DNA of 64,000 bases. It comes from Bifidobacterium asteroides. Its GTDB lineage: Bacteria > Actinomycetota > Actinomycetes > Actinomycetales > Bifidobacteriaceae. Within the stretch, counting starts at the first letter, position 1. Each line of letters starts with the position of its first letter. The notes beneath the pieces are model-generated. The model was not told where the DNA came from. It did no database searches and saw only the letters and a program-made list of their open reading frames with translations. The stretch is from the NCBI RefSeq assembly GCF_003202755.1, contig NZ_QGLK01000004.1:372001-436000 (forward strand), given 5' to 3'. The position numbers and the translations under genes were made by a program. This document shows, piece by piece, positions 1-64,000 of this stretch.

Positions 1-154
1 GGCCCTCATTGAGCTGCGTGAAATAGGAATTGATCTGACGGGCCCGCTTGGCCGCGAAAATGGACAGTGCATACTTCGAATCGGCGTGCTTCATGAGGTC
101 GTCGATGGGTGGATTCGCAAATCCCTGCGGATGGGGCTCGGTACCGAATGCCAT
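1..154 (-). CDS. rpoZ: RNA polymerase omega subunit, N-terminal part (runs off the left edge)
   Basis: Only the first 51 codons are inside the window. The start is the ATG complementary to 152-154, preceded by a GGAGAA ribosome binding site about ten bases upstream. The peptide begins [12 protein letters not shown] and continues with [20 protein letters not shown] and KRARQIN, which fits actinobacterial RpoZ, where this helix contacts the beta-prime subunit. Omega is a small accessory subunit that helps assemble and stabilise RNA polymerase. In bifidobacteria rpoZ usually lies beside gmk, and gmk is found at 2268-2915 on the same strand; here ilvD is placed between them on the other strand. 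The C-terminus cannot be judged. Confidence 0.85.
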
Positions 155-332
155 AAGATGTTTCTCCAATTCAACTGGATGAACCATTCATTCAATCTGT
201 ATGATTTTACCGCCCGGGCTCGATTTTAGCCTCGGATACTTCTCTGCCGGGAAAAGCAGTGCAAACACGCCGGAAATTCCAACATGTGGTCATGTTCGGG
301 CCGTCACTGTCCCCGTTCACTTGAATGAAACT

Positions 333-2192
333 ATGCAGATGCGATCAGCCAAATTAATGAAGGAACGAGAGTTCGCGGGCGCCCGTGCTCTCTATCGTGC
401 CGCTGGCGTCAAGGGCGAGGACTTCGGCAAGCCCATCGTGGCCATCGCTAATTCCTTCTCCGAGTTCGTGCCTGGTCACGTTCATCTGAACAAGGTGGGG
501 CGTCTGGTCTCAAAGGCCGTCAAGGAAGCGGGTGGCATTCCCCGCGAGTTCAACACCATTGCTGTGGACGACGGCATCGCCATGGGCCATACCGGCATGC
601 TTTATTCTCTGCCCAGCCGTGATCTGATTGCGGACGCTGTTGAGTACTCGGTCAATGCCCACTGCGCCGATGCCCTGATTTGCATTTCCAACTGCGACAA
701 GATCACCCCCGGCATGCTCATGGCCGCTCTGCGTCTGAACATTCCCACAGTCTTCGTCTCCGGTGGCCCCATGGAAGCCGGACGTACCGTCATGCCAGAC
801 GGGACGGTCCAGGAGAGCACGGATCTGATCGACGTCATGTACGCCTCAGCGGATGACAGCATCGACGATGCGGGTCTGCTGGCTTTAGAGAAGACGGTCT
901 GCCCCACCTGCGGGTCCTGCGCCGGCATGTTCACCGCCAACTCCATGAACTGCCTGACCGAAGCCATGGGCCTGGCCCTGCCCGGAAACGGCACCACCCT
1001 GGCCTCGCACACAGCCCGGAAGATGCTCTTCGAGCGGGCCGGCAAGCTGGTTGTCGAAATTGCCAACCGGTACTACCAGGACGATGACGACTCGGTCCTG
1101 CCGCGTTCCATCGCCACCAAGAAAGCCTTCGAAAATGCCATGACCATGGATGTGGCCATGGGCGGATCCACCAACACCGTCCTGCATATCCTGGCTGCCG
1201 CACAGTCGGCGGATGTGGACTTCACCCTGGACGACATCGAGCGCATCTCCCACACGGTCCCCTGCATCTGCAAGGCCTCTCCCTCCGGAGACTGGGAGAT
1301 ATCGGACGTTCACCGCGCCGGCGGCATCTGCGGCATCCTGGGTGAGCTGGACCGTGGCGGAGTGCTGCACAAGGACACGCATTCCATCGACTACCCGGAT
1401 CTGGAGTCCAAGCTCAACGACTGGGACATCATGCGCCCCACCTGCCTGGACGAAGCCAAGGAACTCTATCACGCAGCTCCTGGACACATCACCTCGCCCG
1501 AGCCCTTCAACCAGTCCAAGGAGTGGGAGGACCTGGACACCGACCGCGTCAACGGCGCCATTCACGACCTGGATCACCCGGCCGTCTCCGAAGGCGGCCT
1601 GGCCATACTGCGAGGCAATCTGGCCCCCGATGGCTGCGTGGTCAAGACCGCAGGCGTGCCCAAGGAAATCTGGAACTTCCGCGGACCGGCCCTGGTGGTC
1701 GAATCGCAGGAACAGGCCGTGGAGGTCATACTCAACGGCACCCTGCACAAGGGTCAGGCCCTGGTCATCCGTTACGAGGGACCCAAGGGTGGCCCTGGCA
1801 TGCAGGAGATGCTCTACCCCACCTCATTCGTCAAGGGCAAGGGCATCGGCAAGGACGTGGCCCTGCTGACCGACGGCCGCTACTCCGGAGGCTCATCAGG
1901 CCTGGCCATCGGCCATATCGCTCCTGAAGCAGCCAACAAGGGCCCAATCGCCCTGATCCGCAACGGCGACATGATCCGCATCGATATCCCCAACCGGCGT
2001 GTAGACGTCGAGCTGAGCGATGAGGAACTCGCCCAGCGCCGCGCAGAGCTGGAGGCCGGCGAGGGATACGTAGCCCACAGGGATCGCAAGGTCTCCCTGG
2101 CGCTGAAAGCCTACGCCGCCTTCGCCCGCTCGGCAGACAAGGGTGCCACCCGCGACCCGGATCTGATCAACCAACTGTCGGGTCTGGACTGA
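333..2192 (+). CDS. ilvD: Dihydroxy-acid dehydratase
   Basis: Catalyses dehydration of 2,3-dihydroxy-isovalerate and 2,3-dihydroxy-3-methylvalerate to the keto acids that precede valine and isoleucine; a cytoplasmic iron-sulfur enzyme. Family hallmarks visible are [56 protein letters not shown] (cluster cysteines), [12 protein letters not shown] and DGRYSGG near the C-terminus. The open frame extends upstream to 201, but those 44 residues look untranslated; the ATG at 333 gives [14 protein letters not shown] and a 619-residue protein, the usual family length. A second ATG at 339 is also possible. No strong Shine-Dalgarno is visible before either. The gene stands alone between rpoZ and gmk, both of which face the other way, and ends in a clear hairpin terminator. 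Confidence 0.96.
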
Positions 2193-2198
2193 TAAACC

Positions 2199-2240
2199 AA
2201 AATCCCCCGATCGGGCTCCCACTCGATTGGGGGATTTTTT
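2199..2240. terminator. Bidirectional intrinsic terminator between ilvD and gmk
   Basis: An inverted repeat (AAATCCCCCGATCG against CGATTGGGGGATTT, one mismatch) is followed by TTTTTT on the plus strand and is preceded by AAAA, so it can act for ilvD and for the converging gmk transcript. Confidence 0.85.
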
Positions 2241-2267
2241 GACTCTTCTGAAGTAAAGTCCAGGTGT

Positions 2268-2915
2268 TCAGAGACCGTATTCCTTGGCGATTACCTTCCA
2301 GAGCGCCTGGGCTGCCTTATCCACGCTGTCGTTGACTATGACCCGGTCGAACTGATTCTCTGAGGCCAGCTCCACCTTGGCGGTCTCCAGCCTGCGGGCC
2401 CGCTGTTCCTCATTTTCGGTCCCCCGCATGTTCAGCCTGGTAACCAGGTCCTGGAATGAGGGCGGTGCCAGGAAGACGTAGAACACTTCCAGGCCCAGCT
2501 CCCCCGCCCGTTGGCGGACACGATGCGCCCCCTGCAGGTCGATTTCCAGAATTGTGGGCACCCCTGCTGCCAGATGGTCCAGAACCGGCTGCAGCGGGGT
2601 GCCGTAGTGGGACATGCCATGAACCAGGGCAGTCTCCAGAAAATCCCCGGCAGCCTCCCTGCGGGCAAATTCCTGCTCATCCATGAACCAGTAGGTGATG
2701 CCGTCCTTTTCGCCCGGACGCGGCGCCCGGGTGGTGGCCGAGACGGAGACCCAGACCTCCGGGTGGGCATGGCGTAGGGCCGCCTCCACAGTGCCCTTGC
2801 CTACGGCCGTGGGCCCCGTCAGCACGATCAGCCGGCCGCCCGTCTTCCCCGGCCCCCCGGTCTGTTTTCCCGAAGGGTCCTGAATCGACATGTCGGCACC
2901 GCTGATCGCTGACAC
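2268..2915 (-). CDS. gmk: Guanylate kinase
   Basis: Phosphorylates GMP to GDP with ATP, an essential step in guanine nucleotide supply. The P-loop GPTAVGKGT sits near residue 36, followed by the GMP-binding stretch with SVSATTRAPRPGEKDG and YWFMD, and the lid region with RLNMRGTENEEQ. About 215 residues, normal for the family once a short N-terminal extension is allowed. The frame is open from a GTG at 2921, but AAAGGAA lies directly against that codon; the GTG at 2915 has correct spacing, and an ATG at 2891 is a further option. It lies downstream of carB on the same strand with a 73-base gap, so it may share the carAB transcript. Its 3' end faces ilvD across a shared terminator. Confidence 0.94.
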   Translation of the reverse strand: MSAISGADMSIQDPSGKQTGGPGKTGGRLIVLTGPTAVGKGTVEAALRHAHPEVWVSVSATTRAPRPGEKDGITYWFMDEQEFARREAAGDFLETALVHGMSHYGTPLQPVLDHLAAGVPTILEIDLQGAHRVRQRAGELGLEVFYVFLAPPSFQDLVTRLNMRGTENEEQRARRLETAKVELASENQFDRVIVNDSVDKAAQALWKVIAKEYGL

Positions 2916-2988
2916 GGCCACTTCCTTTCCTCAAGGTCATCCTCCGGCGTATCTGGACCGGAACATGGGTCAATCATATAGCCAGTAC

Positions 2989-6355
<3,367 letters not shown>

Positions 6356-6363
<8 letters not shown>

Positions 6364-7636
6364 GTGCCTTCCCTTCCCTGGCGTCCTGCATCAAAGTGAC
6401 GAACCTGTCAAACAGATAGGAGGCATCGTGCGGACCAGCCGCCGCCTCCGGATGGTACTGAACGGAGAAGGCCGGAATGTCCAGACACTCCAAACCCTCG
6501 ACCACGCCGTCGTTGAGATCGACATGAGAGACTCGGACACGGCCATATCGGCCTTCACCATAGGGTGAGGGCACTGGGTCTCCCTTGGGTGCCTTGACTG
6601 CGAATCCGTGATTATGGGCGGTGATCTCAACCTTGCCAGTGCTGAGATCCATGACCGGCTGATTGATGCCGCGATGACCGAATTTCAGCTTATAGGTCTC
6701 GAAGCCCAGGGCGCGGCCCAAAAGCTGGTTGCCCAGGCAGATTCCGAAGAATGGTAGTCCGGCATCCAGGACCTGCCTGAGGAGCGACACCTCCTCGTCC
6801 GCGGTCGATGGGTCGCCTGGACCGTTGGAGAAGAAAACCCCGTCAGGCCGCAGGGCCTGTATCTGCTCGATGGTGGTGTCGACGGGGAGTACGTGGACCC
6901 TGCACCCGCGCTCAGCCAGCCTGTGAGGGGTCATGGACTTGATTCCCAAATCCACCGCCGCCACCGTGCAGACAGGCTCTTTCGCCTGACGGTCTCCGAC
7001 TGGTTCGACGATATAGGACCTGTGCGTGCTGACCTCGCCGGTCAGATGGGACCCGCTCATCTTGGGGGCCAAACGGACCTGGTCAAGGAGTTCCTGCATG
7101 GTCCTGGGCCTGCCGCCGTCGTTGAGCATTGGGTCCGGGCCTGAAAAAATACCGGCCCGCATGACACCTGCAGAACGCAAGTGTCGCACGAGCCGGCGGG
7201 TGTCTATGTGACTGATACCGACGATGCCCTGATCGACCAGCTGGTCATGGAGACTGCCCCGGGCCCGCCAGTTGCTGACGTTGGGGCTGGGTTCCCGGAC
7301 TACATACCCTGCCACCCAGATCCTGTCTGACTCCCCGTCCTGGTCATTGACGCCGGTATTACCGATGTGGGGGAAGGTCTGCACAACGATCTGCCGAGCA
7401 TAGCTAGGATCCGTCAGGGTTTCTTGATACCCAGTCATTCCGGTCGAGAAAACAATTTCACCTATTGTAGTGCCCACCGCTCCGAAGGCTCTCCCCACAT
7501 ACACTTCCCCATCCTCAAGGATGAGCAAGGCACGATTGGAGAAACGGCTATCGGAGGTGATGGTGTTGGTGTCTTTCAGGTTCACCGAACCCCCTTGATT
7601 ACCGCGGATATTCGCACCCATATTAATGACCCCCAT
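6356..7636 (-). CDS. carA: Carbamoyl-phosphate synthase small (glutaminase) subunit
   Basis: Hydrolyses glutamine and passes ammonia through a tunnel to CarB. The N-terminal CarA domain ([39 protein letters not shown]) is followed by a class I glutamine amidotransferase domain with the nucleophile in [12 protein letters not shown] and the histidine-glutamate pair in [12 protein letters not shown]. The frame is open from an ATG at 7636, which has no good ribosome binding site; ATG 7621 has GGGGG some eight bases upstream, and GTG 7585 has AAGGGGG at close spacing, so the true start may be at either of these. The last codons overlap carB. An intrinsic terminator separates it from nusB upstream. 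Confidence 0.96.
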
Positions 7637-7719
7637 GGATTATGCCGGCAGACCCAGCCAAAAAATGGTTGGCCAAATCTTCCTGGATAGACTGCAGGTC
7701 AACCAGTCCGAATAGGGCA

Positions 7720-7768
7720 AAAGGCCGACCTGATGCCCTGATAGTTAGCGGGCATCGGTCGGCCTTTA
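7720..7768 (-). terminator. Terminator downstream of nusB
   Basis: A long hairpin (AAAGGCCGACC-TGATGCCC against GGGCATCGGTCGGCCTTT, one bulged base) lies 15 bases past the nusB stop and ends with TTTT on the minus strand. It separates nusB-efp from carA. Confidence 0.8.
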
Positions 7769-7781
7769 TCCGAATCATTGC

Positions 7782-8486
7782 TCAGTTGTCCAAAGGACGA
7801 TCCACATCGGAGGTCAGTTCCTCCGGCAGGGTCAGTTTCAGCTGGTCCAAGCTGGGGGCCGACTGATCGACAGTATGGTCAGGAACATGACCGGATTCCC
7901 CTCCTTCAGATCCACTCGCTGCCGATTCCGACTCGCTGCCAACATGGGCATCCTCAGAGGAAGCAGGCTCAGAGACTGCAACCGCCGCTTTTGCCTTATC
8001 GGATTCATCATCTGAAACGTCTGCATCGGCCTCGGCATCAGCCAGGGCAGCGATTCGATCGGCTTGCTCACGACGAGCCTGATGCTCATCCTTCTCCTGC
8101 TCCAGAGCGCTGAGAACGCCGTGGATGAAGGAGGGAGCATCGACATCCGAAAGTGTCTTGGCCAAGGACAGGGCCTCATCGATGGCCACCTTGTCGGGAA
8201 CCTCGGGATTGTAGAGCATCTCCCAAGCGGCGATACGCAGAATATTGCGGTCGATGGCATGCATGCGGCTCAGCGGCCACCGGGTGGAATGGGTTTGCAA
8301 AGCCTCATCGATATCTCGACGGTGCTCTGCCACACCCTCAACGATGGTCACGGCATAGGCGGGCAGAGGTGTCTGCGCCCCCGGCCTAGCCTTGCGCTCC
8401 TCCAGCAGGGAGAGGAAATCCTGACTCTTCTCATCGGCCTCATACAGGGTGTTCAAGGCCCGCTTGCGGGCTGTGGAACGTGCCAT
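7782..8486 (-). CDS. nusB: Transcription antitermination factor NusB with a long acidic C-terminal tail
   Basis: NusB binds boxA RNA with S10 and supports antitermination of rRNA operons. Residues 1-135 carry the family pattern: ARSTARKRALNTLYEAD, a middle helix ending in HRRDIDEAL, then WPLSRMHAIDRNILRIAAWEML, VAIDEALSLAKTLSD and SFIHGVLSAL. Standard NusB proteins end close to this point (130-150 residues). Here about 100 further residues follow, very rich in Asp, Glu, Ser and Ala and with no predicted fold (DADVSDDESDKAK and similar). The extension keeps a continuous frame and ends just before a terminator, so it appears genuine. It is the gene after efp on the same strand (22-base gap). 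Confidence 0.93.
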   Translation of the reverse strand: MARSTARKRALNTLYEADEKSQDFLSLLEERKARPGAQTPLPAYAVTIVEGVAEHRRDIDEALQTHSTRWPLSRMHAIDRNILRIAAWEMLYNPEVPDKVAIDEALSLAKTLSDVDAPSFIHGVLSALEQEKDEHQARREQADRIAALADAEADADVSDDESDKAKAAVAVSEPASSEDAHVGSESESAASGSEGGESGHVPDHTVDQSAPSLDQLKLTLPEELTSDVDRPLDN

Positions 8487-8508
8487 GGATGTGTGGTTTC
8501 TGCCTTGC

Positions 8509-9072
8509 TCAGTTCTCGCGGCCCAGGTAGGAACCGTCGCGGGTGTCCACCTTGACCTTCTCGCCCTCGCCTACGAAGAGGGGGACCTGAATCTCGGCCC
8601 CGGTCTCCACTGTTGCGGGCTTGGTACCGGCGTTGGAGCGGTTGCCCTGGACGCCGGGCTCGGTTGCCGTCACGGTCAACACCACGGATGCGGGCAGTTC
8701 CACGGACAGGGGGTTGCCGTCATGGAAGCTGATGATGCAGTCGGTGCCCTCAAGCAGGAAGCGCTCCTGATCGCCGACCAAGGCCTCGGGGATGTTGACC
8801 TGCTCATAGGTATTCATGTCCATGAAGACGAAGGAGTCGCCATCCCGGTAGGAGTACTGCATGGTCCTATTGTCGACGGTCTCGAAGTCCATCTTCATGC
8901 CCGCGTTGAAGGTGCGATCCACGATCTTGCCCGAGAGGACGTCCTTGATGGTCGTGCGCACAAAGGCCGGCCCCTTGCCCGGCTTGACGTGCTGGAACTT
9001 GATGACGGTCCAAAGCTTGCCGTCCAGGTTGATGACCGATCCGTTCTTGATGTCGTTGGAAGTCTGTGCCAC
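8509..9072 (-). CDS. efp: Translation elongation factor P
   Basis: EF-P enters the ribosomal E site and relieves stalling at polyproline stretches. The 187-residue protein has the three expected domains; the domain I loop reads [10 protein letters not shown], so a lysine (residue 33) stands at the position that is modified in several bacteria. The C-terminal signature [19 protein letters not shown] and [12 protein letters not shown] is complete. Translation probably begins at the GTG complementary to 9070-9072, nine bases after GAGGTGG. It is immediately upstream of nusB on the same strand and probably co-transcribed with it. Confidence 0.96.
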
Positions 9073-9240
9073 CTTGATACCACCTCATTCTGATGAACGT
9101 TCCTTCGGAGGGCTCCTGGCCATCTGCCGAAAGCACCGGGCCTTACAGGATCCGGCCCGCTCGCGATAAATCCTCGCCTATTATGCCACGGCGCATGAAC
9201 ACCGCGGCTGGTCCGGCGGCGAAGTCTGCCGGATATGGGC

Positions 9241-9274
9241 GGGGCCCGGAATCGCAGGAAGGATTCCGGGCCCC
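9241..9274 (-). terminator. GC-rich hairpin downstream of tuf
   Basis: A perfect 13-base-pair stem (GGGGCCCGGAATC with GATTCCGGGCCCC, eight-base loop) begins 35 bases past the tuf stop. No U-run follows on the minus strand, so it may be a Rho-type or RNA-stabilising hairpin rather than a classical intrinsic terminator. Confidence 0.6.
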
Positions 9275-9308
9275 GTCATCGGATTGTGTCGACAAGCGAC
9301 AGGCAATC

Positions 9309-10508
9309 CTACTCGATGATCTTGGTGACTCGACCTGAGCCGACCGTGTGGCCGCCTTCACGAACAGCGAAGGTCAGGCCCTCCTCCATGGCGACGGGCT
9401 GGATCAGCTCGACGGAGAAGGTGGCGTGATCGCCGGGCTGAACCATCTCCACGCCCTCGGGCAGGGTGATGACGCCGGTGACGTCGGTGGTCCGGAAGTA
9501 GAACTGCGGACGGTAGTTGGAGAAGAACGGCGAGTGGCGGCCACCCTCGTCCTTGGTCAGCACGTAGACCTCGCCCTCGAACTTGTGGTGAGGGGTCACG
9601 GTGCCGGGAGCAGCCACGACCTGGCCACGCTCGACGTCCTCACGGCCGATGCCGCGCAGCAGCAGACCGGTGTTGTCACCGGCCTCGGCCTCGTCCATCT
9701 GCTTGTGGAAGGTCTCGATGGAGGTGACGGTGGTGGACTGGGTGTCCCGCAGGCCGACGATCTCCACGTTGGTGTTCACGGGAAGCTTGCCGCGCTCGAC
9801 ACGGCCGGTCACCACGGTGCCGCGGCCGGAGATGGTGAAGACATCCTCGATGGGCATCAGGAAGGGCTTGTCCAGGTCGTGGACCGGGGTGGGGATGTAA
9901 TCGTCGACGGCATCCATGAGGTCCTTGATGGTCTGAACCCACTTGTCGTGGTCAGGGGCATCGTCATGCAGGGCGCCGTAGGCGGAGGTGCGGATGACGG
10001 GGCAGTCGCGGTCGAAGCCGTTCTCGTCCAGCAGATCGCGGACTTCCTCCTCGACCAGCTCGATCAGCTCTTCGTCGTCGACCATGTCGCACTTGTTCAG
10101 GGCAACCAGGATCTTCGGCACGCCGACCTGGCGGGCCAGCAACACATGCTCACGAGTCTGGGCCATGGGGCCGTCGGTGGCGGCGACCACCAGGATGGCA
10201 CCATCCATCTGAGCAGCGCCGGTGATCATGTTCTTCACGAAATCGGCGTGTCCAGGGCAGTCCACATGGGCGTAATGGCGCTTGGCGGTCTGGTACTCGA
10301 TGTGCGCGATGTTGATGGTGATGCCGCGCTCCTTCTCCTCAGGAGCAGCGTCGATCTGAGCGAAATCGTACTCGGGGTTGACGTCCGGGTACTCCTCATG
10401 CAGCACCTTGGAGATGGCCGCGGTCAGGGTGGTCTTGCCGTGATCGACGTGGCCGATGGTGCCAATGTTAACGTGCGGCTTGGTCCGCTCGTACTTTTCC
10501 TTTGCCAT
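9309..10508 (-). CDS. tuf: Translation elongation factor Tu
   Basis: GTPase that delivers aminoacyl-tRNA to the ribosome. The 399-residue protein starts [14 protein letters not shown] and carries the G motifs [18 protein letters not shown] and NKCD, followed by domains II and III with RTTDVTG and [11 protein letters not shown] close to the end. The frame is open 17 codons further upstream, but the ATG at 10508 has GGAGGA at good spacing and matches the conserved EF-Tu N-terminus. It is the last gene of the str operon; a 195-base gap after fusA suggests it also has its own promoter (an A/T-rich TAATAT element lies in that gap near 10570). Confidence 0.98.
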
Positions 10509-10703
10509 TGTGTTTTGTCCTCCTGGACGTCTCGTAGGTTGCCTGCGCGAACCACGCACAGAGCACTCGCTACATATTACTGGGTTATCGGGTTCTTTGC
10601 CACTTTTGCCCTCCGCCCAGTCAGCGCTACAAGAGTGTAACGCCGACTTGTGACAGAAGAGCCTTTTTGCGGCGGCCCGCCATTGCGGCGGACCGGACCG
10701 GCA

Positions 10704-12830
10704 TTACTCGCCTCGCTGGGCCTTGATGATCTCGTCGCTGACGGTCTTGGGAACCTCAGCGTAGGAGTCCATCTGCATGGTGAACATGGCGCGCCCCTGG
10801 GTCTTGGACCTGAGGTCGCCGATGTAGCCGAACATCTCCGACAGGGGCACCTTGGCGTCGATGACCTTGACGCCGGTGGCGTCGGTCATGGACTGGATGG
10901 AGCCACGACGGGAGTTGATGTCGCCCATGACGTCGCCCATGTACTCCTCGGGAGTACGTACCTCGACAGCCATGATGGGCTCGAGGATAACGGGCTTGGC
11001 CTTGGGAGCGGCCTCCTTGAAGCACATGGAGCCGGCAATCTTGAAGGCCATCTCCGAAGAGTCGACCTCGTGGATCTGGCCATCGGTCAGGGTCGCCTTG
11101 ACGCCCACGACCGGGAAGCCTGCCAGCACGCCGGATTCCATGGCCTCCTGCACACCCGCATCGACCGAGGGGATGAACTCCTTGGTGATGTGGCCGCCGG
11201 TGACCTTGTTTTCGAAGATGTAGGACTCGCCCTCGGAAGTGTCCAGGGGCTCGAAGTTCATGAGCACCTTGGCGAACTGGCCGGAACCGCCGGTCTGCTT
11301 CTTGTGGGTGTACTCCTGGTTCATGACGGGCTTGCGGATGGTCTCGCGGTAAGCCACCTGGGGCTTGCCCACGTTACACTCCACGTGGAACTCGCGGCGC
11401 ATACGATCCACCAGGATGTCCAGCTGGAGCTCGCCCATGCCGGAGATCAGGGTCTGGCCGGACTCTTCATCCGTCTTGACCTGGAAGGTGGGATCCTCCT
11501 CGGAGAGCTTCTGCAGGGCGATACCCATCTTCTCCTGGTCGGCCTTGGTCTTGGGCTCCACGGCCACCTCGATCACAGGATCGGGGAAGGTCATGGATTC
11601 CAGCACCAGCGGCGCCTTCTCGTCGCACAGGGTGTCACCGGTGGTGACGTTCTTGAGCCCGACGAAGGCATAGATGTTGCCGGCGATGGCCTCGTCGACC
11701 GGATTCTCCTTGTTGGAGTGCATCTGGAAGAGCTTGCCGACGCGCTCCTTCTTGTCCTTGGTGGAGTCCAGGACCGTTTCGCCCTGGGCCACCTTGCCGG
11801 AGTAGACGCGCACGTAGATCAGCTTGCCGTAGAAGGGGTGGGTGGCCACCTTGAAGGCCAGGGCTGAGAAGGGCTCGTCCACGGTGGGCTTGCGGTCGAT
11901 TTCGACGGACTCGTCGCCGATCTTGTAGCCCTTGATGGCCGGCACGTCCTCGGGACTGGGCAGGTAGTCCACAACCGCGTCCAGCATGGGCTGCACGCCC
12001 TTGTCTTTGAAGGCGGATCCGCAGAAGACCGGGAAGGCCGACTGCTCGATGGTCATCTTGCGTACAGCGGTGCGGATCTCCTGCTGGGAGATTTCCTCGC
12101 CGCCCAGGTACTTCTCCAGCAGATCCTCGTCCGACTCGGCCACGGCCTCAAGCAGCTCGGTGTGGTACTGCTCAGCCTTGTCCTTAAGGTCGTCGGGGAT
12201 GTCGATGGTGTCGTACTTGGCGCCCAGATCGGCCTCGTCCTTCCAGTAGTAGGCCACCATGCGCACCAGGTCGACCACGCCGTGGAAGTCGCTCTCAGCG
12301 CCGATGGGCAGCTGCATGACCAGCGGCTTGACGCCCAGCTTGTCCTTGATGGTGTCCACCGAGTAGTAGAAGTCGGCGCCCAGCTTGTCCATCTTGTTGA
12401 TGAAGCAGATGCGGGGCACGCCATACTTGTCGGCCTGACGCCAGACGGTCTCGGACTGGGGCTCCACGCCCTCCTTGCCGTCGAACACCGCCACGGCACC
12501 ATCGAGCACACGCAGGGAACGCTCGACCTCGGCGGTGAAGTCCACGTGGCCGGGGGTGTCGATGATGTTGATCTGGTAGCGGTCCTCAGGATCGTGGGAC
12601 TGGCGGTTCCAGAAGGCCGTGATGGCGGCGGAAGTGATCGTGATGCCACGTTCCTTCTCCTGGTCCATCCAGTCCATGGTGGAGGCGCCGTCGTGGGTCT
12701 CGCCGATCTTGTAGTTGACGCCGGTGTAGTAGAGGATACGCTCGGTCGTCGTTGTCTTGCCGGCATCGATGTGGGCCATGATGCCGATGTTGCGGACCTT
12801 GGTCAGGTCCGTGAGCACGTCTTGTGCCAT
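10704..12830 (-). CDS. fusA: Translation elongation factor G
   Basis: GTPase that drives ribosomal translocation and, with RRF, ribosome recycling. The 708-residue protein has the P-loop [13 protein letters not shown], the DTPGHVDFT switch II motif, NKMDKLGAD, the domain II-III region with [14 protein letters not shown] and a domain IV of normal length including [16 protein letters not shown]. Start ATG at 12830 gives [16 protein letters not shown]. It lies 26 bases after rpsG and shares the str transcript. Nothing suggests a paralogue specialised for fusidic-acid resistance; it is the housekeeping copy. Confidence 0.98.
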
Positions 12831-12856
12831 AATTCCTTGTTCTCGCTCTCTTGGGA

Positions 12857-13327
12857 TTACCAGCGATAGTGGGCGAACGCCTTGTTGGCCTCGGCCATCT
12901 TGTGGGTGTCCTCGCGGCGCTTGACCGCGGCACCCAGGCCGTTGGAGGCATCAAGGATCTCGTTGGCCAGCCGCTCCGACATGGTCTTCTCACGACGGGC
13001 GCGGCTGTAATCGGTCAGCCACCGCAACGAGAGCGTATTGGCGCGGTTCGGCTTGACCTCAACAGGGACCTGGTAGGTGGCGCCGCCGACACGACGGCTG
13101 CGGACCTCCAGGCTGGGACGAATGTTGTCCAGGGCGCGCTTGAGCACGGCCACAGGCTCCTGGTCGGTCTTCTCCTTGACCTGCTCCAAGGCTGTGTAGA
13201 CGATGTTCTCGGCGATGGACTTCTTGCCGTCCAGCAGGATCTTATTGATCAGCTGGGCCACCACGGTGGAACCGTAGATGGGATCGGGCAGGAGCTGGTG
13301 CTTTTTAGCTGGTCCTTTGCGTGACAT
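12857..13327 (-). CDS. rpsG: Small ribosomal subunit protein S7
   Basis: Primary 16S rRNA binding protein that nucleates the 30S head. The 156-residue chain begins [10 protein letters not shown] and includes [44 protein letters not shown] and ends KAFAHYRW, all typical of S7. It begins three bases after rpsL ends, which fits the normal translationally coupled S12-S7 pair of the str operon. Length is that of the family. Confidence 0.98.
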
Positions 13328-13330
13328 GTG

Positions 13331-13702
13331 TTACTTGGCCTTCTTTGCTCCGTACAGGGAACGGCCCTGCTTGCGATCCTTGACTCCCTGGGTATCCAGC
13401 GCACCACGCACGATGTGGTAGCGCACGCCAGGCAGGTCCTTGACACGTCCGCCGCGCACCAGCACGATGGAGTGCTCCTGCAGGTTGTGGCCCTCGCCGG
13501 GGATATAGGCGGAAACCTCGATGCCGGAGCTCAGACGAACACGGGCAACCTTACGCAGAGCCGAATTCGGCTTCTTGGGGGTGGTGGTGTAGACACGGGT
13601 GCACACGCCGCGACGCAACGGGCTGCCCTTGAGTGCCAAAGTCTTCGACTTGCGAGGCTTGGCCTTGCGCCCTTTGCGGACGAGCTGTTCAATTGTTGGC
13701 AA
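13331..13702 (-). CDS. rpsL: Small ribosomal subunit protein S12, TTG start
   Basis: S12 lies at the decoding centre and is the target altered in streptomycin resistance. The body [38 protein letters not shown] and [19 protein letters not shown] is canonical. The frame is open 20 codons further upstream to an ATG, but that part ([20 protein letters not shown]) has no counterpart in S12. The codon where every other S12 has its initiator methionine is TTG, complementary to 13700-13702, with GGAGAGAG about six bases upstream; this gives the standard 123 residues. The PNSALRK loop, where resistance substitutions occur, has the ordinary lysine. Confidence 0.95.
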
Positions 13703-14162
13703 CTGACTCTCTCCGATTCCTTCGATGAACTTGTCTTCGTTTGCACTGCGAGACCGCCGCACCGCAGCCGCAGTCGCTCCTAGGAGGAGAGATCAGCCAC
13801 TGTCCACCGGCCCGATGGCCCCTGATCCTCCTGCAGGGCATTGCTGCCTGCATTCTTCGGATTCGGGGATATCCCGACAAGCTCACCTGTGACATAAGGC
13901 GTGCTGCCGGCACACACGATGGAAAGTATATCACCGGGGCAGACATGGCCACGTCTACCACTTGGAAGTATGCTCTAGGCTTTGCCTACTGCGATTACGC
14001 ACCGGATTCGTTAATGGGAAGGCCCTTGCACATACCTTATATTTACAGACACCTACAATGAGGTACCCACCTATAACGGATTCACACATATATGCACATA
14101 TAGGTATCGGAAAACATATCTGGATCAGTAAATATAGACGCCAGAAACATCAATGCCGACGT
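13703..14162. other. 460-base intergenic region with the rpsL leader
   Basis: This gap between the start of rpsL and the end of the YeaO-like gene contains no credible coding frame. The half next to rpsL is G+C-rich and the distal half (13980-14160) is clearly A+T-richer. It should contain the str operon promoter and a long 5' leader reading leftward. No rRNA or tRNA was recognised. Confidence 0.5.
13925..13933 (-). promoter_or_regulatory. Candidate extended -10 element for the str operon
   Basis: Read on the minus strand, 13933-13925 is TGATATACT, an extended -10 (TGnTATACT) about 220 bases ahead of the rpsL start codon. No convincing -35 hexamer is present at 17 bases, so this is a candidate only. 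Confidence 0.3.
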
Positions 14163-14531
14163 CTAATTGTCTTCCTTGTCAAGAGCCTGGCGGACGTAGT
14201 CGCGCAGAATCAGGGCATGGTTGACTGCTGGATCCTTGGCCGCATAGACCAGTGTCGTCCGATCGTGTTCGCGCACGATGCTCAGCAGATCCTCCAAGGC
14301 GGGGTTGTCGTCCAGCTCGGTACGGTAGCGACGGGCGAAGTCCTCGAAGCGGTCAGGATCATGGTGCCACCAGCGCCTCAGGTCCGGACTGGGTGCAACA
14401 TCCTTGAGCCAGCCGGACAGGGCTGCCCGCTCCTTGCTGACGCCGCGTGGCCAGAGCCTATCGACCAGGATGCGGACCCCGTCTTCGTCACCGGCCTGCT
14501 CGTATACGCGTTTGATATCCACCTGACCCAT
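14163..14531 (-). CDS. DUF488 family protein, YeaO-like
   Basis: A 122-residue protein with the YeaO/DUF488 signature: DIKRVYEQAG, DGVRILVDRLWPRGVSKERA, WLKDVAPSPDLRRWWHHDP, FARRYRTEL and TLVYAAKDPAVNHALIL. The biochemical role of this family is not established. The frame extends upstream to 14699, but AGGAGG lies six bases before the ATG at 14531 and the family begins there. Its upstream region is shared with the divergent YwiC-like gene, 112 bases away. No membrane segment or signal peptide is present, so it should be cytoplasmic. Confidence 0.85.
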   Translation of the reverse strand: MGQVDIKRVYEQAGDEDGVRILVDRLWPRGVSKERAALSGWLKDVAPSPDLRRWWHHDPDRFEDFARRYRTELDDNPALEDLLSIVREHDRTTLVYAAKDPAVNHALILRDYVRQALDKEDN

Positions 14532-14643
14532 CATCTGCCTCCTGAAACCAGGGACCCATGTGATTCTTGCCTTCTTCGACCATGATATTGACCGAATCGG
14601 CATTACGGAAGAGGCAGTGACAGCCATACAGGGGCGTAGGCTG

Positions 14644-15642
14644 ATGAGTATGCATACAGACGCAGACAGGGGCAAGGCAGCCGGATCAAGCGGCAGCAAA
14701 CCGAGCCCTCAAGCCCGCAAATCAGCAAAACCGACGGGACCAGGGTCCAAGGGACGACAGTGGCGGCGTTTATGGATACCCGACCAAATAGGCGGCTGGG
14801 CCATGGCCTTGATGCCTGGCCTGGCTGGGCTGCTGGTTGGAGGCCCGACCTGGAGGAGCCTGCTGCTCATGGTCGCTTGGGCTTTCTGCTACTGCTTTGA
14901 ATTCACCGGCTCGCGGTGGATGGTTTCGCACCGAGCTGCCAGATTCGCGCCACCAGCTTTGGGATATGCCCTGCTCATGGCTGTGACTGGGCTGATCCTG
15001 TTGGTCGGCACCCCTGGGCTCCTGCGATGGGCCCCGCTCTACCTGGTGTTGGGCGTGTTGAATTTTGCAGCCGCCTGGATGCGCACGGAACGCTCCTGGT
15101 GGAACGATACGGTAGTCGTGATCGCGGCCTGCACGCTCTGTTTGGTCGCCGTCTCCCTAGGGTCACGATTCCAGAAGCCGGAACCTGGTCTGGAAAGCTC
15201 CGGTGTCGGCTACTTCGGATGCCAGCCGAATCCTGCTGTGGACTGCTTCGCCAGCGGATTTTTCCCAAGCGCCGCCCTGCCGTCGCTTGGAGTGGTCAGT
15301 GCAGCTGTCTTCGCTGTGACGCAGTTCGGTTCGGTCATCTTCGTCAAAACCATGATCCGCGAACGCGGCAAGACCTGGTGCTACCTGCTTTCGCTGGCTT
15401 GGAACCTGGCCCTCAGCCTGATCGGAGTCACCATGGTACGCACCGCAGGATGGTGGCCTCTGTTGACGGCCCTAGTTCTGCTGGTACGTGCGGCCCTGCT
15501 GCCTGCCATCTCTCGTCGGCGCCGCATTCCCATTCTGTATGTGGGCCTGGTTGAATGCGCAACCAGCCTGTTGGTTTTCATTCTGGTGATTGCGCAGGCT
15601 GACGTGATGACTGCATCTCTGACCAGCCTGCTCGGCGCATGA
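14644..15642 (+). CDS. YwiC-like integral membrane protein
   Basis: A hydrophobic protein of about 332 residues with roughly ten predicted membrane segments after a basic, Ser/Pro/Lys-rich head. The stretch RLWIPDQIGGWAMALMPGL corresponds to the conserved opening of the YwiC-like family, whose function is unknown. The frame is open from a GTG at 14560; the ATG at 14644 (MSMHTDADRG) or 14650 is preferred because nothing upstream resembles the family, though no strong ribosome binding site is visible for either. The loop LGSRFQKPEPGLESSGVGYFGCQPNPAVDC may lie outside the cell. The last four bases overlap the next gene (ATGA), which implies co-translation. Confidence 0.7.
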   Translation: MSMHTDADRGKAAGSSGSKPSPQARKSAKPTGPGSKGRQWRRLWIPDQIGGWAMALMPGLAGLLVGGPTWRSLLLMVAWAFCYCFEFTGSRWMVSHRAARFAPPALGYALLMAVTGLILLVGTPGLLRWAPLYLVLGVLNFAAAWMRTERSWWNDTVVVIAACTLCLVAVSLGSRFQKPEPGLESSGVGYFGCQPNPAVDCFASGFFPSAALPSLGVVSAAVFAVTQFGSVIFVKTMIRERGKTWCYLLSLAWNLALSLIGVTMVRTAGWWPLLTALVLLVRAALLPAISRRRRIPILYVGLVECATSLLVFILVIAQADVMTASLTSLLGA

Positions 15643-16208
15643 CTGTAGCTTCGACCACACATGTCACCCACGGATTCGGGCCTGTCTGGGATGACCAGTC
15701 CCGTGTACTGATCCTGGGGTCCATTCCCAGTCCGAGTTCGCGCGAGGCTGGCTTCTACTACATGTTTCCGCGCAACCGCTTCTGGCCCGTACTGGCCGCG
15801 CTCTTCGACCAGCCTGTTCCGGAGCCCGATCCGGCTGACCGCGCCGAGTTCGCGCTCAAACACCACATAGCACTCTGGGATGTCATCCAGGAATGCGACA
15901 TCCACGGTGCCTCCGACGCTTCAATCACCAATGTAGTGCCTACCGACATCGCCAGTTTGCTGGACCATGCGCCCATCGGCACCATATTCACTACAGGACG
16001 CAAGGCCGGTCAGTTTTACCGTCGCTACTGCCTGCCAAACCTGCAGGAGAAGGGGCATCGGATGACGATGATCAATCTGCCGTCCACCAGCCCCGCCAAT
16101 GCCGCTATGAGTCTGGCTGATCTGATCAAGGCCTACCAGCCCATCAGAAAAGCGCTCGACGACAAAGAACCTGATTGGCAAGATATTCACATCGATTATG
16201 GCAAATAG
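15639..16208 (+). CDS. DNA-deoxyinosine / uracil-type DNA glycosylase (UDG superfamily)
   Basis: A 189-residue member of the family that removes hypoxanthine from DNA (UDG family 6, often annotated DNA-deoxyinosine glycosylase). Visible are the N-terminal HGFGPVWDD, motif I ILGSIPSPSSREAGFYYMFPRNRFWPVLA, the HHIALWDVIQEC stretch, SITNVVPTDI, and motif II LPSTSPANA (the usual LPSTSPAN of the family). It starts in a four-base overlap with the YwiC-like gene and ends in an eleven-base overlap with the ASCH gene. It would repair deaminated adenine; substrate choice is inferred from family, not from the sequence alone. Confidence 0.88.
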   Translation: MTVASTTHVTHGFGPVWDDQSRVLILGSIPSPSSREAGFYYMFPRNRFWPVLAALFDQPVPEPDPADRAEFALKHHIALWDVIQECDIHGASDASITNVVPTDIASLLDHAPIGTIFTTGRKAGQFYRRYCLPNLQEKGHRMTMINLPSTSPANAAMSLADLIKAYQPIRKALDDKEPDWQDIHIDYGK

Positions 16209-16656
16209 ACAAATACCGACAGTCAAAGCCCGAGATGTTGGGAATCTTCCAAAGGATGAATTCGCCTTCCCCGGTCCAGAACGTGATCGCCTGGTGGAAG
16301 CAATTTTGGATGGGCGCAAAACTGCTACGACCAGCCTGATGGCAGAGTTCATCCACGATCATGAACCACTCCCCTCCTCCGGCCGACGAACAGTTTTGGT
16401 GGACTCAGATAACCAGCCAGTTGCCGTCCTTAGATATGCCTCGGTGAGCGTGATTCGACTGGGCGTGGTCACATGGCAGCATGTTCTGAACGAGGGAGAA
16501 GGCTATAAAAGTCCTGCGGAGTGGCGCGAGGCTCATGAGTCCTTCTGGACCTCAGAGAACATGCGACAGGCGCTGGATGATCCGGACTTCACCATCGATG
16601 ACCAGACTCTGGTGGTGCTGGAAACCTTTCATGTAGAGACCATAGTCATAAACTAA
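16198..16656 (+). CDS. ASCH domain protein
   Basis: A 152-residue soluble protein with the ASCH fold pattern: DRLVEAILDGRKTATTSL (the basic GRKT signature), LVDSDNQPVAVLRYASVSVI, and the late acidic helix with EWREAHESFW and VVLETFHVE. ASCH proteins belong to the PUA-like group and are thought to bind RNA or modified nucleotides; the catalytic Lys/Thr area is intact. The ATG at 16198 overlaps the glycosylase gene by eleven bases, so the three genes from 14644 form one unit. An alternative is an amidohydrolase of the YqfB type, which shares the fold but is usually shorter. Confidence 0.8.
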   Translation: MANRQIPTVKARDVGNLPKDEFAFPGPERDRLVEAILDGRKTATTSLMAEFIHDHEPLPSSGRRTVLVDSDNQPVAVLRYASVSVIRLGVVTWQHVLNEGEGYKSPAEWREAHESFWTSENMRQALDDPDFTIDDQTLVVLETFHVETIVIN

Positions 16657-16771
16657 GGTCCCAAAGGCAAAGCAGGGCCCTTATGGTTAACACTTCACCG
16701 GCGTGCCATGTCATACCATCGTGTATAGTTTCATCTGTTGCACTGATCCGCGACGCGGGTCGGTTCACCAT

Positions 16772-16848
16772 GGTGGCTATAGCTCAGTCGGTAGAGCACC
16801 TGATTGTGGTTCAGGAGGTCGCGCGTTCGAGCCGCGTTAGCCACCCCA
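16772..16848 (+). tRNA. tRNA-His (anticodon GTG), CCA encoded
   Basis: Cloverleaf with acceptor stem GTGGCTA/TAGCCAC (16773-16779 with 16838-16844), an extra G at -1 opposite C73 as is specific for tRNA-His, D-loop AGCTCAGTCGGTAGAGC, anticodon loop TTGTGGT reading GTG, and T-loop GTTCGAGCC. The CCA end is present at 16846-16848. Confidence 0.95.
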
Positions 16849-16852
16849 CCTC

Positions 16853-16886
16853 AACCCTGTGCCTCTGATTTAAAAGCAGGGGTTTT
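16853..16886 (+). terminator. Probable terminator after tRNA-His
   Basis: AACCCTG and CAGGGGTT can pair around a loop and are followed by TTTTGTTATA, immediately downstream of the tRNA. The stem is short (seven pairs). Confidence 0.5.
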
Positions 16887-17333
16887 GTTATATGCGATCA
16901 AACTTCCCCAGCGTCCAAATATGTGACCGCGTGCGACCCAAAATTGGCAAATGACTTCGCACACCAAAAAGACGAGCGCTAGCAACACGAATGACAGAAT
17001 CACCCACAAGCCTATAGGGCCGGAGCCTTATACGATGCCAAAGGCAATAACCAAACCGGCTAAGAACGACAATCAGCAATAGCATAACCGACATGGATTC
17101 ACCAGTATTTCATCGGACCGCCTTCCGTATAGACAGCATCAAACTGGTCGGCTCAAAGAATGTTTTTACGATATTAGGAAGAAAAAAGAGCGAAACCCAC
17201 TATTGACATTCGAGTTGGCCCAAAGATATGCAGGTGATAGCATTATTTCATACGTCGGGGCTGTTCCCGGTACATAGTTCATCAGAAACGTGGGGAATTT
17301 CGTCATTGAACTACATTTATTTGGGAAGGGATT
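16887..17333. other. Intergenic region upstream of the large surface protein
   Basis: About 450 bases, A+T-richer than the flanks, without a supported gene. A 68-codon frame on the minus strand (16888-17094) starts with a hydrophobic stretch but then turns Arg-rich without family resemblance and has no clear ribosome binding site, so it is not called. The right end contains a promoter-like element and the GGGAAGGG ribosome binding site of the surface protein. Confidence 0.45.
17203..17231 (+). promoter_or_regulatory. Candidate promoter of the LPXTG surface protein
   Basis: A perfect -35 hexamer TTGACA (17203-17208) is followed by a weak -10 (GATATG/ATATGC) at 16-17 bases. It lies about 100 bases ahead of the start codon at 17334, leaving a leader of roughly that length. 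Confidence 0.4.
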
Positions 17334-20300
17334 ATGCATATTACGTTTCAGCATAAGTCCGCACGCGGCCGGTCGACAACTATGGTTGGTGTCCTGCTGG
17401 CTATCATCTTGCCCGCCAGTCTGATCATGGGCGTCTTTGCCACGGCTGACACTGCTCCCAGCGAATCCAGTGTGCCCGAGCCGACCATGCTGGGGCAGAC
17501 GGCTGCAGGCCAACCGGCGGACCCATCAGCCAATGCACCAACCCTGCCTGCCAGTCCGGCCGGCCCCAAGTCTCCGTTGCCCTCGCCTTCGCCCCTGGAC
17601 ACCGCGTCCCCCCTCACCAGCGCACAGCCCGCTCCCGACAAGCCCGGCGGCGCCGGCATCCAAAGCAGGACCGCCGACAGCCAGCCCCAGACACGCGCAG
17701 CCTACACCGTTGCCTTCAACGACCCCGACGGCAACACCAGCACGCCCTCCCAGAGCGTCCCCAGCGGCGGACAGGCCTCCAGGCCCAAGGACCCGAGCAG
17801 GGACGGCTACCTGTTCGACGGATGGTTCACCGGCAACACCGCCTACGACTTCACCCGGCCCGTCACCGGCAGCATCACCCTGACCGCCAAATGGACCAGG
17901 ATAACCAGCTCCTGGAGCCTCAAACCCGCCTCCGGGCCAGCAGAAGGAGGCACCCGGATCACCCTGTCCACGCCCACCACATCCGACATACGCTTCAACC
18001 ACATCGACACAGGACAAGACTTTGCCCTGGCCATAGGCTCCGACGGCAACCTCTACAGCTGGGGAACCGTAAGAGCTCTGATCAACCTGGCAGACGGCAG
18101 GCCAGGCATCGTTACCCCGCCGACAGGCGTCCGCTTCACCCAGACCAGCGGAGGACTAGGCTTCTCCCTGGGCTTGGGCTCGGACGGCAACCTCTACAGC
18201 TGGGGAAACGATCAGAACGGCGAAATGGGACAAGGCACCGTAACATCCTCGTATATACCAGGCAAAGTAATCATGCCAGCAGACGGCACGAAATTCACCC
18301 AGATCAGCGCAGGATTCGTATATTCCTTGGCCATTGGCTCGGACGGCAACCTCTACAGCTGGGGAAACAACCAGTACGGCCAGCTGGGCAACGGCACTGC
18401 CGACGACATCACTGACAATACTATTCGTCATGGCACGCCAAGCAAGGTGAGCCTGCCGACAGGGGTCCCAAAATTCACCCAGGTCAGCGCAGGCAATAGC
18501 CATTCCCTGGCACTGGACTCGGACGGCAACCTCTACAGCTGGGGATACAACGGTACCGGGCAACTGGGCATAGGCGGTACTGATTCTAATCAACATAACA
18601 CGCCAAGCAAGGGGTCCATGCCGGCAGACGGCACGAAGTTCACCCAGATCAGCGCAGGAGACTATCATTCCCTGGCTCTGGGATCGGACGGCAACCTCTA
18701 CAGCTGGGGATACAACAGCAAAGGCCAGCTGGGACGCAGCACCAGCGGGGCGAAGGACGGCACGCCGCGCAAAGTGAACCTGCCTGCAGGCGTCAGAGGA
18801 TTCACCCAGGTCATCGCAGGCGGTGATCATTCCCTGGCCCTGGGATCGGACGGCAACCTCTACAGCTGGGGCGACAACAGCAAAGGCCAGCTGGGACGCA
18901 GCACCAGCGGCACGCAAGACGGCACGCCAGGCAAAGTGGCCATGCCGGCAGGCGTCACAATCACCCAAGCCAGCGCGCCCGGCATGTACGGTGGGGATTT
19001 CTCCCTGGCCTTGGGATCGGACGGCAACCTGTACAGCTGGGGAGACAACAGCAGCCGCCAGCTGGGACGCGACATCAGCGGCGACTTCGACTCCAATCCC
19101 GGCATGGTCGCCTTCCCTGAGAAGCCGAAGCCGACCGGCGTCAAGTTCGGCGGGGCAGCGGGCACGAGCCTGACGGACAACAAGGACGGCACTTGGAGCG
19201 TGACCACGCCCCGGCATGCAGGAGGCAAGACGGACGTGACCGTCTCCTGGAGCAGGAACGGCCGGCAGCCCGACGCGCACCTGGACTACACCTACATCAG
19301 CTCCTACACGGTCGCCTTCGACAGCGCCGGCGGCAAGCCGGCCCCAGGCCAGCAGCGGATCACCGAAGGCCAGCAGGCCACACGCCCGACCGCCAGCCCG
19401 GCCAAGGACGGTTTCCTGTTCGACGGCTGGTTCCTCAAGGATGCTGAGGGGGATTCCAAGGTGGCGTATGATTTCAGCCAGCCGGTCACCGCTGACATCA
19501 CCCTGGTCGCGCATTGGAGCCCCGCCAACACCGGCGGCTGGTCGATCAGCCCAAGCAAGGGCAACGTGATGGGCGGCCAGCAGACCACCATCACCCCGCC
19601 CAAGCTGAGCCGCGGCATCCGCTTCAACCAGATAAGCGCCAGCAGCTCAATAAGTGGCTTCTCCGTGGGCGTGGCCAGCGACGGGAACGCCTACGCCTGG
19701 GGCGACAACGAGTACGGCCAGCTGGGCCAGGATCCAGACAAGACGCCTACGCAGAAGACACCGGTCAGGATCCCCCTGCCGGACGGCGTGGATTCCGGGT
19801 TCACCTACACGCAGGCCGCGGCAGGCGGGAACCACGCGCTGGCCGTCGGCAGCGACGGCATCGTCTACAGCTGGGGCATCAACGATCGCGGGCAGCTCGG
19901 CAACGGCAGTAAGGACACACAACACCATTCCAAGCCGCTGCCCGTCAAGGGTGCGGACGGCCAGCCCTTCAAGGCCGTCCAGGTGAGCGCCGGCTACGCC
20001 GACTCGGCGGCCATCAGCCCGGATGGGCGCGTCTACACCTGGGGCAGCGAAAACAACAGTTACAACGTGTATAGCACGCCCAAACTGGCGCCGACCCTGG
20101 CCAAGGATCCCAACGGCTCCGGCCAGGGGCTGCACGCGGTCCAGGTCAGCGTCAACCGGGGCTTCATCATGGCCCTGGACGCGGACGGCAACGTATACAC
20201 GTGGGGGTACAACGACTACGGTCAGCTCGGCAACGGCAAAAGCACAGGAGAAGGCAGCACCACGTACGCCGCCGACCCTGCACGCGTGCCCGATCCCAAG

Positions 20301-21116
20301 GACACGAGCAAGGCCTTCAAAGCCACGCAGATCAGCGCCGGAGGCTACCACGCACTAACCATCAGCCAGGACGGCACAGCCTGGGCATGGGGGTACAACG
20401 GCTGGGGGCAGCTGGGGGACGGCACGATAACCAGCCGTCCCACGCCCAAACAGGTAGGAAACCCCACAAACTCCAGCCAGCCATTCCAAGTCGCGCAGAT
20501 CAGCACCGGTTGGGTCCACTCTTTGGCCATCGACAGGAGCGGCACAGCCTGGGCATGGGGGTACAACTACGATGGCCAGCTGGGCGACAACACCACCAAC
20601 TACAGGCACACCCCCACACGTGTATCGCCGCCCGCAGGCCAGGACAGCGCCGGCACCGGGCTCGCAACAGCACGAATCAGCGCAGGTTACTATCATTCCC
20701 TGGCCATCGGCCGTGACGGCAACACGTACAGCTGGGGAGACAACCAGTACGGCCAGCTCGGCAACGGGAGTCTGACGCAGAGCAGCACCCCGACCCAGGT
20801 GGCCCTCAACTCGCTGCTGATCACCGGTGTCAAGTTCGACCAGGCGACGGTCGGCTCCCTTCAGCAGAATTCTGACGGGTCCGTCTCGTTCGCCACGCCC
20901 GCCCATAATCCGGGTCTGACTGATGTGGTCGTGGACTGGAGCCTGGGCGGCGTCGGCCAGACCCCGGCGCACCTGGCCTACACCTATGAAGGCACCCTGC
21001 CCCTGACGGGCGGCAACGGCAGCATGGTCCTCCTGCTCGCCGCCGGGCTGCTCGCCGCAGCCGGCGCCGTCGCAGCCGGACGCCACCGGCGCGAAACCCA
21101 CGCCCTGCACGTCTAG
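17334..21116 (+). CDS. LPXTG-anchored surface protein with two RCC1 propellers, InlB-type repeats and split TIG-like domains
   Basis: A 1260-residue secreted protein. Residues 1-42 form a signal peptide (basic head, hydrophobic core from MVGVLLAIILP). Residues 43-122 are a Pro/Ala/Ser-rich linker. Two similar modules follow. Module 1: InlB B-type repeat at 123-187 (GYLFDGWF), a TIG-like first half at 194-216 (SLKPASGPAEGGTRITL), seven RCC1 blades at 217-590 marked by SDGNLYSWG, then a TIG-like second half at 600-654. Module 2: InlB repeat 657-728, first half 736-756, seven blades 760-1160, second half 1163-1218. Then LPLTG (1222-1226), a membrane segment and a basic tail, the sortase sorting signal. 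GGGAAGGG precedes the ATG. The likely role is adhesion or ligand binding at the cell wall; the ligand is unknown. No catalytic domain was seen. Confidence 0.88.
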   Translation: MHITFQHKSARGRSTTMVGVLLAIILPASLIMGVFATADTAPSESSVPEPTMLGQTAAGQPADPSANAPTLPASPAGPKSPLPSPSPLDTASPLTSAQPAPDKPGGAGIQSRTADSQPQTRAAYTVAFNDPDGNTSTPSQSVPSGGQASRPKDPSRDGYLFDGWFTGNTAYDFTRPVTGSITLTAKWTRITSSWSLKPASGPAEGGTRITLSTPTTSDIRFNHIDTGQDFALAIGSDGNLYSWGTVRALINLADGRPGIVTPPTGVRFTQTSGGLGFSLGLGSDGNLYSWGNDQNGEMGQGTVTSSYIPGKVIMPADGTKFTQISAGFVYSLAIGSDGNLYSWGNNQYGQLGNGTADDITDNTIRHGTPSKVSLPTGVPKFTQVSAGNSHSLALDSDGNLYSWGYNGTGQLGIGGTDSNQHNTPSKGSMPADGTKFTQISAGDYHSLALGSDGNLYSWGYNSKGQLGRSTSGAKDGTPRKVNLPAGVRGFTQVIAGGDHSLALGSDGNLYSWGDNSKGQLGRSTSGTQDGTPGKVAMPAGVTITQASAPGMYGGDFSLALGSDGNLYSWGDNSSRQLGRDISGDFDSNPGMVAFPEKPKPTGVKFGGAAGTSLTDNKDGTWSVTTPRHAGGKTDVTVSWSRNGRQPDAHLDYTYISSYTVAFDSAGGKPAPGQQRITEGQQATRPTASPAKDGFLFDGWFLKDAEGDSKVAYDFSQPVTADITLVAHWSPANTGGWSISPSKGNVMGGQQTTITPPKLSRGIRFNQISASSSISGFSVGVASDGNAYAWGDNEYGQLGQDPDKTPTQKTPVRIPLPDGVDSGFTYTQAAAGGNHALAVGSDGIVYSWGINDRGQLGNGSKDTQHHSKPLPVKGADGQPFKAVQVSAGYADSAAISPDGRVYTWGSENNSYNVYSTPKLAPTLAKDPNGSGQGLHAVQVSVNRGFIMALDADGNVYTWGYNDYGQLGNGKSTGEGSTTYAADPARVPDPKDTSKAFKATQISAGGYHALTISQDGTAWAWGYNGWGQLGDGTITSRPTPKQVGNPTNSSQPFQVAQISTGWVHSLAIDRSGTAWAWGYNYDGQLGDNTTNYRHTPTRVSPPAGQDSAGTGLATARISAGYYHSLAIGRDGNTYSWGDNQYGQLGNGSLTQSSTPTQVALNSLLITGVKFDQATVGSLQQNSDGSVSFATPAHNPGLTDVVVDWSLGGVGQTPAHLAYTYEGTLPLTGGNGSMVLLLAAGLLAAAGAVAAGRHRRETHALHV
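18045..19042 (+). repeat. Tandem RCC1-blade repeats visible at DNA level
   Basis: The 20-mer GGCAACCTCTACAGCTGGGG recurs at 18045, 18186, 18345, 18525, 18690 and 18852, and with one mismatch at 19023; spacing is 141-180 bases, all multiples of three. Flanking bases are also shared between neighbours, most strongly between the units at 18690 and 18852. The second propeller (19650-20800) repeats only at protein level. Confidence 0.9.
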
Positions 21117-21169
21117 AATCCTCACCCGAGTAAGCAGCCAGGCCGCATCCCAAGACGGCCCGGCCAACC

Positions 21170-21210
21170 AGGGTGGCTCCGCCAATCCCCCAACACAACG
21201 GAGCCACCCT
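21170..21210 (+). terminator. Hairpin downstream of the surface protein
   Basis: A perfect eleven-pair stem (AGGGTGGCTCC with GGAGCCACCCT) lies 53 bases past the stop codon. Only A/T-mixed sequence follows, not a pure T-run. Confidence 0.6.
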
Positions 21211-21711
21211 ACAATCCTATGAGCAGCAGGCCCTGAAACAATAGAACTGGTCATCTCACTAGACACAGATGTTTTTCCAAGACCCCTTCAGCGAATGAGG
21301 AAGGGAAAGACGGCAAGACATGGGATGGCTGAATTCGACACCGTAGCCAGTCGACAGATGCCAGTTGTCCTGACGATAAGGCGCCGCCCGTTGACCAAAC
21401 AAATCTCAGAGCCTAATATCACGAAACTCAACGTCACACCTCTCCATTCTTGACTCCATCTCCATACTCAAATCAGTTTTGTCAATACGACATTCAACGA
21501 ATCCTGAAAAGATAATTGCCTAGGCGCAGAGCTAAACCCGATCAAGTGTAAATTATTATGAGACCACGTTAAACAAGGCCTTGTGACTGCAATAAACAAA
21601 ACCATCGGTATCTGAATGGGGGGCTTTTAAGATCCGTCACTTATCGCTTCCCCAAAAACTGTGTTCGCATTCGTGTTATCGCCTACTGATATGACCGGTT
21701 CTTGTTCGGTT
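21211..21711. other. 500-base stretch without recognised genes
   Basis: A+T-richer DNA between the surface-protein terminator and the VOC relic. Frames on both strands are short and show no family resemblance. No tRNA, inverted terminal repeat or insertion-sequence remnant was recognised. Together with the adjacent relic it looks like an eroding accessory zone. Confidence 0.45.
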
Positions 21712-22065
21712 TCAGTCCTGGTCGTATCTGGAAAACTCTATCTGGTTCCCGTCAGGGTCCCTGACATACACCGAGGTGACAGCCCTATGCGCGCCAGTCC
21801 AGCTGACAGGACCCAGACAGTCGACATGACACCCACGGAGCCCGGCAACCACATCATCCAACGAATCCCGAACAAGCAGACACAAGTCAGCCGAGCCGGG
21901 CACAGGCCTGTCCGCCTTGAGGTCAATCTTCATGGCCCGCCTTGCGGAGGTTGATCTTTGCGCGCAGGTCGCATCGATCAGTCGGTTGATGGCATCGAGG
22001 GTCGATGCCCCCATGCAGCCATTCATCCAGATCATCTATCTGACAGACTCCGTTAACGGCCGCCT
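21712..22065 (-). pseudogene. Decayed VOC (glyoxalase/bleomycin-resistance type) protein
   Basis: On the minus strand three pieces of one VOC protein can be read in order, in changing frames: an N-terminal piece resembling QIDHL (here QIDDLDEWLHG, about 22045-22010), then STLDAINRLID, then KINLRKAGHE (ends near 21925), and finally DRPVPGSADLCLLV through SVYVRDPDGNQIEFSRY to a stop at 21712. Intact relatives are about 125-130 residues and read QKINLH..GHEF followed directly by the PGSADLC stretch. Here a frameshift lies near 21925, another near 22010, and the segment between STLDA..ID and KINL is far too short, so an internal deletion is likely. The C-terminal half still forms an open frame from an ATG at 22035, but cannot make a full metal site. 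Confidence 0.7.
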
Positions 22066-22329
22066 GTACTGACCAGGCAGAGACAGCATCCATAGTCGGA
22101 TACGCTGCAATGAACCCAGCTCTTTTTGCAGGACATTCCTCTCGCCAAACTATTAGTGCTTCACCCATAAGGGTCAATATCGGAACGGTATGGATCTGGT
22201 GCCGGTCAATGCCACTTTTACGAGAAAAAGACACATACACTGGCCTCAACAGATGTTGCTTCCTGAAAACGGGCAGGCTTCCAGATGACCTGCCACAAGC
22301 AATGGGGAAGAACAAGCCTGGAGGGTCAG

Positions 22330-23169
22330 ATGAGCAACAATCGAAACGAACGTGCGAATAAGAACCAGGGCAGGCATGAAAGTCCCGAACAATCACCAAT
22401 GAATGACAAGGACCGCATGCCAAGACCAGCGGAGAACGCGAACGACGGAAGAGAAAGCCAAGCGGAAAATGCCCCCATGCCGAAGAAGGAAGGCAGGGAT
22501 TCATCCAGCAAGGACGTTGCTCATGGCAGACCTGGAGCACAAAATAAGCAGGACCAGGCCCTAACCGCCGACCGCTCGCAGGCCGGCCAGGTAGGCGAAG
22601 AGCATGATGGCTCCTCACATGACGACAAGCCAAGCCGACCCGGTAAGCCTGCTGCAAAGGATACGCCCGGACCCGTCGATAAACCGTCTCAGCCAACGAA
22701 CGAAAGAAAGCCCGCCAAACCTCGCAAGGCCAAAAACCACGATTCCTTCTATCTAGGCCTTGCCTCGGCAGTCCTGGTTGCAGCTCTGGGCCTCAGCCTG
22801 AGCACCATGCCGATCTTCTTCTCCCTGCCTCTTGCCGCCGTTCTCTTCGGAATCGGCATCTGGCTCCTCTCCTATGCCAGCTTCAAGTCCCCCGGCAAAC
22901 CAGAGGGAGAGGGAACAGATGCGGACAGGCACACCAGGACGGTAGTTGTGGCGACGGTTCTTCTGGTTCTGCAGACCTTCATCATGGATGTATTCATCTT
23001 CACCCGAATGGGAACCGTCGGCAAACATCAGAACGCCATCGTCATCGCCTGGATTCTCGCCAGCATGATCGAGACCCTGGCTGCCTTCGCCCTTATCTAC
23101 CATCACAATCCCTTGCAGTCCAAGCCCAAGGACCCTGCGACGAACGAAAAACACGAGGGGAATGAATAA
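22330..23169 (+). CDS. Membrane protein with a long charged disordered head; function unknown
   Basis: A 279-residue protein not assigned to a named family. Residues 1-140 are very rich in Lys, Glu, Asp, Asn, Pro and Gln and lack hydrophobic runs, so they are probably disordered and, lacking a signal peptide, cytoplasmic. Four membrane segments follow (beginning FYLGLASAVLVAALGLSL, then IFFSLPLAAVLFGIGIWLL, VVVATVLLVLQTFIMDVF and AIVIAWILASMIETLAAFALIY), ending in a short charged tail. The frame is open from 22285, but ATG 22330 has GGAGG six bases upstream and begins MSNNRNERANKNQ. Neighbours give no functional hint: a VOC relic upstream and the transhydrogenase operon downstream. The 264 bases before it carry no supported gene. 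Confidence 0.75.
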   Translation: MSNNRNERANKNQGRHESPEQSPMNDKDRMPRPAENANDGRESQAENAPMPKKEGRDSSSKDVAHGRPGAQNKQDQALTADRSQAGQVGEEHDGSSHDDKPSRPGKPAAKDTPGPVDKPSQPTNERKPAKPRKAKNHDSFYLGLASAVLVAALGLSLSTMPIFFSLPLAAVLFGIGIWLLSYASFKSPGKPEGEGTDADRHTRTVVVATVLLVLQTFIMDVFIFTRMGTVGKHQNAIVIAWILASMIETLAAFALIYHHNPLQSKPKDPATNEKHEGNE

Positions 23170-23654
23170 AGCACTGTAACGAACATGGATCTGAAACGAC
23201 ATAGCAGACCGGAAAGGCCGGCTGGCCGACCGTGTATGTGAAATTACCTGCCCACAGCGTTCCATCGCCAAGGCCTTCCGCCTCAGGGTGCCACTCATCA
23301 TTCTTGAAGATATGTGGCACCCTTTACTGGATCATCTCCCCTGCTGCAGCTTGACATGGATGGCAAGGTCCTGCACCTTGCCGGCCGGTTCACAAAAATT
23401 CGACATCAAAGCCGCGAAAACACTCTTCAGGCAATCCATGAGCTGCGCGAACACAACTTGGCGAGCATGGTTCTTTGCTCTTTCTATTTCTCATCCTCTT
23501 CGGCAAGACACCATGCAAGATACCTCGAACTTGGTCTCTTCTCAGCTGTTACTTATTCACATACAAATTGTGTTGACCTCCCAACAGTAAAGACCAGCAA
23601 CTAGAATCATTGATGAAATTACTCACACACAGTTGTGTTTGGAAAAGGAAAGAC
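23170..23654. other. 485-base intergenic region upstream of pntA
   Basis: No supported gene. It contains a strong hairpin (23285-23323) and a short-period segment CACACAcagTTGTGTTTG just ahead of the pntA ribosome binding site. A 96-codon frame at 23314-23604 has no family resemblance and overlaps the hairpin. Confidence 0.45.
23285..23323 (+). terminator. Hairpin downstream of the 279-residue membrane protein
   Basis: A perfect ten-pair stem, AGGGTGCCAC with GTGGCACCCT, encloses a 19-base loop and is followed by TTTACTGG. It lies about 115 bases past the stop codon, so it is a plausible but distant terminator. Confidence 0.45.
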
Positions 23655-24845
23655 ATGAGTGGACCAGAACAATCCAACGTAGCCTTCGGGGTCCTCAAAG
23701 AAACAGACGATGAGGAGTCCCGTGTGGCCCTAACGCCTGACATCGTGACCCGGCTGACCAGGCAGGGCATTACCTGCCTATTGGAGTCCGGAGCCGGGGC
23801 ACGAGCCGGCTTCCAAGATGAGGACTACCAGCAGACGGGAGCCACAGTCACCGACAGGAATAGTGTGCTATCCAAGTCACAAGTTCTGGGCTTCGTCAAC
23901 AGACCCGATGAATCTTTGCTGAAGGGGATCCCAGCCGGAACATGGATCATCGGCATGCTGGGGTCCTTGAGCGACAAGGACTACATCAAATCCCTGGAAA
24001 CGTCCGGGCTTACAGGGATCGCTATGGAGCGACTCCCCCGACAGCTCAGCTCGGCCCAGTCCATGGACGAGATGACCTCGCAGAACTCGGTCATGGGATA
24101 CAAGGCGGCTCTGGTGGCTGCCGATGCCTATGGTTCCTTCTTCCCCATGATGACCACTGCTGCAGGAACCATCCGACCAGCCAAGGTCCTGGTCCTGGGT
24201 GCCGGTATCGCAGGCCTGCAGGCCATCGGGACCGCAAAACGCCTGGGAGCCGTGGTCACCGCCTATGATGTCAGGCCCGCCTCCAGGCAGGAGGTGGAAT
24301 CCTTGGGAGCCAAGTTCCTCGACCTGGGACTGGACTTCTCCAAGGGGCAGGGCGAGGGCGGCTATGCGCGCCAGCTGACCGATCAGGAGCAGGCCCAGCA
24401 GCAGGCTGCGGTGGATGCCAAAGCGGCAGGCTTTGATGTGGTCATCACCACAGCCAAGGTTCCAGGCGGGAAGCCTCCTCGCCTCCTCAGCGCCGAGGGT
24501 GTGGCCAACCTGCATCCCGGGGCTGTGGTCGTGGACTGCGCTGCCAGCGACCTGGGCGGCAATGTCGAGGGATCACAGGTGGGAACCAGGACCACCGACA
24601 AGGGAGTCATCATGATCGGGGCCCCATACCTGGCCAGCGGCGTAGCCACGACGGCATCGAATCTTCTGTCGAGAAATGTGGCGGACGTGCTGGTGCATTT
24701 CCTTCGTGACGGTGCGCTCAGCATCAAAACGGACGACGAGATCGATCAAGCACTTGTTGTGTCAGGAGCAACCAAATCCAGCGCGCATGGAAGCGCGGAT
24801 GCTCCGGATGTTGAAAAGACCGAAGAGAAAGGTCAGGAGCAATGA
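23655..24845 (+). CDS. pntAa: NAD(P) transhydrogenase alpha subunit, soluble part (domain I)
   Basis: First of three subunits of the proton-translocating transhydrogenase that reduces NADP+ with NADH using the proton gradient. Domain I binds NAD(H): KETDDEESRVALTPDIV at the N-terminus, NSVMGYKAALVAADAYG, the Rossmann motif VLVLGAGIAGLQAIGTAKRLGAVV, the RQEVES loop, and TAKVPGGKPPRLLS. The frame is open from 23610, but the ATG at 23655 has AAGGAAAG at good spacing and gives 396 residues. The stop overlaps pntAb by four bases. The split of alpha into two polypeptides is the form known from Rhodospirillum and many actinobacteria. Confidence 0.95.
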   Translation: MSGPEQSNVAFGVLKETDDEESRVALTPDIVTRLTRQGITCLLESGAGARAGFQDEDYQQTGATVTDRNSVLSKSQVLGFVNRPDESLLKGIPAGTWIIGMLGSLSDKDYIKSLETSGLTGIAMERLPRQLSSAQSMDEMTSQNSVMGYKAALVAADAYGSFFPMMTTAAGTIRPAKVLVLGAGIAGLQAIGTAKRLGAVVTAYDVRPASRQEVESLGAKFLDLGLDFSKGQGEGGYARQLTDQEQAQQQAAVDAKAAGFDVVITTAKVPGGKPPRLLSAEGVANLHPGAVVVDCAASDLGGNVEGSQVGTRTTDKGVIMIGAPYLASGVATTASNLLSRNVADVLVHFLRDGALSIKTDDEIDQALVVSGATKSSAHGSADAPDVEKTEEKGQEQ

Positions 24846-25210
24846 ATTCTTTGGTCATAGCAATAACGCTCTTCATTCTGGCCCTGCTGATCGGCGTGGA
24901 GGTGATCGGCAAAGTTCCGGCCACGCTGCACACACCGCTCATGTCGGGCGCCAACTCCATTCATGGCATTGTGATCGTCGGGGTAGTCATCATCGCGGCG
25001 GAGGCTCACTCCCCGCTTTCCTACGTACTTATATTCCTGGCTGCCGTCCTTGGCGCCATGAATGTGGTGGGCGGCTACGTGGTGACCGACAGGATGCTGG
25101 AGATGTTCAAGTCCTCCAAACCCGACAAGGGGAAGGATAAGACCAGTCAGGACGAACAGGCTTCGACCGTCCCGACCCAGACTGCTAAGAACGAGGGAGC
25201 CGAGAAGTGA
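24842..25210 (+). CDS. pntAb: NAD(P) transhydrogenase alpha subunit, membrane part
   Basis: A 122-residue membrane protein corresponding to the first part of transhydrogenase domain II. It has three membrane segments (VIAITLFILALLIGVEVIG, IHGIVIVGVVIIAAEA, LSYVLIFLAAVLGAMNVVGGYVV) and the conserved KVPATLHTPLMSGANSIHG stretch that lines the proton path. A hydrophilic tail of about 35 residues rich in Lys, Glu, Thr and Gln follows. It overlaps pntAa and pntB by four bases at each end, which keeps the three products in step. Confidence 0.95.
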   Translation: MNSLVIAITLFILALLIGVEVIGKVPATLHTPLMSGANSIHGIVIVGVVIIAAEAHSPLSYVLIFLAAVLGAMNVVGGYVVTDRMLEMFKSSKPDKGKDKTSQDEQASTVPTQTAKNEGAEK

Positions 25211-26616
25211 ACACCCTCGACATCATCACCTGGTTCGTCTATCTTCTTTCCTCAGTCATGTTCGTCATGGGCCTGCACTACATGAACTCCCCCAAAACCG
25301 CCCGTACAGGCAATAGGATTTCTGCGGCAGGCATGATCATCGCCGTTGCCATGGCCTTCATCCACCTGTTCGCCACGGGTTTCACCTCCTCCCTGGCTAT
25401 CGTTCTGCTCGTGCTCGGCATTCTGATTGGATCCGTTGCAGGGGTCTACTCGGCCAAGAAGGTGAAAATGACGGACATGCCTCAGCTGGTTTCCGTCTTC
25501 AACACGGTCGGCGGCGGCGCTGCAGCCCTGGTCGCTCTGAACGACATACTGACTTCCGAGGGCACCCCGACTCTGGTGGTGCTGATCACCGCCGGCCTGG
25601 GCGTGGTCATCGGTTCCATCACCTTCACCGGTTCCCTGGTAGCTGCCGGCAAACTCCAGGGCATCGGCCTGATCAAAAACCTGAAGCTGCCGGCCAAGGC
25701 TGTCTGGAATGTGCTCTTCGCTCTGTTGACGGTCCTCAGCCTGGTCCTGCTCTGCCTGAATCCGGACAATCGGACCCTATGGGCCCTCCTCACGGCCATA
25801 TTCGCCCTAGGTTACGGACTTGTCTTCGTCATTCCCATCGGTGGCGCCGACATGCCCGTGGTCATCTCCGTCTTGAACGCCTGCACAGGTACAGCTGTGG
25901 CCATGAACGGCCTGGCGATCGACAACGTGGCTTTGATCGTAGCAGGCGCTTTGGTTGGTGCAGCAGGTGCAACCCTATCCGTCCTGATGGCCCAGGCCAT
26001 GAACAGGCCGCTCCTGAGCGTGCTGGCCGGCGGGTTCGGCGGTTCCTCTGTCAGCGCCAGCCAGGATCAGGGCACCCAGGGGACCATGAAGGAGACCACG
26101 CCCGACGATGTGGCTGTCCAGCTGGTCTATGCCGACAAGGTCATCTTCGTCCCCGGCTTTGGTCTGGCTCAGGCACAGGCCCAACGCGAACTGGCCGACC
26201 TGGGCGAACTGCTCAAGGGCCGTGGCGTGGATGTATCCTATGCCATTCACCCTGTGGCCGGCCGTATGCCCGGACATATGAACGTCCTCCTGGCCGAGGC
26301 CAACGTTCCCTATGAGGAATTGATCGACCTTGATGACATCAATCCCCAGTTCCCCTCAGCCAACGTCGCTTTGGTAGTGGGCGCCAATGACGTGACCAAC
26401 CCGGCTGCACGCCGGCCGGGGACTGCAGTCTCGGGCATGCCCATCCTGAACGTTGACAAGGCCCAGCATGTTGTCGTCCTCAAGCGAGGCAGAGGCAAGG
26501 GGTACGCCGGCATCGAGAACGAGCTCTACTTCAACCCAAATACGCAGATGCTCTTCAATGATGCCAAGGTCAGCCTTCAGGCGATCATTGCATCGGTCAA
26601 GGAACTCATCGCCTGA
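25207..26616 (+). CDS. pntB: NAD(P) transhydrogenase beta subunit
   Basis: A 469-residue subunit with about nine membrane helices (remaining part of domain II) and a C-terminal NADP(H)-binding domain III. Motifs include AIPQ-like VYSAKKVKMTDMPQLVSVFN, GGGAAALVAL, IPIGGADMPVVISVLNACTG, and in domain III PGFGLAQAQAQRELADL, AIHPVAGRMPGHMNVLLAEA, VVGANDVTNPAAR and FNDAKVSLQAI. All are present and in order, so the enzyme should be complete. It raises the NADPH/NADH ratio; in a bifidobacterium, which makes little NADPH by oxidative routes, that could support biosynthesis, provided that ATPase-driven proton force is available. Confidence 0.96.
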   Translation: MNTLDIITWFVYLLSSVMFVMGLHYMNSPKTARTGNRISAAGMIIAVAMAFIHLFATGFTSSLAIVLLVLGILIGSVAGVYSAKKVKMTDMPQLVSVFNTVGGGAAALVALNDILTSEGTPTLVVLITAGLGVVIGSITFTGSLVAAGKLQGIGLIKNLKLPAKAVWNVLFALLTVLSLVLLCLNPDNRTLWALLTAIFALGYGLVFVIPIGGADMPVVISVLNACTGTAVAMNGLAIDNVALIVAGALVGAAGATLSVLMAQAMNRPLLSVLAGGFGGSSVSASQDQGTQGTMKETTPDDVAVQLVYADKVIFVPGFGLAQAQAQRELADLGELLKGRGVDVSYAIHPVAGRMPGHMNVLLAEANVPYEELIDLDDINPQFPSANVALVVGANDVTNPAARRPGTAVSGMPILNVDKAQHVVVLKRGRGKGYAGIENELYFNPNTQMLFNDAKVSLQAIIASVKELIA

Positions 26617-26639
26617 GCATATGCTGTAGTGAGAACCAT

Positions 26640-26670
26640 GGCTCCGGATCGGCTTGGCTGGTCCGGAGCC
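26640..26670 (+). terminator. Hairpin between pntB and the aldolase gene
   Basis: A nine-pair stem (GGCTCCGGA with TCCGGAGCC, 13-base loop) lies 24 bases past the pntB stop and is followed by AATTATC. It may end or attenuate the pnt transcript before the aldolase gene. Confidence 0.45.
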
Positions 26671-26697
26671 AATTATCATCGAACAGGAAGGACCCAC

Positions 26698-27723
26698 ATG
26701 CTGTCATTCGTCAACGACTATTCCGAGGGCGCACATCCCGCAGTCCTGCAGCGGCTGATCGACACCAACATGGAGCACCTTCCCGGGTACGGCAAGGATC
26801 GGTACTGCTCCTCCGCTGCTCAGAAAATTGCCCAAGCTTGTGGCTGCCCCCAGGCCCAGGTCTATTTCATGGCCGGAGGAACCCAGACCAACCAGGTCGT
26901 CACTTCCTGCCTGCTGAAGTCATATCAAGGAGTGGTCGCTGCAGATACTGGCCATGTCAATGTCCATGAGGCCGGCGCCATCGAAGCCGTAGGCCACAAG
27001 GTTCTGACAATTCCCGGCGAACAGGGCAAGATTCGCGCAGAGGACCTTGACGCTTTTCTGGAAGGCTTCTATGCCGACGGAAACCATGAGCAGATGGTCT
27101 TCCCCGGCATGGTCTACATCTCACATCCCACCGAGTATGGGACCCTCTACACTCGTCAGGAGCTGGAAGATCTCTCGCAGACCTGTCGGGAATACAAGAT
27201 TCCGCTCTACCTGGACGGGGCCAGGCTGGGATACGGACTGGTGGCTCCCGGAACCGACGTCGATCTGACGGACATAGCCCGTCTCTGCGACGTCTTCTAC
27301 ATCGGCGGGACCAAGGTCGGCGCACTCTGTGGGGAAGCGGTGGTCTTCCCCAGGGGGAACGCTCCCGAGCATTTCAGCACCATGATCAAAAGAAGGGGAG
27401 CACTCCTGGCCAAGGGAAGACTCCTGGGGGTGCAGTTCGACGCTCTCTTTACTGACGACCTCTACTCACGAATCAGCCGCAACGCCATCCAGACGGCGGC
27501 GATGATCAAAAAGGCCCTGCGGGAGAAGGGGTATCAGATCGTCATGGACTCCCCCACCAACCAGACCTTCGTCCGCCTGGACAATGAGCGCATGGAGGAG
27601 CTGTCCAAGCAGGTCGCCTTCGACTTCTGGGAACGCAGCGATGCCACCCACACCGTGATCCGGCTGGCCACCTCCTGGGCGACGACAGTCGAGGACACCC
27701 AAGCGCTGATCAATCTGCTGTAA
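26698..27723 (+). CDS. Low-specificity L-threonine aldolase family PLP enzyme
   Basis: A fold-type I PLP enzyme of the beta-eliminating lyase group, which cleaves L-threonine or allo-threonine to glycine and acetaldehyde. The 341 residues carry the family features: FVNDYSEGAHPAVLQRL at the start, MAGGTQTNQVV, HVNVHEAGAIEA (stacking histidine), LYLDGARLGYG with the cofactor aspartate at residue 173, and YIGGTKVGALCGEA with the Schiff-base lysine at 206. The frame is open from 26629, but AGGAAGGA precedes the ATG at 26698 and the family begins there. It follows pntB after a hairpin and ends in its own terminator. Whether it prefers threonine cannot be told from sequence. Confidence 0.88.
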   Translation: MLSFVNDYSEGAHPAVLQRLIDTNMEHLPGYGKDRYCSSAAQKIAQACGCPQAQVYFMAGGTQTNQVVTSCLLKSYQGVVAADTGHVNVHEAGAIEAVGHKVLTIPGEQGKIRAEDLDAFLEGFYADGNHEQMVFPGMVYISHPTEYGTLYTRQELEDLSQTCREYKIPLYLDGARLGYGLVAPGTDVDLTDIARLCDVFYIGGTKVGALCGEAVVFPRGNAPEHFSTMIKRRGALLAKGRLLGVQFDALFTDDLYSRISRNAIQTAAMIKKALREKGYQIVMDSPTNQTFVRLDNERMEELSKQVAFDFWERSDATHTVIRLATSWATTVEDTQALINLL

Positions 27724-27767
27724 AAGCCGCTCACGCTGAACCAAGGCAAGCCTAGGTAATCCTGCAA

Positions 27768-27805
27768 CCCCTTCCCCGCCAATCAGCCTTCGGGGAGGGG
27801 TATTT
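27768..27805 (+). terminator. Terminator after the aldolase gene
   Basis: CCCCTTCCCCG pairs with CGGGGAGGGG (one bulged T), followed by TATTTGT, 45 bases past the stop codon. Confidence 0.7.
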
Positions 27806-27962
27806 GTATGTATATGGCTTTCACCCTGCGTTGTTGGACATATCATACTCGTTCGGGTGAGTGCAAAGCTGTCATTCAGTAAGATTTTTATTGCAACGAT
27901 GCTGTTGCACACCTCCGCCCTGAGCACAGGGACGGAATTACTTCAACGATGAAAGGACGCTT

Positions 27963-29012
27963 ATGAAAGCCGTTGTTTTCGAAGAGTACAACACCTTCCC
28001 CACCCTCAAGGAAGTGCCGGAGCCGACACCCGGGAGCGGCGAGGTTCTGCTCAAGGTGGCCGGGGCAGGTTGCTGCCATTCTGACGTCTCCGTCTTCCAG
28101 GACTACACCCCAGAAACCGGCAGCCACACCAAGCCGCCATTCATTCTGGGACATGAGACCACTGGTTGGGTCGAAGAGGTAGGACCCGATGTCACGGGCT
28201 TCAAGAAAGGCGATGCCTACATCGTCTATGGACCCACCGGATGCGGCCACTGCCCTCACTGCGTGGCCGGCCAGGAGAACTACTGCTCCAGCGCCGCAAC
28301 CAATAAATCCCTGGCGCTGGGACTGGGGCGTGACGGCGGCATGGCTGAATACATGACCGTTCCGGCCCGCAACCTGGTACCGCTGGGCGATGCAGATCCA
28401 ATCGGCGCTGCACCCCTGGCTGACGCTGCCCTGACTCCTTACCACGCCATCCGGGCTGCCATGCCTCACCTGAACGGCGGCGGAAAGTACGCTCTGGTCA
28501 TTGGCCTGGGTGGACTTGGCCAGATCGCCATTCAGATTCTTCACGCCCTGACCGGCGCCACCGTGATCGCCACCGATACCAAGCCAGAGGCCCTGGCCAA
28601 GGCTGAGGCCAAGGGTGCCATCCCCGTGGTCAGCGACGAGCACCAGGTGGAGAACATCAGGAAGATCACCCACGGGGAGGGCGTGGACGCCGCCTTCGAT
28701 TTCGTGGGTGTGGCCCCGACCATTGCTGCCGCACAGGCTTCGGGCGGCCCGGGATCCCGGGTGACCGTGGTCGGCATCGCCGGCGGCAAGGCGGAATACG
28801 ACTGGTACTCCAAGCCCTGGGAGCAGGAGCTGCTTGGCGTCTACTGGGGGTCCATCCCCGAGCTCTACGATGTGGCCAACATGTATCGCAACGGCCAGAT
28901 CGAGACCGAGATCGAAACCTACTCGCTGGACAATGCCCTGGATGCCTACCATAAGCTGGTAGATAACAAGCTCTCGGCCAGGGCTGTTATAGTGCCCCAC
29001 ACCAAGGCCTGA
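27963..29012 (+). CDS. Zinc-dependent alcohol dehydrogenase (medium-chain family)
   Basis: A 349-residue medium-chain dehydrogenase. The catalytic zinc site is seen in GCCHSDVSVFQ and GHETTGWVEEVG; the structural zinc cysteines in GCGHCPHCVAGQENYC; and the nucleotide fold in VIGLGGLGQIAIQ with an acidic ATDTKPEAL after the second strand, which suggests NAD rather than NADP. AAAGGA lies eight bases before the ATG. It is a single-gene unit between two hairpins. The substrate cannot be assigned; relatives act on primary alcohols, polyols or aldehydes. In heterofermentative bifidobacteria such enzymes often regenerate NAD by reducing acetaldehyde. Confidence 0.9.
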   Translation: MKAVVFEEYNTFPTLKEVPEPTPGSGEVLLKVAGAGCCHSDVSVFQDYTPETGSHTKPPFILGHETTGWVEEVGPDVTGFKKGDAYIVYGPTGCGHCPHCVAGQENYCSSAATNKSLALGLGRDGGMAEYMTVPARNLVPLGDADPIGAAPLADAALTPYHAIRAAMPHLNGGGKYALVIGLGGLGQIAIQILHALTGATVIATDTKPEALAKAEAKGAIPVVSDEHQVENIRKITHGEGVDAAFDFVGVAPTIAAAQASGGPGSRVTVVGIAGGKAEYDWYSKPWEQELLGVYWGSIPELYDVANMYRNGQIETEIETYSLDNALDAYHKLVDNKLSARAVIVPHTKA

Positions 29013-29128
29013 TTTCCCCTGATTGTAGACGGAGAAGCGGCTCATCTGTGGATCTGATTTAAGCACAATCAGATTTAGGTATTGTCAGATTCATGTGCTG
29101 ACACCATTCTCCGCCTACATGCGCTGAT

Positions 29129-29166
29129 GGCCAGTCACGGTCTTGTCGTGAAGACCGCGACCGGCC
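29129..29166. terminator. Hairpin between converging adh and histidine kinase genes
   Basis: GGCC-GTC-CGGTCTT pairs with AAGACCG-GAC-GGCC with two single-base mismatches around a TGTCGTG-type loop. It lies in the 190-base gap between converging genes and is likely to serve both. Confidence 0.55.
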
Positions 29167-29202
29167 ACAGCATCTTACCAAGCTCCCTCAAGCCTACGTT
29201 AT

Positions 29203-30108
29203 TTACAGTTCCTTCGATTGCAGAGCATCACCCAACAACAAGTGGACCAGGAAAATAGCGTCGGCGGATTCCAGCCTCATGGAGCCGCTGAGCGAATCCA
29301 CCAGGGAATCAACGATGCTCAGACCCAGACCTGTGCTTCTGATCTTGGTACGTGACTGGTCATCGGTCTGGAACCGTTCCATGAGCCTGTCCACATCGAC
29401 TGCTTCGCCCGTAGTTTTGTTGCCGAAGTCCAAATGAATTCGTCCATCTTCACTCTTGTGCAGGTCCACCCAGGCTGATTCCTCCGCATACTTGAGCCAG
29501 TTGCCAATCAGGTTCTGAATTATTCGACTCATCATGATCTGATCCGTCGTAATTTCCACACCAGTTTGAATTCTGGGCTCCACCGTGACGGACCGCGCGG
29601 TCAGAGAATCGAAGGCATTGAAGAGCTCCTGCTGAACCAATGCCGATAGGTTCACCCTGGTCAGATCCAGGCTCACGCTCTTCTCCTGTATCAGATTGAA
29701 ATCCATCAGGTAATGCAGATAGTGATCCACCGACTGCAGGTTGTTGAGGATCTTACCCAATTGCTCCTGATCAGCCGATCCCTCCTTGAGCAGCTGGGCG
29801 TATCCCCTGGCCACGGTCAGCGGGGTCTTGATGTCATGGGTTAGGTTGGTCAGCATCTGCCGGACTTGCTTGTTCTGCTCAGCCTGGGTGATCTGCAGCC
29901 GCCTGGTCTTGTTCAGAACGGCATTGATCCTATCCGCCAGAGTGCGGATGAGCCCGATATTGGACCCAGTGGTTACCAAGGCGTTAGTGTCGGCATGGTT
30001 GATGAAGTCCAGATCGTCACTGATCCGTTTGAGGTCGGCAATCAGCATTATCAAGCCAATCGCCAGGGCGAGGGCGACAAGACCCAAAACAAGTGCGGCC
30101 ACCTTCAC
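29203..30108 (-). CDS. Sensor histidine kinase with a single membrane anchor
   Basis: A 301-residue kinase. It has one N-terminal membrane helix (ALVLGLVALALAIGLIMLIA) and almost no extracellular part, a linker with RTLADRINAVLNKTRRLQ, an HisKA domain with the phosphoacceptor His91 in LTHDIKTPLT, and an HATPase domain with N-box NLIGNWLKYAE and G-box STGLGLSIV. Translation starts at the GTG complementary to 30106-30108, with GGAGG seven bases upstream. Kinases of this build, lacking a sensor domain, commonly sit beside ABC exporters and respond to peptide antibiotics with the transporter's help; that role is inferred from context here. It follows the response regulator by 49 bases. Confidence 0.9.
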   Translation of the reverse strand: MKVAALVLGLVALALAIGLIMLIADLKRISDDLDFINHADTNALVTTGSNIGLIRTLADRINAVLNKTRRLQITQAEQNKQVRQMLTNLTHDIKTPLTVARGYAQLLKEGSADQEQLGKILNNLQSVDHYLHYLMDFNLIQEKSVSLDLTRVNLSALVQQELFNAFDSLTARSVTVEPRIQTGVEITTDQIMMSRIIQNLIGNWLKYAEESAWVDLHKSEDGRIHLDFGNKTTGEAVDVDRLMERFQTDDQSRTKIRSTGLGLSIVDSLVDSLSGSMRLESADAIFLVHLLLGDALQSKEL

Positions 30109-30157
30109 GGATTCACCTCCGACGACCCTTATTCATCGTTCTTTCTTCCATCCGAAT

Positions 30158-30850
30158 TCAGACCAGGCGAACGCCGATGCCCCAGACCGACACGATGTAG
30201 CGCTGACTGCCGGCGTATCTGTTCAAACTGGTCCGCAAGGTGCTCAGATGCACATTGAGTGTATTCTCGGCATTGATGTATGGCTGGTTCCAAACCTGCC
30301 TGTAGAGGTCCTCCTTCTCGAAGACCCGATGTGGATGGTCCATCAGAAGCTCAAGGATGGCGAATTCCTTGCGTGCCAGTTCGACCCTGTGCCCATCAAC
30401 GCTGACCGTGTGCTCCATCCGGTCCAGCTCGATCCCCTGAAAACACATCTTGGCGTCCGATTCACCTGCTGCATCCGCGTCCGCTTTCAGCGCCCCGGAT
30501 TGGCGCAGCTGGACCTGGACGCGAGCGCGGAGCTCATCAATGTCAAAAGGCTTGGTCACATAATCATTGGCGCCCTGCTCCAGGAGGCTGACGGTTCTGG
30601 TCTTATCCTGAATGGCCGTGAGAATGATGACCGGCACTGAAGAAATATGCCGGATGGCCTTGAGGACGCTGTCCCCGGTGACTACAGGGAGCATCAGATC
30701 CAGAAGGATCAGGTCGGGTTCCTCCTGCTGGAAGCAAGCTAAGGCCTGGGCGCCCGTCGTCGCCTGGATGATCCGGTAGGTCCCTCCCAGCACATCCTTG
30801 AGCAGGGACTGGATGTCCTCCTGATCCTCCACGACCAGAATCGTCGGCAT
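30158..30850 (-). CDS. OmpR/PhoB-family response regulator
   Basis: A 230-residue regulator. The receiver domain shows the acidic pocket VVEDQED, the phosphorylation site Asp51 in LLDLMLPVVTGD, Thr78 in ILTA and Lys100 in YVTKPFDIDELRARV. The C-terminal winged helix has ELARKEFAILELLMDHPHRVFEKEDLYRQVW and a recognition helix in NTLNVHLSTLRTSLN, ending VSVWGIGVRLV, the usual trans-reg-C closing hairpin. A spacer of about 20 Ala/Asp-rich residues joins the domains. It is transcribed ahead of the kinase and divergently from the ABC exporter; the shared 157-base region contains repeats that are its probable target. Confidence 0.95.
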   Translation of the reverse strand: MPTILVVEDQEDIQSLLKDVLGGTYRIIQATTGAQALACFQQEEPDLILLDLMLPVVTGDSVLKAIRHISSVPVIILTAIQDKTRTVSLLEQGANDYVTKPFDIDELRARVQVQLRQSGALKADADAAGESDAKMCFQGIELDRMEHTVSVDGHRVELARKEFAILELLMDHPHRVFEKEDLYRQVWNQPYINAENTLNVHLSTLRTSLNRYAGSQRYIVSVWGIGVRLV

Positions 30851-30924
30851 ACTGTCTTCCTTTCGCGAGTCACTCTCATGTTACTGAAGCCGCTTAACGA
30901 GGCCGGTCTCGCCCAAGCGGATTT

Positions 30925-30963
30925 ATGCAATTCTTAATGATTTCTTAGCCATGCAATTAAGAA
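30925..30963. promoter_or_regulatory. Repeat-rich putative operator between the response regulator and the ABC exporter
   Basis: TTCTTA occurs at 30931 and 30942, an 11-base phase typical of OmpR-family direct repeats. TTCTTAAT (30931-30938) forms a perfect inverted repeat with ATTAAGAA (30956-30963). ATGCAATT occurs at 30925 and 30951. The block lies 45 bases ahead of the exporter start codon and 75 bases ahead of the regulator start codon. Confidence 0.55.
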
Positions 30964-31007
30964 AGGCGTTTTAGATTCTCTGATAGCGACATAGCGAAAG
31001 GAACTCC

Positions 31008-31940
31008 ATGGACGATACCATTCTGGATATTAACCATGCCAGCAAACGGTTCGGCCGCTTCCAGGCACTCGACGATCTCAGCCTTTCCATAAACAAGGGC
31101 GAGGTCTACGGACTGATCGGCGAGAATGGCGCTGGCAAAACCACTCTGATGCGTCTGATCACCGGGCTCTCCCCCATTCAGGGGGGAACCATAAGGATGA
31201 TGGGGCACACAATTGGCAAGGACAGCCGCATACTAAGCAGAATAGGCTCGATCATTGAGGCTCCGGCCGCCTTCAAAAAACTGACCGTCAGCCAGAATAT
31301 GAAGCTGACAGCCATCCAGCACGGGCTGGCCGACGACAAGGCCATCGATCAGACCATCGACTTCGTCGGCCTGAGCGAAAAGGCCAAGACTCGGGCCGGT
31401 CACCTCTCTCTTGGCCAGCGTCAGCGCCTGGGGTTGGCCATGGCCATCCTCACACGGCCTGATTTCCTGATTCTGGACGAGCCCATCAACGGCCTGGACC
31501 CGGCAGGAATTATGGAATTCAGAACACTCCTGGACAGGCTCAACAAGGAACGCCAGACGACCATTCTCATCTCCAGTCACATTCTGAGCGAACTCTATCT
31601 GGTCTCCTCCCGGTTCGGATTCATCAGCCACGGCCGCCTGATCAAGGAAGTCAACAAGGATGAACTGGACCGAATCAATCAGAATGGACTGTTGATCGAC
31701 GTGGACCAGAGCTCCAGGGCCGCCATGCTCCTGGATCGCCAGGGAATCGGCCCCTTCCAAGTCCTTGACGACCATCAGATTCTGATCAAGCAAGGGAATC
31801 TGGAACCGGGACCCATCAACAGTCTTCTTGTTCAGGAAGGCATCCTGGTCAATCAAATCAGCCAGCAGAAGGGATCACTGGAGGAATATTTCGCGGATCT
31901 GCTCGACAAGGATTCTCAAGAGCCTAGGAGACAACAATGA
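31008..31940 (+). CDS. ABC exporter ATP-binding protein (BcrA/lantibiotic-resistance type)
   Basis: A 310-residue ATPase. Walker A GENGAGKTTLMRL, Q-loop region before IIEAPAAFKKLTV, signature LSLGQRQRLGLAMA, Walker B FLILDEPINGLDPAGI and H-loop ISSHILSEL are all in place. The C-terminal 90 residues form the accessory region common in BcrA-type subunits. GAAAGGA precedes the ATG at good distance. Stop and the permease start overlap by four bases. Together with the adjacent two-component system this fits a peptide-antibiotic detoxification module (bacitracin or lantibiotic), though the substrate is not proven by sequence. Confidence 0.92.
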   Translation: MDDTILDINHASKRFGRFQALDDLSLSINKGEVYGLIGENGAGKTTLMRLITGLSPIQGGTIRMMGHTIGKDSRILSRIGSIIEAPAAFKKLTVSQNMKLTAIQHGLADDKAIDQTIDFVGLSEKAKTRAGHLSLGQRQRLGLAMAILTRPDFLILDEPINGLDPAGIMEFRTLLDRLNKERQTTILISSHILSELYLVSSRFGFISHGRLIKEVNKDELDRINQNGLLIDVDQSSRAAMLLDRQGIGPFQVLDDHQILIKQGNLEPGPINSLLVQEGILVNQISQQKGSLEEYFADLLDKDSQEPRRQQ

Positions 31941-32713
31941 TTAACCAGATCAGGGCAGACTTTTACAGACAGCGACGCTCCATCGGCATGCTGATTCTGC
32001 TGATTGCCACTGTGGCACTCGGCATAGTGACCACATGGAGCAAGACGACCATAGGAATCACCACCGGGGGCGAAGAATACGCTCATCAACTGTCGGCAAT
32101 CGAACGCCAGGGCTGGACAGTCAGAACAGGCCTGCAAGCAGGTGCCGCCTCCGCCTCGTCCCTGGTTTACTTTTACATCGCGGTCTTCGTTATCGTCATT
32201 GGTTCGGAATACAGCCAGCACACTTTGAAGAACACGCTGACATCAGGCATCTCACGAATACAGTTCATCCTAGGCAAGTACGTGACCATCCTGATTGACA
32301 TCATCCTCCTGACCCTGTGCTACTTCATCACCATCCTGATCACCGGTCTGGCTCTAGGAAGGAAGCCGGGGGGCGACTGGGGCGTCTTGGGCAAGGATGT
32401 GGCCGTCATGACCCTACTGGTGAGCTTCTGCGTTTCCGTCATCATCAGTCTGGGCATCGTCCTCTTGATCATTGCCAAATCCCTGGTAGCCCCAGCGGTG
32501 GTGATCGTGATATGGCCCGTGCTGATCGGCCTCGTAGAGTTGACAGCAAAATGGCAGTGGCTGAAATACTTCGACTTCGTCGGGTTCGGCGAACAGATCG
32601 TTCTGAACACTCTGAAGGCCGATCAGGCCTGGATCTATGCCGGAGCATCCGTGGGTGTGGTCCTGGCGGCCATCATCGGATCGGCTCTGATCATATCCAA
32701 GCAGGAGATCTAA
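31937..32713 (+). CDS. ABC-2 type permease of the exporter
   Basis: A 258-residue membrane protein with about six helices, starting MINQIRADFYRQRRSIGMLILLIAT and including a segment LVYFYIAVFVIVIGSEYSQHTLKNTLTSGISR typical of ABC-2 permeases that partner BcrA-like ATPases. It overlaps the ATPase gene by four bases. The stop codon is only six bases from the end of the converging glycosyltransferase gene, so there is no room for a separate terminator. Only one permease is seen, so a homodimer is expected. Confidence 0.88.
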   Translation: MINQIRADFYRQRRSIGMLILLIATVALGIVTTWSKTTIGITTGGEEYAHQLSAIERQGWTVRTGLQAGAASASSLVYFYIAVFVIVIGSEYSQHTLKNTLTSGISRIQFILGKYVTILIDIILLTLCYFITILITGLALGRKPGGDWGVLGKDVAVMTLLVSFCVSVIISLGIVLLIIAKSLVAPAVVIVIWPVLIGLVELTAKWQWLKYFDFVGFGEQIVLNTLKADQAWIYAGASVGVVLAAIIGSALIISKQEI

Positions 32714-32719
32714 GCCAGG

Positions 32720-33898
32720 TCAGGCTATACCTGCTCCGGCTCTTTGATCGCTGACGGCCTGCATGGCCATATGGGCAAAGGCCTTGACGGAGGCATCCAG
32801 GGAATAATGTTCCTTGGCATGTTCGGCGTAGCGTCCGGACCAGACTGCAAGGGCATCAGGATGGTCTATCCACCAGTCGATTTGCTCAGCCAGCGCCCAG
32901 GCCTTGCCAACCGGGAAGAGCGAATGCTGCGTCAGGGCGAAGTGTCCTGCGGCGCTCAGGTCGGATCGGGCAATGATCGGGACTGCGCCACAGGCCATCC
33001 CCTCCAGGACGCTGACCGATTCCAGATCCGCGATTGAGGGGTGGATAAGAAGATCGGCCCGCCTGAGCAGGTCGGGCATGGTCGCGTTCTGGTGGAATCC
33101 AATCGAGACCTGCATGCCGTCCAGCTGCCTGTCGGCTTCCGCCCTCAGTCGGCGCTCCATAGGCCCTGTGCCTGCTATGGTCAGGCTGATCCTGCGCCTG
33201 TTCCTGCACAGAGCCAAGGCTCGGATCAGGGTCAGATGGTCCTTTTCCCGGGCCAGCCTGCCGGAGGCCGCGACTTGGATCAGCCGGTCTGATCGCTGAC
33301 GCTCGTATCGGTCACGCTCATATCGGATCCCGGGGTTGAACCTAGGCTGGTACCCGTTGGATATGACATGCAGGTGGGCCTTGTACCCATGCGAGCGCAG
33401 CAGGTCGGCCGTCAGCTGGGTGGGGACGTGGATGTGCCCGACATGATCGTAAAGCCAGAACCGAAACAGCCTGTAAATGGCCGCATCCACCCCGGGTAGG
33501 TAGCGCAATGGGCCAGAGGAATAGGTGATGTTCTCAGGCTGAATGTGAAAGCCGGCGGTCACCGGTATGCCCATGGATCTAGCTTGGGACAGGGCGGCGC
33601 GGCCGAAGGCGAAGGGTTCGTAGATATGGACCAGGTCCACACCGGCAAAGGCCCGTCGGAAGAGTTCCGGATCAGCACGAGCGAAGCTCATCTGCTGCCT
33701 GGCCGCCACACGGGAGACCAGAGGGATTCGATGCACCCGCGCCGGATAATCTGTCGAGCCCACCCCCACCAGCCGGACCCGGTGCCCCAGCGCTTCCAGA
33801 CCCTGGGCGTATTGGATGGCGGAATTGGAGGTTCCGTTGCCCCTGTTGCCGAAGGAATCCAGAACCAGGGCCAGCGTCAGGCGATCATGATCCCTCAT
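32720..33898 (-). CDS. GT4-family glycosyltransferase
   Basis: A 392-residue GT-B glycosyltransferase. The N-domain has LALVLDSFGNRGNGTSNSAIQYAQGLEALGHRVRL (acceptor side), HIYEPFAFGRAAL and AGFHIQPENITYSSGP; the C-domain begins near residue 203 with QVAASGRLAREKDHLTLIRALAL, AGTGPMERRL and the EX7E-like SIADLESVSVLEGMACGAVPI. The pattern resembles glycosyltransferases that act on lipid acceptors, such as monoglucosyl-diacylglycerol synthases. The frame is open one codon further (TTG at 33901), but the ATG at 33898 is better placed after GGAGGG. It lies between the exporter and the methionine importer without obvious link to either. Confidence 0.88.
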   Translation of the reverse strand: MRDHDRLTLALVLDSFGNRGNGTSNSAIQYAQGLEALGHRVRLVGVGSTDYPARVHRIPLVSRVAARQQMSFARADPELFRRAFAGVDLVHIYEPFAFGRAALSQARSMGIPVTAGFHIQPENITYSSGPLRYLPGVDAAIYRLFRFWLYDHVGHIHVPTQLTADLLRSHGYKAHLHVISNGYQPRFNPGIRYERDRYERQRSDRLIQVAASGRLAREKDHLTLIRALALCRNRRRISLTIAGTGPMERRLRAEADRQLDGMQVSIGFHQNATMPDLLRRADLLIHPSIADLESVSVLEGMACGAVPIIARSDLSAAGHFALTQHSLFPVGKAWALAEQIDWWIDHPDALAVWSGRYAEHAKEHYSLDASVKAFAHMAMQAVSDQRAGAGIA

Positions 33899-33975
33899 CA
33901 ACGTTCCCTCCGCTGTTCAACAGTTGCAGACTTGGGCCGGACCAAGACAAGGCGACCACCAGATTGCACCCACTA

Positions 33976-34839
33976 TTAGTAGGAGAAGGCCGGGACGGCC
34001 GCACCACGATAGTAGCGGTTGATGGCATCGGCCACATATCGACTGTGGTAGGCGGAGACCAGAGCCTTGTAGGCAGGGTCGTTCTTGTCGGCCTGCCTGG
34101 CCACGATGATGTTGACATAGGGGTGATTGGCTGGCGATTTGAGATCGCCGGGCACCTGGTAAATCGCATCCTGGATCTTCATGCCGGCATCCAGGATGAA
34201 ATTGGTGTTGGTAATGCCGGCCGCATAGTCGGGCAGGACCTTGACGATTCCCGGCGGATCGACCTGGTCCAGGACCAGCCCGCGCGGGTTGTCGACGATG
34301 TCTTCGGGAACCGGCGTGGTGGCCTTGGGGTCTCGCAGACCGATCAGCCCGGCGCTGGCAAGCACCTTCAGGGACCGGCCCAAGTCAATGGGATCACTGG
34401 GAATGGCCAGCCGCTCGCCTCGCCCTATCTGGTCGACGCTCCGGTACTTCTTGGAGTACAGGTTGAGCGGTGAAATGTAGGTGTCACCAATGGCGGCAAA
34501 ACGGTACCCGTGCTGCTTGGACTCCTGCTCCAGAAAGGCATAATGCTGGAAGGCGTTAAGGTCGATCTCACCGTTGGACAGCGCCTGATTGGCGTAGCGC
34601 CCATATTGGAAGGACCGGAGCTTGATTTTTATGCCTGCCCGGCGCTGGTCCAGCTCGTGCTGAACGGCCTTCCAGATTTCCTCATCAGCATCACCCACCA
34701 GGCCGATGCTGATCTCCCGCTGGCCACGTTCGGGCTGGTTGACCTTGACATAGGCCACGCCCATCAGGACGGCGACCACCAGGATGACGACCGAGACAAC
34801 CGCCAGCTCTCGCTTGGCCCTGGTTCTTCTGGTGCTCAT
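33976..34839 (-). CDS. MetQ/NlpA-family substrate-binding protein, lipobox absent (second copy)
   Basis: A 287-residue NlpA-family binding protein. After a basic head it has one hydrophobic helix (VVSVVILVVAVLMGVAYV) and then the ligand-binding fold: EISIGLVGDADEEIWKAVQHEL, SFQYGRYANQALSNGEIDLNAFQHYAFLEQ, IPSDPIDLGRSLKVLASAGLIGLRDP and NTNFILDAG. No cysteine occurs in the signal region, so it cannot be a lipoprotein; it is probably held by an uncleaved membrane helix. AAGGAGGA precedes the ATG. It is the last gene of the metN-metI-metQ-metQ unit. The ligand is most likely L- or D-methionine, by family. Confidence 0.9.
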   Translation of the reverse strand: MSTRRTRAKRELAVVSVVILVVAVLMGVAYVKVNQPERGQREISIGLVGDADEEIWKAVQHELDQRRAGIKIKLRSFQYGRYANQALSNGEIDLNAFQHYAFLEQESKQHGYRFAAIGDTYISPLNLYSKKYRSVDQIGRGERLAIPSDPIDLGRSLKVLASAGLIGLRDPKATTPVPEDIVDNPRGLVLDQVDPPGIVKVLPDYAAGITNTNFILDAGMKIQDAIYQVPGDLKSPANHPYVNIIVARQADKNDPAYKALVSAYHSRYVADAINRYYRGAAVPAFSY

Positions 34840-34872
34840 ATCCGTCCTCCTTCATTGCTGGAACCTATCGCA

Positions 34873-35754
34873 TCAGGAAACCTTGAATGCCGGCAGGCAG
34901 GCGCCCTTGTAGACACGGACGATGGTGTCGGCTACGGGCTTGGAATGATAGGCGCGCACCACTGCGGCGTAGGTGGGGTTGTCCCGCTGATCCTTGGTGG
35001 TGACGATGATGTTGATATAAGGCTTGTTGGCCGGGTTCTGCAGATCGTAGGGAACCTCGTGGATGGCATCGTGCACGCTGCGACCTGCATCGACCACAAA
35101 GTTGGCATTGGTGACACCACCTGCGTAGTCGGGCAGCAGGTTGAGGATACCGGCCGGGTCCACCTGCTCGATATGCAGATGCTTGGGATTGTCCACCACA
35201 TCCTCGGGCAGCGGGTTGGTGGCCTTGGGGTCGCGCAGACCTATCAGCTTGGCATCGGCCAGGACCTTCAGTGCCCGGCCCATGTTGGTGGCATTGTTGG
35301 GGATGGCCACCCTGTCGCCGTCCTGGAACTGCGAGGGCTTGGCATAGCGCTGCGAGTAGAGGTTCATGGGCGAGATATAGGTATTGCCAAGCACGGCCAG
35401 CTGATAGTGGTTGGTTTTCACATCGTCCTCCAGGTAGGCGTAATGCTGGGCGGCGTTGAAGTCCACCTCGCGGTTGGCTGTGGCCTGGTTGACGTAGATG
35501 GCGTCCTGGAAAGGCTTGAGTTCGATTCTGATGTGTTCGCCCCGCCGATCCAGCTCTGTCTGGACGGCCTTCCAGATCTGATCGTCCGAACTGCCGATGA
35601 CGCCGACCTTGACGACCTTGACATCGGCACCCACCTGGTTCAGACGGATATCAGTACCGACCACCAGCACCAGCAGGAGGACGATGACCAGGCTGAGTGC
35701 CGCCAACTGGATCTTGGCTCTGTTCTTTTTGCCGACGCGACTACGACCGACCAC
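34873..35754 (-). CDS. MetQ/NlpA-family substrate-binding protein, lipobox absent (first copy)
   Basis: A 293-residue paralogue of the next gene, sharing the same order of motifs: VVKVGVIGSSDDQIWKAVQTEL, PFQDAIYVNQATANREVDFNAAQHYAYLED, IPNNATNMGRALKVLADAKLIGLRDP and NANFVVDAG. The N-terminal hydrophobic stretch (LAALSLVIVLLLVLVVGT) has no lipobox cysteine; the only cysteine lies near the C-terminus. Translation probably starts at the GTG complementary to 35752-35754. It lies 25 bases downstream of metI and 33 bases before the second copy. The residues expected to contact ligand differ between the copies (for example SFQYGRYANQ against PFQDAIYVNQ), so ligand range may differ. Confidence 0.9.
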   Translation of the reverse strand: MVGRSRVGKKNRAKIQLAALSLVIVLLLVLVVGTDIRLNQVGADVKVVKVGVIGSSDDQIWKAVQTELDRRGEHIRIELKPFQDAIYVNQATANREVDFNAAQHYAYLEDDVKTNHYQLAVLGNTYISPMNLYSQRYAKPSQFQDGDRVAIPNNATNMGRALKVLADAKLIGLRDPKATNPLPEDVVDNPKHLHIEQVDPAGILNLLPDYAGGVTNANFVVDAGRSVHDAIHEVPYDLQNPANKPYINIIVTTKDQRDNPTYAAVVRAYHSKPVADTIVRVYKGACLPAFKVS

Positions 35755-35779
35755 GATAATCTGACCTTTCCCCGGTTGC

Positions 35780-36460
35780 TCAGTGTTCGACGACCTCGGC
35801 CAGAAGCCGGCCGAACAGTTCGATCAGGGCTATGAAGATGACCAACACAATGATGGTGGCGATGGTCACGTCGTTCATGGACCGCTGGTAGCCCAGACGG
35901 ATGGCAAAGTCACCTAGACCGCCGCCGCCCACGATGCCCACGGTGGCGGTCTCGCCCACCAGGCTGACGATGGTGATGGTGGTCACCCTGATGATTGAGG
36001 GGATGCCCTCACGCAGGTAGACGTGCCAGATGATCTGCCAGGTGGTCATGCCCATGGATTCCGCCGCCTCAACATACCCGGGGTCCAGACCAGCAAGGGC
36101 CGACTCGATCTGCCGGGAGAAGAAGGGAGTGATGCCTACAACCAGCGGGAAAATCGCCCCCTTGGGCCCGATGGCCGTACCCATGAGCATCCTGGTCACC
36201 GGCACCAGGGCCGCCGCCAGAATGATGAAGGGGATGGAGCGGAAGAGGTCGATCAGTTTGTCCAGGATGGTGAAGACCAGGCCGTTGTGGCGGATGCCGT
36301 CACGTCGGCTGATGATCAGCCCCACCCCGATGACCAGAGCAAACAGGAAGGAAATCACCCCGGAGACGCCGACCATGACCAGGGTCTGAACCATGCTGCT
36401 GAAGAACTCTGGCAGCCGGCTCATGACGTTGGGGAACCAGTTGGTAAGCAGGGACGTCAT
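35780..36460 (-). CDS. metI: Methionine-type ABC transporter permease
   Basis: A 226-residue permease with five membrane helices and the EAA loop ESALAGLDPGYVEAAESMGMTTWQIIWHVYL that docks on MetN. Opening residues [33 protein letters not shown] and the C-terminal VGGGGLGDFAIRLGYQR match MetI proteins. It overlaps metN by four bases (ATGA), so translation is coupled. Length is normal. It would transport methionine, or related sulfur amino acids or dipeptides, in partnership with the two binding proteins downstream. Confidence 0.94.
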   Translation of the reverse strand: MTSLLTNWFPNVMSRLPEFFSSMVQTLVMVGVSGVISFLFALVIGVGLIISRRDGIRHNGLVFTILDKLIDLFRSIPFIILAAALVPVTRMLMGTAIGPKGAIFPLVVGITPFFSRQIESALAGLDPGYVEAAESMGMTTWQIIWHVYLREGIPSIIRVTTITIVSLVGETATVGIVGGGGLGDFAIRLGYQRSMNDVTIATIIVLVIFIALIELFGRLLAEVVEH

Positions 36461-37509
36461 GACTTGAGAACCTCGATTCCGATGTTGCGAGAGCGCAGGT
36501 ATTCCATGGCCTGGCGGATGTTTTCAGGGTCGCCGCCCATCCTGACCACCAGTCCGCCCAGGGGCGCGCCCTCCACCACATCGATGTCGCCGAAGATGAT
36601 GTTGACGTCCAGGTTGTAGCGACGGCTGATGGTGGAGACCAGGGCCTCGGAGACCTCCTTGGAGACATAGGACATGCGCATGAGGATCTGCCCGGGTTCA
36701 AGGGCCACCAGAGGCGAATCGGCGGCCATCAGATCCTTGACCTTGTCCAGGTTGGATGTGGTGGCCACGAAGGATTTGGTCAGCTGGGCCCTGGGGTCTG
36801 CAAAAACGTCGAAGACCCTGCCCTGCTCCACGATGACGCCCTGATCGATGACCGCCACCCGGTTGCAGATCTGCCTGATGACCGACATCTCGTGGGTGAT
36901 CATGATCACGGTGATGCCCAGCTGGTCATGCAGATCACGCAGCAGTTGAAGAATGGAGCGCGTGGTGGTCGGGTCCAGTGCGCTGGTGGCCTCGTCGCTG
37001 AGCAGGATATCCGGCTCGTTGGCCAGGGCTCGGGCGATGGCCACCCGCTGCTGCTGGCCGCCGGAGAGCTCAGCGGGATAATGATCAGCAAGCTCGGTCA
37101 GTCCCACCAATTCCAGAAGCTCGGACACCCGGGCCCGTCGAGACGCACGGTCACGACCATTCCCCCGCAGGGGAAGGCCCACATTGTCAGCCACCGTCCT
37201 GGAGGGCATCAGGTTGAAGTGCTGGAAGATCATGCCCGTACGACGCCTCAAGTCCCTCAGCTCGGCCGGAGCCAGGTCCTTGACCTCGCGGCCACGAACC
37301 TTGACGCTGCCCGAATCATAATCCTCCAGCCCGTTGATGCAGCGGACAAGAGTGGACTTGCCCGCCCCGCTCAGTCCGATGATGCCAAAAATATCCCCAG
37401 TCTCGACGGTCAGATCGATATCGGCCAGGGCCGTCTTGTCTTCGTCGTCGTCGCTGTGATAGGTCTTGGTCAGGTGCTCCATCCGCACCGCCGGTGTCCG
37501 CTCGCTCAC
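36457..37509 (-). CDS. metN: Methionine-type ABC transporter ATP-binding protein with NIL domain
   Basis: A 350-residue ATPase. Walker [14 protein letters not shown], signature [15 protein letters not shown], Walker [14 protein letters not shown] and H-loop ITHEM are present. The last 90 residues form the ACT-like NIL domain ([19 protein letters not shown] to the end), which in E. coli MetN binds methionine and inhibits transport. The frame is open to a TTG at 37569, but GTG 37509 ([17 protein letters not shown]) follows GGCGGGAAC and fits the family start; the upstream 20 codons look non-coding. It is divergent from purT. No S-box or T-box leader was recognised in the 135 bases between them. 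Confidence 0.94.
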
Positions 37510-37644
37510 GTTCCCGCCTTCCCTGGTCGACTGGATGACATGGTAATCGTCCCGGCGGCCAGTGGACAAGCAGGCCTCTATAGATGTCGTTTATAGGCAT
37601 GTATCGATAATTCACCTGCTTGGTCTACGGGTCGGTGGCAGAAT

Positions 37645-38952
37645 ATGGGTATGAGCGCATCCGGTCAGCAGCGGATTATCAACACTATCAATCCCGGGGA
37701 GCGACCGTTCGGCTCTCCTCTGGGTCCAAGACCCACACGGGTCCTTCTCTTAGGGGCCGGCGAACTCGGCCGCGAAATTGCCATCAGCCTTATGCGGCTG
37801 GGGGCTTGGGTGGGTGCGGCGGACTCATATCCCGGCGCACCGGCCACCCAGGTGGCTCATGCCGGCTATCAGGTGAAGATGAGCGATCCGCAGGCCCTGG
37901 AGGACCTGATCGACAAGATCCAGCCCGATTTGATCGTGCCTGAAGTGGAGGCCATTGCCACAGACCGCCTGGTCGGTGCCGCGGCCCGGGGCATCCAGGT
38001 GGTGCCTGCCGCCCCCCTGGCGGCCATGTGCATGGACCGCCGGGCTCTGCGCGTCTTCGCCCACGAGCAGGTGGGCCTGCCCACCACCCCCTACCGATTC
38101 GCCGACTCCCCCGAAGAGCTGGCCAGCGCAGCGGACCAGGTGGGCTACCCCTGCATGGTCAAACCCCTGATGAGCTCCTCCGGCCACGGACAGACCCTGG
38201 TACGGAGCAGGGAGGGTTTGTCGCAAGCATGGAATTCGGCACTGACCCAAGGCCGGGCAGCCAGCAGGCACCAGGGCAAGGCCGAGGTCATCGTGGAGGC
38301 CCTGGCCCCCCTGGCCCATGAGCTGACTGTTCTGACCGTGGCCTCCTGCGCCGGCGTGGCCCCCTGCACGCCCATCGGCCAGCGTCAGGAGGACGGGGAC
38401 TACCGCCTCTCCTGGCAACCTGCGGATCTGAATCCTGACATCCTGCAGCAGGCCCGGAGTATGGCCACCCGGTTGGTTGAGGCCATGACCTCCCTGGCCC
38501 GCCAGAGTGGCGAGACCGGTTGGGGTATTTACGGAGTGGAGATCTTCGTCCTGCGCGACGGCTCGCTGCTCTTCAACGAGGTAGCACCACGCCCCCATGA
38601 CACCGGTATGGTGACTATGATTTCCCAACGGCTGACCGAGTTCGACCTACACGCCCGGGCCATCCTGGGCATTCCCGTCCATCAGGAGGATCTGACCCTG
38701 AGTCTGCCGAAGGGCACATGTGCGGTCAGCAGACCCATCCTGGTCAGGGGCCAGGGACCGGTCAGCTTCCAAGGTTTGCCGCAGGCCCTGGATCACCCAG
38801 GCACTGATCTGCGCATCTTCTCCAAGCCGGAAGTGCATGGTCAGCGTCGCATGGGCGTAGTCCTGGCCCTGGGTCCTGACCTGCAGACCGCCACCGAACG
38901 TGCCGAAGCTGTGGTCAAAGATCTGAAACCCCGGGTAGGCGCGGGGATGTAA
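37645..38952 (+). CDS. purT: Formate-dependent phosphoribosylglycinamide formyltransferase
   Basis: ATP-grasp enzyme that makes formyl-GAR from GAR, ATP and formate, the folate-independent alternative to PurN. The 435-residue protein has the N-terminal [34 protein letters not shown], the ATP-grasp motifs [13 protein letters not shown] and [26 protein letters not shown], and the C-terminal lid with [18 protein letters not shown]. Formate is available in bifidobacteria from pyruvate formate-lyase, which fits this choice. It is the first gene of the purine run, 77 bases ahead of purC. ATG 37645 and ATG 37651 are both possible starts. Confidence 0.96.
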
Positions 38953-39029
38953 CCCCGGCTTGCTATGGTGGTCGTGTCCCAAGCAGTGCAGAAGTTTCCA
39001 ATTCGCAACAAACTCGAGGAAGGCGAACA

Positions 39030-39782
39030 GTGGAAAAGTTGGGAATGCGCTATCAAGGCAAAGCCAAGAAACTGTACGAGACGGATGATCCGGACATACT
39101 CTGGGTTGAGTACACTGACCAGGCCACCGCGGGGAACGGGGCCAAAAAGGCCAATATCGAAGGCAAGGCCAGACTGAACAACAGGATCACCACGGTGATA
39201 TTCTCCCTGCTGTCCCGCCGGGGCATACCCAGCCACTTCGTACGCAGCATCTCGGACACCGAACAGCTCAACCGTCGGCTGGACATGTTCCCCCTGGAGA
39301 TTGTCATGCGCAACCGGGCCGCTGGCTCCTTCGCCCAACGGTACGGGGTTGCGGAAGGCACCGCCTTGAAGCAGCCGGTGCTGGAGTTCTTCTACAAGTC
39401 CGATCCCCTGGATGATCCGTTCATCAACCGGGACGACATTCTGGCCCTGGGACTGGCCACTGAGCAGGATCTGGACATCATCGCCGCTAAGACCCGGGAG
39501 ATCAACGGGGCGCTGACCGGCATCTTCCGCGCCATCAACGTGGAGCTGGTGGACTTCAAGATCGAAATGGGCAAGACCAGTTCGGGCATCATCCTTCTCG
39601 GCGACGAGATCACCCCCGACACCTGCAGGCTCTGGGCTATCAGCAACAATAATGACGGCCAGGTCACCCACTTGGACAAGGACCTCTTCCGCAGGGACCT
39701 GGGCAGCATCATTCCGGCTTATCAAACCATTCTGGATGGGCTTACCGAATTGGAGGAGCGCGAAAGCCAATCGAATAGCTGA
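39030..39782 (+). CDS. purC: SAICAR synthetase
   Basis: Joins aspartate to CAIR with ATP, the eighth step of IMP synthesis. The 250-residue protein shows [65 protein letters not shown] and [12 protein letters not shown]. It starts at a GTG preceded by GAGGAAGG. A terminator-like hairpin follows directly, separating it from purL by 79 bases, so purL may be partly uncoupled from purT-purC. Confidence 0.96.
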
Positions 39783-39791
39783 ATCGGTCGA

Positions 39792-39824
39792 CCCGGAAGC
39801 GAGCATATCGCCTCCGGGTTTTTC
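39792..39824 (+). terminator. Intrinsic terminator or attenuator between purC and purL
   Basis: ACCCGGA-A-GCGA pairs with TCGC-C-TCCGGGT (one mismatch) and is followed by TTTTC. It begins 10 bases past the purC stop and ends 37 bases before the purL start, inside an otherwise continuous purine run. Confidence 0.75.
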
Positions 39825-39861
39825 ATTGGTCCCCAAACAGTCCATCGCGAAAGGATCTATT

Positions 39862-42800
39862 GTGCTCTTCCGTGTCTATACCGAGAAAAAGCGGGGCTTT
39901 GACCAGGCCGCCGACAGGCTTGCCGAACAGCTTCGCACCCTGCCGGGCGTGCAAGGGCTGACCGGCCTGCGCATAATCAATCGTTACGATCTGGAGGGAA
40001 TCGACGAAGACCTCTTCAAACGTTGTCTGCCCACGGTCTTCGCCCAGCCCCAGACCGATCTGGTGGCCACCCGACTGGAGCAGGCCCTACGCATGAAGGG
40101 TAACGAGGACCTGCCGCCGCTGGACTCCCCCATGCTTTTCGCCGTGGCCCCCCTGCCTGGTCAGTTCGATCAGCGAGCCGATTCCGCAGCCCAATGTGTT
40201 CAGCTGGTCGGCCAGGGCGCCCGCCCCCTGGTTGCCACGGCCACCGTCTACCTGCTAGAAGGCGATTTGGATGCCGAGCAGATCAAAGCCGTCCGCAATT
40301 ACCTGGTCAATCCGGTCGACTCACGGGTGGTGGGGCTGGAGCAGCCCAAGACCCTGGCCATGCCTGACGAGGATCCTGATCCAGTGCCCGTGTTGGACGG
40401 ATTTCGCGATTTGGCCGATCCTGGACTCGAAGCACTGATTGACAAGCTGGATCTGGCCATGGATCTGCCGGATGTCCGCTTCTGCCAGGACCACTACCGT
40501 CAGGAAAAGCGAGACCCCACGCTGACCGAGCTCAAAGTGATCGACACCTACTGGTCCGACCACTGCCGGCACACCACCTTCAATACCAGGCTGGAGCGAA
40601 TTAAGGCGGACAATCCCCGAGCCCGCGCCACGCTGGAACGTTACCGGGCAATCCGCGAAGAGCTGGGCCGCCAGGACCGACCGGAATGCCTGATGGACAT
40701 GGCCACCATCGCAGCCAAGTACTTGCAGAAGCGAGGCATCCTGAACGACGTGGACCAGTCCGAAGAGGTCAACGCCTGCACTATCCGGACCAAGGTCGAC
40801 GTGGACGGCCGGGATCAAGACTGGCTCTTCCTCTTCAAAAATGAAACGCATAACCATCCCACCGAGATCGAGCCCTTCGGGGGTGCCGCCACCTGCATCG
40901 GCGGAGCCATCCGTGATCCCCTGTCCGGAAGGGGCTACGTCTACCAGGCCATGAGGGTCAGCGGGGCAGCGGATCCCCGCCAGCCCCTGGATCAGACCCT
41001 GCCGGGCAAGCTACCCCAGAGCCGGATAGTCCGTCAGGCGGCCGACGGCTACTCCTCCTATGGCAACCAGATAGGGCTGGCCACGGGGCAGGTTCGGGAG
41101 ATTTACCACCCAGGCTATGCAGCCAAGCGGATGGAGGTGGGCGCAGTGGTGGCAGCCACCCCGGCCGACCATGTGATTCGTCGCCGGCCCGCCCCCGGCG
41201 ATCTGATCATCCTGGTGGGCGGAAGGACCGGCCGCGATGGAATCGGCGGCGCGACCGGGGCCTCCAAGTCCCAGGACGAAGAGAGTCTGGAACGCTGCGG
41301 AGCCGAGGTGCAGAAGGGCGATGCCCCAGAGGAACGCAAGCTCCAGCGTCTCTTCCGCCGCCCGGAGGCAGCCAGGCTGATTGAGCGCTGCAATGACTTC
41401 GGAGCAGGCGGCGTCGCCGTGGCCGTGGGCGAGCTGGCCGACGGGCTGAACGTGGACCTTGACCGGGTGCCGCTCAAGTACCAGGGGCTGGACGGGACCG
41501 AAATCGCCATTTCCGAGAGCCAGGAGCGCATGGCCGTGGCCCTGGCTGCCGAAGACGCGCCCGCATTCATCGACTACGCCCGGCAGGAGGACCTCGAGGC
41601 CACCGTCATCGCCGAGGTCACCGAAGAACCCCGACTGCGGATGACTTGGCGATCAGAGACCATCGTGGACATCCCCCGATCCTTCCTGGCTTCCAACGGC
41701 GCCCCTCACGAGGCCGATGCCCAGGTAACGGTTCCTGCTCCCTACCATGCCCCATTCGAGGTCCAAGGCAGCCTGGACGCGCGCATGAAGGCCCTGCTTG
41801 CAGACATCAACGTCTGCTCCCAGCAGGGTCTGGCCGAGCAGTTCGACTCCACCATCGGCGCAGGCACCGTCCTCATGCCCTTCGGCGGAACCCGACAGCT
41901 GACTCCGGCCCAGGCCATGGTGGCCAAGCTGCCGGTGGATGGACACACCACCACCGCCTCGGCAATGGCCTGGGGATTCAACCCCTGGATCAGCAGCAAG
42001 GATCCCTACACCGGGGCCTACCTGGCCGTGGTCGAGAGCCTGGCCAAGCTGGTGGCCAGCGGCTTCAGCCGTTCCCAGGCCCACCTGAGCCTGCAGGAGT
42101 ATTACCCCAAGCCCGGCGCCGACCCCCGGCGCTGGGGTCTGCCGGTGGCCGGCGTCCTGGGAGCCCTCCAGGCCCAGCTGGATCTTTCCGTGGGTGCCAT
42201 AGGCGGCAAGGACTCCATGTCCGGCAGCTTCGAGGACCTGGACGTGCCTCCCACCCTGATCAGCTTTGCCGTGGCCCTGGGGCGAGCCAAGGATGCGGTC
42301 TCTCCCGAGTTCAAGGCCCCGAACCGGCAGGTCTACCTTTTGACGCCTGAATATCAGGAGGACGGATTGCTACCCGATCCGGAGAGCCTGAGGGCCGTCA
42401 TGGACCAGGTGGAGGCGCTGATCAGCCAGGGCCTGGTGGATGCTGCAGCCACTCCGGGCTACGGATGCATCGCCCAGTCATTGATGGAGATGTGCCTGGG
42501 CAACAGAATCGGGCTGAATCTGGCATCAAACACTGCCATATCTGCGCTCTTCCGTCCTGCTTATGGGAGCTTCATCCTGGAGACCTCAGGCCCAGAGCCC
42601 CTGTTCATTCAGGATTCCGGTCTGCATTTGCAGCTGCTGGGGCGCACACGGGAGGATTACCGCCTGCGCTGTGGCAGCGAGGATCTGGATCTGGCTGAGC
42701 TTGAGGAAATCCGTGCCAGGGGTCTGGAATCCATCTTCCCATACCGAGGCCAAGGCGGCCCGGTGCCGACCATCGGCCGCACCGATCGTGAGCCCGGCAG

Positions 42801-43641
42801 GCCAGCAGCGCGCAGAACCAAGGGGACTGCCAAGACCGCCAGACCCAGGGTGGTCATGCCGGTCTTCCCCGGCACCAACTGCGAGTACGACTCTGCACGG
42901 GCCTTCCGGGACGCTGGGGCCCAGGTGGAGACTGTGGTCATCCGCAACCTGAATGCCGAAGATGTAACCGAAAGTTCCCGCCGCCTGGCCCAGGCCATCC
43001 GCAGCAGCCAGATACTGATGCTGCCCGGAGGCTTCTCCGGTGGCGATGAGCCCGACGGTTCGGCCAAACTGGTGGCATCCTTCCTGCGTTCGAACCAGGT
43101 CGCCGATGCTCTCCAAGAGCTTTTGCAGGACCGGGACGGGCTGGTTCTGGGCGTCTGCAACGGCTTCCAGGCGCTGATCAAGCTGGGTCTGGTCCCTTAT
43201 GGCAAAATCGTCACTGGGTCGCCCGAGGATCCCACCCTGACCGCCAACACCATCGGCCGCCATCAGAGCCGTCTGGTCCATACTCGGATCAGCTCCACAC
43301 GCTCCCCTTGGCTGAGCGCCTGCCGGGTGGGCGACATCCACACCATGCCCATCAGCCATGGCGAAGGGCGGTTCGTGGCCGAGCCTGGCCTCCTGCGTAC
43401 CCTGATCGACCGGGGGCAGGTGGCCGCCCAGTATGTAGATGAGCAGGGCCGTCCCTCCATGGATCCGCTGGTCAACCCCAATGGATCCGACATGGCCGTC
43501 GAGGCCATCACCAGTCCGGACGGCCGGGTGCTGGGCAAGATGGGCCACACGGAACGCAGCGGCCCCGACCTGTATCTCAACGTGCCCGGAGGCCACCCGC
43601 AGCCGCTCTTCCAGTCGGGAGTGGACTACTTTGCCGCCTAG
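39862..43641 (+). CDS. purL: Phosphoribosylformylglycinamidine synthase, single-chain (PurL fused to PurQ-type glutaminase)
   Basis: Converts formyl-GAR to FGAM using glutamine and ATP. The 1259-residue chain combines a PurS-like head (VLFRVYTEKKRGFDQAADRL), two PurM-like synthetase halves (DTYWSDHCRHTTFNT, NETHNHPTEIEPFGGAATCIGG, GGKDSMSGSFEDL) and a C-terminal glutaminase domain (VVMPVFPGTNCEYDSARAF) with nucleophile Cys1099 in LGVCNGFQALIKLG and histidine in MPISHGEGRF. This is the fused clade found in bifidobacteria and clostridia. The frame is open upstream into purC (to 39652), but GTG 39862, eight bases after AAAGG, restores the family N-terminus. Confidence 0.96.
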   Translation: MLFRVYTEKKRGFDQAADRLAEQLRTLPGVQGLTGLRIINRYDLEGIDEDLFKRCLPTVFAQPQTDLVATRLEQALRMKGNEDLPPLDSPMLFAVAPLPGQFDQRADSAAQCVQLVGQGARPLVATATVYLLEGDLDAEQIKAVRNYLVNPVDSRVVGLEQPKTLAMPDEDPDPVPVLDGFRDLADPGLEALIDKLDLAMDLPDVRFCQDHYRQEKRDPTLTELKVIDTYWSDHCRHTTFNTRLERIKADNPRARATLERYRAIREELGRQDRPECLMDMATIAAKYLQKRGILNDVDQSEEVNACTIRTKVDVDGRDQDWLFLFKNETHNHPTEIEPFGGAATCIGGAIRDPLSGRGYVYQAMRVSGAADPRQPLDQTLPGKLPQSRIVRQAADGYSSYGNQIGLATGQVREIYHPGYAAKRMEVGAVVAATPADHVIRRRPAPGDLIILVGGRTGRDGIGGATGASKSQDEESLERCGAEVQKGDAPEERKLQRLFRRPEAARLIERCNDFGAGGVAVAVGELADGLNVDLDRVPLKYQGLDGTEIAISESQERMAVALAAEDAPAFIDYARQEDLEATVIAEVTEEPRLRMTWRSETIVDIPRSFLASNGAPHEADAQVTVPAPYHAPFEVQGSLDARMKALLADINVCSQQGLAEQFDSTIGAGTVLMPFGGTRQLTPAQAMVAKLPVDGHTTTASAMAWGFNPWISSKDPYTGAYLAVVESLAKLVASGFSRSQAHLSLQEYYPKPGADPRRWGLPVAGVLGALQAQLDLSVGAIGGKDSMSGSFEDLDVPPTLISFAVALGRAKDAVSPEFKAPNRQVYLLTPEYQEDGLLPDPESLRAVMDQVEALISQGLVDAAATPGYGCIAQSLMEMCLGNRIGLNLASNTAISALFRPAYGSFILETSGPEPLFIQDSGLHLQLLGRTREDYRLRCGSEDLDLAELEEIRARGLESIFPYRGQGGPVPTIGRTDREPGRPAARRTKGTAKTARPRVVMPVFPGTNCEYDSARAFRDAGAQVETVVIRNLNAEDVTESSRRLAQAIRSSQILMLPGGFSGGDEPDGSAKLVASFLRSNQVADALQELLQDRDGLVLGVCNGFQALIKLGLVPYGKIVTGSPEDPTLTANTIGRHQSRLVHTRISSTRSPWLSACRVGDIHTMPISHGEGRFVAEPGLLRTLIDRGQVAAQYVDEQGRPSMDPLVNPNGSDMAVEAITSPDGRVLGKMGHTERSGPDLYLNVPGGHPQPLFQSGVDYFAA

Positions 43642-43658
43642 GGGAAAGGACATAGACC

Positions 43659-45167
43659 ATGTCGTTGGAGCTTGAAGGCATTCACGAGGAGTGCGGTATC
43701 TTCGGAGTCTGGGGCCACCCCGATGCCGCCCGGCTGACCTACTTCGGCCTGCATGCCCTGCAGCACCGCGGCCAGGAGGGTGCCGGCATCGTTTCCAACG
43801 ACCAGGGGCATCTGATCGGACGGCGGGGCCTGGGCCTGCTGACTCAGGTCTTCCCGGACGAGTCCAGCCTGACGCCGCTGACCGGAGACCGGGCCATAGG
43901 CCATGTCCGCTACGCCACGACCGGCTCAGGATCCATCGAGAACATCCAGCCCTTCGTCTTCCGCTTTCATGACGGGGACATAGCCCTGGCACACAACGGG
44001 AACCTGACCAACTGCGACAGCCTCAAGGCGCAGTTGGAGGATCAGGGGGCCATCTTCCACTCCAACTCCGACACCGAGGTGCTCATGCACCTGATCCGGC
44101 GCAGTCCTGAAAAGGACTTCATGGCAGCGCTCAAACAGGCCCTGCGCCAGGTTCATGGCGGCTTCGCCTACCTGCTCATGACCGAGGATGCCATGATCGG
44201 AGCCATGGATCCCAACGGCTTCCGTCCTCTCTCGTTGGGCCAGCTGCCAGGAGGGGCCTACGTCCTGGCCTCGGAGACCTGCGCACTGGATTTGGTCGGC
44301 GCCACGCTGGTGCGTGACATCGGCCCCGGCGAAATCGTCCGGGTGGACGACTCGGGTTACAGCATCGAGCGCTATACCGATCAGACCTGCCTGTCCATCT
44401 GCTCCATGGAATTCATCTACTTCGCCAGGCCCGACTCCAATATTTATGGAGTCAACGTCCACTCGGCCCGCAAGCGAATGGGTGCCAGGCTGGCCCGCGA
44501 AGCCCCGGTGGACGCCGATATGGTCATCGGAGTGCCCAATTCCTCCTTGTCCGCAGCCTCAGGTTATGCCGAGGCGGCCGGACTGCCCAACGAGATGGGG
44601 CTGATCAAGAACCAGTATGTGGCACGCACTTTCATCCAGCCCAGCCAAGCCATGCGCGAACAGGGTGTCAGGATGAAACTGGCCGCTGTACGAGGCGTCG
44701 TAGCCGGCAAACGGGTGGTGGTCATCGACGATTCCATAGTTCGAGGCACCACCTCGCGCAGAATCGTCCGTCTGCTTCGGGAAGCCGGGGCGAGCGAGGT
44801 GCACATGCGCATCGCCTCCCCGCCCCTGCGGTATCCCTGCTACTACGGCATCGACATCCAACGGACCTCCGAACTGATCGCCGCCAAGAAGTCCGTGGAG
44901 CAAATCAGAGAAGCCATCGGGGCCGACTCCCTGGCCTACCTGAGTCTGGACGGCCTGGTGGATTCCATCGGTCTGGGCCGTGATGCACCTTACCAAGGGC
45001 TCTGCGTAGCCTACTTCAACGGTGATTATCCCACGCGACTTGACGACTATGAGCAGGGCTTCCTGGCCTCGCTGACCCCAAAGGACCGGGCCCGGCTGGA
45101 GGCATCCAAGGGATCCTACGGGCTTGATATGCCTGCAGGATCGGGACAGAAGACCAATGAGCGCTAA
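43659..45167 (+). CDS. purF: Amidophosphoribosyltransferase
   Basis: First committed step of purine synthesis: PRPP and glutamine to phosphoribosylamine. The N-terminal nucleophile glutaminase begins [34 protein letters not shown]; Cys12 should become residue 1 after removal of an 11-residue propeptide. The PRPP site is [21 protein letters not shown]. Cysteines at the positions of the B. subtilis iron-sulfur ligands appear plausible (for example in LSICSMEF and RYPCYYGID), so it is likely the cluster-bearing, propeptide-type enzyme. It starts 17 bases after purL with GGGGAAAGGA upstream. Confidence 0.96.
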
Positions 45168-45205
45168 CGAAAAACAGAACAGACAGCGCAGAGAAAGGAG
45201 CAACC

Positions 45206-46255
45206 ATGCCGAAGGCATATGAGCAGGCTGGGGTATCGGTGGAGGCCGGATATGAACTGATCGACAGGATCCGTTCCCACACGGCCAGAACCCATAGGCC
45301 GGGCGCCGGAGACATTGGCGGCTTCGGCGGCGACTTCGACCTGTCTGCGCTCAATTACCGCCATCCGGTTCTGGTTTCGGGCACTGACGGCGTGGGTACC
45401 AAGCTGATGGTGGCCCGGGAAGCCGGCCGCCATGACACCATCGGTCAGGACTGCGTGGCCATGTGCGTCAATGACATCATCGCCCAGGGGGCCGAACCGC
45501 TGATCTTCCTGGACTACATCGCCTGCGGACACAACGACCCGGCTCTGCTGGAGCAGGTGGTCAAGGGCGTGGCCGACGGCTGTGTCCAGGCCGGGGCCGC
45601 CCTGGTGGGCGGGGAGACCGCAGAAATGCCTGACATGTACCAGCCTGACGAGTACGACCTGGCCGGATTCACCGTGGGTGTGGTCGAACGGGAGTCCCTG
45701 GTGGACGGTTCGGCCATCAAAGAAGGCGACCAGCTGATCGGCCTGCCCTCCTCAGGAGTCCACTCCAACGGATTCTCCCTGATTCGCCAGGCCCTGCTTG
45801 ACCAGGGAGGCATGAAGCTGGAGGATCGGCCCTACCAGCTTGGCGGACGGACCCTGGGAGAGGAACTGCTGACACCCACCCGCATCTATGTCAAGGCCCT
45901 GCGTCCGCTCTTCGCCTCCGGCCTGCTCAGGGGCGCTGCACACATCACCGGAGGCGGCTTCGTGGAGAAGGTGCCCCGGATTCTGCCCGAGGGGCTGGCG
46001 GCCAGCTTCAACCTGAATGCCTGGAAGGTGCCGCCCATCTTTACGATGATCGAGGAGATGGGCAGGGTCGACCATCTGGAGATGTACAACATCTTCAACA
46101 TGGGCATTGGAATGGTTCTGGTCGTCTCCCCTGACCAGCTGGACCAGGCACGCGCAGTCCTGGATGGGGAGCAGGAGTCCTACACCCTGATCGGACAGGT
46201 GACGCGTGCTCAAAACGGCCAGCAGGTCATTCTTAACGAAGACGGTCGTCAGTAA
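45206..46255 (+). CDS. purM: Phosphoribosylformylglycinamidine cyclo-ligase (AIR synthetase)
   Basis: Closes the imidazole ring, FGAM to AIR, with ATP. The 349-residue protein shows [73 protein letters not shown] and THITGGGF-like [15 protein letters not shown]. Start ATG is preceded by AGAAAGGAG. It lies 38 bases after purF and 18 before purD, within one operon. Confidence 0.96.
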
Positions 46256-46273
46256 TAGCGAGAGGAGCCCATC

Positions 46274-47545
46274 ATGGCGGACAAGGTACTGGTCATCGGG
46301 TCGGGAGCCAGGGAGCACGTCATCGCCACCACCCTGCTGGCTGGGCCAGGAGTGGATCGGGTCTGGTGTGCCCCGGGCAACCCGGGCATGGAGCCAGACG
46401 GCATCAGCCTGCTGCAAGAGGATTCCTCGCAGCCTGAAAAACTGATCGCCGCAATACGCGAACTGGGAATCGACTGGGTCTTCGTCGGACCCGAGGCTCC
46501 TTTGACGGCTGGATTGGTCGACGAACTGCAAGCTGCCGGCATCCCCGCCTTTGGTCCCACCAAGGCTGCGGCCCGCATCGAGGGATCCAAGGGCTTTGCC
46601 AAGGACCTGATGCGCAGGCATGGGATCCCCACCGCCGACTATGCGGTCTTCCATGACCTGGAAACAGCCAAGGACTATGTGCGCTCGCACGGCGCACCGG
46701 TGGTCATCAAGGCTGACGGGCTGGCAGCAGGCAAGGGCGTGACGGTGGCCGCAAACCTTGACCAGGCCATGCAAGCCCTGGATGCCATCTTCATCGATCA
46801 TAAATTCGGGCAAGCCGGAGCCCAGGTGGTCATCGAGGATCAGCTGGTGGGTCAGGAGTGCTCGCTCATGTGCTTCGTCCGGGGCGAGCAGTTCTGGCCC
46901 ATGCCACTGTCACAAGACCACAAGCCCGCCTATGACGGGGATCGGGGCCCCAACACAGGCGGCATGGGAGCCTACTCCCCTCTGCCTCAGTTCGGACCGG
47001 AACTGACCCAAAAGGCTTTGGATGCCATCGTCGCCCCCACCGTCCGCGCCCTGGCCCAGGAAGGCAGTCCTTTCACCGGGGTTCTCTACACGGGGCTGAT
47101 GGTTACCGACCAGGGTCCTCAGGTCATCGAATTCAATGCGCGACTGGGTGATCCGGAAACGGAGGTAGTCCTGCCTGCCCTGACCAGCGACTTGGGCACG
47201 GCCATCCGCACCCTGATGGAGGACGGAGAGCCTCAATTCACCTGGGACAGCTCCCACAGCCGCCTGGGTGTGGTTCTGGCAGCCCAGGGCTATCCCGGCA
47301 ATCCCAAGACCGGGGTGCCCGTGCCCTTGATCGCTCCGGAGCAGGACCTAAGAGCCTACTACGCCGGAGTGTCCGGCTCAGCTTCAACTGGTCTGACATC
47401 CTCTTCGGGAAGGACCGCCCTGGTTGTGGCCCAAGGCGACGACCTGGAACAGGCAGCTCGCCGAGTCTATGACCGGCTGGATGGATTGTCGATGCCCGGC
47501 CTCTTCTATCGGCACGACATCGGCCACCACGGCCTGGAAGCCTAA
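46274..47545 (+). CDS. purD: Phosphoribosylamine-glycine ligase (GAR synthetase)
   Basis: Second step of the pathway: phosphoribosylamine, glycine and ATP to GAR. The 423-residue ATP-grasp protein opens KVLVIGSGAREHVIATTLL and includes WVFVGPEAPLTAGLVDEL, PVVIKADGLAAGKGVTVA, LMCFVRGEQFWPMPLSQDHK, GGMGAYSPLP and VIEFNARLGDPETEVVLP. It closes the purT-purD run; its last four bases overlap the end of the converging LTA-synthase gene, leaving no free terminator between them. No fusion to purM or purN, as occurs in eukaryotes, is present. Confidence 0.96.
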   Translation: MADKVLVIGSGAREHVIATTLLAGPGVDRVWCAPGNPGMEPDGISLLQEDSSQPEKLIAAIRELGIDWVFVGPEAPLTAGLVDELQAAGIPAFGPTKAAARIEGSKGFAKDLMRRHGIPTADYAVFHDLETAKDYVRSHGAPVVIKADGLAAGKGVTVAANLDQAMQALDAIFIDHKFGQAGAQVVIEDQLVGQECSLMCFVRGEQFWPMPLSQDHKPAYDGDRGPNTGGMGAYSPLPQFGPELTQKALDAIVAPTVRALAQEGSPFTGVLYTGLMVTDQGPQVIEFNARLGDPETEVVLPALTSDLGTAIRTLMEDGEPQFTWDSSHSRLGVVLAAQGYPGNPKTGVPVPLIAPEQDLRAYYAGVSGSASTGLTSSSGRTALVVAQGDDLEQAARRVYDRLDGLSMPGLFYRHDIGHHGLEA

Positions 47546-49689
47546 TTGGCCGAACTGGTCGAGCTCTCGCTGTCCTTATCCCGGTTTTGCTTCTCCTGGC
47601 GAGCTTGCTCCTTGGCCTTCTGCCGGGCGGCATCCGAACGGCGGGTCGGCGTGGTGGTGAAGCCGGTTCCCTGCAGGTAGTGCTTGCCTGCCATGATGTC
47701 GTACTGGATCAGCTTGTAGTCATTCAGAAGCTGACGCGTGGCCCGGTCGAAGTCACGGGCGTTCATGGGCTGGCCCTGGGCATCCAGATAGTTGGTCTGC
47801 CCTGCGGGTATCCTGTTCCAGTCCTGGATCTGGTTGGCCACCGGAGGCTCAATGGCGCTGATTTTGTCGTGCAACTCGGTGAGGAAGGCCGTGAAGGGCG
47901 AGACTTTGGCTCCTATGTGCTCGGCCGCCTGGGCCTGGAAGAAGTTGGGCGATGAATAGGCGCTGTTGCTGACCTGTGCTCCTGAGGAATCCGAGGCCTT
48001 GTTGGACCAGATGAAGTAGTCGGTCAGATGCAGGGCCAGGGAGTTGTGCTCGTCCCAGCTGGCCGTGCCATAGATGCCGGGCAGGTGATCCCCGTAGAAG
48101 ACCACAGTGACCGGCTTGCTCTGGGAGTCCAGACTGTTCAGGAAATCGGCAGTGGCCTGATCGGTCAGACTGACCCCCTTGGCGTAGGTGCGGATGGATT
48201 GCATCTCATCGTCGCCTAGAGGCCTGTTGGGGTCGGAGGAGTTGACCGAGAAGTTGTTATCGTCATACCAGTCGTTGTAGGGCATGTGGTTCTGCATGGT
48301 GATGACCTCGACGAACTGGTTGCCCTTGTCGTCACCCATCTGCTCCAGGGCGGAATCGTAGGCGGAGCGATCCCCCACATACTGGCTGCGATCGATGCGG
48401 TCCTGGTGGGCTATCTGGTCAGGGCCAGTAAGCGAGTAGAAGTGCGAGAAGCCGAACTTCTTGTAGTTTTCGGCCCTGGAATACATTGAGGACTCATAGG
48501 GATGGAAGGCCAGAGACCTGGATGGTGACCCCCAGGCCTGATTAACCGTGGGTATCCAGTTCAGGTGAGGGATGACCTGCTGATAGGGAGAGGTCAGCGA
48601 GGGATCGAAGTTGGCCATGGACAGGCCAGTCATGGCTTGGAACTCCAGATTGGCCGTGCCGCCGCCGTAGCCGGAGGAGAGCATGAGTCCGCTGGTGGTG
48701 CCCTCCTTGATGGATCTGATATGGGGCATAGGGTCCTGATTGAGTGCGACGCCCGGCACCCGTGTGGGATCCGAGAACGACTCGGAGAGGATGTAGACCA
48801 GGGTCGACTCGTTCATGTAGGACTTGCGGTCATGGTTGATGCGATCAGCCGAAAGCTGGTAGCGGTGGGCTAGAGACTTCATGGTGGCACGGCTGTAGCC
48901 TGCAGGCTGGTCCATAACCTTGGGCCGCAGCTGCCGCGAGAAGGACACGAAGACCCCGTTACGCTGGGCATCATAGACCGAGTCCCACATGGAGGGTATG
49001 TCGCCCATAAACTGCGAGAAACGGTAGGCGGGGCTGCCGTAGGTGCCCACAGTGGACATGAACAGTGCCACCACCAGAACCGGGACCAGGACCCCTACCG
49101 TACGCAGTCCCGCACCCAGAGGCTTGTTGCCAGTGGCCACCGGACGACCGCGACGGGCATCCATCCGTGTCACCAACCAGCAGAGCACTCCGAGAATAAC
49201 CAGAGCCACGATTCCCAACCCGATCATGAGCAGGGACCGGGCCGGCAGGAAGGAGACCAGGTTGGCCGCATCGGCATGGAGGAAATCCAAATCCGAGGGC
49301 AGGACGGCTTCATACCGCGCACGCACCTTGAAGCGTTCGATGATTGCAATGACCGCGCAGATGGCCAGAATCAGCCCTGATGCCGCCCAGAATCGATTGG
49401 TCAGGTAGGCCAGAGCCAGGTAGACCAGGCCCACAGCCAGCATGTTGAGCACCAGGACGAACCGGCGCTGGGTCCACATGGCCGAGATGAAGCCCCAGAA
49501 GCCGATCAGCGGGTTGGAAAGCTCTACGCGGGAGCTGTTCAGGGAGACTCCCCACTGCAGGATGCCCACTGACAGGAAGTCGATCAGGATGAAGGCGAGC
49601 AGGTAGACCCACCCACGCACCCGAAGACGTCCGGTCATGTTCTGCATCCGGGATGTCCACCGGCCGGGCTGACGCTTACGATCCTTCAC
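47542..49689 (-). CDS. LTA-synthase-like membrane sulfatase-fold protein
   Basis: A 715-residue protein with five N-terminal membrane helices (about residues 27-235) and a large extracellular sulfatase-fold domain. Active-site features match the LtaS family: metal-binding YILSESFSDP, the nucleophile threonine in GGGTANLEFQAMTGLS, and FYGDHLPGIYG close to the end. The C-terminus adds about 40 charged residues rich in Lys, Glu and Ser. Family members polymerise glycerol phosphate from phosphatidylglycerol onto a lipid anchor or decorate wall glycans with it. Which of these it does cannot be read from the sequence. It converges on purD with a four-base overlap. Confidence 0.9.
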   Translation of the reverse strand: MKDRKRQPGRWTSRMQNMTGRLRVRGWVYLLAFILIDFLSVGILQWGVSLNSSRVELSNPLIGFWGFISAMWTQRRFVLVLNMLAVGLVYLALAYLTNRFWAASGLILAICAVIAIIERFKVRARYEAVLPSDLDFLHADAANLVSFLPARSLLMIGLGIVALVILGVLCWLVTRMDARRGRPVATGNKPLGAGLRTVGVLVPVLVVALFMSTVGTYGSPAYRFSQFMGDIPSMWDSVYDAQRNGVFVSFSRQLRPKVMDQPAGYSRATMKSLAHRYQLSADRINHDRKSYMNESTLVYILSESFSDPTRVPGVALNQDPMPHIRSIKEGTTSGLMLSSGYGGGTANLEFQAMTGLSMANFDPSLTSPYQQVIPHLNWIPTVNQAWGSPSRSLAFHPYESSMYSRAENYKKFGFSHFYSLTGPDQIAHQDRIDRSQYVGDRSAYDSALEQMGDDKGNQFVEVITMQNHMPYNDWYDDNNFSVNSSDPNRPLGDDEMQSIRTYAKGVSLTDQATADFLNSLDSQSKPVTVVFYGDHLPGIYGTASWDEHNSLALHLTDYFIWSNKASDSSGAQVSNSAYSSPNFFQAQAAEHIGAKVSPFTAFLTELHDKISAIEPPVANQIQDWNRIPAGQTNYLDAQGQPMNARDFDRATRQLLNDYKLIQYDIMAGKHYLQGTGFTTTPTRRSDAARQKAKEQARQEKQNRDKDSESSTSSAN

Positions 49690-49814
49690 CGCTTACTCCT
49701 GACTTTGGCGACTGGGCCCAAAGGCCTTTACCGATACCTGTGCCATTGTTCCCATCAAGGACGACAAGCCCCGTGAGAACACCCTTTAGCGAACATGAAG
49801 AGGAAGTGGACCCG

Positions 49815-50735
49815 TCAGGCCTTGGCGCCCGGCACCTGCTGGACCAGGGCGCTGATCCAATCCTCCAGGTTCCGGTACTTATCGGGGCGCTGCTCGCTGA
49901 CCTCGAACACCGGCACATGGGCTTTATGGGCCTCAATGGCCAGGTCCTTGGATGTTCGGTTGACTTCCTGGGTGTTGAGCACCAACATGTCCAACTGGCC
50001 GGATGCCAGCAAATGGCGGAAGGCCACCAGGTCCTCGGGCGAAGGCTCGCTCTCGTTGGCGGCCGCCCGCAGATACCCCTCGGGGGTCAAATCCTCCATG
50101 CCCAGATCATGGCAAAGATAGTAGGCAGCCGATTCCGTGGCCGCATAGTGCCGGCCTTGGGTCTGCTTGCGCGCTTTGGCAATCAGATCGTCCAGCCGGG
50201 CCTGTCGACCCTGCCAGTCCTGGTAGGCCTTGTCAAAGTCGGTCCCGCGACCTGGGCGCAGCTGCCGGTAGGCCTCATGCACAGCCTTGGCAGCCGCTCT
50301 CCTGCTCTGGGAGGAAAACCAGAGATGGGGGTTGTCTCCGGCCTTGTGCCCTGATGCCTTGGATATGTCCACCAGCCGGGCCTGCCCGGTTTCAGCGGCC
50401 TTGGCTGCCCAGTCGTCAATTCCGGCCCCGTTGACTATGACCAGATCTGCGCGGCTGATCCGGGCGATGTCTGCCGTTGTCGGCTCATAGTCATGGGCAT
50501 CAGTGGAGGTGTTGCTCAGAATAGTATCCACCCGAGCCTGGTCGCCTCCCAGGTCCACGGCCAGGGACTGCCACTGATTGATGCTGGTCACCACTTGCAG
50601 AGTGCTGGACTTTGCAGCTGACGAGGATGATTCGCTCTTCCCGCAGCCAGTCAGACATGTCAGCAGGGTCAGTCCGGCCAGCAGGCCTGCGGCCAAGGCT
50701 CGGGTCCGACGGAAGCGTGTACTGCTGGAGTGCAT
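49815..50735 (-). CDS. Zinc/manganese ABC transporter substrate-binding lipoprotein (ZnuA-like)
   Basis: A 306-residue cluster A-I metal-binding lipoprotein. The signal peptide ends in the lipobox LTGC (Cys31), followed by a Ser-rich linker. The fold shows VTSINQWQSLAVDLGGDQ, the first metal histidine in STDAHDYEPTTADI, NGAGIDDWA, the second in DNPHLWFSSQS, and a later acidic or histidine site in SAAYYLCHDLG. The usual His-rich loop of zinc ZnuA is absent, so manganese is also possible, but the Zur-like palindrome upstream favours zinc. No ATPase or permease gene lies beside it, so it must work with a transporter encoded elsewhere. It is followed by 125 bases without features. Confidence 0.88.
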   Translation of the reverse strand: MHSSSTRFRRTRALAAGLLAGLTLLTCLTGCGKSESSSSAAKSSTLQVVTSINQWQSLAVDLGGDQARVDTILSNTSTDAHDYEPTTADIARISRADLVIVNGAGIDDWAAKAAETGQARLVDISKASGHKAGDNPHLWFSSQSRRAAAKAVHEAYRQLRPGRGTDFDKAYQDWQGRQARLDDLIAKARKQTQGRHYAATESAAYYLCHDLGMEDLTPEGYLRAAANESEPSPEDLVAFRHLLASGQLDMLVLNTQEVNRTSKDLAIEAHKAHVPVFEVSEQRPDKYRNLEDWISALVQQVPGAKA

Positions 50736-50803
50736 GGATGGGGATTCCTTCCTGGCGGCGGCGCTATATGGGCCTGTTGCCGTACCTGCCGAACGTTACT
50801 GAG

Positions 50804-50816
50804 ATTGATTATCAAT
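50804..50816. promoter_or_regulatory. Zur/Fur-like palindrome upstream of znuA
   Basis: ATTGAT-T-ATCAAT is a perfect inverted repeat around a central base; extended to 7-1-7 it matches at six of seven positions. It sits about 70 bases ahead of the ZnuA-like start codon, in the region divergent from the esterase gene. A Fur-family gene occurs at 54931-55374. Confidence 0.55.
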
Positions 50817-50954
50817 AAATCTACCATAGACGAACCCGTGACCGGGATCCGGGGATTCGGGCCTGTCAAGAATGAATGCCTGCCTAAATAGTCTCCGTGA
50901 GCCCGAACATTCCCTATACTGAACTGCGGATGTATTTTCCTTGGAAGGAATGGC

Positions 50955-52319
50955 ATGGGTGCATGGCTGGCAAAGGTCCATCTGACCCAGGGGTGGCTGC
51001 CTGCGTCACTGTTTGCATTGACGGCCTTGGCCCTGATCGTGCTGACGCTGACCGGACTGACACACGGACGCTGGCGGACCCTGCTGCGGCAGGCGGCCAT
51101 TGCCCTGGGCATAGGAGCCTTGGGACTGTTGGCCACCTGGCTGGTCTCCGATGTCTTCATGCTCTTCGGCGTCTCCCTGGGCTGGATGGTTATCATCAGC
51201 GTGGCCTTGGGCTTTCTTGCCGTGGGGTTCGCCGTCTGCATCCTGATCACCGCCCGGGGGTGGCGCCGGATCCTGGCCGCACTGACCGTCCTGCTTTGTC
51301 TGCTTTCCACCGGGCTTCGCGTGGATATCATCTACGGCGAATTCACCACCTTGGGGTCCCTGTTCAGCGTCTCCCTCTACCCTGATTACCGAGACCACAA
51401 GGCAGCCAGACCGGCCATGAGCGTGGCCCAGTGGCGATCCCTGGCATCTAAGGGCGAGCTGCCCTCGTATCCGAGTGCCGGCCGCTCCTATAGCATGCTC
51501 ATCCCCAACGGGCGCTCCCGGTTCGCGGCCCGGCCAGCTGATGTCTACCTGCCGCCCGCCGCCTTGAGCGACAGACCGCCTGCACTGCCTGTATTCGTTC
51601 TTCTGGCCGGCCAGCCCGGCAGCCCCGACCGGCTCTTCACGGCTGGAGCCATTCCGGCCATGATGGATGCCTATGCTGCCCGGCACGAGGGCCTGGCGCC
51701 AGTGGTGGTTTCCCCCGACCAGAACGGGTCCTCCTCCCACAACAGCCTGTGCGTGGACTCCCCGGTCTACGGGAAGGCGGAAACCTATTTAAGTAAGGAC
51801 GTGCCCACCTGGATCCGCACAGAGCTGCCCGTCGCCGACCAGCCCCAACAATGGACCATAGGCGGATTCTCCCAGGGCGGGACCTGCTCTACCCAGCTTG
51901 GGGCACGGCATCCCGACATCTACGGGAACATGCTCCCAGCCGACGGAGAGCTGGAACCGACCCAGGGTCGGCAAGAGCAGATGATCCGCGACTACTTCGG
52001 CGGCGACAAAAGACGCTTCCTGGCCCAGGTCCCAGCCAGGGCCATGCTGGAGCGGGCACCCTCACGCCAGCGCCTGTTCACAGCAGCCGGATCCAACGAT
52101 AAGGAGTCCCAGCACAATATGATGGTCATTGCCAAGGCCGCCACCCAGGCAGGCATGAAGGTGCAGGCCGTCGTCACCCAGGGCTCGGGCCATGACTGGC
52201 ACACAGTCAAGACCGCCTGGGAACCCGGGCTGGAGTGGATGGGCGAAGCCATGGGACTAGGGCCAATGTCCCGGCCAATTGCAGATTTTCCGAACATTAT
52301 CGAAACCAGCCTCGACTGA
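50955..52319 (+). CDS. Membrane-anchored alpha/beta-hydrolase (esterase-D type)
   Basis: A 454-residue protein with four membrane helices in the first 120 residues and an extracytoplasmic alpha/beta-hydrolase domain. The nucleophile is Ser306 in GGFSQGGTCS; a likely catalytic histidine is His413 in GSGHDWHTVKTAWE, and VFVLLAGQPGSPDRLF corresponds to the oxyanion strand. This layout is that of membrane-linked esterases in actinobacteria, related in fold to the antigen 85/mycolyltransferase group, though bifidobacteria have no mycolates. Substrate unknown; the neighbouring MprF-like gene (54 bases downstream, same strand) suggests a role at the membrane lipids or wall. GGAAGGAAT precedes the ATG. 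Confidence 0.8.
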   Translation: MGAWLAKVHLTQGWLPASLFALTALALIVLTLTGLTHGRWRTLLRQAAIALGIGALGLLATWLVSDVFMLFGVSLGWMVIISVALGFLAVGFAVCILITARGWRRILAALTVLLCLLSTGLRVDIIYGEFTTLGSLFSVSLYPDYRDHKAARPAMSVAQWRSLASKGELPSYPSAGRSYSMLIPNGRSRFAARPADVYLPPAALSDRPPALPVFVLLAGQPGSPDRLFTAGAIPAMMDAYAARHEGLAPVVVSPDQNGSSSHNSLCVDSPVYGKAETYLSKDVPTWIRTELPVADQPQQWTIGGFSQGGTCSTQLGARHPDIYGNMLPADGELEPTQGRQEQMIRDYFGGDKRRFLAQVPARAMLERAPSRQRLFTAAGSNDKESQHNMMVIAKAATQAGMKVQAVVTQGSGHDWHTVKTAWEPGLEWMGEAMGLGPMSRPIADFPNIIETSLD

Positions 52320-52373
52320 ACCGCCGACAGGCCAAAGCGTTCAAGCAGATAAGCAGAAAGAGCCGCCGTAATC

Positions 52374-54959
52374 ATGGAGACAACGAATAAGGGATCCGGA
52401 CTTATGGAGCCTTCGGCCAAGACCGTACTTTTGCGGGACTTGACCCGATGGATAAGACGTCACGCCTTTGCTCTGGCTTTCAGCCTCGGACTGGTCCTGC
52501 TCAACCTGATCAGCTGGCTGCTGATCTGGCTGTTGCGCATCCCCGGCAGGACACGGCTGGGCCTGCCCTTGTCCGACCTGATCATTCACCAGGCGCCACA
52601 TCCCGTTCATGGCCAGGGGCGCCCCTCGCTCCTGGTCCAGTTCGCACGGCTGCTGGTATCCCTAGTCATCACCCCCGGTCCTCTGCAACTGGTTATAGAT
52701 GTGGCCCTGGTCCTGGTTATGCTATGCATCGCCGAGACCCGACTGGGTCGCAGGCGCACCGTGATCACCTCAGTCATCAGCGCGGTAGGCGGTGCGGCTA
52801 TTGGGCTGGTCATCTGCACCCTGATCAATGCCCTTCAGGACCATTGGGCCTGGTTCATCCGGGTGCCCATGACACTCAGCCCCATCATCCTGGTGGTCGG
52901 ATCCCTGATGGCATCCATCCCCTTCAGCGACTTCCTCTGGCGGCGCAGAATCGCCACCATAGGCTACACGGCCTTGATCTTGATGGTTTTGTATACCGGC
53001 AACCCCGGCTACTATTGCGCCCTGGCGGCAGCGCTGATCGGCCATCTGACCGGCCACCTCTGGCACGGACCGGTCCAGGACGCCAATCCGCGTGGCCATA
53101 GCGGCTCCTACGAGACCCGCCACCTGTTGGGAGCCGTCTCCACGGTTCTGGCTCTTGGTCCCCTGGTCACCGTTTCCTCCAGAATCCGTGCAGGATTCTT
53201 CACCCCGCTGGGCATGTTCCTGGGTTCGGACCCTGGCGGCAGCGCCGCCCTGTCCCGCTGCCTGGCCAAGAACAACCAGGCCAGCTGCTATGCCCAGTAT
53301 GGCCTGGTCGCCGGCCGAGCACCCACCAGCGTCTCGTCCTTGATCATGCCCACCCTGGTCCTGCTGGTGGTGGCCTGGGGCATCTACCATGGCCGCCGGG
53401 TTGCCGCTGTCACCAGTCTGGTCCTGAACGGCCTGACCATCGTCCTGGCCGTGCTCTATTACCTGGTTTTCCCGCTGACCATCGGCGACGGCCTGCCCCA
53501 GGCCATCCGTCACGGTGCTATTCCCTCTCTGCTGATCATCACTCTTCCTCCGCTGATTCTCAACTGTTTCTTGGCGCGCAACCTGCGCATCTTCCTGGTA
53601 CGGACCAAGGCCTCACGCCTACAGGCAGGCTGGGCAGCCATCGGTCTGGCCTTCCTGGCCACAGCCGTGGGCTATCTGGCCTTCACCGCAGTCAGTCCCG
53701 GCTCCTTCCATCCCTGGCCCACCACCAGCAGAGCGCTCTCCCAACTGCCCGAGCTTTACCTGCCTAATGGTGTGGCCTCGCGCTTCCGGCCGGCTCTGGC
53801 ACCACGTACTCCGACGGGGATAATCGTTAGCCACGGAGTCGGGCTGATCTTCTGGCTGGTGGTCCTGGTAGTCCTGCTCTCCTGGATGCGCAGCTCGGTC
53901 ATCCAGAACGGCAGCGAACGCCAGGAGGCCGATCGACTGGTCGAGTACGGAGGCGAGAGCATGTCCTTCATGACCACTTGGGAGGGCAACAGCTACTGGT
54001 TCTCCCAGAGCGGCCGTTCAGCCATCGCTTACCGGCTCCTGCACAGCATAGCCCTGACCACCACTGGTCCCTTCGGCGATCCTGAGGAATATGCGGATGA
54101 TCTGGACGAATTCACCCGTTTCTGCAACGCCCATTCCTGGTCACCGGTCTTCTACAGTGTCCACAAGCCCCAGCGTGATCTGCTGGCAGCCAGGGGCTGG
54201 TCCACCCTGACAGTCGGCTCGGAGATGGTGGTCACCCCCAGCCTTTGGCAGACCAAGGGCAAGAAATGGCAGGACATTCGCACAGCCATCAACAAGGCCA
54301 AGCGCGACAAGATCACCGACGTGCTGACCACATTCAACGACGCCTCCTGGGACGTCCAGTCGCAGATTGTGGACATCTCCGAGCAGTGGGCCGAGCTCAA
54401 GGCGCTTCCTGAGATGAAGTTCACCCTAGGTGGCCTGGATGAACTGAGGGACCCGCGCATGGCCATCCTTTACGCCGTGGACGACCAGGGCAAGGTGCTG
54501 GCCGTGACCAGCTGGATGCCCACCTACCGCCAGGGCCAGGTGATCGGCTGGACCCTGGACTTCATGAGGCACAGGACCGACAGCCCCAATGGAATCATGG
54601 AGTTCCTGATCGCACGGATGGCCGAACGGCTACGCGACCAGGGCACGGCGGAATTCATGAGCCTGTCGGCCGCTCCCCTGGCCGGCATGGACAGCAGCGA
54701 AGATCGCACTGCCTTCCTGCAGCATGCCCTGCATCTGGTGGCCGACCTGATGGAACCGGCCTATGGCTTCCGATCCCTCTTCTTCTTCAAGAAGAAGTTC
54801 CAACCCAGCGAGCACCCGGTCTATATCTGTTATCCCGACCCGGCTCAGCTAGCCCAGATCGGACTGGCTGTAGTCCAGGCCTACCTGCCTAATCTCAAGG
54901 CTTCGCAGGCCTGGGATGCCATCAAGACCATCATGCCCAAGGGCCGGGAGGATCGCTGA
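52374..54959 (+). CDS. MprF-like membrane protein with DUF2156 aminoacyl-transferase domain
   Basis: An 861-residue protein. Residues 1-480 hold about 12 membrane helices; the first part has a rhomboid-like pattern but no serine-histidine dyad was identified. From residue 520 a soluble DUF2156 domain follows (YGGESMSFMTTWEGNSYWF, YRLLHSIALTTTGPFGDP, GWSTLTVGSEMVV, GKKWQDIRTAINKAKR), the fold used in MprF to transfer lysine or alanine from tRNA to phosphatidylglycerol. The amino acid used is unknown, and the membrane part differs from staphylococcal MprF flippases. Such proteins lower surface negative charge and confer cationic-peptide resistance. Its last 29 bases overlap the end of the converging Fur-family gene. 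Confidence 0.82.
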   Translation: METTNKGSGLMEPSAKTVLLRDLTRWIRRHAFALAFSLGLVLLNLISWLLIWLLRIPGRTRLGLPLSDLIIHQAPHPVHGQGRPSLLVQFARLLVSLVITPGPLQLVIDVALVLVMLCIAETRLGRRRTVITSVISAVGGAAIGLVICTLINALQDHWAWFIRVPMTLSPIILVVGSLMASIPFSDFLWRRRIATIGYTALILMVLYTGNPGYYCALAAALIGHLTGHLWHGPVQDANPRGHSGSYETRHLLGAVSTVLALGPLVTVSSRIRAGFFTPLGMFLGSDPGGSAALSRCLAKNNQASCYAQYGLVAGRAPTSVSSLIMPTLVLLVVAWGIYHGRRVAAVTSLVLNGLTIVLAVLYYLVFPLTIGDGLPQAIRHGAIPSLLIITLPPLILNCFLARNLRIFLVRTKASRLQAGWAAIGLAFLATAVGYLAFTAVSPGSFHPWPTTSRALSQLPELYLPNGVASRFRPALAPRTPTGIIVSHGVGLIFWLVVLVVLLSWMRSSVIQNGSERQEADRLVEYGGESMSFMTTWEGNSYWFSQSGRSAIAYRLLHSIALTTTGPFGDPEEYADDLDEFTRFCNAHSWSPVFYSVHKPQRDLLAARGWSTLTVGSEMVVTPSLWQTKGKKWQDIRTAINKAKRDKITDVLTTFNDASWDVQSQIVDISEQWAELKALPEMKFTLGGLDELRDPRMAILYAVDDQGKVLAVTSWMPTYRQGQVIGWTLDFMRHRTDSPNGIMEFLIARMAERLRDQGTAEFMSLSAAPLAGMDSSEDRTAFLQHALHLVADLMEPAYGFRSLFFFKKKFQPSEHPVYICYPDPAQLAQIGLAVVQAYLPNLKASQAWDAIKTIMPKGREDR

Positions 54960-55374
54960 CGTCCGCCTGCTCGAAGCGGTCCCGACAGCTGCTGCACAGG
55001 CCGTAGACCTCCAAGGTGTGCGAGGAGACCGTAAAGCCATGCTCAGCCGCCACGGCCTTCAACCAGCCATCGTCCGGCGGGCTGATCTCCACGGTTCTTC
55101 CGCAGCGTTCGCAGACCAAATGGTGATGATGCTTCCGCTGGGCCAGGCAGACCCGGTAGAGGTGGATGCCTCCGTGCTCAATGCAGTCCAGGCTGCCGGA
55201 CATATGCAGGGAACCCAACTGTCGATAAACCGTGGCCAAGCCGATTCGCTGGCCCGAATCGCGAAGAAGCTTATGCAGCTCCTTGGCTGAGACGAAGTCG
55301 TTCTGGGACTGAAGAATCCTCCAGATAGCGTTCTTCTGCCGCGTCCGGCGGCCGACCGATGAGCCAGCGTTCAT
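54931..55374 (-). CDS. Fur-family metalloregulator, probably Zur
   Basis: A 147-residue regulator with N-terminal winged helix (ILQSQNDFVSAKELHKLLR, GLATVYRQLGSL) and C-terminal dimerisation/metal domain. Structural zinc ligands are Cys88-x2-Cys91 (CERCG) and Cys127-x2-Cys130 (CSSC). The run KHHHHLVCERCGRTVEI includes sensing-site histidines. Zur is favoured over Fur by the nearby ZnuA gene with its palindrome, but this is inference. The frame runs to a GTG at 55386, yet AAGGAG would abut it, so ATG 55374 is chosen. It lies 69 bases downstream of purK on the same strand and could be read from the purEK promoter. Confidence 0.88.
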   Translation of the reverse strand: MNAGSSVGRRTRQKNAIWRILQSQNDFVSAKELHKLLRDSGQRIGLATVYRQLGSLHMSGSLDCIEHGGIHLYRVCLAQRKHHHHLVCERCGRTVEISPPDDGWLKAVAAEHGFTVSSHTLEVYGLCSSCRDRFEQADVSDPPGPWA

Positions 55375-55443
55375 GATTAGACACACTCCTTGGGCTCCAC
55401 CAAGCCTACATCCGGATTGCCAGAACAGATGTGAGGATTCAGT

Positions 55444-56610
55444 TCAGTCCAGGTCGGACCAGCAGCCTGTGGCCTCCAAATCCTTGGCCGTCTTCTCCAG
55501 ATCGTCAGTCAGCACCGTCAGATGCCCCATTTTGCGGTCGGTGCGCACTTCAGCCTTACCATAATCATGCAGGAACCATTCGGGGTGTTCACCAAGCAAC
55601 CTTCTGACCGGGGCCACATGCTGGCCCAGAACGTTGACCATGACCGCCGGGCTGAGCAGACGAGGATTGGGCAGGGGCCACCCGGCGATGCCCCGAACGT
55701 GGGCATCGAACTGGTCCATGGAGCAGGCCTCGATAGTGTAATGACCGGAGTTATGGGGGCGCGGGGCCAACTCGTTGACCACTAAACCGCCATCAGGCAT
55801 GACAAAAAGCTCAAGGGCCAAGGTTCCGGCCAACTTGAAGCCGTCAGCCAAAGTCAGGGCCATGTCACGCGCGCGGTCGGCCATTTCAGGCTCGACTTGG
55901 GCCGGCGCCAGAGTCATGTGCAGTATGTTGTGACGGTGCTCGTTGCGCACCATTGGGAAGGTGACATAGTCCTTCCCGTTGCCTGAGACCAGTATGGAGG
56001 CCTCGAATGCGAAGTCCACGAACCCCTCCAGCACGGAGGGCGGGAAGTCCTGGCCCTTGATCCGCGCTTTCAGGGCCTGAAGATCCTCATTAGTGCGCAG
56101 GACCGCCTGGCCGTGGCCGTCATAGCCGCCGGTTCGCGTCTTGAGCACGGCGGGCATTCCCAGCTCTTTCAGAGCCGTATCCAGCTGATCAAGACTGTCA
56201 ACCTGCCTCCAAGGGGCAGTATCAATGCCATGACGGTTGATAAAGGTCTTCTCGTGGACCCGGTCCTGAGTGACCCTGAGCAGATCAGTTCCTTGGGGGA
56301 TGGCCACTCGGTCCCTCACCTGATCCAATGCGTCGGCATCCACATTCTCGAATTCGTAGGTGAGCACATCGCTGCGTTCAGCAAGCCTTTTGATAGCGTC
56401 GAGATCGCCATAGTCGGCAGTCTCTTGGAAGTCAGCCACCTGAGCCGCGGGAGCATCAGGCGTGGGATCCAGCACACCGATGCGGAATCCATGGTAGCGG
56501 GCGCTCAGGGCCATCATCCGTCCCAGCTGACCGCCGCCCACGATCCCGATGACGGACCCCGGCTCCAGGTGATCAATCCTCCCCTTGGTCTCCTCAGACA
56601 AGCTTGGCAT
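55444..56610 (-). CDS. purK: N5-carboxyaminoimidazole ribonucleotide synthase
   Basis: Carboxylates AIR to N5-CAIR with ATP and bicarbonate. The 388-residue ATP-grasp protein opens [20 protein letters not shown] and has [45 protein letters not shown] and [17 protein letters not shown]. The frame is open to 56715, inside purE, but ATG 56610 follows GGAGG within the end of purE and fits the family start. The two genes overlap by 17 bases, so they are coupled and form the usual PurE-PurK pair. Confidence 0.95.
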
Positions 56611-57100
56611 TGGACGCCTCCACGGATCGAGCCAGCTCGGCACGGTAGTCATCCAGGGCCTGAGCCAGTCTTGAGTCATTAATGGAGAGAATTGAAGCTG
56701 CCAGCAGGCCGGCATTGGTAGCCCCGGATGCCCCTATGGCCGTGGTCGCCACAGGGATACCGGCGGGCATCTGCACGATGGACAAGAGCGAATCAACCCC
56801 GCTCAGTGCATGGGACTTCACTGGCACCCCAATGACCGGCAGCGTGGTCTGGGCCGCCACCATACCAGGCAGGTGGGCTGCTCCGCCAGCCCCTGCAATG
56901 ATGACTCCTATACCCTGGCTCCGGGCCTGATGTGCGAACTCCGCCATACGCCCAGGTGTGCGATGGGCGGAGATTACCTCCTTGGTGTAGACGATAGCGA
57001 ACCGGTCCAGCATCCGGCAGGCTTCCTTCATCGTCTCCCAGTCGCTTGATGATCCCATGATCACTGCGACGCGTGCCCCTTCATGTGTATTGTCAGCCAT
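56594..57100 (-). CDS. purE: N5-carboxyaminoimidazole ribonucleotide mutase
   Basis: Moves the carboxyl group of N5-CAIR to carbon 4, giving CAIR. The 168-residue protein shows [59 protein letters not shown] and the closing [17 protein letters not shown], all active-site elements of class I PurE. The frame is open eight codons further, but GGAGGG, the probable ribosome binding site, lies inside that extension, so ATG 57100 is used. It is divergent from the DXS-like gene. Confidence 0.95.
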
Positions 57101-57279
57101 CGGCCCTCCAATGTTCATGCACATTTGATACTACGCAAGGCCGGGGAGAAGCCGACCAATCGTGACGGTCCTATGGATGTAAAGGCCGGGCCTGGTGAAC
57201 ATCAGGCTTTCAGCAGCTTCAAGCCGCCGCTCCAGACCTAGAATCATTGGATTGCATTACAGAAACAGACAGGAGGGTT

Positions 57280-59157
57280 ATGGGCAAGCTTCTGGACAGC
57301 ATCGACTCCCCAAAGGATCTGAAGGTTCTCTCCTTGGAAGAGCTGAATCGACTGGCCGACGAGATCCGTCAGCTGCTGATCCGCTTCTGTCGACGTCACG
57401 GCGGTCACCTGGGCTCCAACCTGGCCACCATCGAGCCCATCATCGCCCTGCACTACGTCTTTGATATGCCTCATGATCATCTGATCTTCGATGTCTCTCA
57501 CCAGGCCTATACCCACAAGATCCTGACCGGTCGGCGCCAGGCCTACACGGACCCTGAGTCTCAGGAGGATTTGTCCGGATTCACCTCACCCAAGGAGAGC
57601 CCCTACGACGACTTCATGCTGGGGCACACCGGCACCTCCATCGGCCTGGCCTGCGGGATGGCCGCCCAGCGGGATGCGACCGGCGGCAAGGCCAACATCA
57701 TCGCCTTCATCGGGGACGGGTCCCTGAGCAGCGGACCGGCCTTCGAAGGGCTGGACTGGGCTGCTGAACAGGGCGGCAACCTGATTATCGTGGTCAATGA
57801 CAACGAAATGTCCATCGCCGAGAACCACGGAGGACTCTACAAGAGCCTGGCGGACCTCCGTGCCAGCGGGGGACACAGCTCAGACAATCCCTTCCGTGCC
57901 CTTGGGCTGGACTACTGCTACGTGGAGGAGGGCAATCGTATTGAGGACCTAATCGAGGCCTTCCGTCGGGTCAAGGACACCGATCATCCGGTGGTGGTCC
58001 ATATCCACACTCGCAAGGGCCTGGGGCTGGGCCAGGGCAGCCAGGGGCAGATTGGCCCGATTTCCATGGCCCAGAGCGATGCAAACACGGCTCATATGAC
58101 TTCCCTGCCTGATTTGCCCGCCGAAGGCCCAGTGGAGACCAACCACTGGCAGGACGGTTTGGACTCTCTGGGTCGCCTGCCCAACTCACGAAAGACCTAC
58201 GGAAGAATGGCCATGCAGGCTCTGGAGGCCAGATTCCCACAAGAGCCGGGCTTAATGGTCATCTCCCCAGCCACGCCGCTGTCAAACGGCATCGACCCCG
58301 ACTTCCGCCAGCGGGCCGGAAACCACTATCGGGACGTCGGCATCGCCGAATCCCATGCGATAGCCTATGCCGCGGGCATCGCCAAGGCAGGAGGCACACC
58401 CGTTGTCGCCACCTCGGCCACCTTCTTCCAGAGGGCCTACGACCAGATCGAGCAAGAGATGGCCTTGAACGGCAGTGCAGTGACCCTGCTGATTTTCTCC
58501 ACTGGGGTAACCAAAACCGATGCCACGCATTCAGGTACGGCCGACATGGTCATGATGCGGGGCATACCCGGACTGACCTGCCTGGCTCCGACCAGTGGGG
58601 CCGAGTTTCTGGACATGCTGGCCTGGGCCACTGGCCCGGCTCGGCAGCCGGTGGTCATCAGGGTGCCCGGCGAGCGCACGCTGGCTACAGAAAGGGCCGG
58701 CAAGCAGATAGCGCCAGCAACCTCCAATCCCGCGGCCGAAAGCCAGCCTTGGGATCGTTATCGTATCCTGCAGGAAGGCAGGACAGTGGCCCTGCTGGCT
58801 CTCGGCGATGCCCTGCCCCTGGGCCGTGACCTAGCTGATTCCTTGGAGGCGTCCATGGGGCTGAAGCCCACGCTGGTGGACCCACATCGCTATGACCGCC
58901 TGGATGAGCAGACCCTAGATGCCCTGGCCAGCACCCACTCCCTGGTGGCCACCATCGAGGACGGCCAGCTGGACGGCGGCTGGGGACAGGCCGTGGCCGC
59001 CTACTACGGACCTGCACAGGTTCGCACCCTGGCCTTCGGAGCAGCCAAGGAGTTCAACGACCGGGTTCCCCAAGCTACCCTGCTGGAAAAGTATGGCATG
59101 ACCGTTCCTGCAATGACTCAAGCCATCTCGGATGCCCTTGTCGACCAGGCTTCATAA
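57280..59157 (+). CDS. DXS-like thiamine-diphosphate enzyme (1-deoxy-xylulose-5-phosphate synthase family)
   Basis: A 625-residue TPP enzyme of the DXS/transketolase superfamily. The N-terminal domain has SPKDLKVLSLEELNRLADEI, GGHLGSNLATIEPIIALHYVFD, FDVSHQAYTHKILTGR, HTGTSIGLACGMA and the TPP motif GDGSLSSGPAFEGLDWA with ending VVNDNEMSIAEN. The central domain has the catalytic glutamate context VGIAESHAIAYAAGIA, and a transketolase C domain follows. It differs from canonical DXS at SHQAY (usually GHQ.Y), TIEPIIALH (usually VVELT.ALH) and HTGTS (usually HS.TS). AGGAGG precedes the ATG three bases away. It may be the housekeeping MEP-pathway enzyme or a paralogue of the type found in lactic acid bacteria. 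Confidence 0.8.
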   Translation: MGKLLDSIDSPKDLKVLSLEELNRLADEIRQLLIRFCRRHGGHLGSNLATIEPIIALHYVFDMPHDHLIFDVSHQAYTHKILTGRRQAYTDPESQEDLSGFTSPKESPYDDFMLGHTGTSIGLACGMAAQRDATGGKANIIAFIGDGSLSSGPAFEGLDWAAEQGGNLIIVVNDNEMSIAENHGGLYKSLADLRASGGHSSDNPFRALGLDYCYVEEGNRIEDLIEAFRRVKDTDHPVVVHIHTRKGLGLGQGSQGQIGPISMAQSDANTAHMTSLPDLPAEGPVETNHWQDGLDSLGRLPNSRKTYGRMAMQALEARFPQEPGLMVISPATPLSNGIDPDFRQRAGNHYRDVGIAESHAIAYAAGIAKAGGTPVVATSATFFQRAYDQIEQEMALNGSAVTLLIFSTGVTKTDATHSGTADMVMMRGIPGLTCLAPTSGAEFLDMLAWATGPARQPVVIRVPGERTLATERAGKQIAPATSNPAAESQPWDRYRILQEGRTVALLALGDALPLGRDLADSLEASMGLKPTLVDPHRYDRLDEQTLDALASTHSLVATIEDGQLDGGWGQAVAAYYGPAQVRTLAFGAAKEFNDRVPQATLLEKYGMTVPAMTQAISDALVDQAS

Positions 59158-59159
59158 AT

Positions 59160-59191
59160 TTGACCCGCCGGTGGACCCAAACGGGTATAAT
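59160..59191 (+). promoter_or_regulatory. Candidate promoter of tRNA-Arg
   Basis: TTGACC at 59160-59165 and a perfect TATAAT at 59186-59191, 11 bases before the tRNA. The 20-base spacing is long, so the -35 may be elsewhere. Confidence 0.45.
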
Positions 59192-59201
59192 AAAAGGGTT
59201 T

Positions 59202-59278
59202 GGCCCCGTAGCTCAGCTGGATAGAGCAACTGACTTCTAATCTGTAGGTCGAGAGTTCGAATCTCTCCGGGGTCACCA
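59202..59278 (+). tRNA. tRNA-Arg (anticodon TCT), CCA encoded
   Basis: Acceptor GGCCCCG/CGGGGTC, D-arm AGCTCAGCTGGATAGAGC, anticodon loop CTTCTAA with anticodon TCT, short variable loop, T-loop GTTCGAATC and encoded CCA at 59276-59278. TCT reads AGA/AGG arginine codons, which are rare in G+C-rich genes. Confidence 0.95.
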
Positions 59279-59474
59279 ATAGTGCTTCTTGCTTGTGCAC
59301 CAGAAGCAGGAAGTCGATTTGAGTTCATACCTCATAAATGAATGAGTAAGACGATTCGCAGTAGTTGACGACTGCTGACAAGGGTTCGTTCATTGTTGGC
59401 GATTTGTCATATCAAGCACACAAGCAGTCCAACTTCGCTCAGCCAACCACACATACACAAATCGCGCTACGAAC

Positions 59475-60095
59475 TCACTGCCTGTGCTTATCAATCTCTC
59501 GTATTGAGAACGCAGCTATGGTAAGCCCATCAATCATTCGTCCATCACTGATCATATTGGTAATATCAGCTGACCGCAGCCATTGGAGATCCTCTAGTTC
59601 CCAATCACCGCCTTGATTGACGCTATCGACTACAGGAATAGATGAAATGTCATCAAGCCGTATTTCCATCACCCGCACGTCGTCTTGAAGTACCCCGGCA
59701 TCGGCATGAAGCCTATGCAACTGACGGACGGCGTCAGGCTGAGCCCGCAATCCGGTCTCTTCATGCAATTCACGAATGGCTGTGGTTTGAGGATTCTCGC
59801 CTTGCTCTCCCATGCCTCGCGGAAATTCCCACTGCCAGTCTTCCACAGCAACCCGCCAGTGCCGCGCTATCAGATAGAAGTCCTCTCCTTCTCGTTCTGC
59901 GACTGTCACGCAGATCACGCCTGGTTGACCCTGCTTGACAGACGCTACGTGCAAAGTCATGTCGGCACCCGTGTCCTTTACCTTGACATCCACAGCAGTC
60001 ACGGTAAAGTCGGCTCCCCCGGCTTCCTCGAAGACTTTTCTACGCCTTATTTCCTGCAAAGGACACCTGGACCTTAGCTCATCAGCGTTTTTCAC
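59475..60095 (-). CDS. Nudix hydrolase (ADP-ribose pyrophosphatase-like)
   Basis: A 206-residue Nudix protein. The Nudix box GMGEQGENPQTTAIRELHEETGL fits GX5EX7REUXEEXGU exactly. The preceding strand WQWEFPRGMG is typical of enzymes acting on ADP-ribose or ADP-sugars, which need a Glu/Phe-Pro before the box. A C-terminal extension of about 60 residues follows. The frame is open to a GTG at 60101, but AGGAAGG is too near; GTG 60095 is better placed. It ends in a region without terminator, and starts 22 bases after the unknown 516-residue gene upstream on the same strand, so it may belong to the same unit. Substrate is only a family guess. Confidence 0.85.
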   Translation of the reverse strand: MKNADELRSRCPLQEIRRRKVFEEAGGADFTVTAVDVKVKDTGADMTLHVASVKQGQPGVICVTVAEREGEDFYLIARHWRVAVEDWQWEFPRGMGEQGENPQTTAIRELHEETGLRAQPDAVRQLHRLHADAGVLQDDVRVMEIRLDDISSIPVVDSVNQGGDWELEDLQWLRSADITNMISDGRMIDGLTIAAFSIREIDKHRQ

Positions 60096-60116
60096 AGTCA
60101 CCTTCCTGGTCGATGA

Positions 60117-61667
60117 TTACCGTTGAGCAAATACCATAGTTTGTGTTGCCGTATGCTGGTCGTGCAACCACTCCATCATTGTCAGCAACTCGGGAAATAC
60201 TTCAATGAACCAAGCTCCAGCCAAAATCACGATAATGGATATTGAACTTGAAAAAATGATCTTGTCACAAAAAACGGATATGGATGCGATAATCAGGGTT
60301 GCAACAAACTGTTTGATAATTTTTGAATTATCCTGCTTTCGGTCAAGCTGCGATGCAGACTTCTGCACACAATAGGCAATGTTGCGAATATGCCGCTGCT
60401 GGTCAGAATCCGGGGCGTTCGGTCGACAATTACGCCACTGTTGTATCGCGTCCCTTGACTGATAACAGAACTGCACAAAACAAGCGGAAGGCATCTGCCC
60501 CAACAATTCCGTGACCTTGCCCGACAGCATCAATGAGCGCCCGCCTGTCCGGCCTACATAGCGCTCATACGAATTCGGTTTGCTCTCTACGGCCATAAGG
60601 CAGCAGCCCAGGTAATCCGCCATTGCTAAGCGGTATACGAACTGGTACCAGTCCACCAGCGTTTGCTGGTCGCATTCCATGGTCCTATTGCAATCAGATC
60701 TACCTACAGGCAAAGTCGAATGCCTGATAAGCGCAAAGGCCTTGGACCGTCTCGGCTCATGGCTTATCTTGCCCAAAACATCCCTAAATGCGGTCTTTTC
60801 TGCCTCGTCCGCCTTGGAGGCAGAACACCAGGAACGCAGACAATCGGCGTTTTCACTGACAACAGGAAGAAAGGCCTCATTGAAGCTGCGGGCGATGCTG
60901 GAATTCGACCCGGTTTGAGAATCTTGTTGCTCATACCTGATGAGACCCTTCCGTTCAGCATCTATCCATTCCTGCCAACGTTGAGCAAGGAATTGACAGG
61001 TACCATCAGACGGGTCTTGCTGGCAATATGCAGCGTACAAGTAAGCGATCCTTTGAGCTATCGACCAATGATCGCCTGTATGCTCATTCAAGACGGCTCT
61101 AGTCTGTGGAGCAAATCGTTGACTTTCTTCAGAAGTGACGGTCTTCTGTAAAACTTGATACTCCAGCGGACGCAGCGTACCTATATCCGGTAGGGTAATC
61201 GTCTCTTCTTCAGTCGAAAGTTGATGCTGATTATCAGGCGGCACTGTAGTGAACCGCAACAAGCACTGCTCCAAAGTCGGTTGTCTGCCGGATACGGTGA
61301 GAAAGGGCTTCTCATAACCGCTCTGCCCCAGAAGATCAAGAACGATATCAGGACCGAATGCCAGAAAATAGATGCCATCGAAGAGCTCTGCATCAGTCAC
61401 AAGAACATGGGGACTATGCAGAAATGCAGTTCTGAGAATGCCGGCAAATCGTTCAAGAAACTCCGAATGCTGCTGAATGGTTCTCTCACAGATGCTCACG
61501 CCGTCAGGACAATCTGACCAGAACTTCGAATTCACCTCTGGAATGCGCTCTTGATCGCACTTTTGATTGCGGTTGCATAGATGTCTGACCTGATTCCAAT
61601 CGTTCAGCTGTTCCTCTGAATCGAAATTGGTCAGCATGATGGCATATGAACACACGCTCTGAATCAT
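60117..61667 (-). CDS. Unknown 516-residue protein with two C-terminal membrane helices
   Basis: Not recognised as any known family. The first 430 residues look soluble and globular, with several Trp/Tyr-rich helices and many cysteines (about 16 in the chain). Blocks that look conserved in character are ICERTIQQHSEFLERFAGIL, TAFLHSPHVLVTDAELFDG, YLAFGPDIVLDLLG and, later, WYQFVYRLAMADYLGCCLMA. The end has two membrane helices (IIKQFVATLIIASISVF and SISIIVILAGAWFIEVF) and a short tail. Base composition is more A+T-rich than the neighbours, which suggests recent acquisition. No ribosome binding site is close to the ATG at 61667, but GAGG lies 14 bases upstream inside the preceding gene, so coupling is likely. 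Confidence 0.7.
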   Translation of the reverse strand: MIQSVCSYAIMLTNFDSEEQLNDWNQVRHLCNRNQKCDQERIPEVNSKFWSDCPDGVSICERTIQQHSEFLERFAGILRTAFLHSPHVLVTDAELFDGIYFLAFGPDIVLDLLGQSGYEKPFLTVSGRQPTLEQCLLRFTTVPPDNQHQLSTEEETITLPDIGTLRPLEYQVLQKTVTSEESQRFAPQTRAVLNEHTGDHWSIAQRIAYLYAAYCQQDPSDGTCQFLAQRWQEWIDAERKGLIRYEQQDSQTGSNSSIARSFNEAFLPVVSENADCLRSWCSASKADEAEKTAFRDVLGKISHEPRRSKAFALIRHSTLPVGRSDCNRTMECDQQTLVDWYQFVYRLAMADYLGCCLMAVESKPNSYERYVGRTGGRSLMLSGKVTELLGQMPSACFVQFCYQSRDAIQQWRNCRPNAPDSDQQRHIRNIAYCVQKSASQLDRKQDNSKIIKQFVATLIIASISVFCDKIIFSSSISIIVILAGAWFIEVFPELLTMMEWLHDQHTATQTMVFAQR

Positions 61668-61676
61668 GTCTATATG

Positions 61677-62057
61677 CTAGACCTCATGTTTGCCTGCTCG
61701 TTCAGCACATTCGCCCATAAAACCGGTACAAGCAACTGAGACATGAAAGAAAATGCCAAAAGACCGATTGCTGGTCATTGAGACTCGGAATGTTCCACAC
61801 CGCGGTTGCCGTTTCACTTTGGGAGTTATCTGCATATAGACAGAAACTCGAATACGCCTGCAGCTATGAACGATTGGTACCAACCAGCAGATCAGCAAAC
61901 AGGCGACAACTAAGATCAAGGGGCTCAGGCAAGCCAGAATTACTATGGCTACAAGGGATACACTCCCAGCAAGGGACCCCAACTGCAGGATTGAAGTCGC
62001 CCTGACGCAGCCCATAGCTTTCTTGTCCGTATAAGGTTCCCCTGGATGCCATTGCAT
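61677..62057 (-). CDS. Small membrane protein coupled to the unknown 516-residue gene
   Basis: A 126-residue frame with two close membrane helices (residues 25-61, SLVAIVILACLSPLILVVACLLICWLVP) and a basic, cysteine-bearing tail. The start is set at ATG 62057, five bases after GGGAAG; frames also remain open from a TTG at 62138. The stop lies nine bases before the start of the 516-residue gene, an arrangement that supports expression as a pair. No family recognised. A second frame on the same strand (62157 down to 61864) also looks protein-like, with FVEFRSRYDSDHAEWWFLPV, so a sequencing error or frameshift joining the two near 61980 is possible. Confidence 0.45.
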   Translation of the reverse strand: MQWHPGEPYTDKKAMGCVRATSILQLGSLAGSVSLVAIVILACLSPLILVVACLLICWLVPIVHSCRRIRVSVYMQITPKVKRQPRCGTFRVSMTSNRSFGIFFHVSVACTGFMGECAERAGKHEV

Positions 62058-62175
62058 CCCAACTTCCCTGCTTGGAGGCGACAGGCAAGAACCACCATTC
62101 CGCGTGGTCGGAATCGTATCTGCTCCGAAACTCGACAAACGTTTGGCTCAGAGCCACACATGTCGCTTAATTACG

Positions 62176-64000
62176 TCACGACACCCGGAGGATGCCATGC
62201 GCCCCCTTCTCGGCCAGGCTCATAACGTGGTTGACTATGGAGTAGTCGCCAGGCTGATCGACCTTGAGCTCGACAAATCCGCCTTGGGCAGGCAGCAGAG
62301 GCAGTACCTGCGCTCCGGCTGATGAAGCATCGGCGGAATTCGCTCCTGAACCTCCGCCTATCAGATAGCGGCCCTCAGTCCAGACCGTATCGAACTGGGT
62401 TCCCACGATGTGGAAGGACAGAGGCTGATTGGGGCCGGCATCCAGAACCCATATGCGGACCCTTTGCCCCTTCTCCAGCTTGAGAGGGTGGACGTCATAT
62501 TGAAAGGCCCGTCCGTTGAAGGTCATGACATCCGGGGTCATGGCCGCCACTTTTTCAGCATCGGCAGTCCCTCCATTGGACCCCAGATAAATCTCGGACT
62601 GGACCAGAACATATTCCGCAGCCACTGGCGGCATGGTGCCGTCATCCACAACCACAGCCCCGTACATGCCGTTGGCTATATGGTTTGACATGGGGTCGCT
62701 GCTGCAGTGGTACATCCAAATGCCGGCCCGATCAGCGGTGAAGGTGTATAAGAGCTCCTTGCCAGGGTCTATGTTGCGCATCATGGTCTGGGGAACAGCC
62801 GGTCCGGCATGAAAGTCAATGGAATGGCTCATGCTTCCCTTATTTCTGATGGTTACTTCAAAGGTGTCTCCCACCCGACCTCTAAGCACCGGACCCTGAG
62901 CCAAGGGCCTCGATCCCTTATCCCGCGGATCGACCGCGTCATCGAAGCTCCAGACCGTACGCTCAAGCCCTGCTGTCACCTGCTCCTTACGTTCCTTGAC
63001 ATCAAGGGTGTACCTTCTGGTTCCAGCCCTCCCCTGGTCATCCGGGGGTGGAAGAGTGGCCTTGGCAGGATCGCTCTTTTCAGCCCACGACTTGAGCTTG
63101 GCTGCCGAAGGGGCCTGGTTCATGGTCATCTTCCCAGCGGAGGACTGCACTTGCTCGGTAGTTGTTCCACCCTTGGTCTTGACCTTGAGCTCCATGCCCA
63201 TCTGACGGTGTCCCGCCAGCGAGCACCATCCCAAGGTGTCGCCGCCCAGGACGCCCACCTCGACCGAGACGCTCTGGCCTACGGGCACGGATCCTGTGCT
63301 CTTGCCGTTGGCAAAAACCAAGTCATGCCGCTGATCTCCGGTGTTCTGAAAATCTACAACCAACCGGTCGCCTGCATCAATGGTGATGGTATCCGGCACA
63401 AAGGCCATCCCATTTACCTTGATGGAAGCTCTGCTGGTGTGCCCGGTCGGCTGGATGCTCTTCGACGATACGTCCTGAACCCCTCGAAGATTGGGCGCTG
63501 CCCCGACGGAAACAGCCAGCGCCGGCCGCAGAGCCATCAAGACCACCGCTGCCACTAAGATCAGCACAGTAGCCGAGGTGGCAACAAGGTCCGCCCGCAG
63601 GGCCAAGGTCCCAACAAGTTCGGTATGCGAATCCTTGGGCTGGCGACGACGGTAGCGTTTGGAAGCCAGGACCTGCTTGCCATGAGCAGCCAGGTAAACC
63701 ACGGTCAGCATCATGGAGAGGATTCCCAAGACATTCAGCAGGTTCCCCGCCTTCCATAAGGGCGTGTAGAGCCGGATGGCTCCAAGGAGCCTGATTAGCA
63801 AGCCAACCTGCATGAGCGCCCAAGCACCCCAGAGAAGGGGATGAAAAGGCAGAGGCCTGCGAATGACCGAGGGGACGATCATGCAGACATGGGCGATGAC
63901 CATGGTCATGATGAATCCCACAGCCAAAGCATGCAGCGCCATATCGCCCCAGTAGGTGCTGGAATCCAGAGGTGCCACCATCCAGATGAGGGCAGCCAGA
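62176..64000 (-). CDS. Membrane-anchored cupredoxin fused to copper nitrite reductase-like domains (5' end outside the window)
   Basis: An open frame of at least 607 codons with its start beyond 64000. Numbering from the methionine at 63981: four membrane helices (residues 14-155), then a cupredoxin at 185-268 with a full type 1 copper set His219, Cys253, His258, Met263, then two multicopper-oxidase domains resembling NirK. There the type 1 ligands are His386, Cys426, His434 and Met439; type 2 ligands are His391, His425 and His524; Asp389 and His498 match the catalytic pair. Known relatives reduce nitrite to nitric oxide or act as copper oxidases. The fused cupredoxin could serve as the internal electron donor. 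Enzymatic activity in this host is an inference. Confidence 0.85.
   Translation of the reverse strand, partial: LAALIWMVAPLDSSTYWGDMALHALAVGFIMTMVIAHVCMIVPSVIRRPLPFHPLLWGAWALMQVGLLIRLLGAIRLYTPLWKAGNLLNVLGILSMMLTVVYLAAHGKQVLASKRYRRRQPKDSHTELVGTLALRADLVATSATVLILVAAVVLMALRPALAVSVGAAPNLRGVQDVSSKSIQPTGHTSRASIKVNGMAFVPDTITIDAGDRLVVDFQNTGDQRHDLVFANGKSTGSVPVGQSVSVEVGVLGGDTLGWCSLAGHRQMGMELKVKTKGGTTTEQVQSSAGKMTMNQAPSAAKLKSWAEKSDPAKATLPPPDDQGRAGTRRYTLDVKERKEQVTAGLERTVWSFDDAVDPRDKGSRPLAQGPVLRGRVGDTFEVTIRNKGSMSHSIDFHAGPAVPQTMMRNIDPGKELLYTFTADRAGIWMYHCSSDPMSNHIANGMYGAVVVDDGTMPPVAAEYVLVQSEIYLGSNGGTADAEKVAAMTPDVMTFNGRAFQYDVHPLKLEKGQRVRIWVLDAGPNQPLSFHIVGTQFDTVWTEGRYLIGGGSGANSADASSAGAQVLPLLPAQGGFVELKVDQPGDYSIVNHVMSLAEKGAHGILRVS

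Follow-up and report, generated by a model that had tools for sequence, protein, structure and literature searches.

The locus at positions 17334-21116 of the window, that is, of the whole 64,000-nucleotide stretch of Bifidobacterium asteroides DNA that was analysed, raises the question of how two large propellers are mounted in a bacterial surface protein. A single open reading frame on the + strand, with an ATG start and without internal stops, encodes 1,260 amino acids arranged in two units, each consisting of an InlB repeat, a first TIG half, seven RCC1 blades and a second TIG half, with an LPLTG anchor after the second unit. The initial annotation had placed two seven-bladed RCC1 propellers between TIG halves in an LPXTG protein, which is borne out by Pfam and by profiles built for this work. 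The answer proposed here, with a probability of roughly 0.75 as judged from sequence, is that the protein is anchored to the cell wall and that its unit is a TIG domain with an entire seven-bladed RCC1 propeller between strands B and C. The parts of the protein are as follows.

17334..17453, + strand: probable signal peptide, residues 1-40, hydrophobic at approximately 17-36 (translation read by eye)
17454..17702, + strand: Pro/Ser/Ala-rich linker, residues 41-123 (translation read by eye)
17703..17894, + strand: InlB-type repeat 1 (Flg_new, PF09479), residues 124-187 (Pfam, own profile)
17913..17975, + strand: TIG domain 1 N-half (strands A, A', B), residues 194-214 (own profile; Pfam TIG positions 5-21 if scanned alone)
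17976..19133, + strand: RCC1 propeller 1, seven blades, residues 215-600 (Pfam, blade profile)
19134..19295, + strand: TIG domain 1 C-half (strands C to G), residues 601-654 (own profile; over the TIG cut-off only when joined to the N-half)
19305..19517, + strand: InlB-type repeat 2, residues 658-728 (Pfam, own profile)
19539..19604, + strand: TIG domain 2 N-half, residues 736-757 (own profile; Pfam TIG when joined)
19605..20822, + strand: RCC1 propeller 2, seven blades, residues 758-1163 (Pfam, blade profile)
20823..20987, + strand: TIG domain 2 C-half, residues 1164-1218 (own profile; Pfam TIG positions 35-84)
20997..21113, + strand: cell-wall sorting signal with LPLTG at residues 1222-1226, a hydrophobic stretch and a charged tail (Pfam Gram_pos_anchor, NCBIfam LPXTG_anchor)

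The propellers are recognized by Pfam as 12 stretches of RCC1 (PF00415, 456.2 bits) and by PF25390 (541.1 bits), and the blade profile matched seven times in module 1 and seven times in module 2. The InlB-type repeat (PF09479) was found in two stretches (98.5 bits), each of which, with the profiles built here, precedes a propeller. The sorting signal, with its hydrophobic stretch and charged tail, scored 26.8 bits with Gram_pos_anchor (cut-off, 20) and 16.5 bits with NCBIfam LPXTG_anchor (cut-off, 15.9). The own profiles matched residues 124-187 (InlB), 194-227 (TIG N-half) and 601-654 (TIG C-half) of module 1, and residues 658-728, 736-769 and 1164-1218 of module 2, with the seven blades lying between the halves; at its end, the N-half profile extends into the first blade by a dozen residues. 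The residue numbers first given for the TIG halves were shifted by approximately one, SLKPASG beginning at 195 and VTVSWS finishing at 640. The architecture is far beyond chance because phmmer matched the protein to UVR8 at 3.6e-50 and the same order of parts is found at hundreds of places. In the flanks of the reading frame, scans for promoters and terminators yielded nothing useful.

Nesting of the propeller was judged from four kinds of evidence, namely profiles of joined halves, pairing of the halves, intact TIG arrays and residue coupling. In the native protein, Pfam called zero complete TIG domains; the sole PF01833 match, to the final C-half, reached 17.5 bits against a cut-off of 20.9, and the domain is therefore classed as an insert-split TIG rather than an ordinary Pfam TIG. 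Once the insert was left out and the halves were joined, three of five units passed the cut-off (22.3, 26.8 and 24.2 bits), among them both modules of the window (22.3 and 26.8 bits); joined halves gave no TIG match in the other two, nor did the C-half of module 1 when scanned alone. Joining the halves in reversed order, as a control, gave 20.7 bits as two stretches, just below the same cut-off. A profile of the three passing units placed plexin-A1 (6.6e-4) and COE1 (0.0092) at the top of the PDB matches, with an alignment that spans the joint. Among the 18 chains listed, only one of which scored below 0.001, 13 are plexin, COE, MET or CAMTA1, which are here taken to be carriers of IPT/TIG domains, and Filamin-A, YcnI, UipA and SIRP-gamma are also present. 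The lack of a native TIG match above the Pfam cut-off and the two matchless joined units would also suit halves that fold separately, the N-terminal piece as a linker strand at the propeller mouth and the C-terminal one as a degenerate Ig domain. However, the same half-profiles match intact TIG arrays in register: 30 contiguous N-C pairs, with gaps of 3-9 residues, were found in 11 reading frames, and the two of these that were scanned are both Pfam TIG arrays.

Separate folding is also at odds with the pairing of the halves across genomes, in that 405 of the 441 TIG N-halves at distinct places are followed by a C-half downstream. The two are never closer than 214 residues in the 405 paired units, and exactly seven blades are enclosed in 346 of them, so that intact TIG domains on each side of the propeller, the arrangement that would have spoken against nesting, were seen neither here nor by Pfam. 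The InlB repeat, which had been described as the leader of each module, holds that position in both modules of the window but is not obligatory, being absent ahead of 57 of the 405 paired units, all 57 of them at the opening of a reading frame.

The coupling analysis bears on both the separate folding of the halves, which becomes quite improbable with a coupling that spans the propeller, and on which halves belong together. With 389 distinct units, an antiparallel band between strand B of the N-half and strand E of the C-half ranked first of 2,484 (z 5.8) and was the top band in six out of six subsamples. In IPT domains, strands B and E lie side by side within the ABED sheet (PMC12051499), and the residue coupling thus indirectly points to their pairing in one sheet. 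Alternatively, the C-half of module 1 might combine with the following N-half, that of module 2, into a TIG domain between modules that would surround the InlB repeat instead of the propeller; with residues 654 and 736 as their facing ends, these two halves lie nearer to each other in the sequence. Against such an arrangement, which is very hard to credit, the B-E coupling is absent when each C-half is paired with the next N-half (220 pairs, z 1.05, rank 376 of 2,484), and one-module reading frames occur (30 of 169 closed ones), as at locus L301, where a single N-half and a single C-half occur with seven blades. When N-halves of first modules were paired with C-halves of second modules, the B-E band fell to rank 660. 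Reduction of the same-module set to 182 units gave a B-E band with a z value of 3.6 and ranks of 2, 2 and 1; the best unrelated band of the N1-C2 control reached 4.1, so that at this sample size only the constant position of the B-E band is telling. The initial run, with 295 units before the set was enlarged to 389, had B-E bands among the best eight (3.2-3.9, depending on the setting), values that 20 random pairings also reached with their top bands (2.6-4.7). Taken together, the four kinds of evidence support the claim that the halves make up one TIG domain with the propeller leaving from a loop, most likely the B-C loop; the three-dimensional fold of the TIG-propeller unit is a prediction.

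The protein is a member of the InlB-RCC1-LPXTG surface family of honeybee-gut bifidobacteria (Bottacini 2012, PMC3447821; Ellegaard 2015, PMC4449606): it has InlB before RCC1, an LPxTG signal, and multiple copies with a tandem array. As far as the consulted parts of these papers go, the family is characterized by a Listeria-Bacteroides (InlB-type) repeat ahead of each RCC1 domain, approximately seven repeats per domain, 2-4 domains, an LPxTG end and many tandem copies, and it was left without a distinct function in 2012 (PMC3447821). Copy numbers also agree, with 19 copies of RCC1-repeat surface proteins in PRL2011 (PMC3447821, PMC4449606) and 19 places in the genome of the window, 12 of which lie at 516.8-569.9 kb of contig C1. 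By contrast, the unit defined here is TIG-propeller-TIG, and the InlB repeat may be missing ahead of the first one. The term TIG occurs zero times in the main texts of both papers, which name no split domain, and among the open-licence PMC papers listed in searches none was seen to describe an RCC1 propeller nested in a TIG domain. Thus, of the architecture that the initial annotation had regarded as undescribed, the protein family was already known, and the mounting of the propeller in a split TIG domain seems not to have been described previously.

A search for the same order in other bifidobacteria returned matches to module 1 in 22 of 27 genomes of the genus (E <= 1e-20) and, across the family, in 40 of 189 (E <= 1e-10), counts that include the genome of the window and reflect RCC1 homology rather than the split TIG itself. 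Among 74 loci outside Bifidobacterium, drawn from the best 80 of 251, the TIG N-profile matched only L032; at L055, a weak match of the C-profile (0.01) appeared in one scan and was absent among the matches of another. In the sampled regions of G108 and G110, from another genus of the family, only blades and zero paired units were found; G064 has one paired unit. Seven paralogues in the genome of the window were considered as carrying an unrelated guest between the halves. Two of them, when scanned, gave 41.5 and 47.2 bits with PF25390, below the cut-off of 150, and from this weak match and the shorter blades the guest is taken to be a degenerate propeller.

Compared with TIG/IPT domains (PF01833) of plexin, COE/EBF and MET, the joined halves are collinear with the profile and the B-E coupling fits the fold, but a domain of approximately 390 residues lies between strands B and C, where TIG domains of arrays have 3-9 residues. 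Seven RCC1 repeats and strong matches are shared with RCC1, UVR8 and the HERC2 domain, whereas the propellers of the window belong to a secreted bacterial protein with a wall anchor and have TIG halves on both sides. The Bap1/RbmC adhesins of Vibrio cholerae (PMC10102183) are likewise secreted bacterial propellers combined with other beta domains and work in adhesion; they belong to a different protein family, with eight blades and a propeller that binds matrix polysaccharide, and Ig nesting is not mentioned in the consulted part of that paper.

With the propeller in the B-C loop, the two TIG halves would fold into one sandwich, strand B pairing with strand E, and the domain would grip both propeller ends, providing a rigid mount for the head. 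The InlB repeats would space the units, and through the LPLTG signal a sortase would be able to attach the stack to peptidoglycan. By analogy, anchoring, copy number and loop variability suggest that the protein may be an adhesin. Variability of the propeller units peaks in the AG-xx-H and WG-x-N-xx loops, and each head might use one variable face to bind a ligand, be it a host or pollen glycan, a glycoprotein or another microbe, with many diverging copies perhaps widening the binding range of the cell. The 'two broad binding faces' envisaged earlier for the propellers are likewise putative. Bacteria do use a secreted RCC1-like propeller as an inhibitor, BLIP-II, which binds beta-lactamase. 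The BLIP-II paper is reference 33 in PMC3447821. On this precedent, the heads, within the same architecture, could be protein inhibitors aimed at host or rival enzymes, which is considered unlikely since attachment to the wall and the number of copies speak for adhesion, albeit by analogy only.

An Ig-like fold of approximately 80 residues that accommodates a domain of approximately 390 residues is unusual, and the recurrence of the insertion at hundreds of places therefore makes it a clean case of a small domain accepting a large guest. The module boundary is also corrected: constructs for structural or binding work should include both TIG halves and everything between them, since a cut at the RCC1 repeats would expose half an Ig sheet. 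A broader and rather doubtful proposal is that in Actinobacteria the TIG B-C loop, the place of CDR1 in antibodies, might be a standard socket for propeller heads, and that in bee-associated bifidobacteria heads mounted in this way might have multiplied into a varied set of surface receptors, which in one species takes up at least 37 places and approximately 5% of the genome and which would determine what a given strain can bind inside its host. The split-TIG unit, in any case, offers a way into a large family of surface proteins in bee bifidobacteria.

The gene at 17334-21116 of the window is a single ORF of 1,260 residues on the + strand, in which Pfam recognises two InlB-type repeats, RCC1 repeats and an LPXTG anchor; TIG is matched in the last C-half only, below threshold. 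The order of the parts was taken from profiles built in this analysis.

Parts of the window protein (+ strand), in order; residue numbers are from our own profiles
N-terminal, first part: probable signal peptide
Following it: Pro/Ser/Ala linker
124-187: InlB repeat, module 1
From 194: TIG N-half, module 1
Between the N-half (from 194) and the C-half (601-654): seven blades, module 1
601-654: TIG C-half, module 1
658-728: InlB repeat, module 2
From 736: TIG N-half, module 2
Between the N-half (from 736) and the C-half (1164-1218): seven blades, module 2
1164-1218: TIG C-half, module 2
After the C-half of module 2: LPLTG, the end of the order

The order of InlB repeats, TIG halves, blades and anchor is the one claimed in the initial annotation, with residue numbers correct within about one. 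ORFs on the reverse strand inside the gene, the longest of 452 aa, are taken as the mirror of a repetitive gene. Three of the five neighbouring ORFs scanned have ordinary Pfam matches (uracil-DNA glycosylase superfamily, ASCH domain, alanine dehydrogenase/transhydrogenase); Pfam finds nothing in the other two.

The proposal that each propeller is nested in a split TIG domain is supported as far as sequence goes by profiles, order counts and residue coupling, and we put the probability of this architecture at about 0.9. In Pfam scans of single halves, module 1 has a match to TIG positions 5-21 in its N-half and none in its C-half, and the C-half of module 2 covers positions 35-84. When the halves were joined in silico, three of five units rose above the curated Pfam TIG cut-off of 20.9 bits (22.3, 26.8 and 24.2 bits), the two divergent paralogues among them had no TIG match, and a join in reversed order reached 20.7 bits, as two stretches. 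The best PDB matches to a profile made from the three passing units were plexin-A1 (6.6e-4) and COE1 (0.0092), in alignments that run over the joint without a break; of the 18 chains listed, plexin, COE, MET and CAMTA1 account for 13 and Filamin-A, YcnI (twice), UipA and SIRP-gamma for the remainder, and the first match alone falls below 0.001. Among loci of a class-wide search, with matches taken to E 0.01, the same N and C profiles also detect 30 contiguous pairs, spread over 11 ORFs and with the halves 3-9 residues apart; two of these ORFs were scanned, and both proved to be TIG arrays by Pfam, with 7 and 13 stretches. Thus, an empty version of the domain exists, and the propeller would replace a short loop between strands B and C. 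L315 and L311, loci in genomes of the same order and class, hold long runs of intact TIG domains (13 and 7 stretches within the fetched pieces) and can serve to show the domain without a guest.

Mean-field direct coupling analysis was applied to 389 distinct N+C units after removal of gap-rich ones (effective number, 203); in an earlier run on a smaller set of 295, the signal did not rise above that of random pairings. Of the 2,484 bands of eight residues that link N-half and C-half, the strongest was the antiparallel pairing of N12-19 (GGTtVTIT, strand B) with C26-19 (GtWtVTTP, strand E), with z 5.8, which came out on top in six of six subsamples of 70%; a band fixed beforehand, one residue off, scored 0.34 versus 0.585. 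With six-residue bands over the whole matrix the same region was again strongest, and the F-G hairpin, expected in an Ig fold, was seen at z 4.3. Strands B and E of IPT domains lie within one sheet, ABED, according to a passage of PMC12051499. Control pairings of the C-half with the N-half of the next module (220 pairs) and of N1 with C2 (174 pairs) yielded z 1.05 (rank 376) and z 0.58 (rank 660), respectively; same-module units reduced to 182 gave z 3.6 in three of three (rank 2, 2 and 1). Since noise alone produces z values up to 4.1 in the N1-C2 set, recurrence of the same band place is the telling point at this size. No band in 60 permutations came up to the observed value, although permutation lowers the baseline too.

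The constancy of the order was assessed on regions from 21 genomes of the genus (own included) and two of another genus in the family, pooled with loci of further searches, including same-genus and family-wide homology searches. With identical ORFs alone removed, the pool contained 507 N-halves, 453 with a C-half; a recount by place in the genomes, leaving out contigs L026-L031 (17 N-halves), gave 441 N-halves, 405 with a C-half, the remainder running off the fetched piece (22), ending at a stop (11) or being followed by an InlB repeat (3). Exactly seven recognised blades are enclosed in 346 of the 405 paired units, the halves lie 214-543 residues apart (median, 379), and the units come from 21 genomes of the genus and from G064, another member of the family, 22 genomes in all; because the regions were chosen by RCC1 homology, these counts tell how the parts combine, not the frequency of TIG-less RCC1. 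Two genomes outside the genus, G108 and G110, have blades and no paired unit in the regions examined. No InlB match precedes 57 of the 405 units, which open the ORF there; InlB therefore acts like a spacer. Seven paralogues of the own genome (three ORFs of L017, and L022, L023, L024 and L025) keep both intact TIG halves in the first module around shorter, degenerate blades, with approximately 300 residues between, and carry an ordinary propeller in the second.

The claim that the architecture had not been described before seems to hold for the nesting, no description of a TIG-nested RCC1 propeller having been found in searches of open-access papers, but not for the surface family, which is already known. 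Bottacini 2012 (PMC3447821) describes 19 RCC1 proteins with a Listeria-Bacteroides repeat in B. asteroides PRL2011 (2,167,301 bp). Ellegaard 2015 (PMC4449606) counts between 7 and 24 RCC1 genes in each genome of honeybee bifidobacteria, whose products have that repeat ahead of each RCC1 domain, end in LPxTG and contain 7 repeats on average; the word 'TIG' has 0 occurrences in either main text. In the own genome (2,167,340 bases, 7 contigs), ORFs with three or more blades occur at 19 places, approximately 70 kb in total, with a main array of 12 frames at 516.8-569.9 kb of contig C1 (own count). This array shows signs of gene turnover, namely a partial frame of 494 aa and short, stop-containing remnants (approx. 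529.4-531.2, 561.3 and 565.5 kb). Two same-genus genomes exceed the 7-24 genes of the 2015 study, namely G021, with at least 37 places that hold an RCC1 ORF of three blades or more (approx. 117 kb; loci L209-L219, L238, L254-L274), and G002, with at least 33 (approx. 104 kb; L148-L155, L240-L253, L298-L299), roughly 5% of each genome. The last 70 residues of 169 closed bifidobacterial-family ORFs with an N-half carry LPxTG (43), LPxAG (104; LPRAG, LPKAG and others), LPLCG (1) or no LPxxG (21), and two sortases might serve the LPxTG and LPxAG kinds.

The ends of a propeller stand side by side, so that one loop can carry it. TIG would close over both ends and mount the ring, InlB repeats would act as spacers between units, and sortase would fix the stack to the wall. 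In 391 seven-blade units, variability peaks at the two x positions of AG-xx-H (3.6 and 3.8 bits) and in WG-x-N-xx together with its following loop (up to 3.5 bits); SDGN is less variable (mean, 1.8 bits). As strands alternate, one propeller face should carry the variable loops and the opposite face the SDGN loop, the P-x-G-V turn on this conserved side being itself fairly variable (mean, 2.6). The pattern fits the variable binding face of an adhesin or lectin, a function that we consider slightly more likely than not, its main rival being a BLIP-II-like inhibitor role of the propeller heads.

Homologues sought in other bifidobacteria, as the initial annotation had suggested, match module 1 in 22 of 27 genomes of the genus at E <= 1e-20 and in 40 of 189 of the family at E <= 1e-10, and the C-half profile matches 35 of 394 genomes of a class sample (own included throughout). 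Of the loci opened in other genomes (L301-L319, 19 in all), L301 and L303 each carry seven blades with a single TIG-half on either side, the others containing contiguous TIG-type pairs or C-half matches. A Microbacterium hominis plasmid protein (L320) has the same plan if read from upstream of its annotated start. This start (L320 1357-3588, NZ_CP070347.1, 'putative Ig domain-containing protein') appears to be placed too far downstream, a signal-like sequence, TIG N-half and first blade lying upstream in the same open frame. No TIG exceeds the Pfam cut-off in L301, L303 or L320, and the N-half of the latter two was recognised by eye, the profile having missed it. From the plan of these three loci, the nested unit probably occurs outside bifidobacteria too, and its InlB-spaced, duplicated, multi-copy form is probably a bifidobacterial elaboration.
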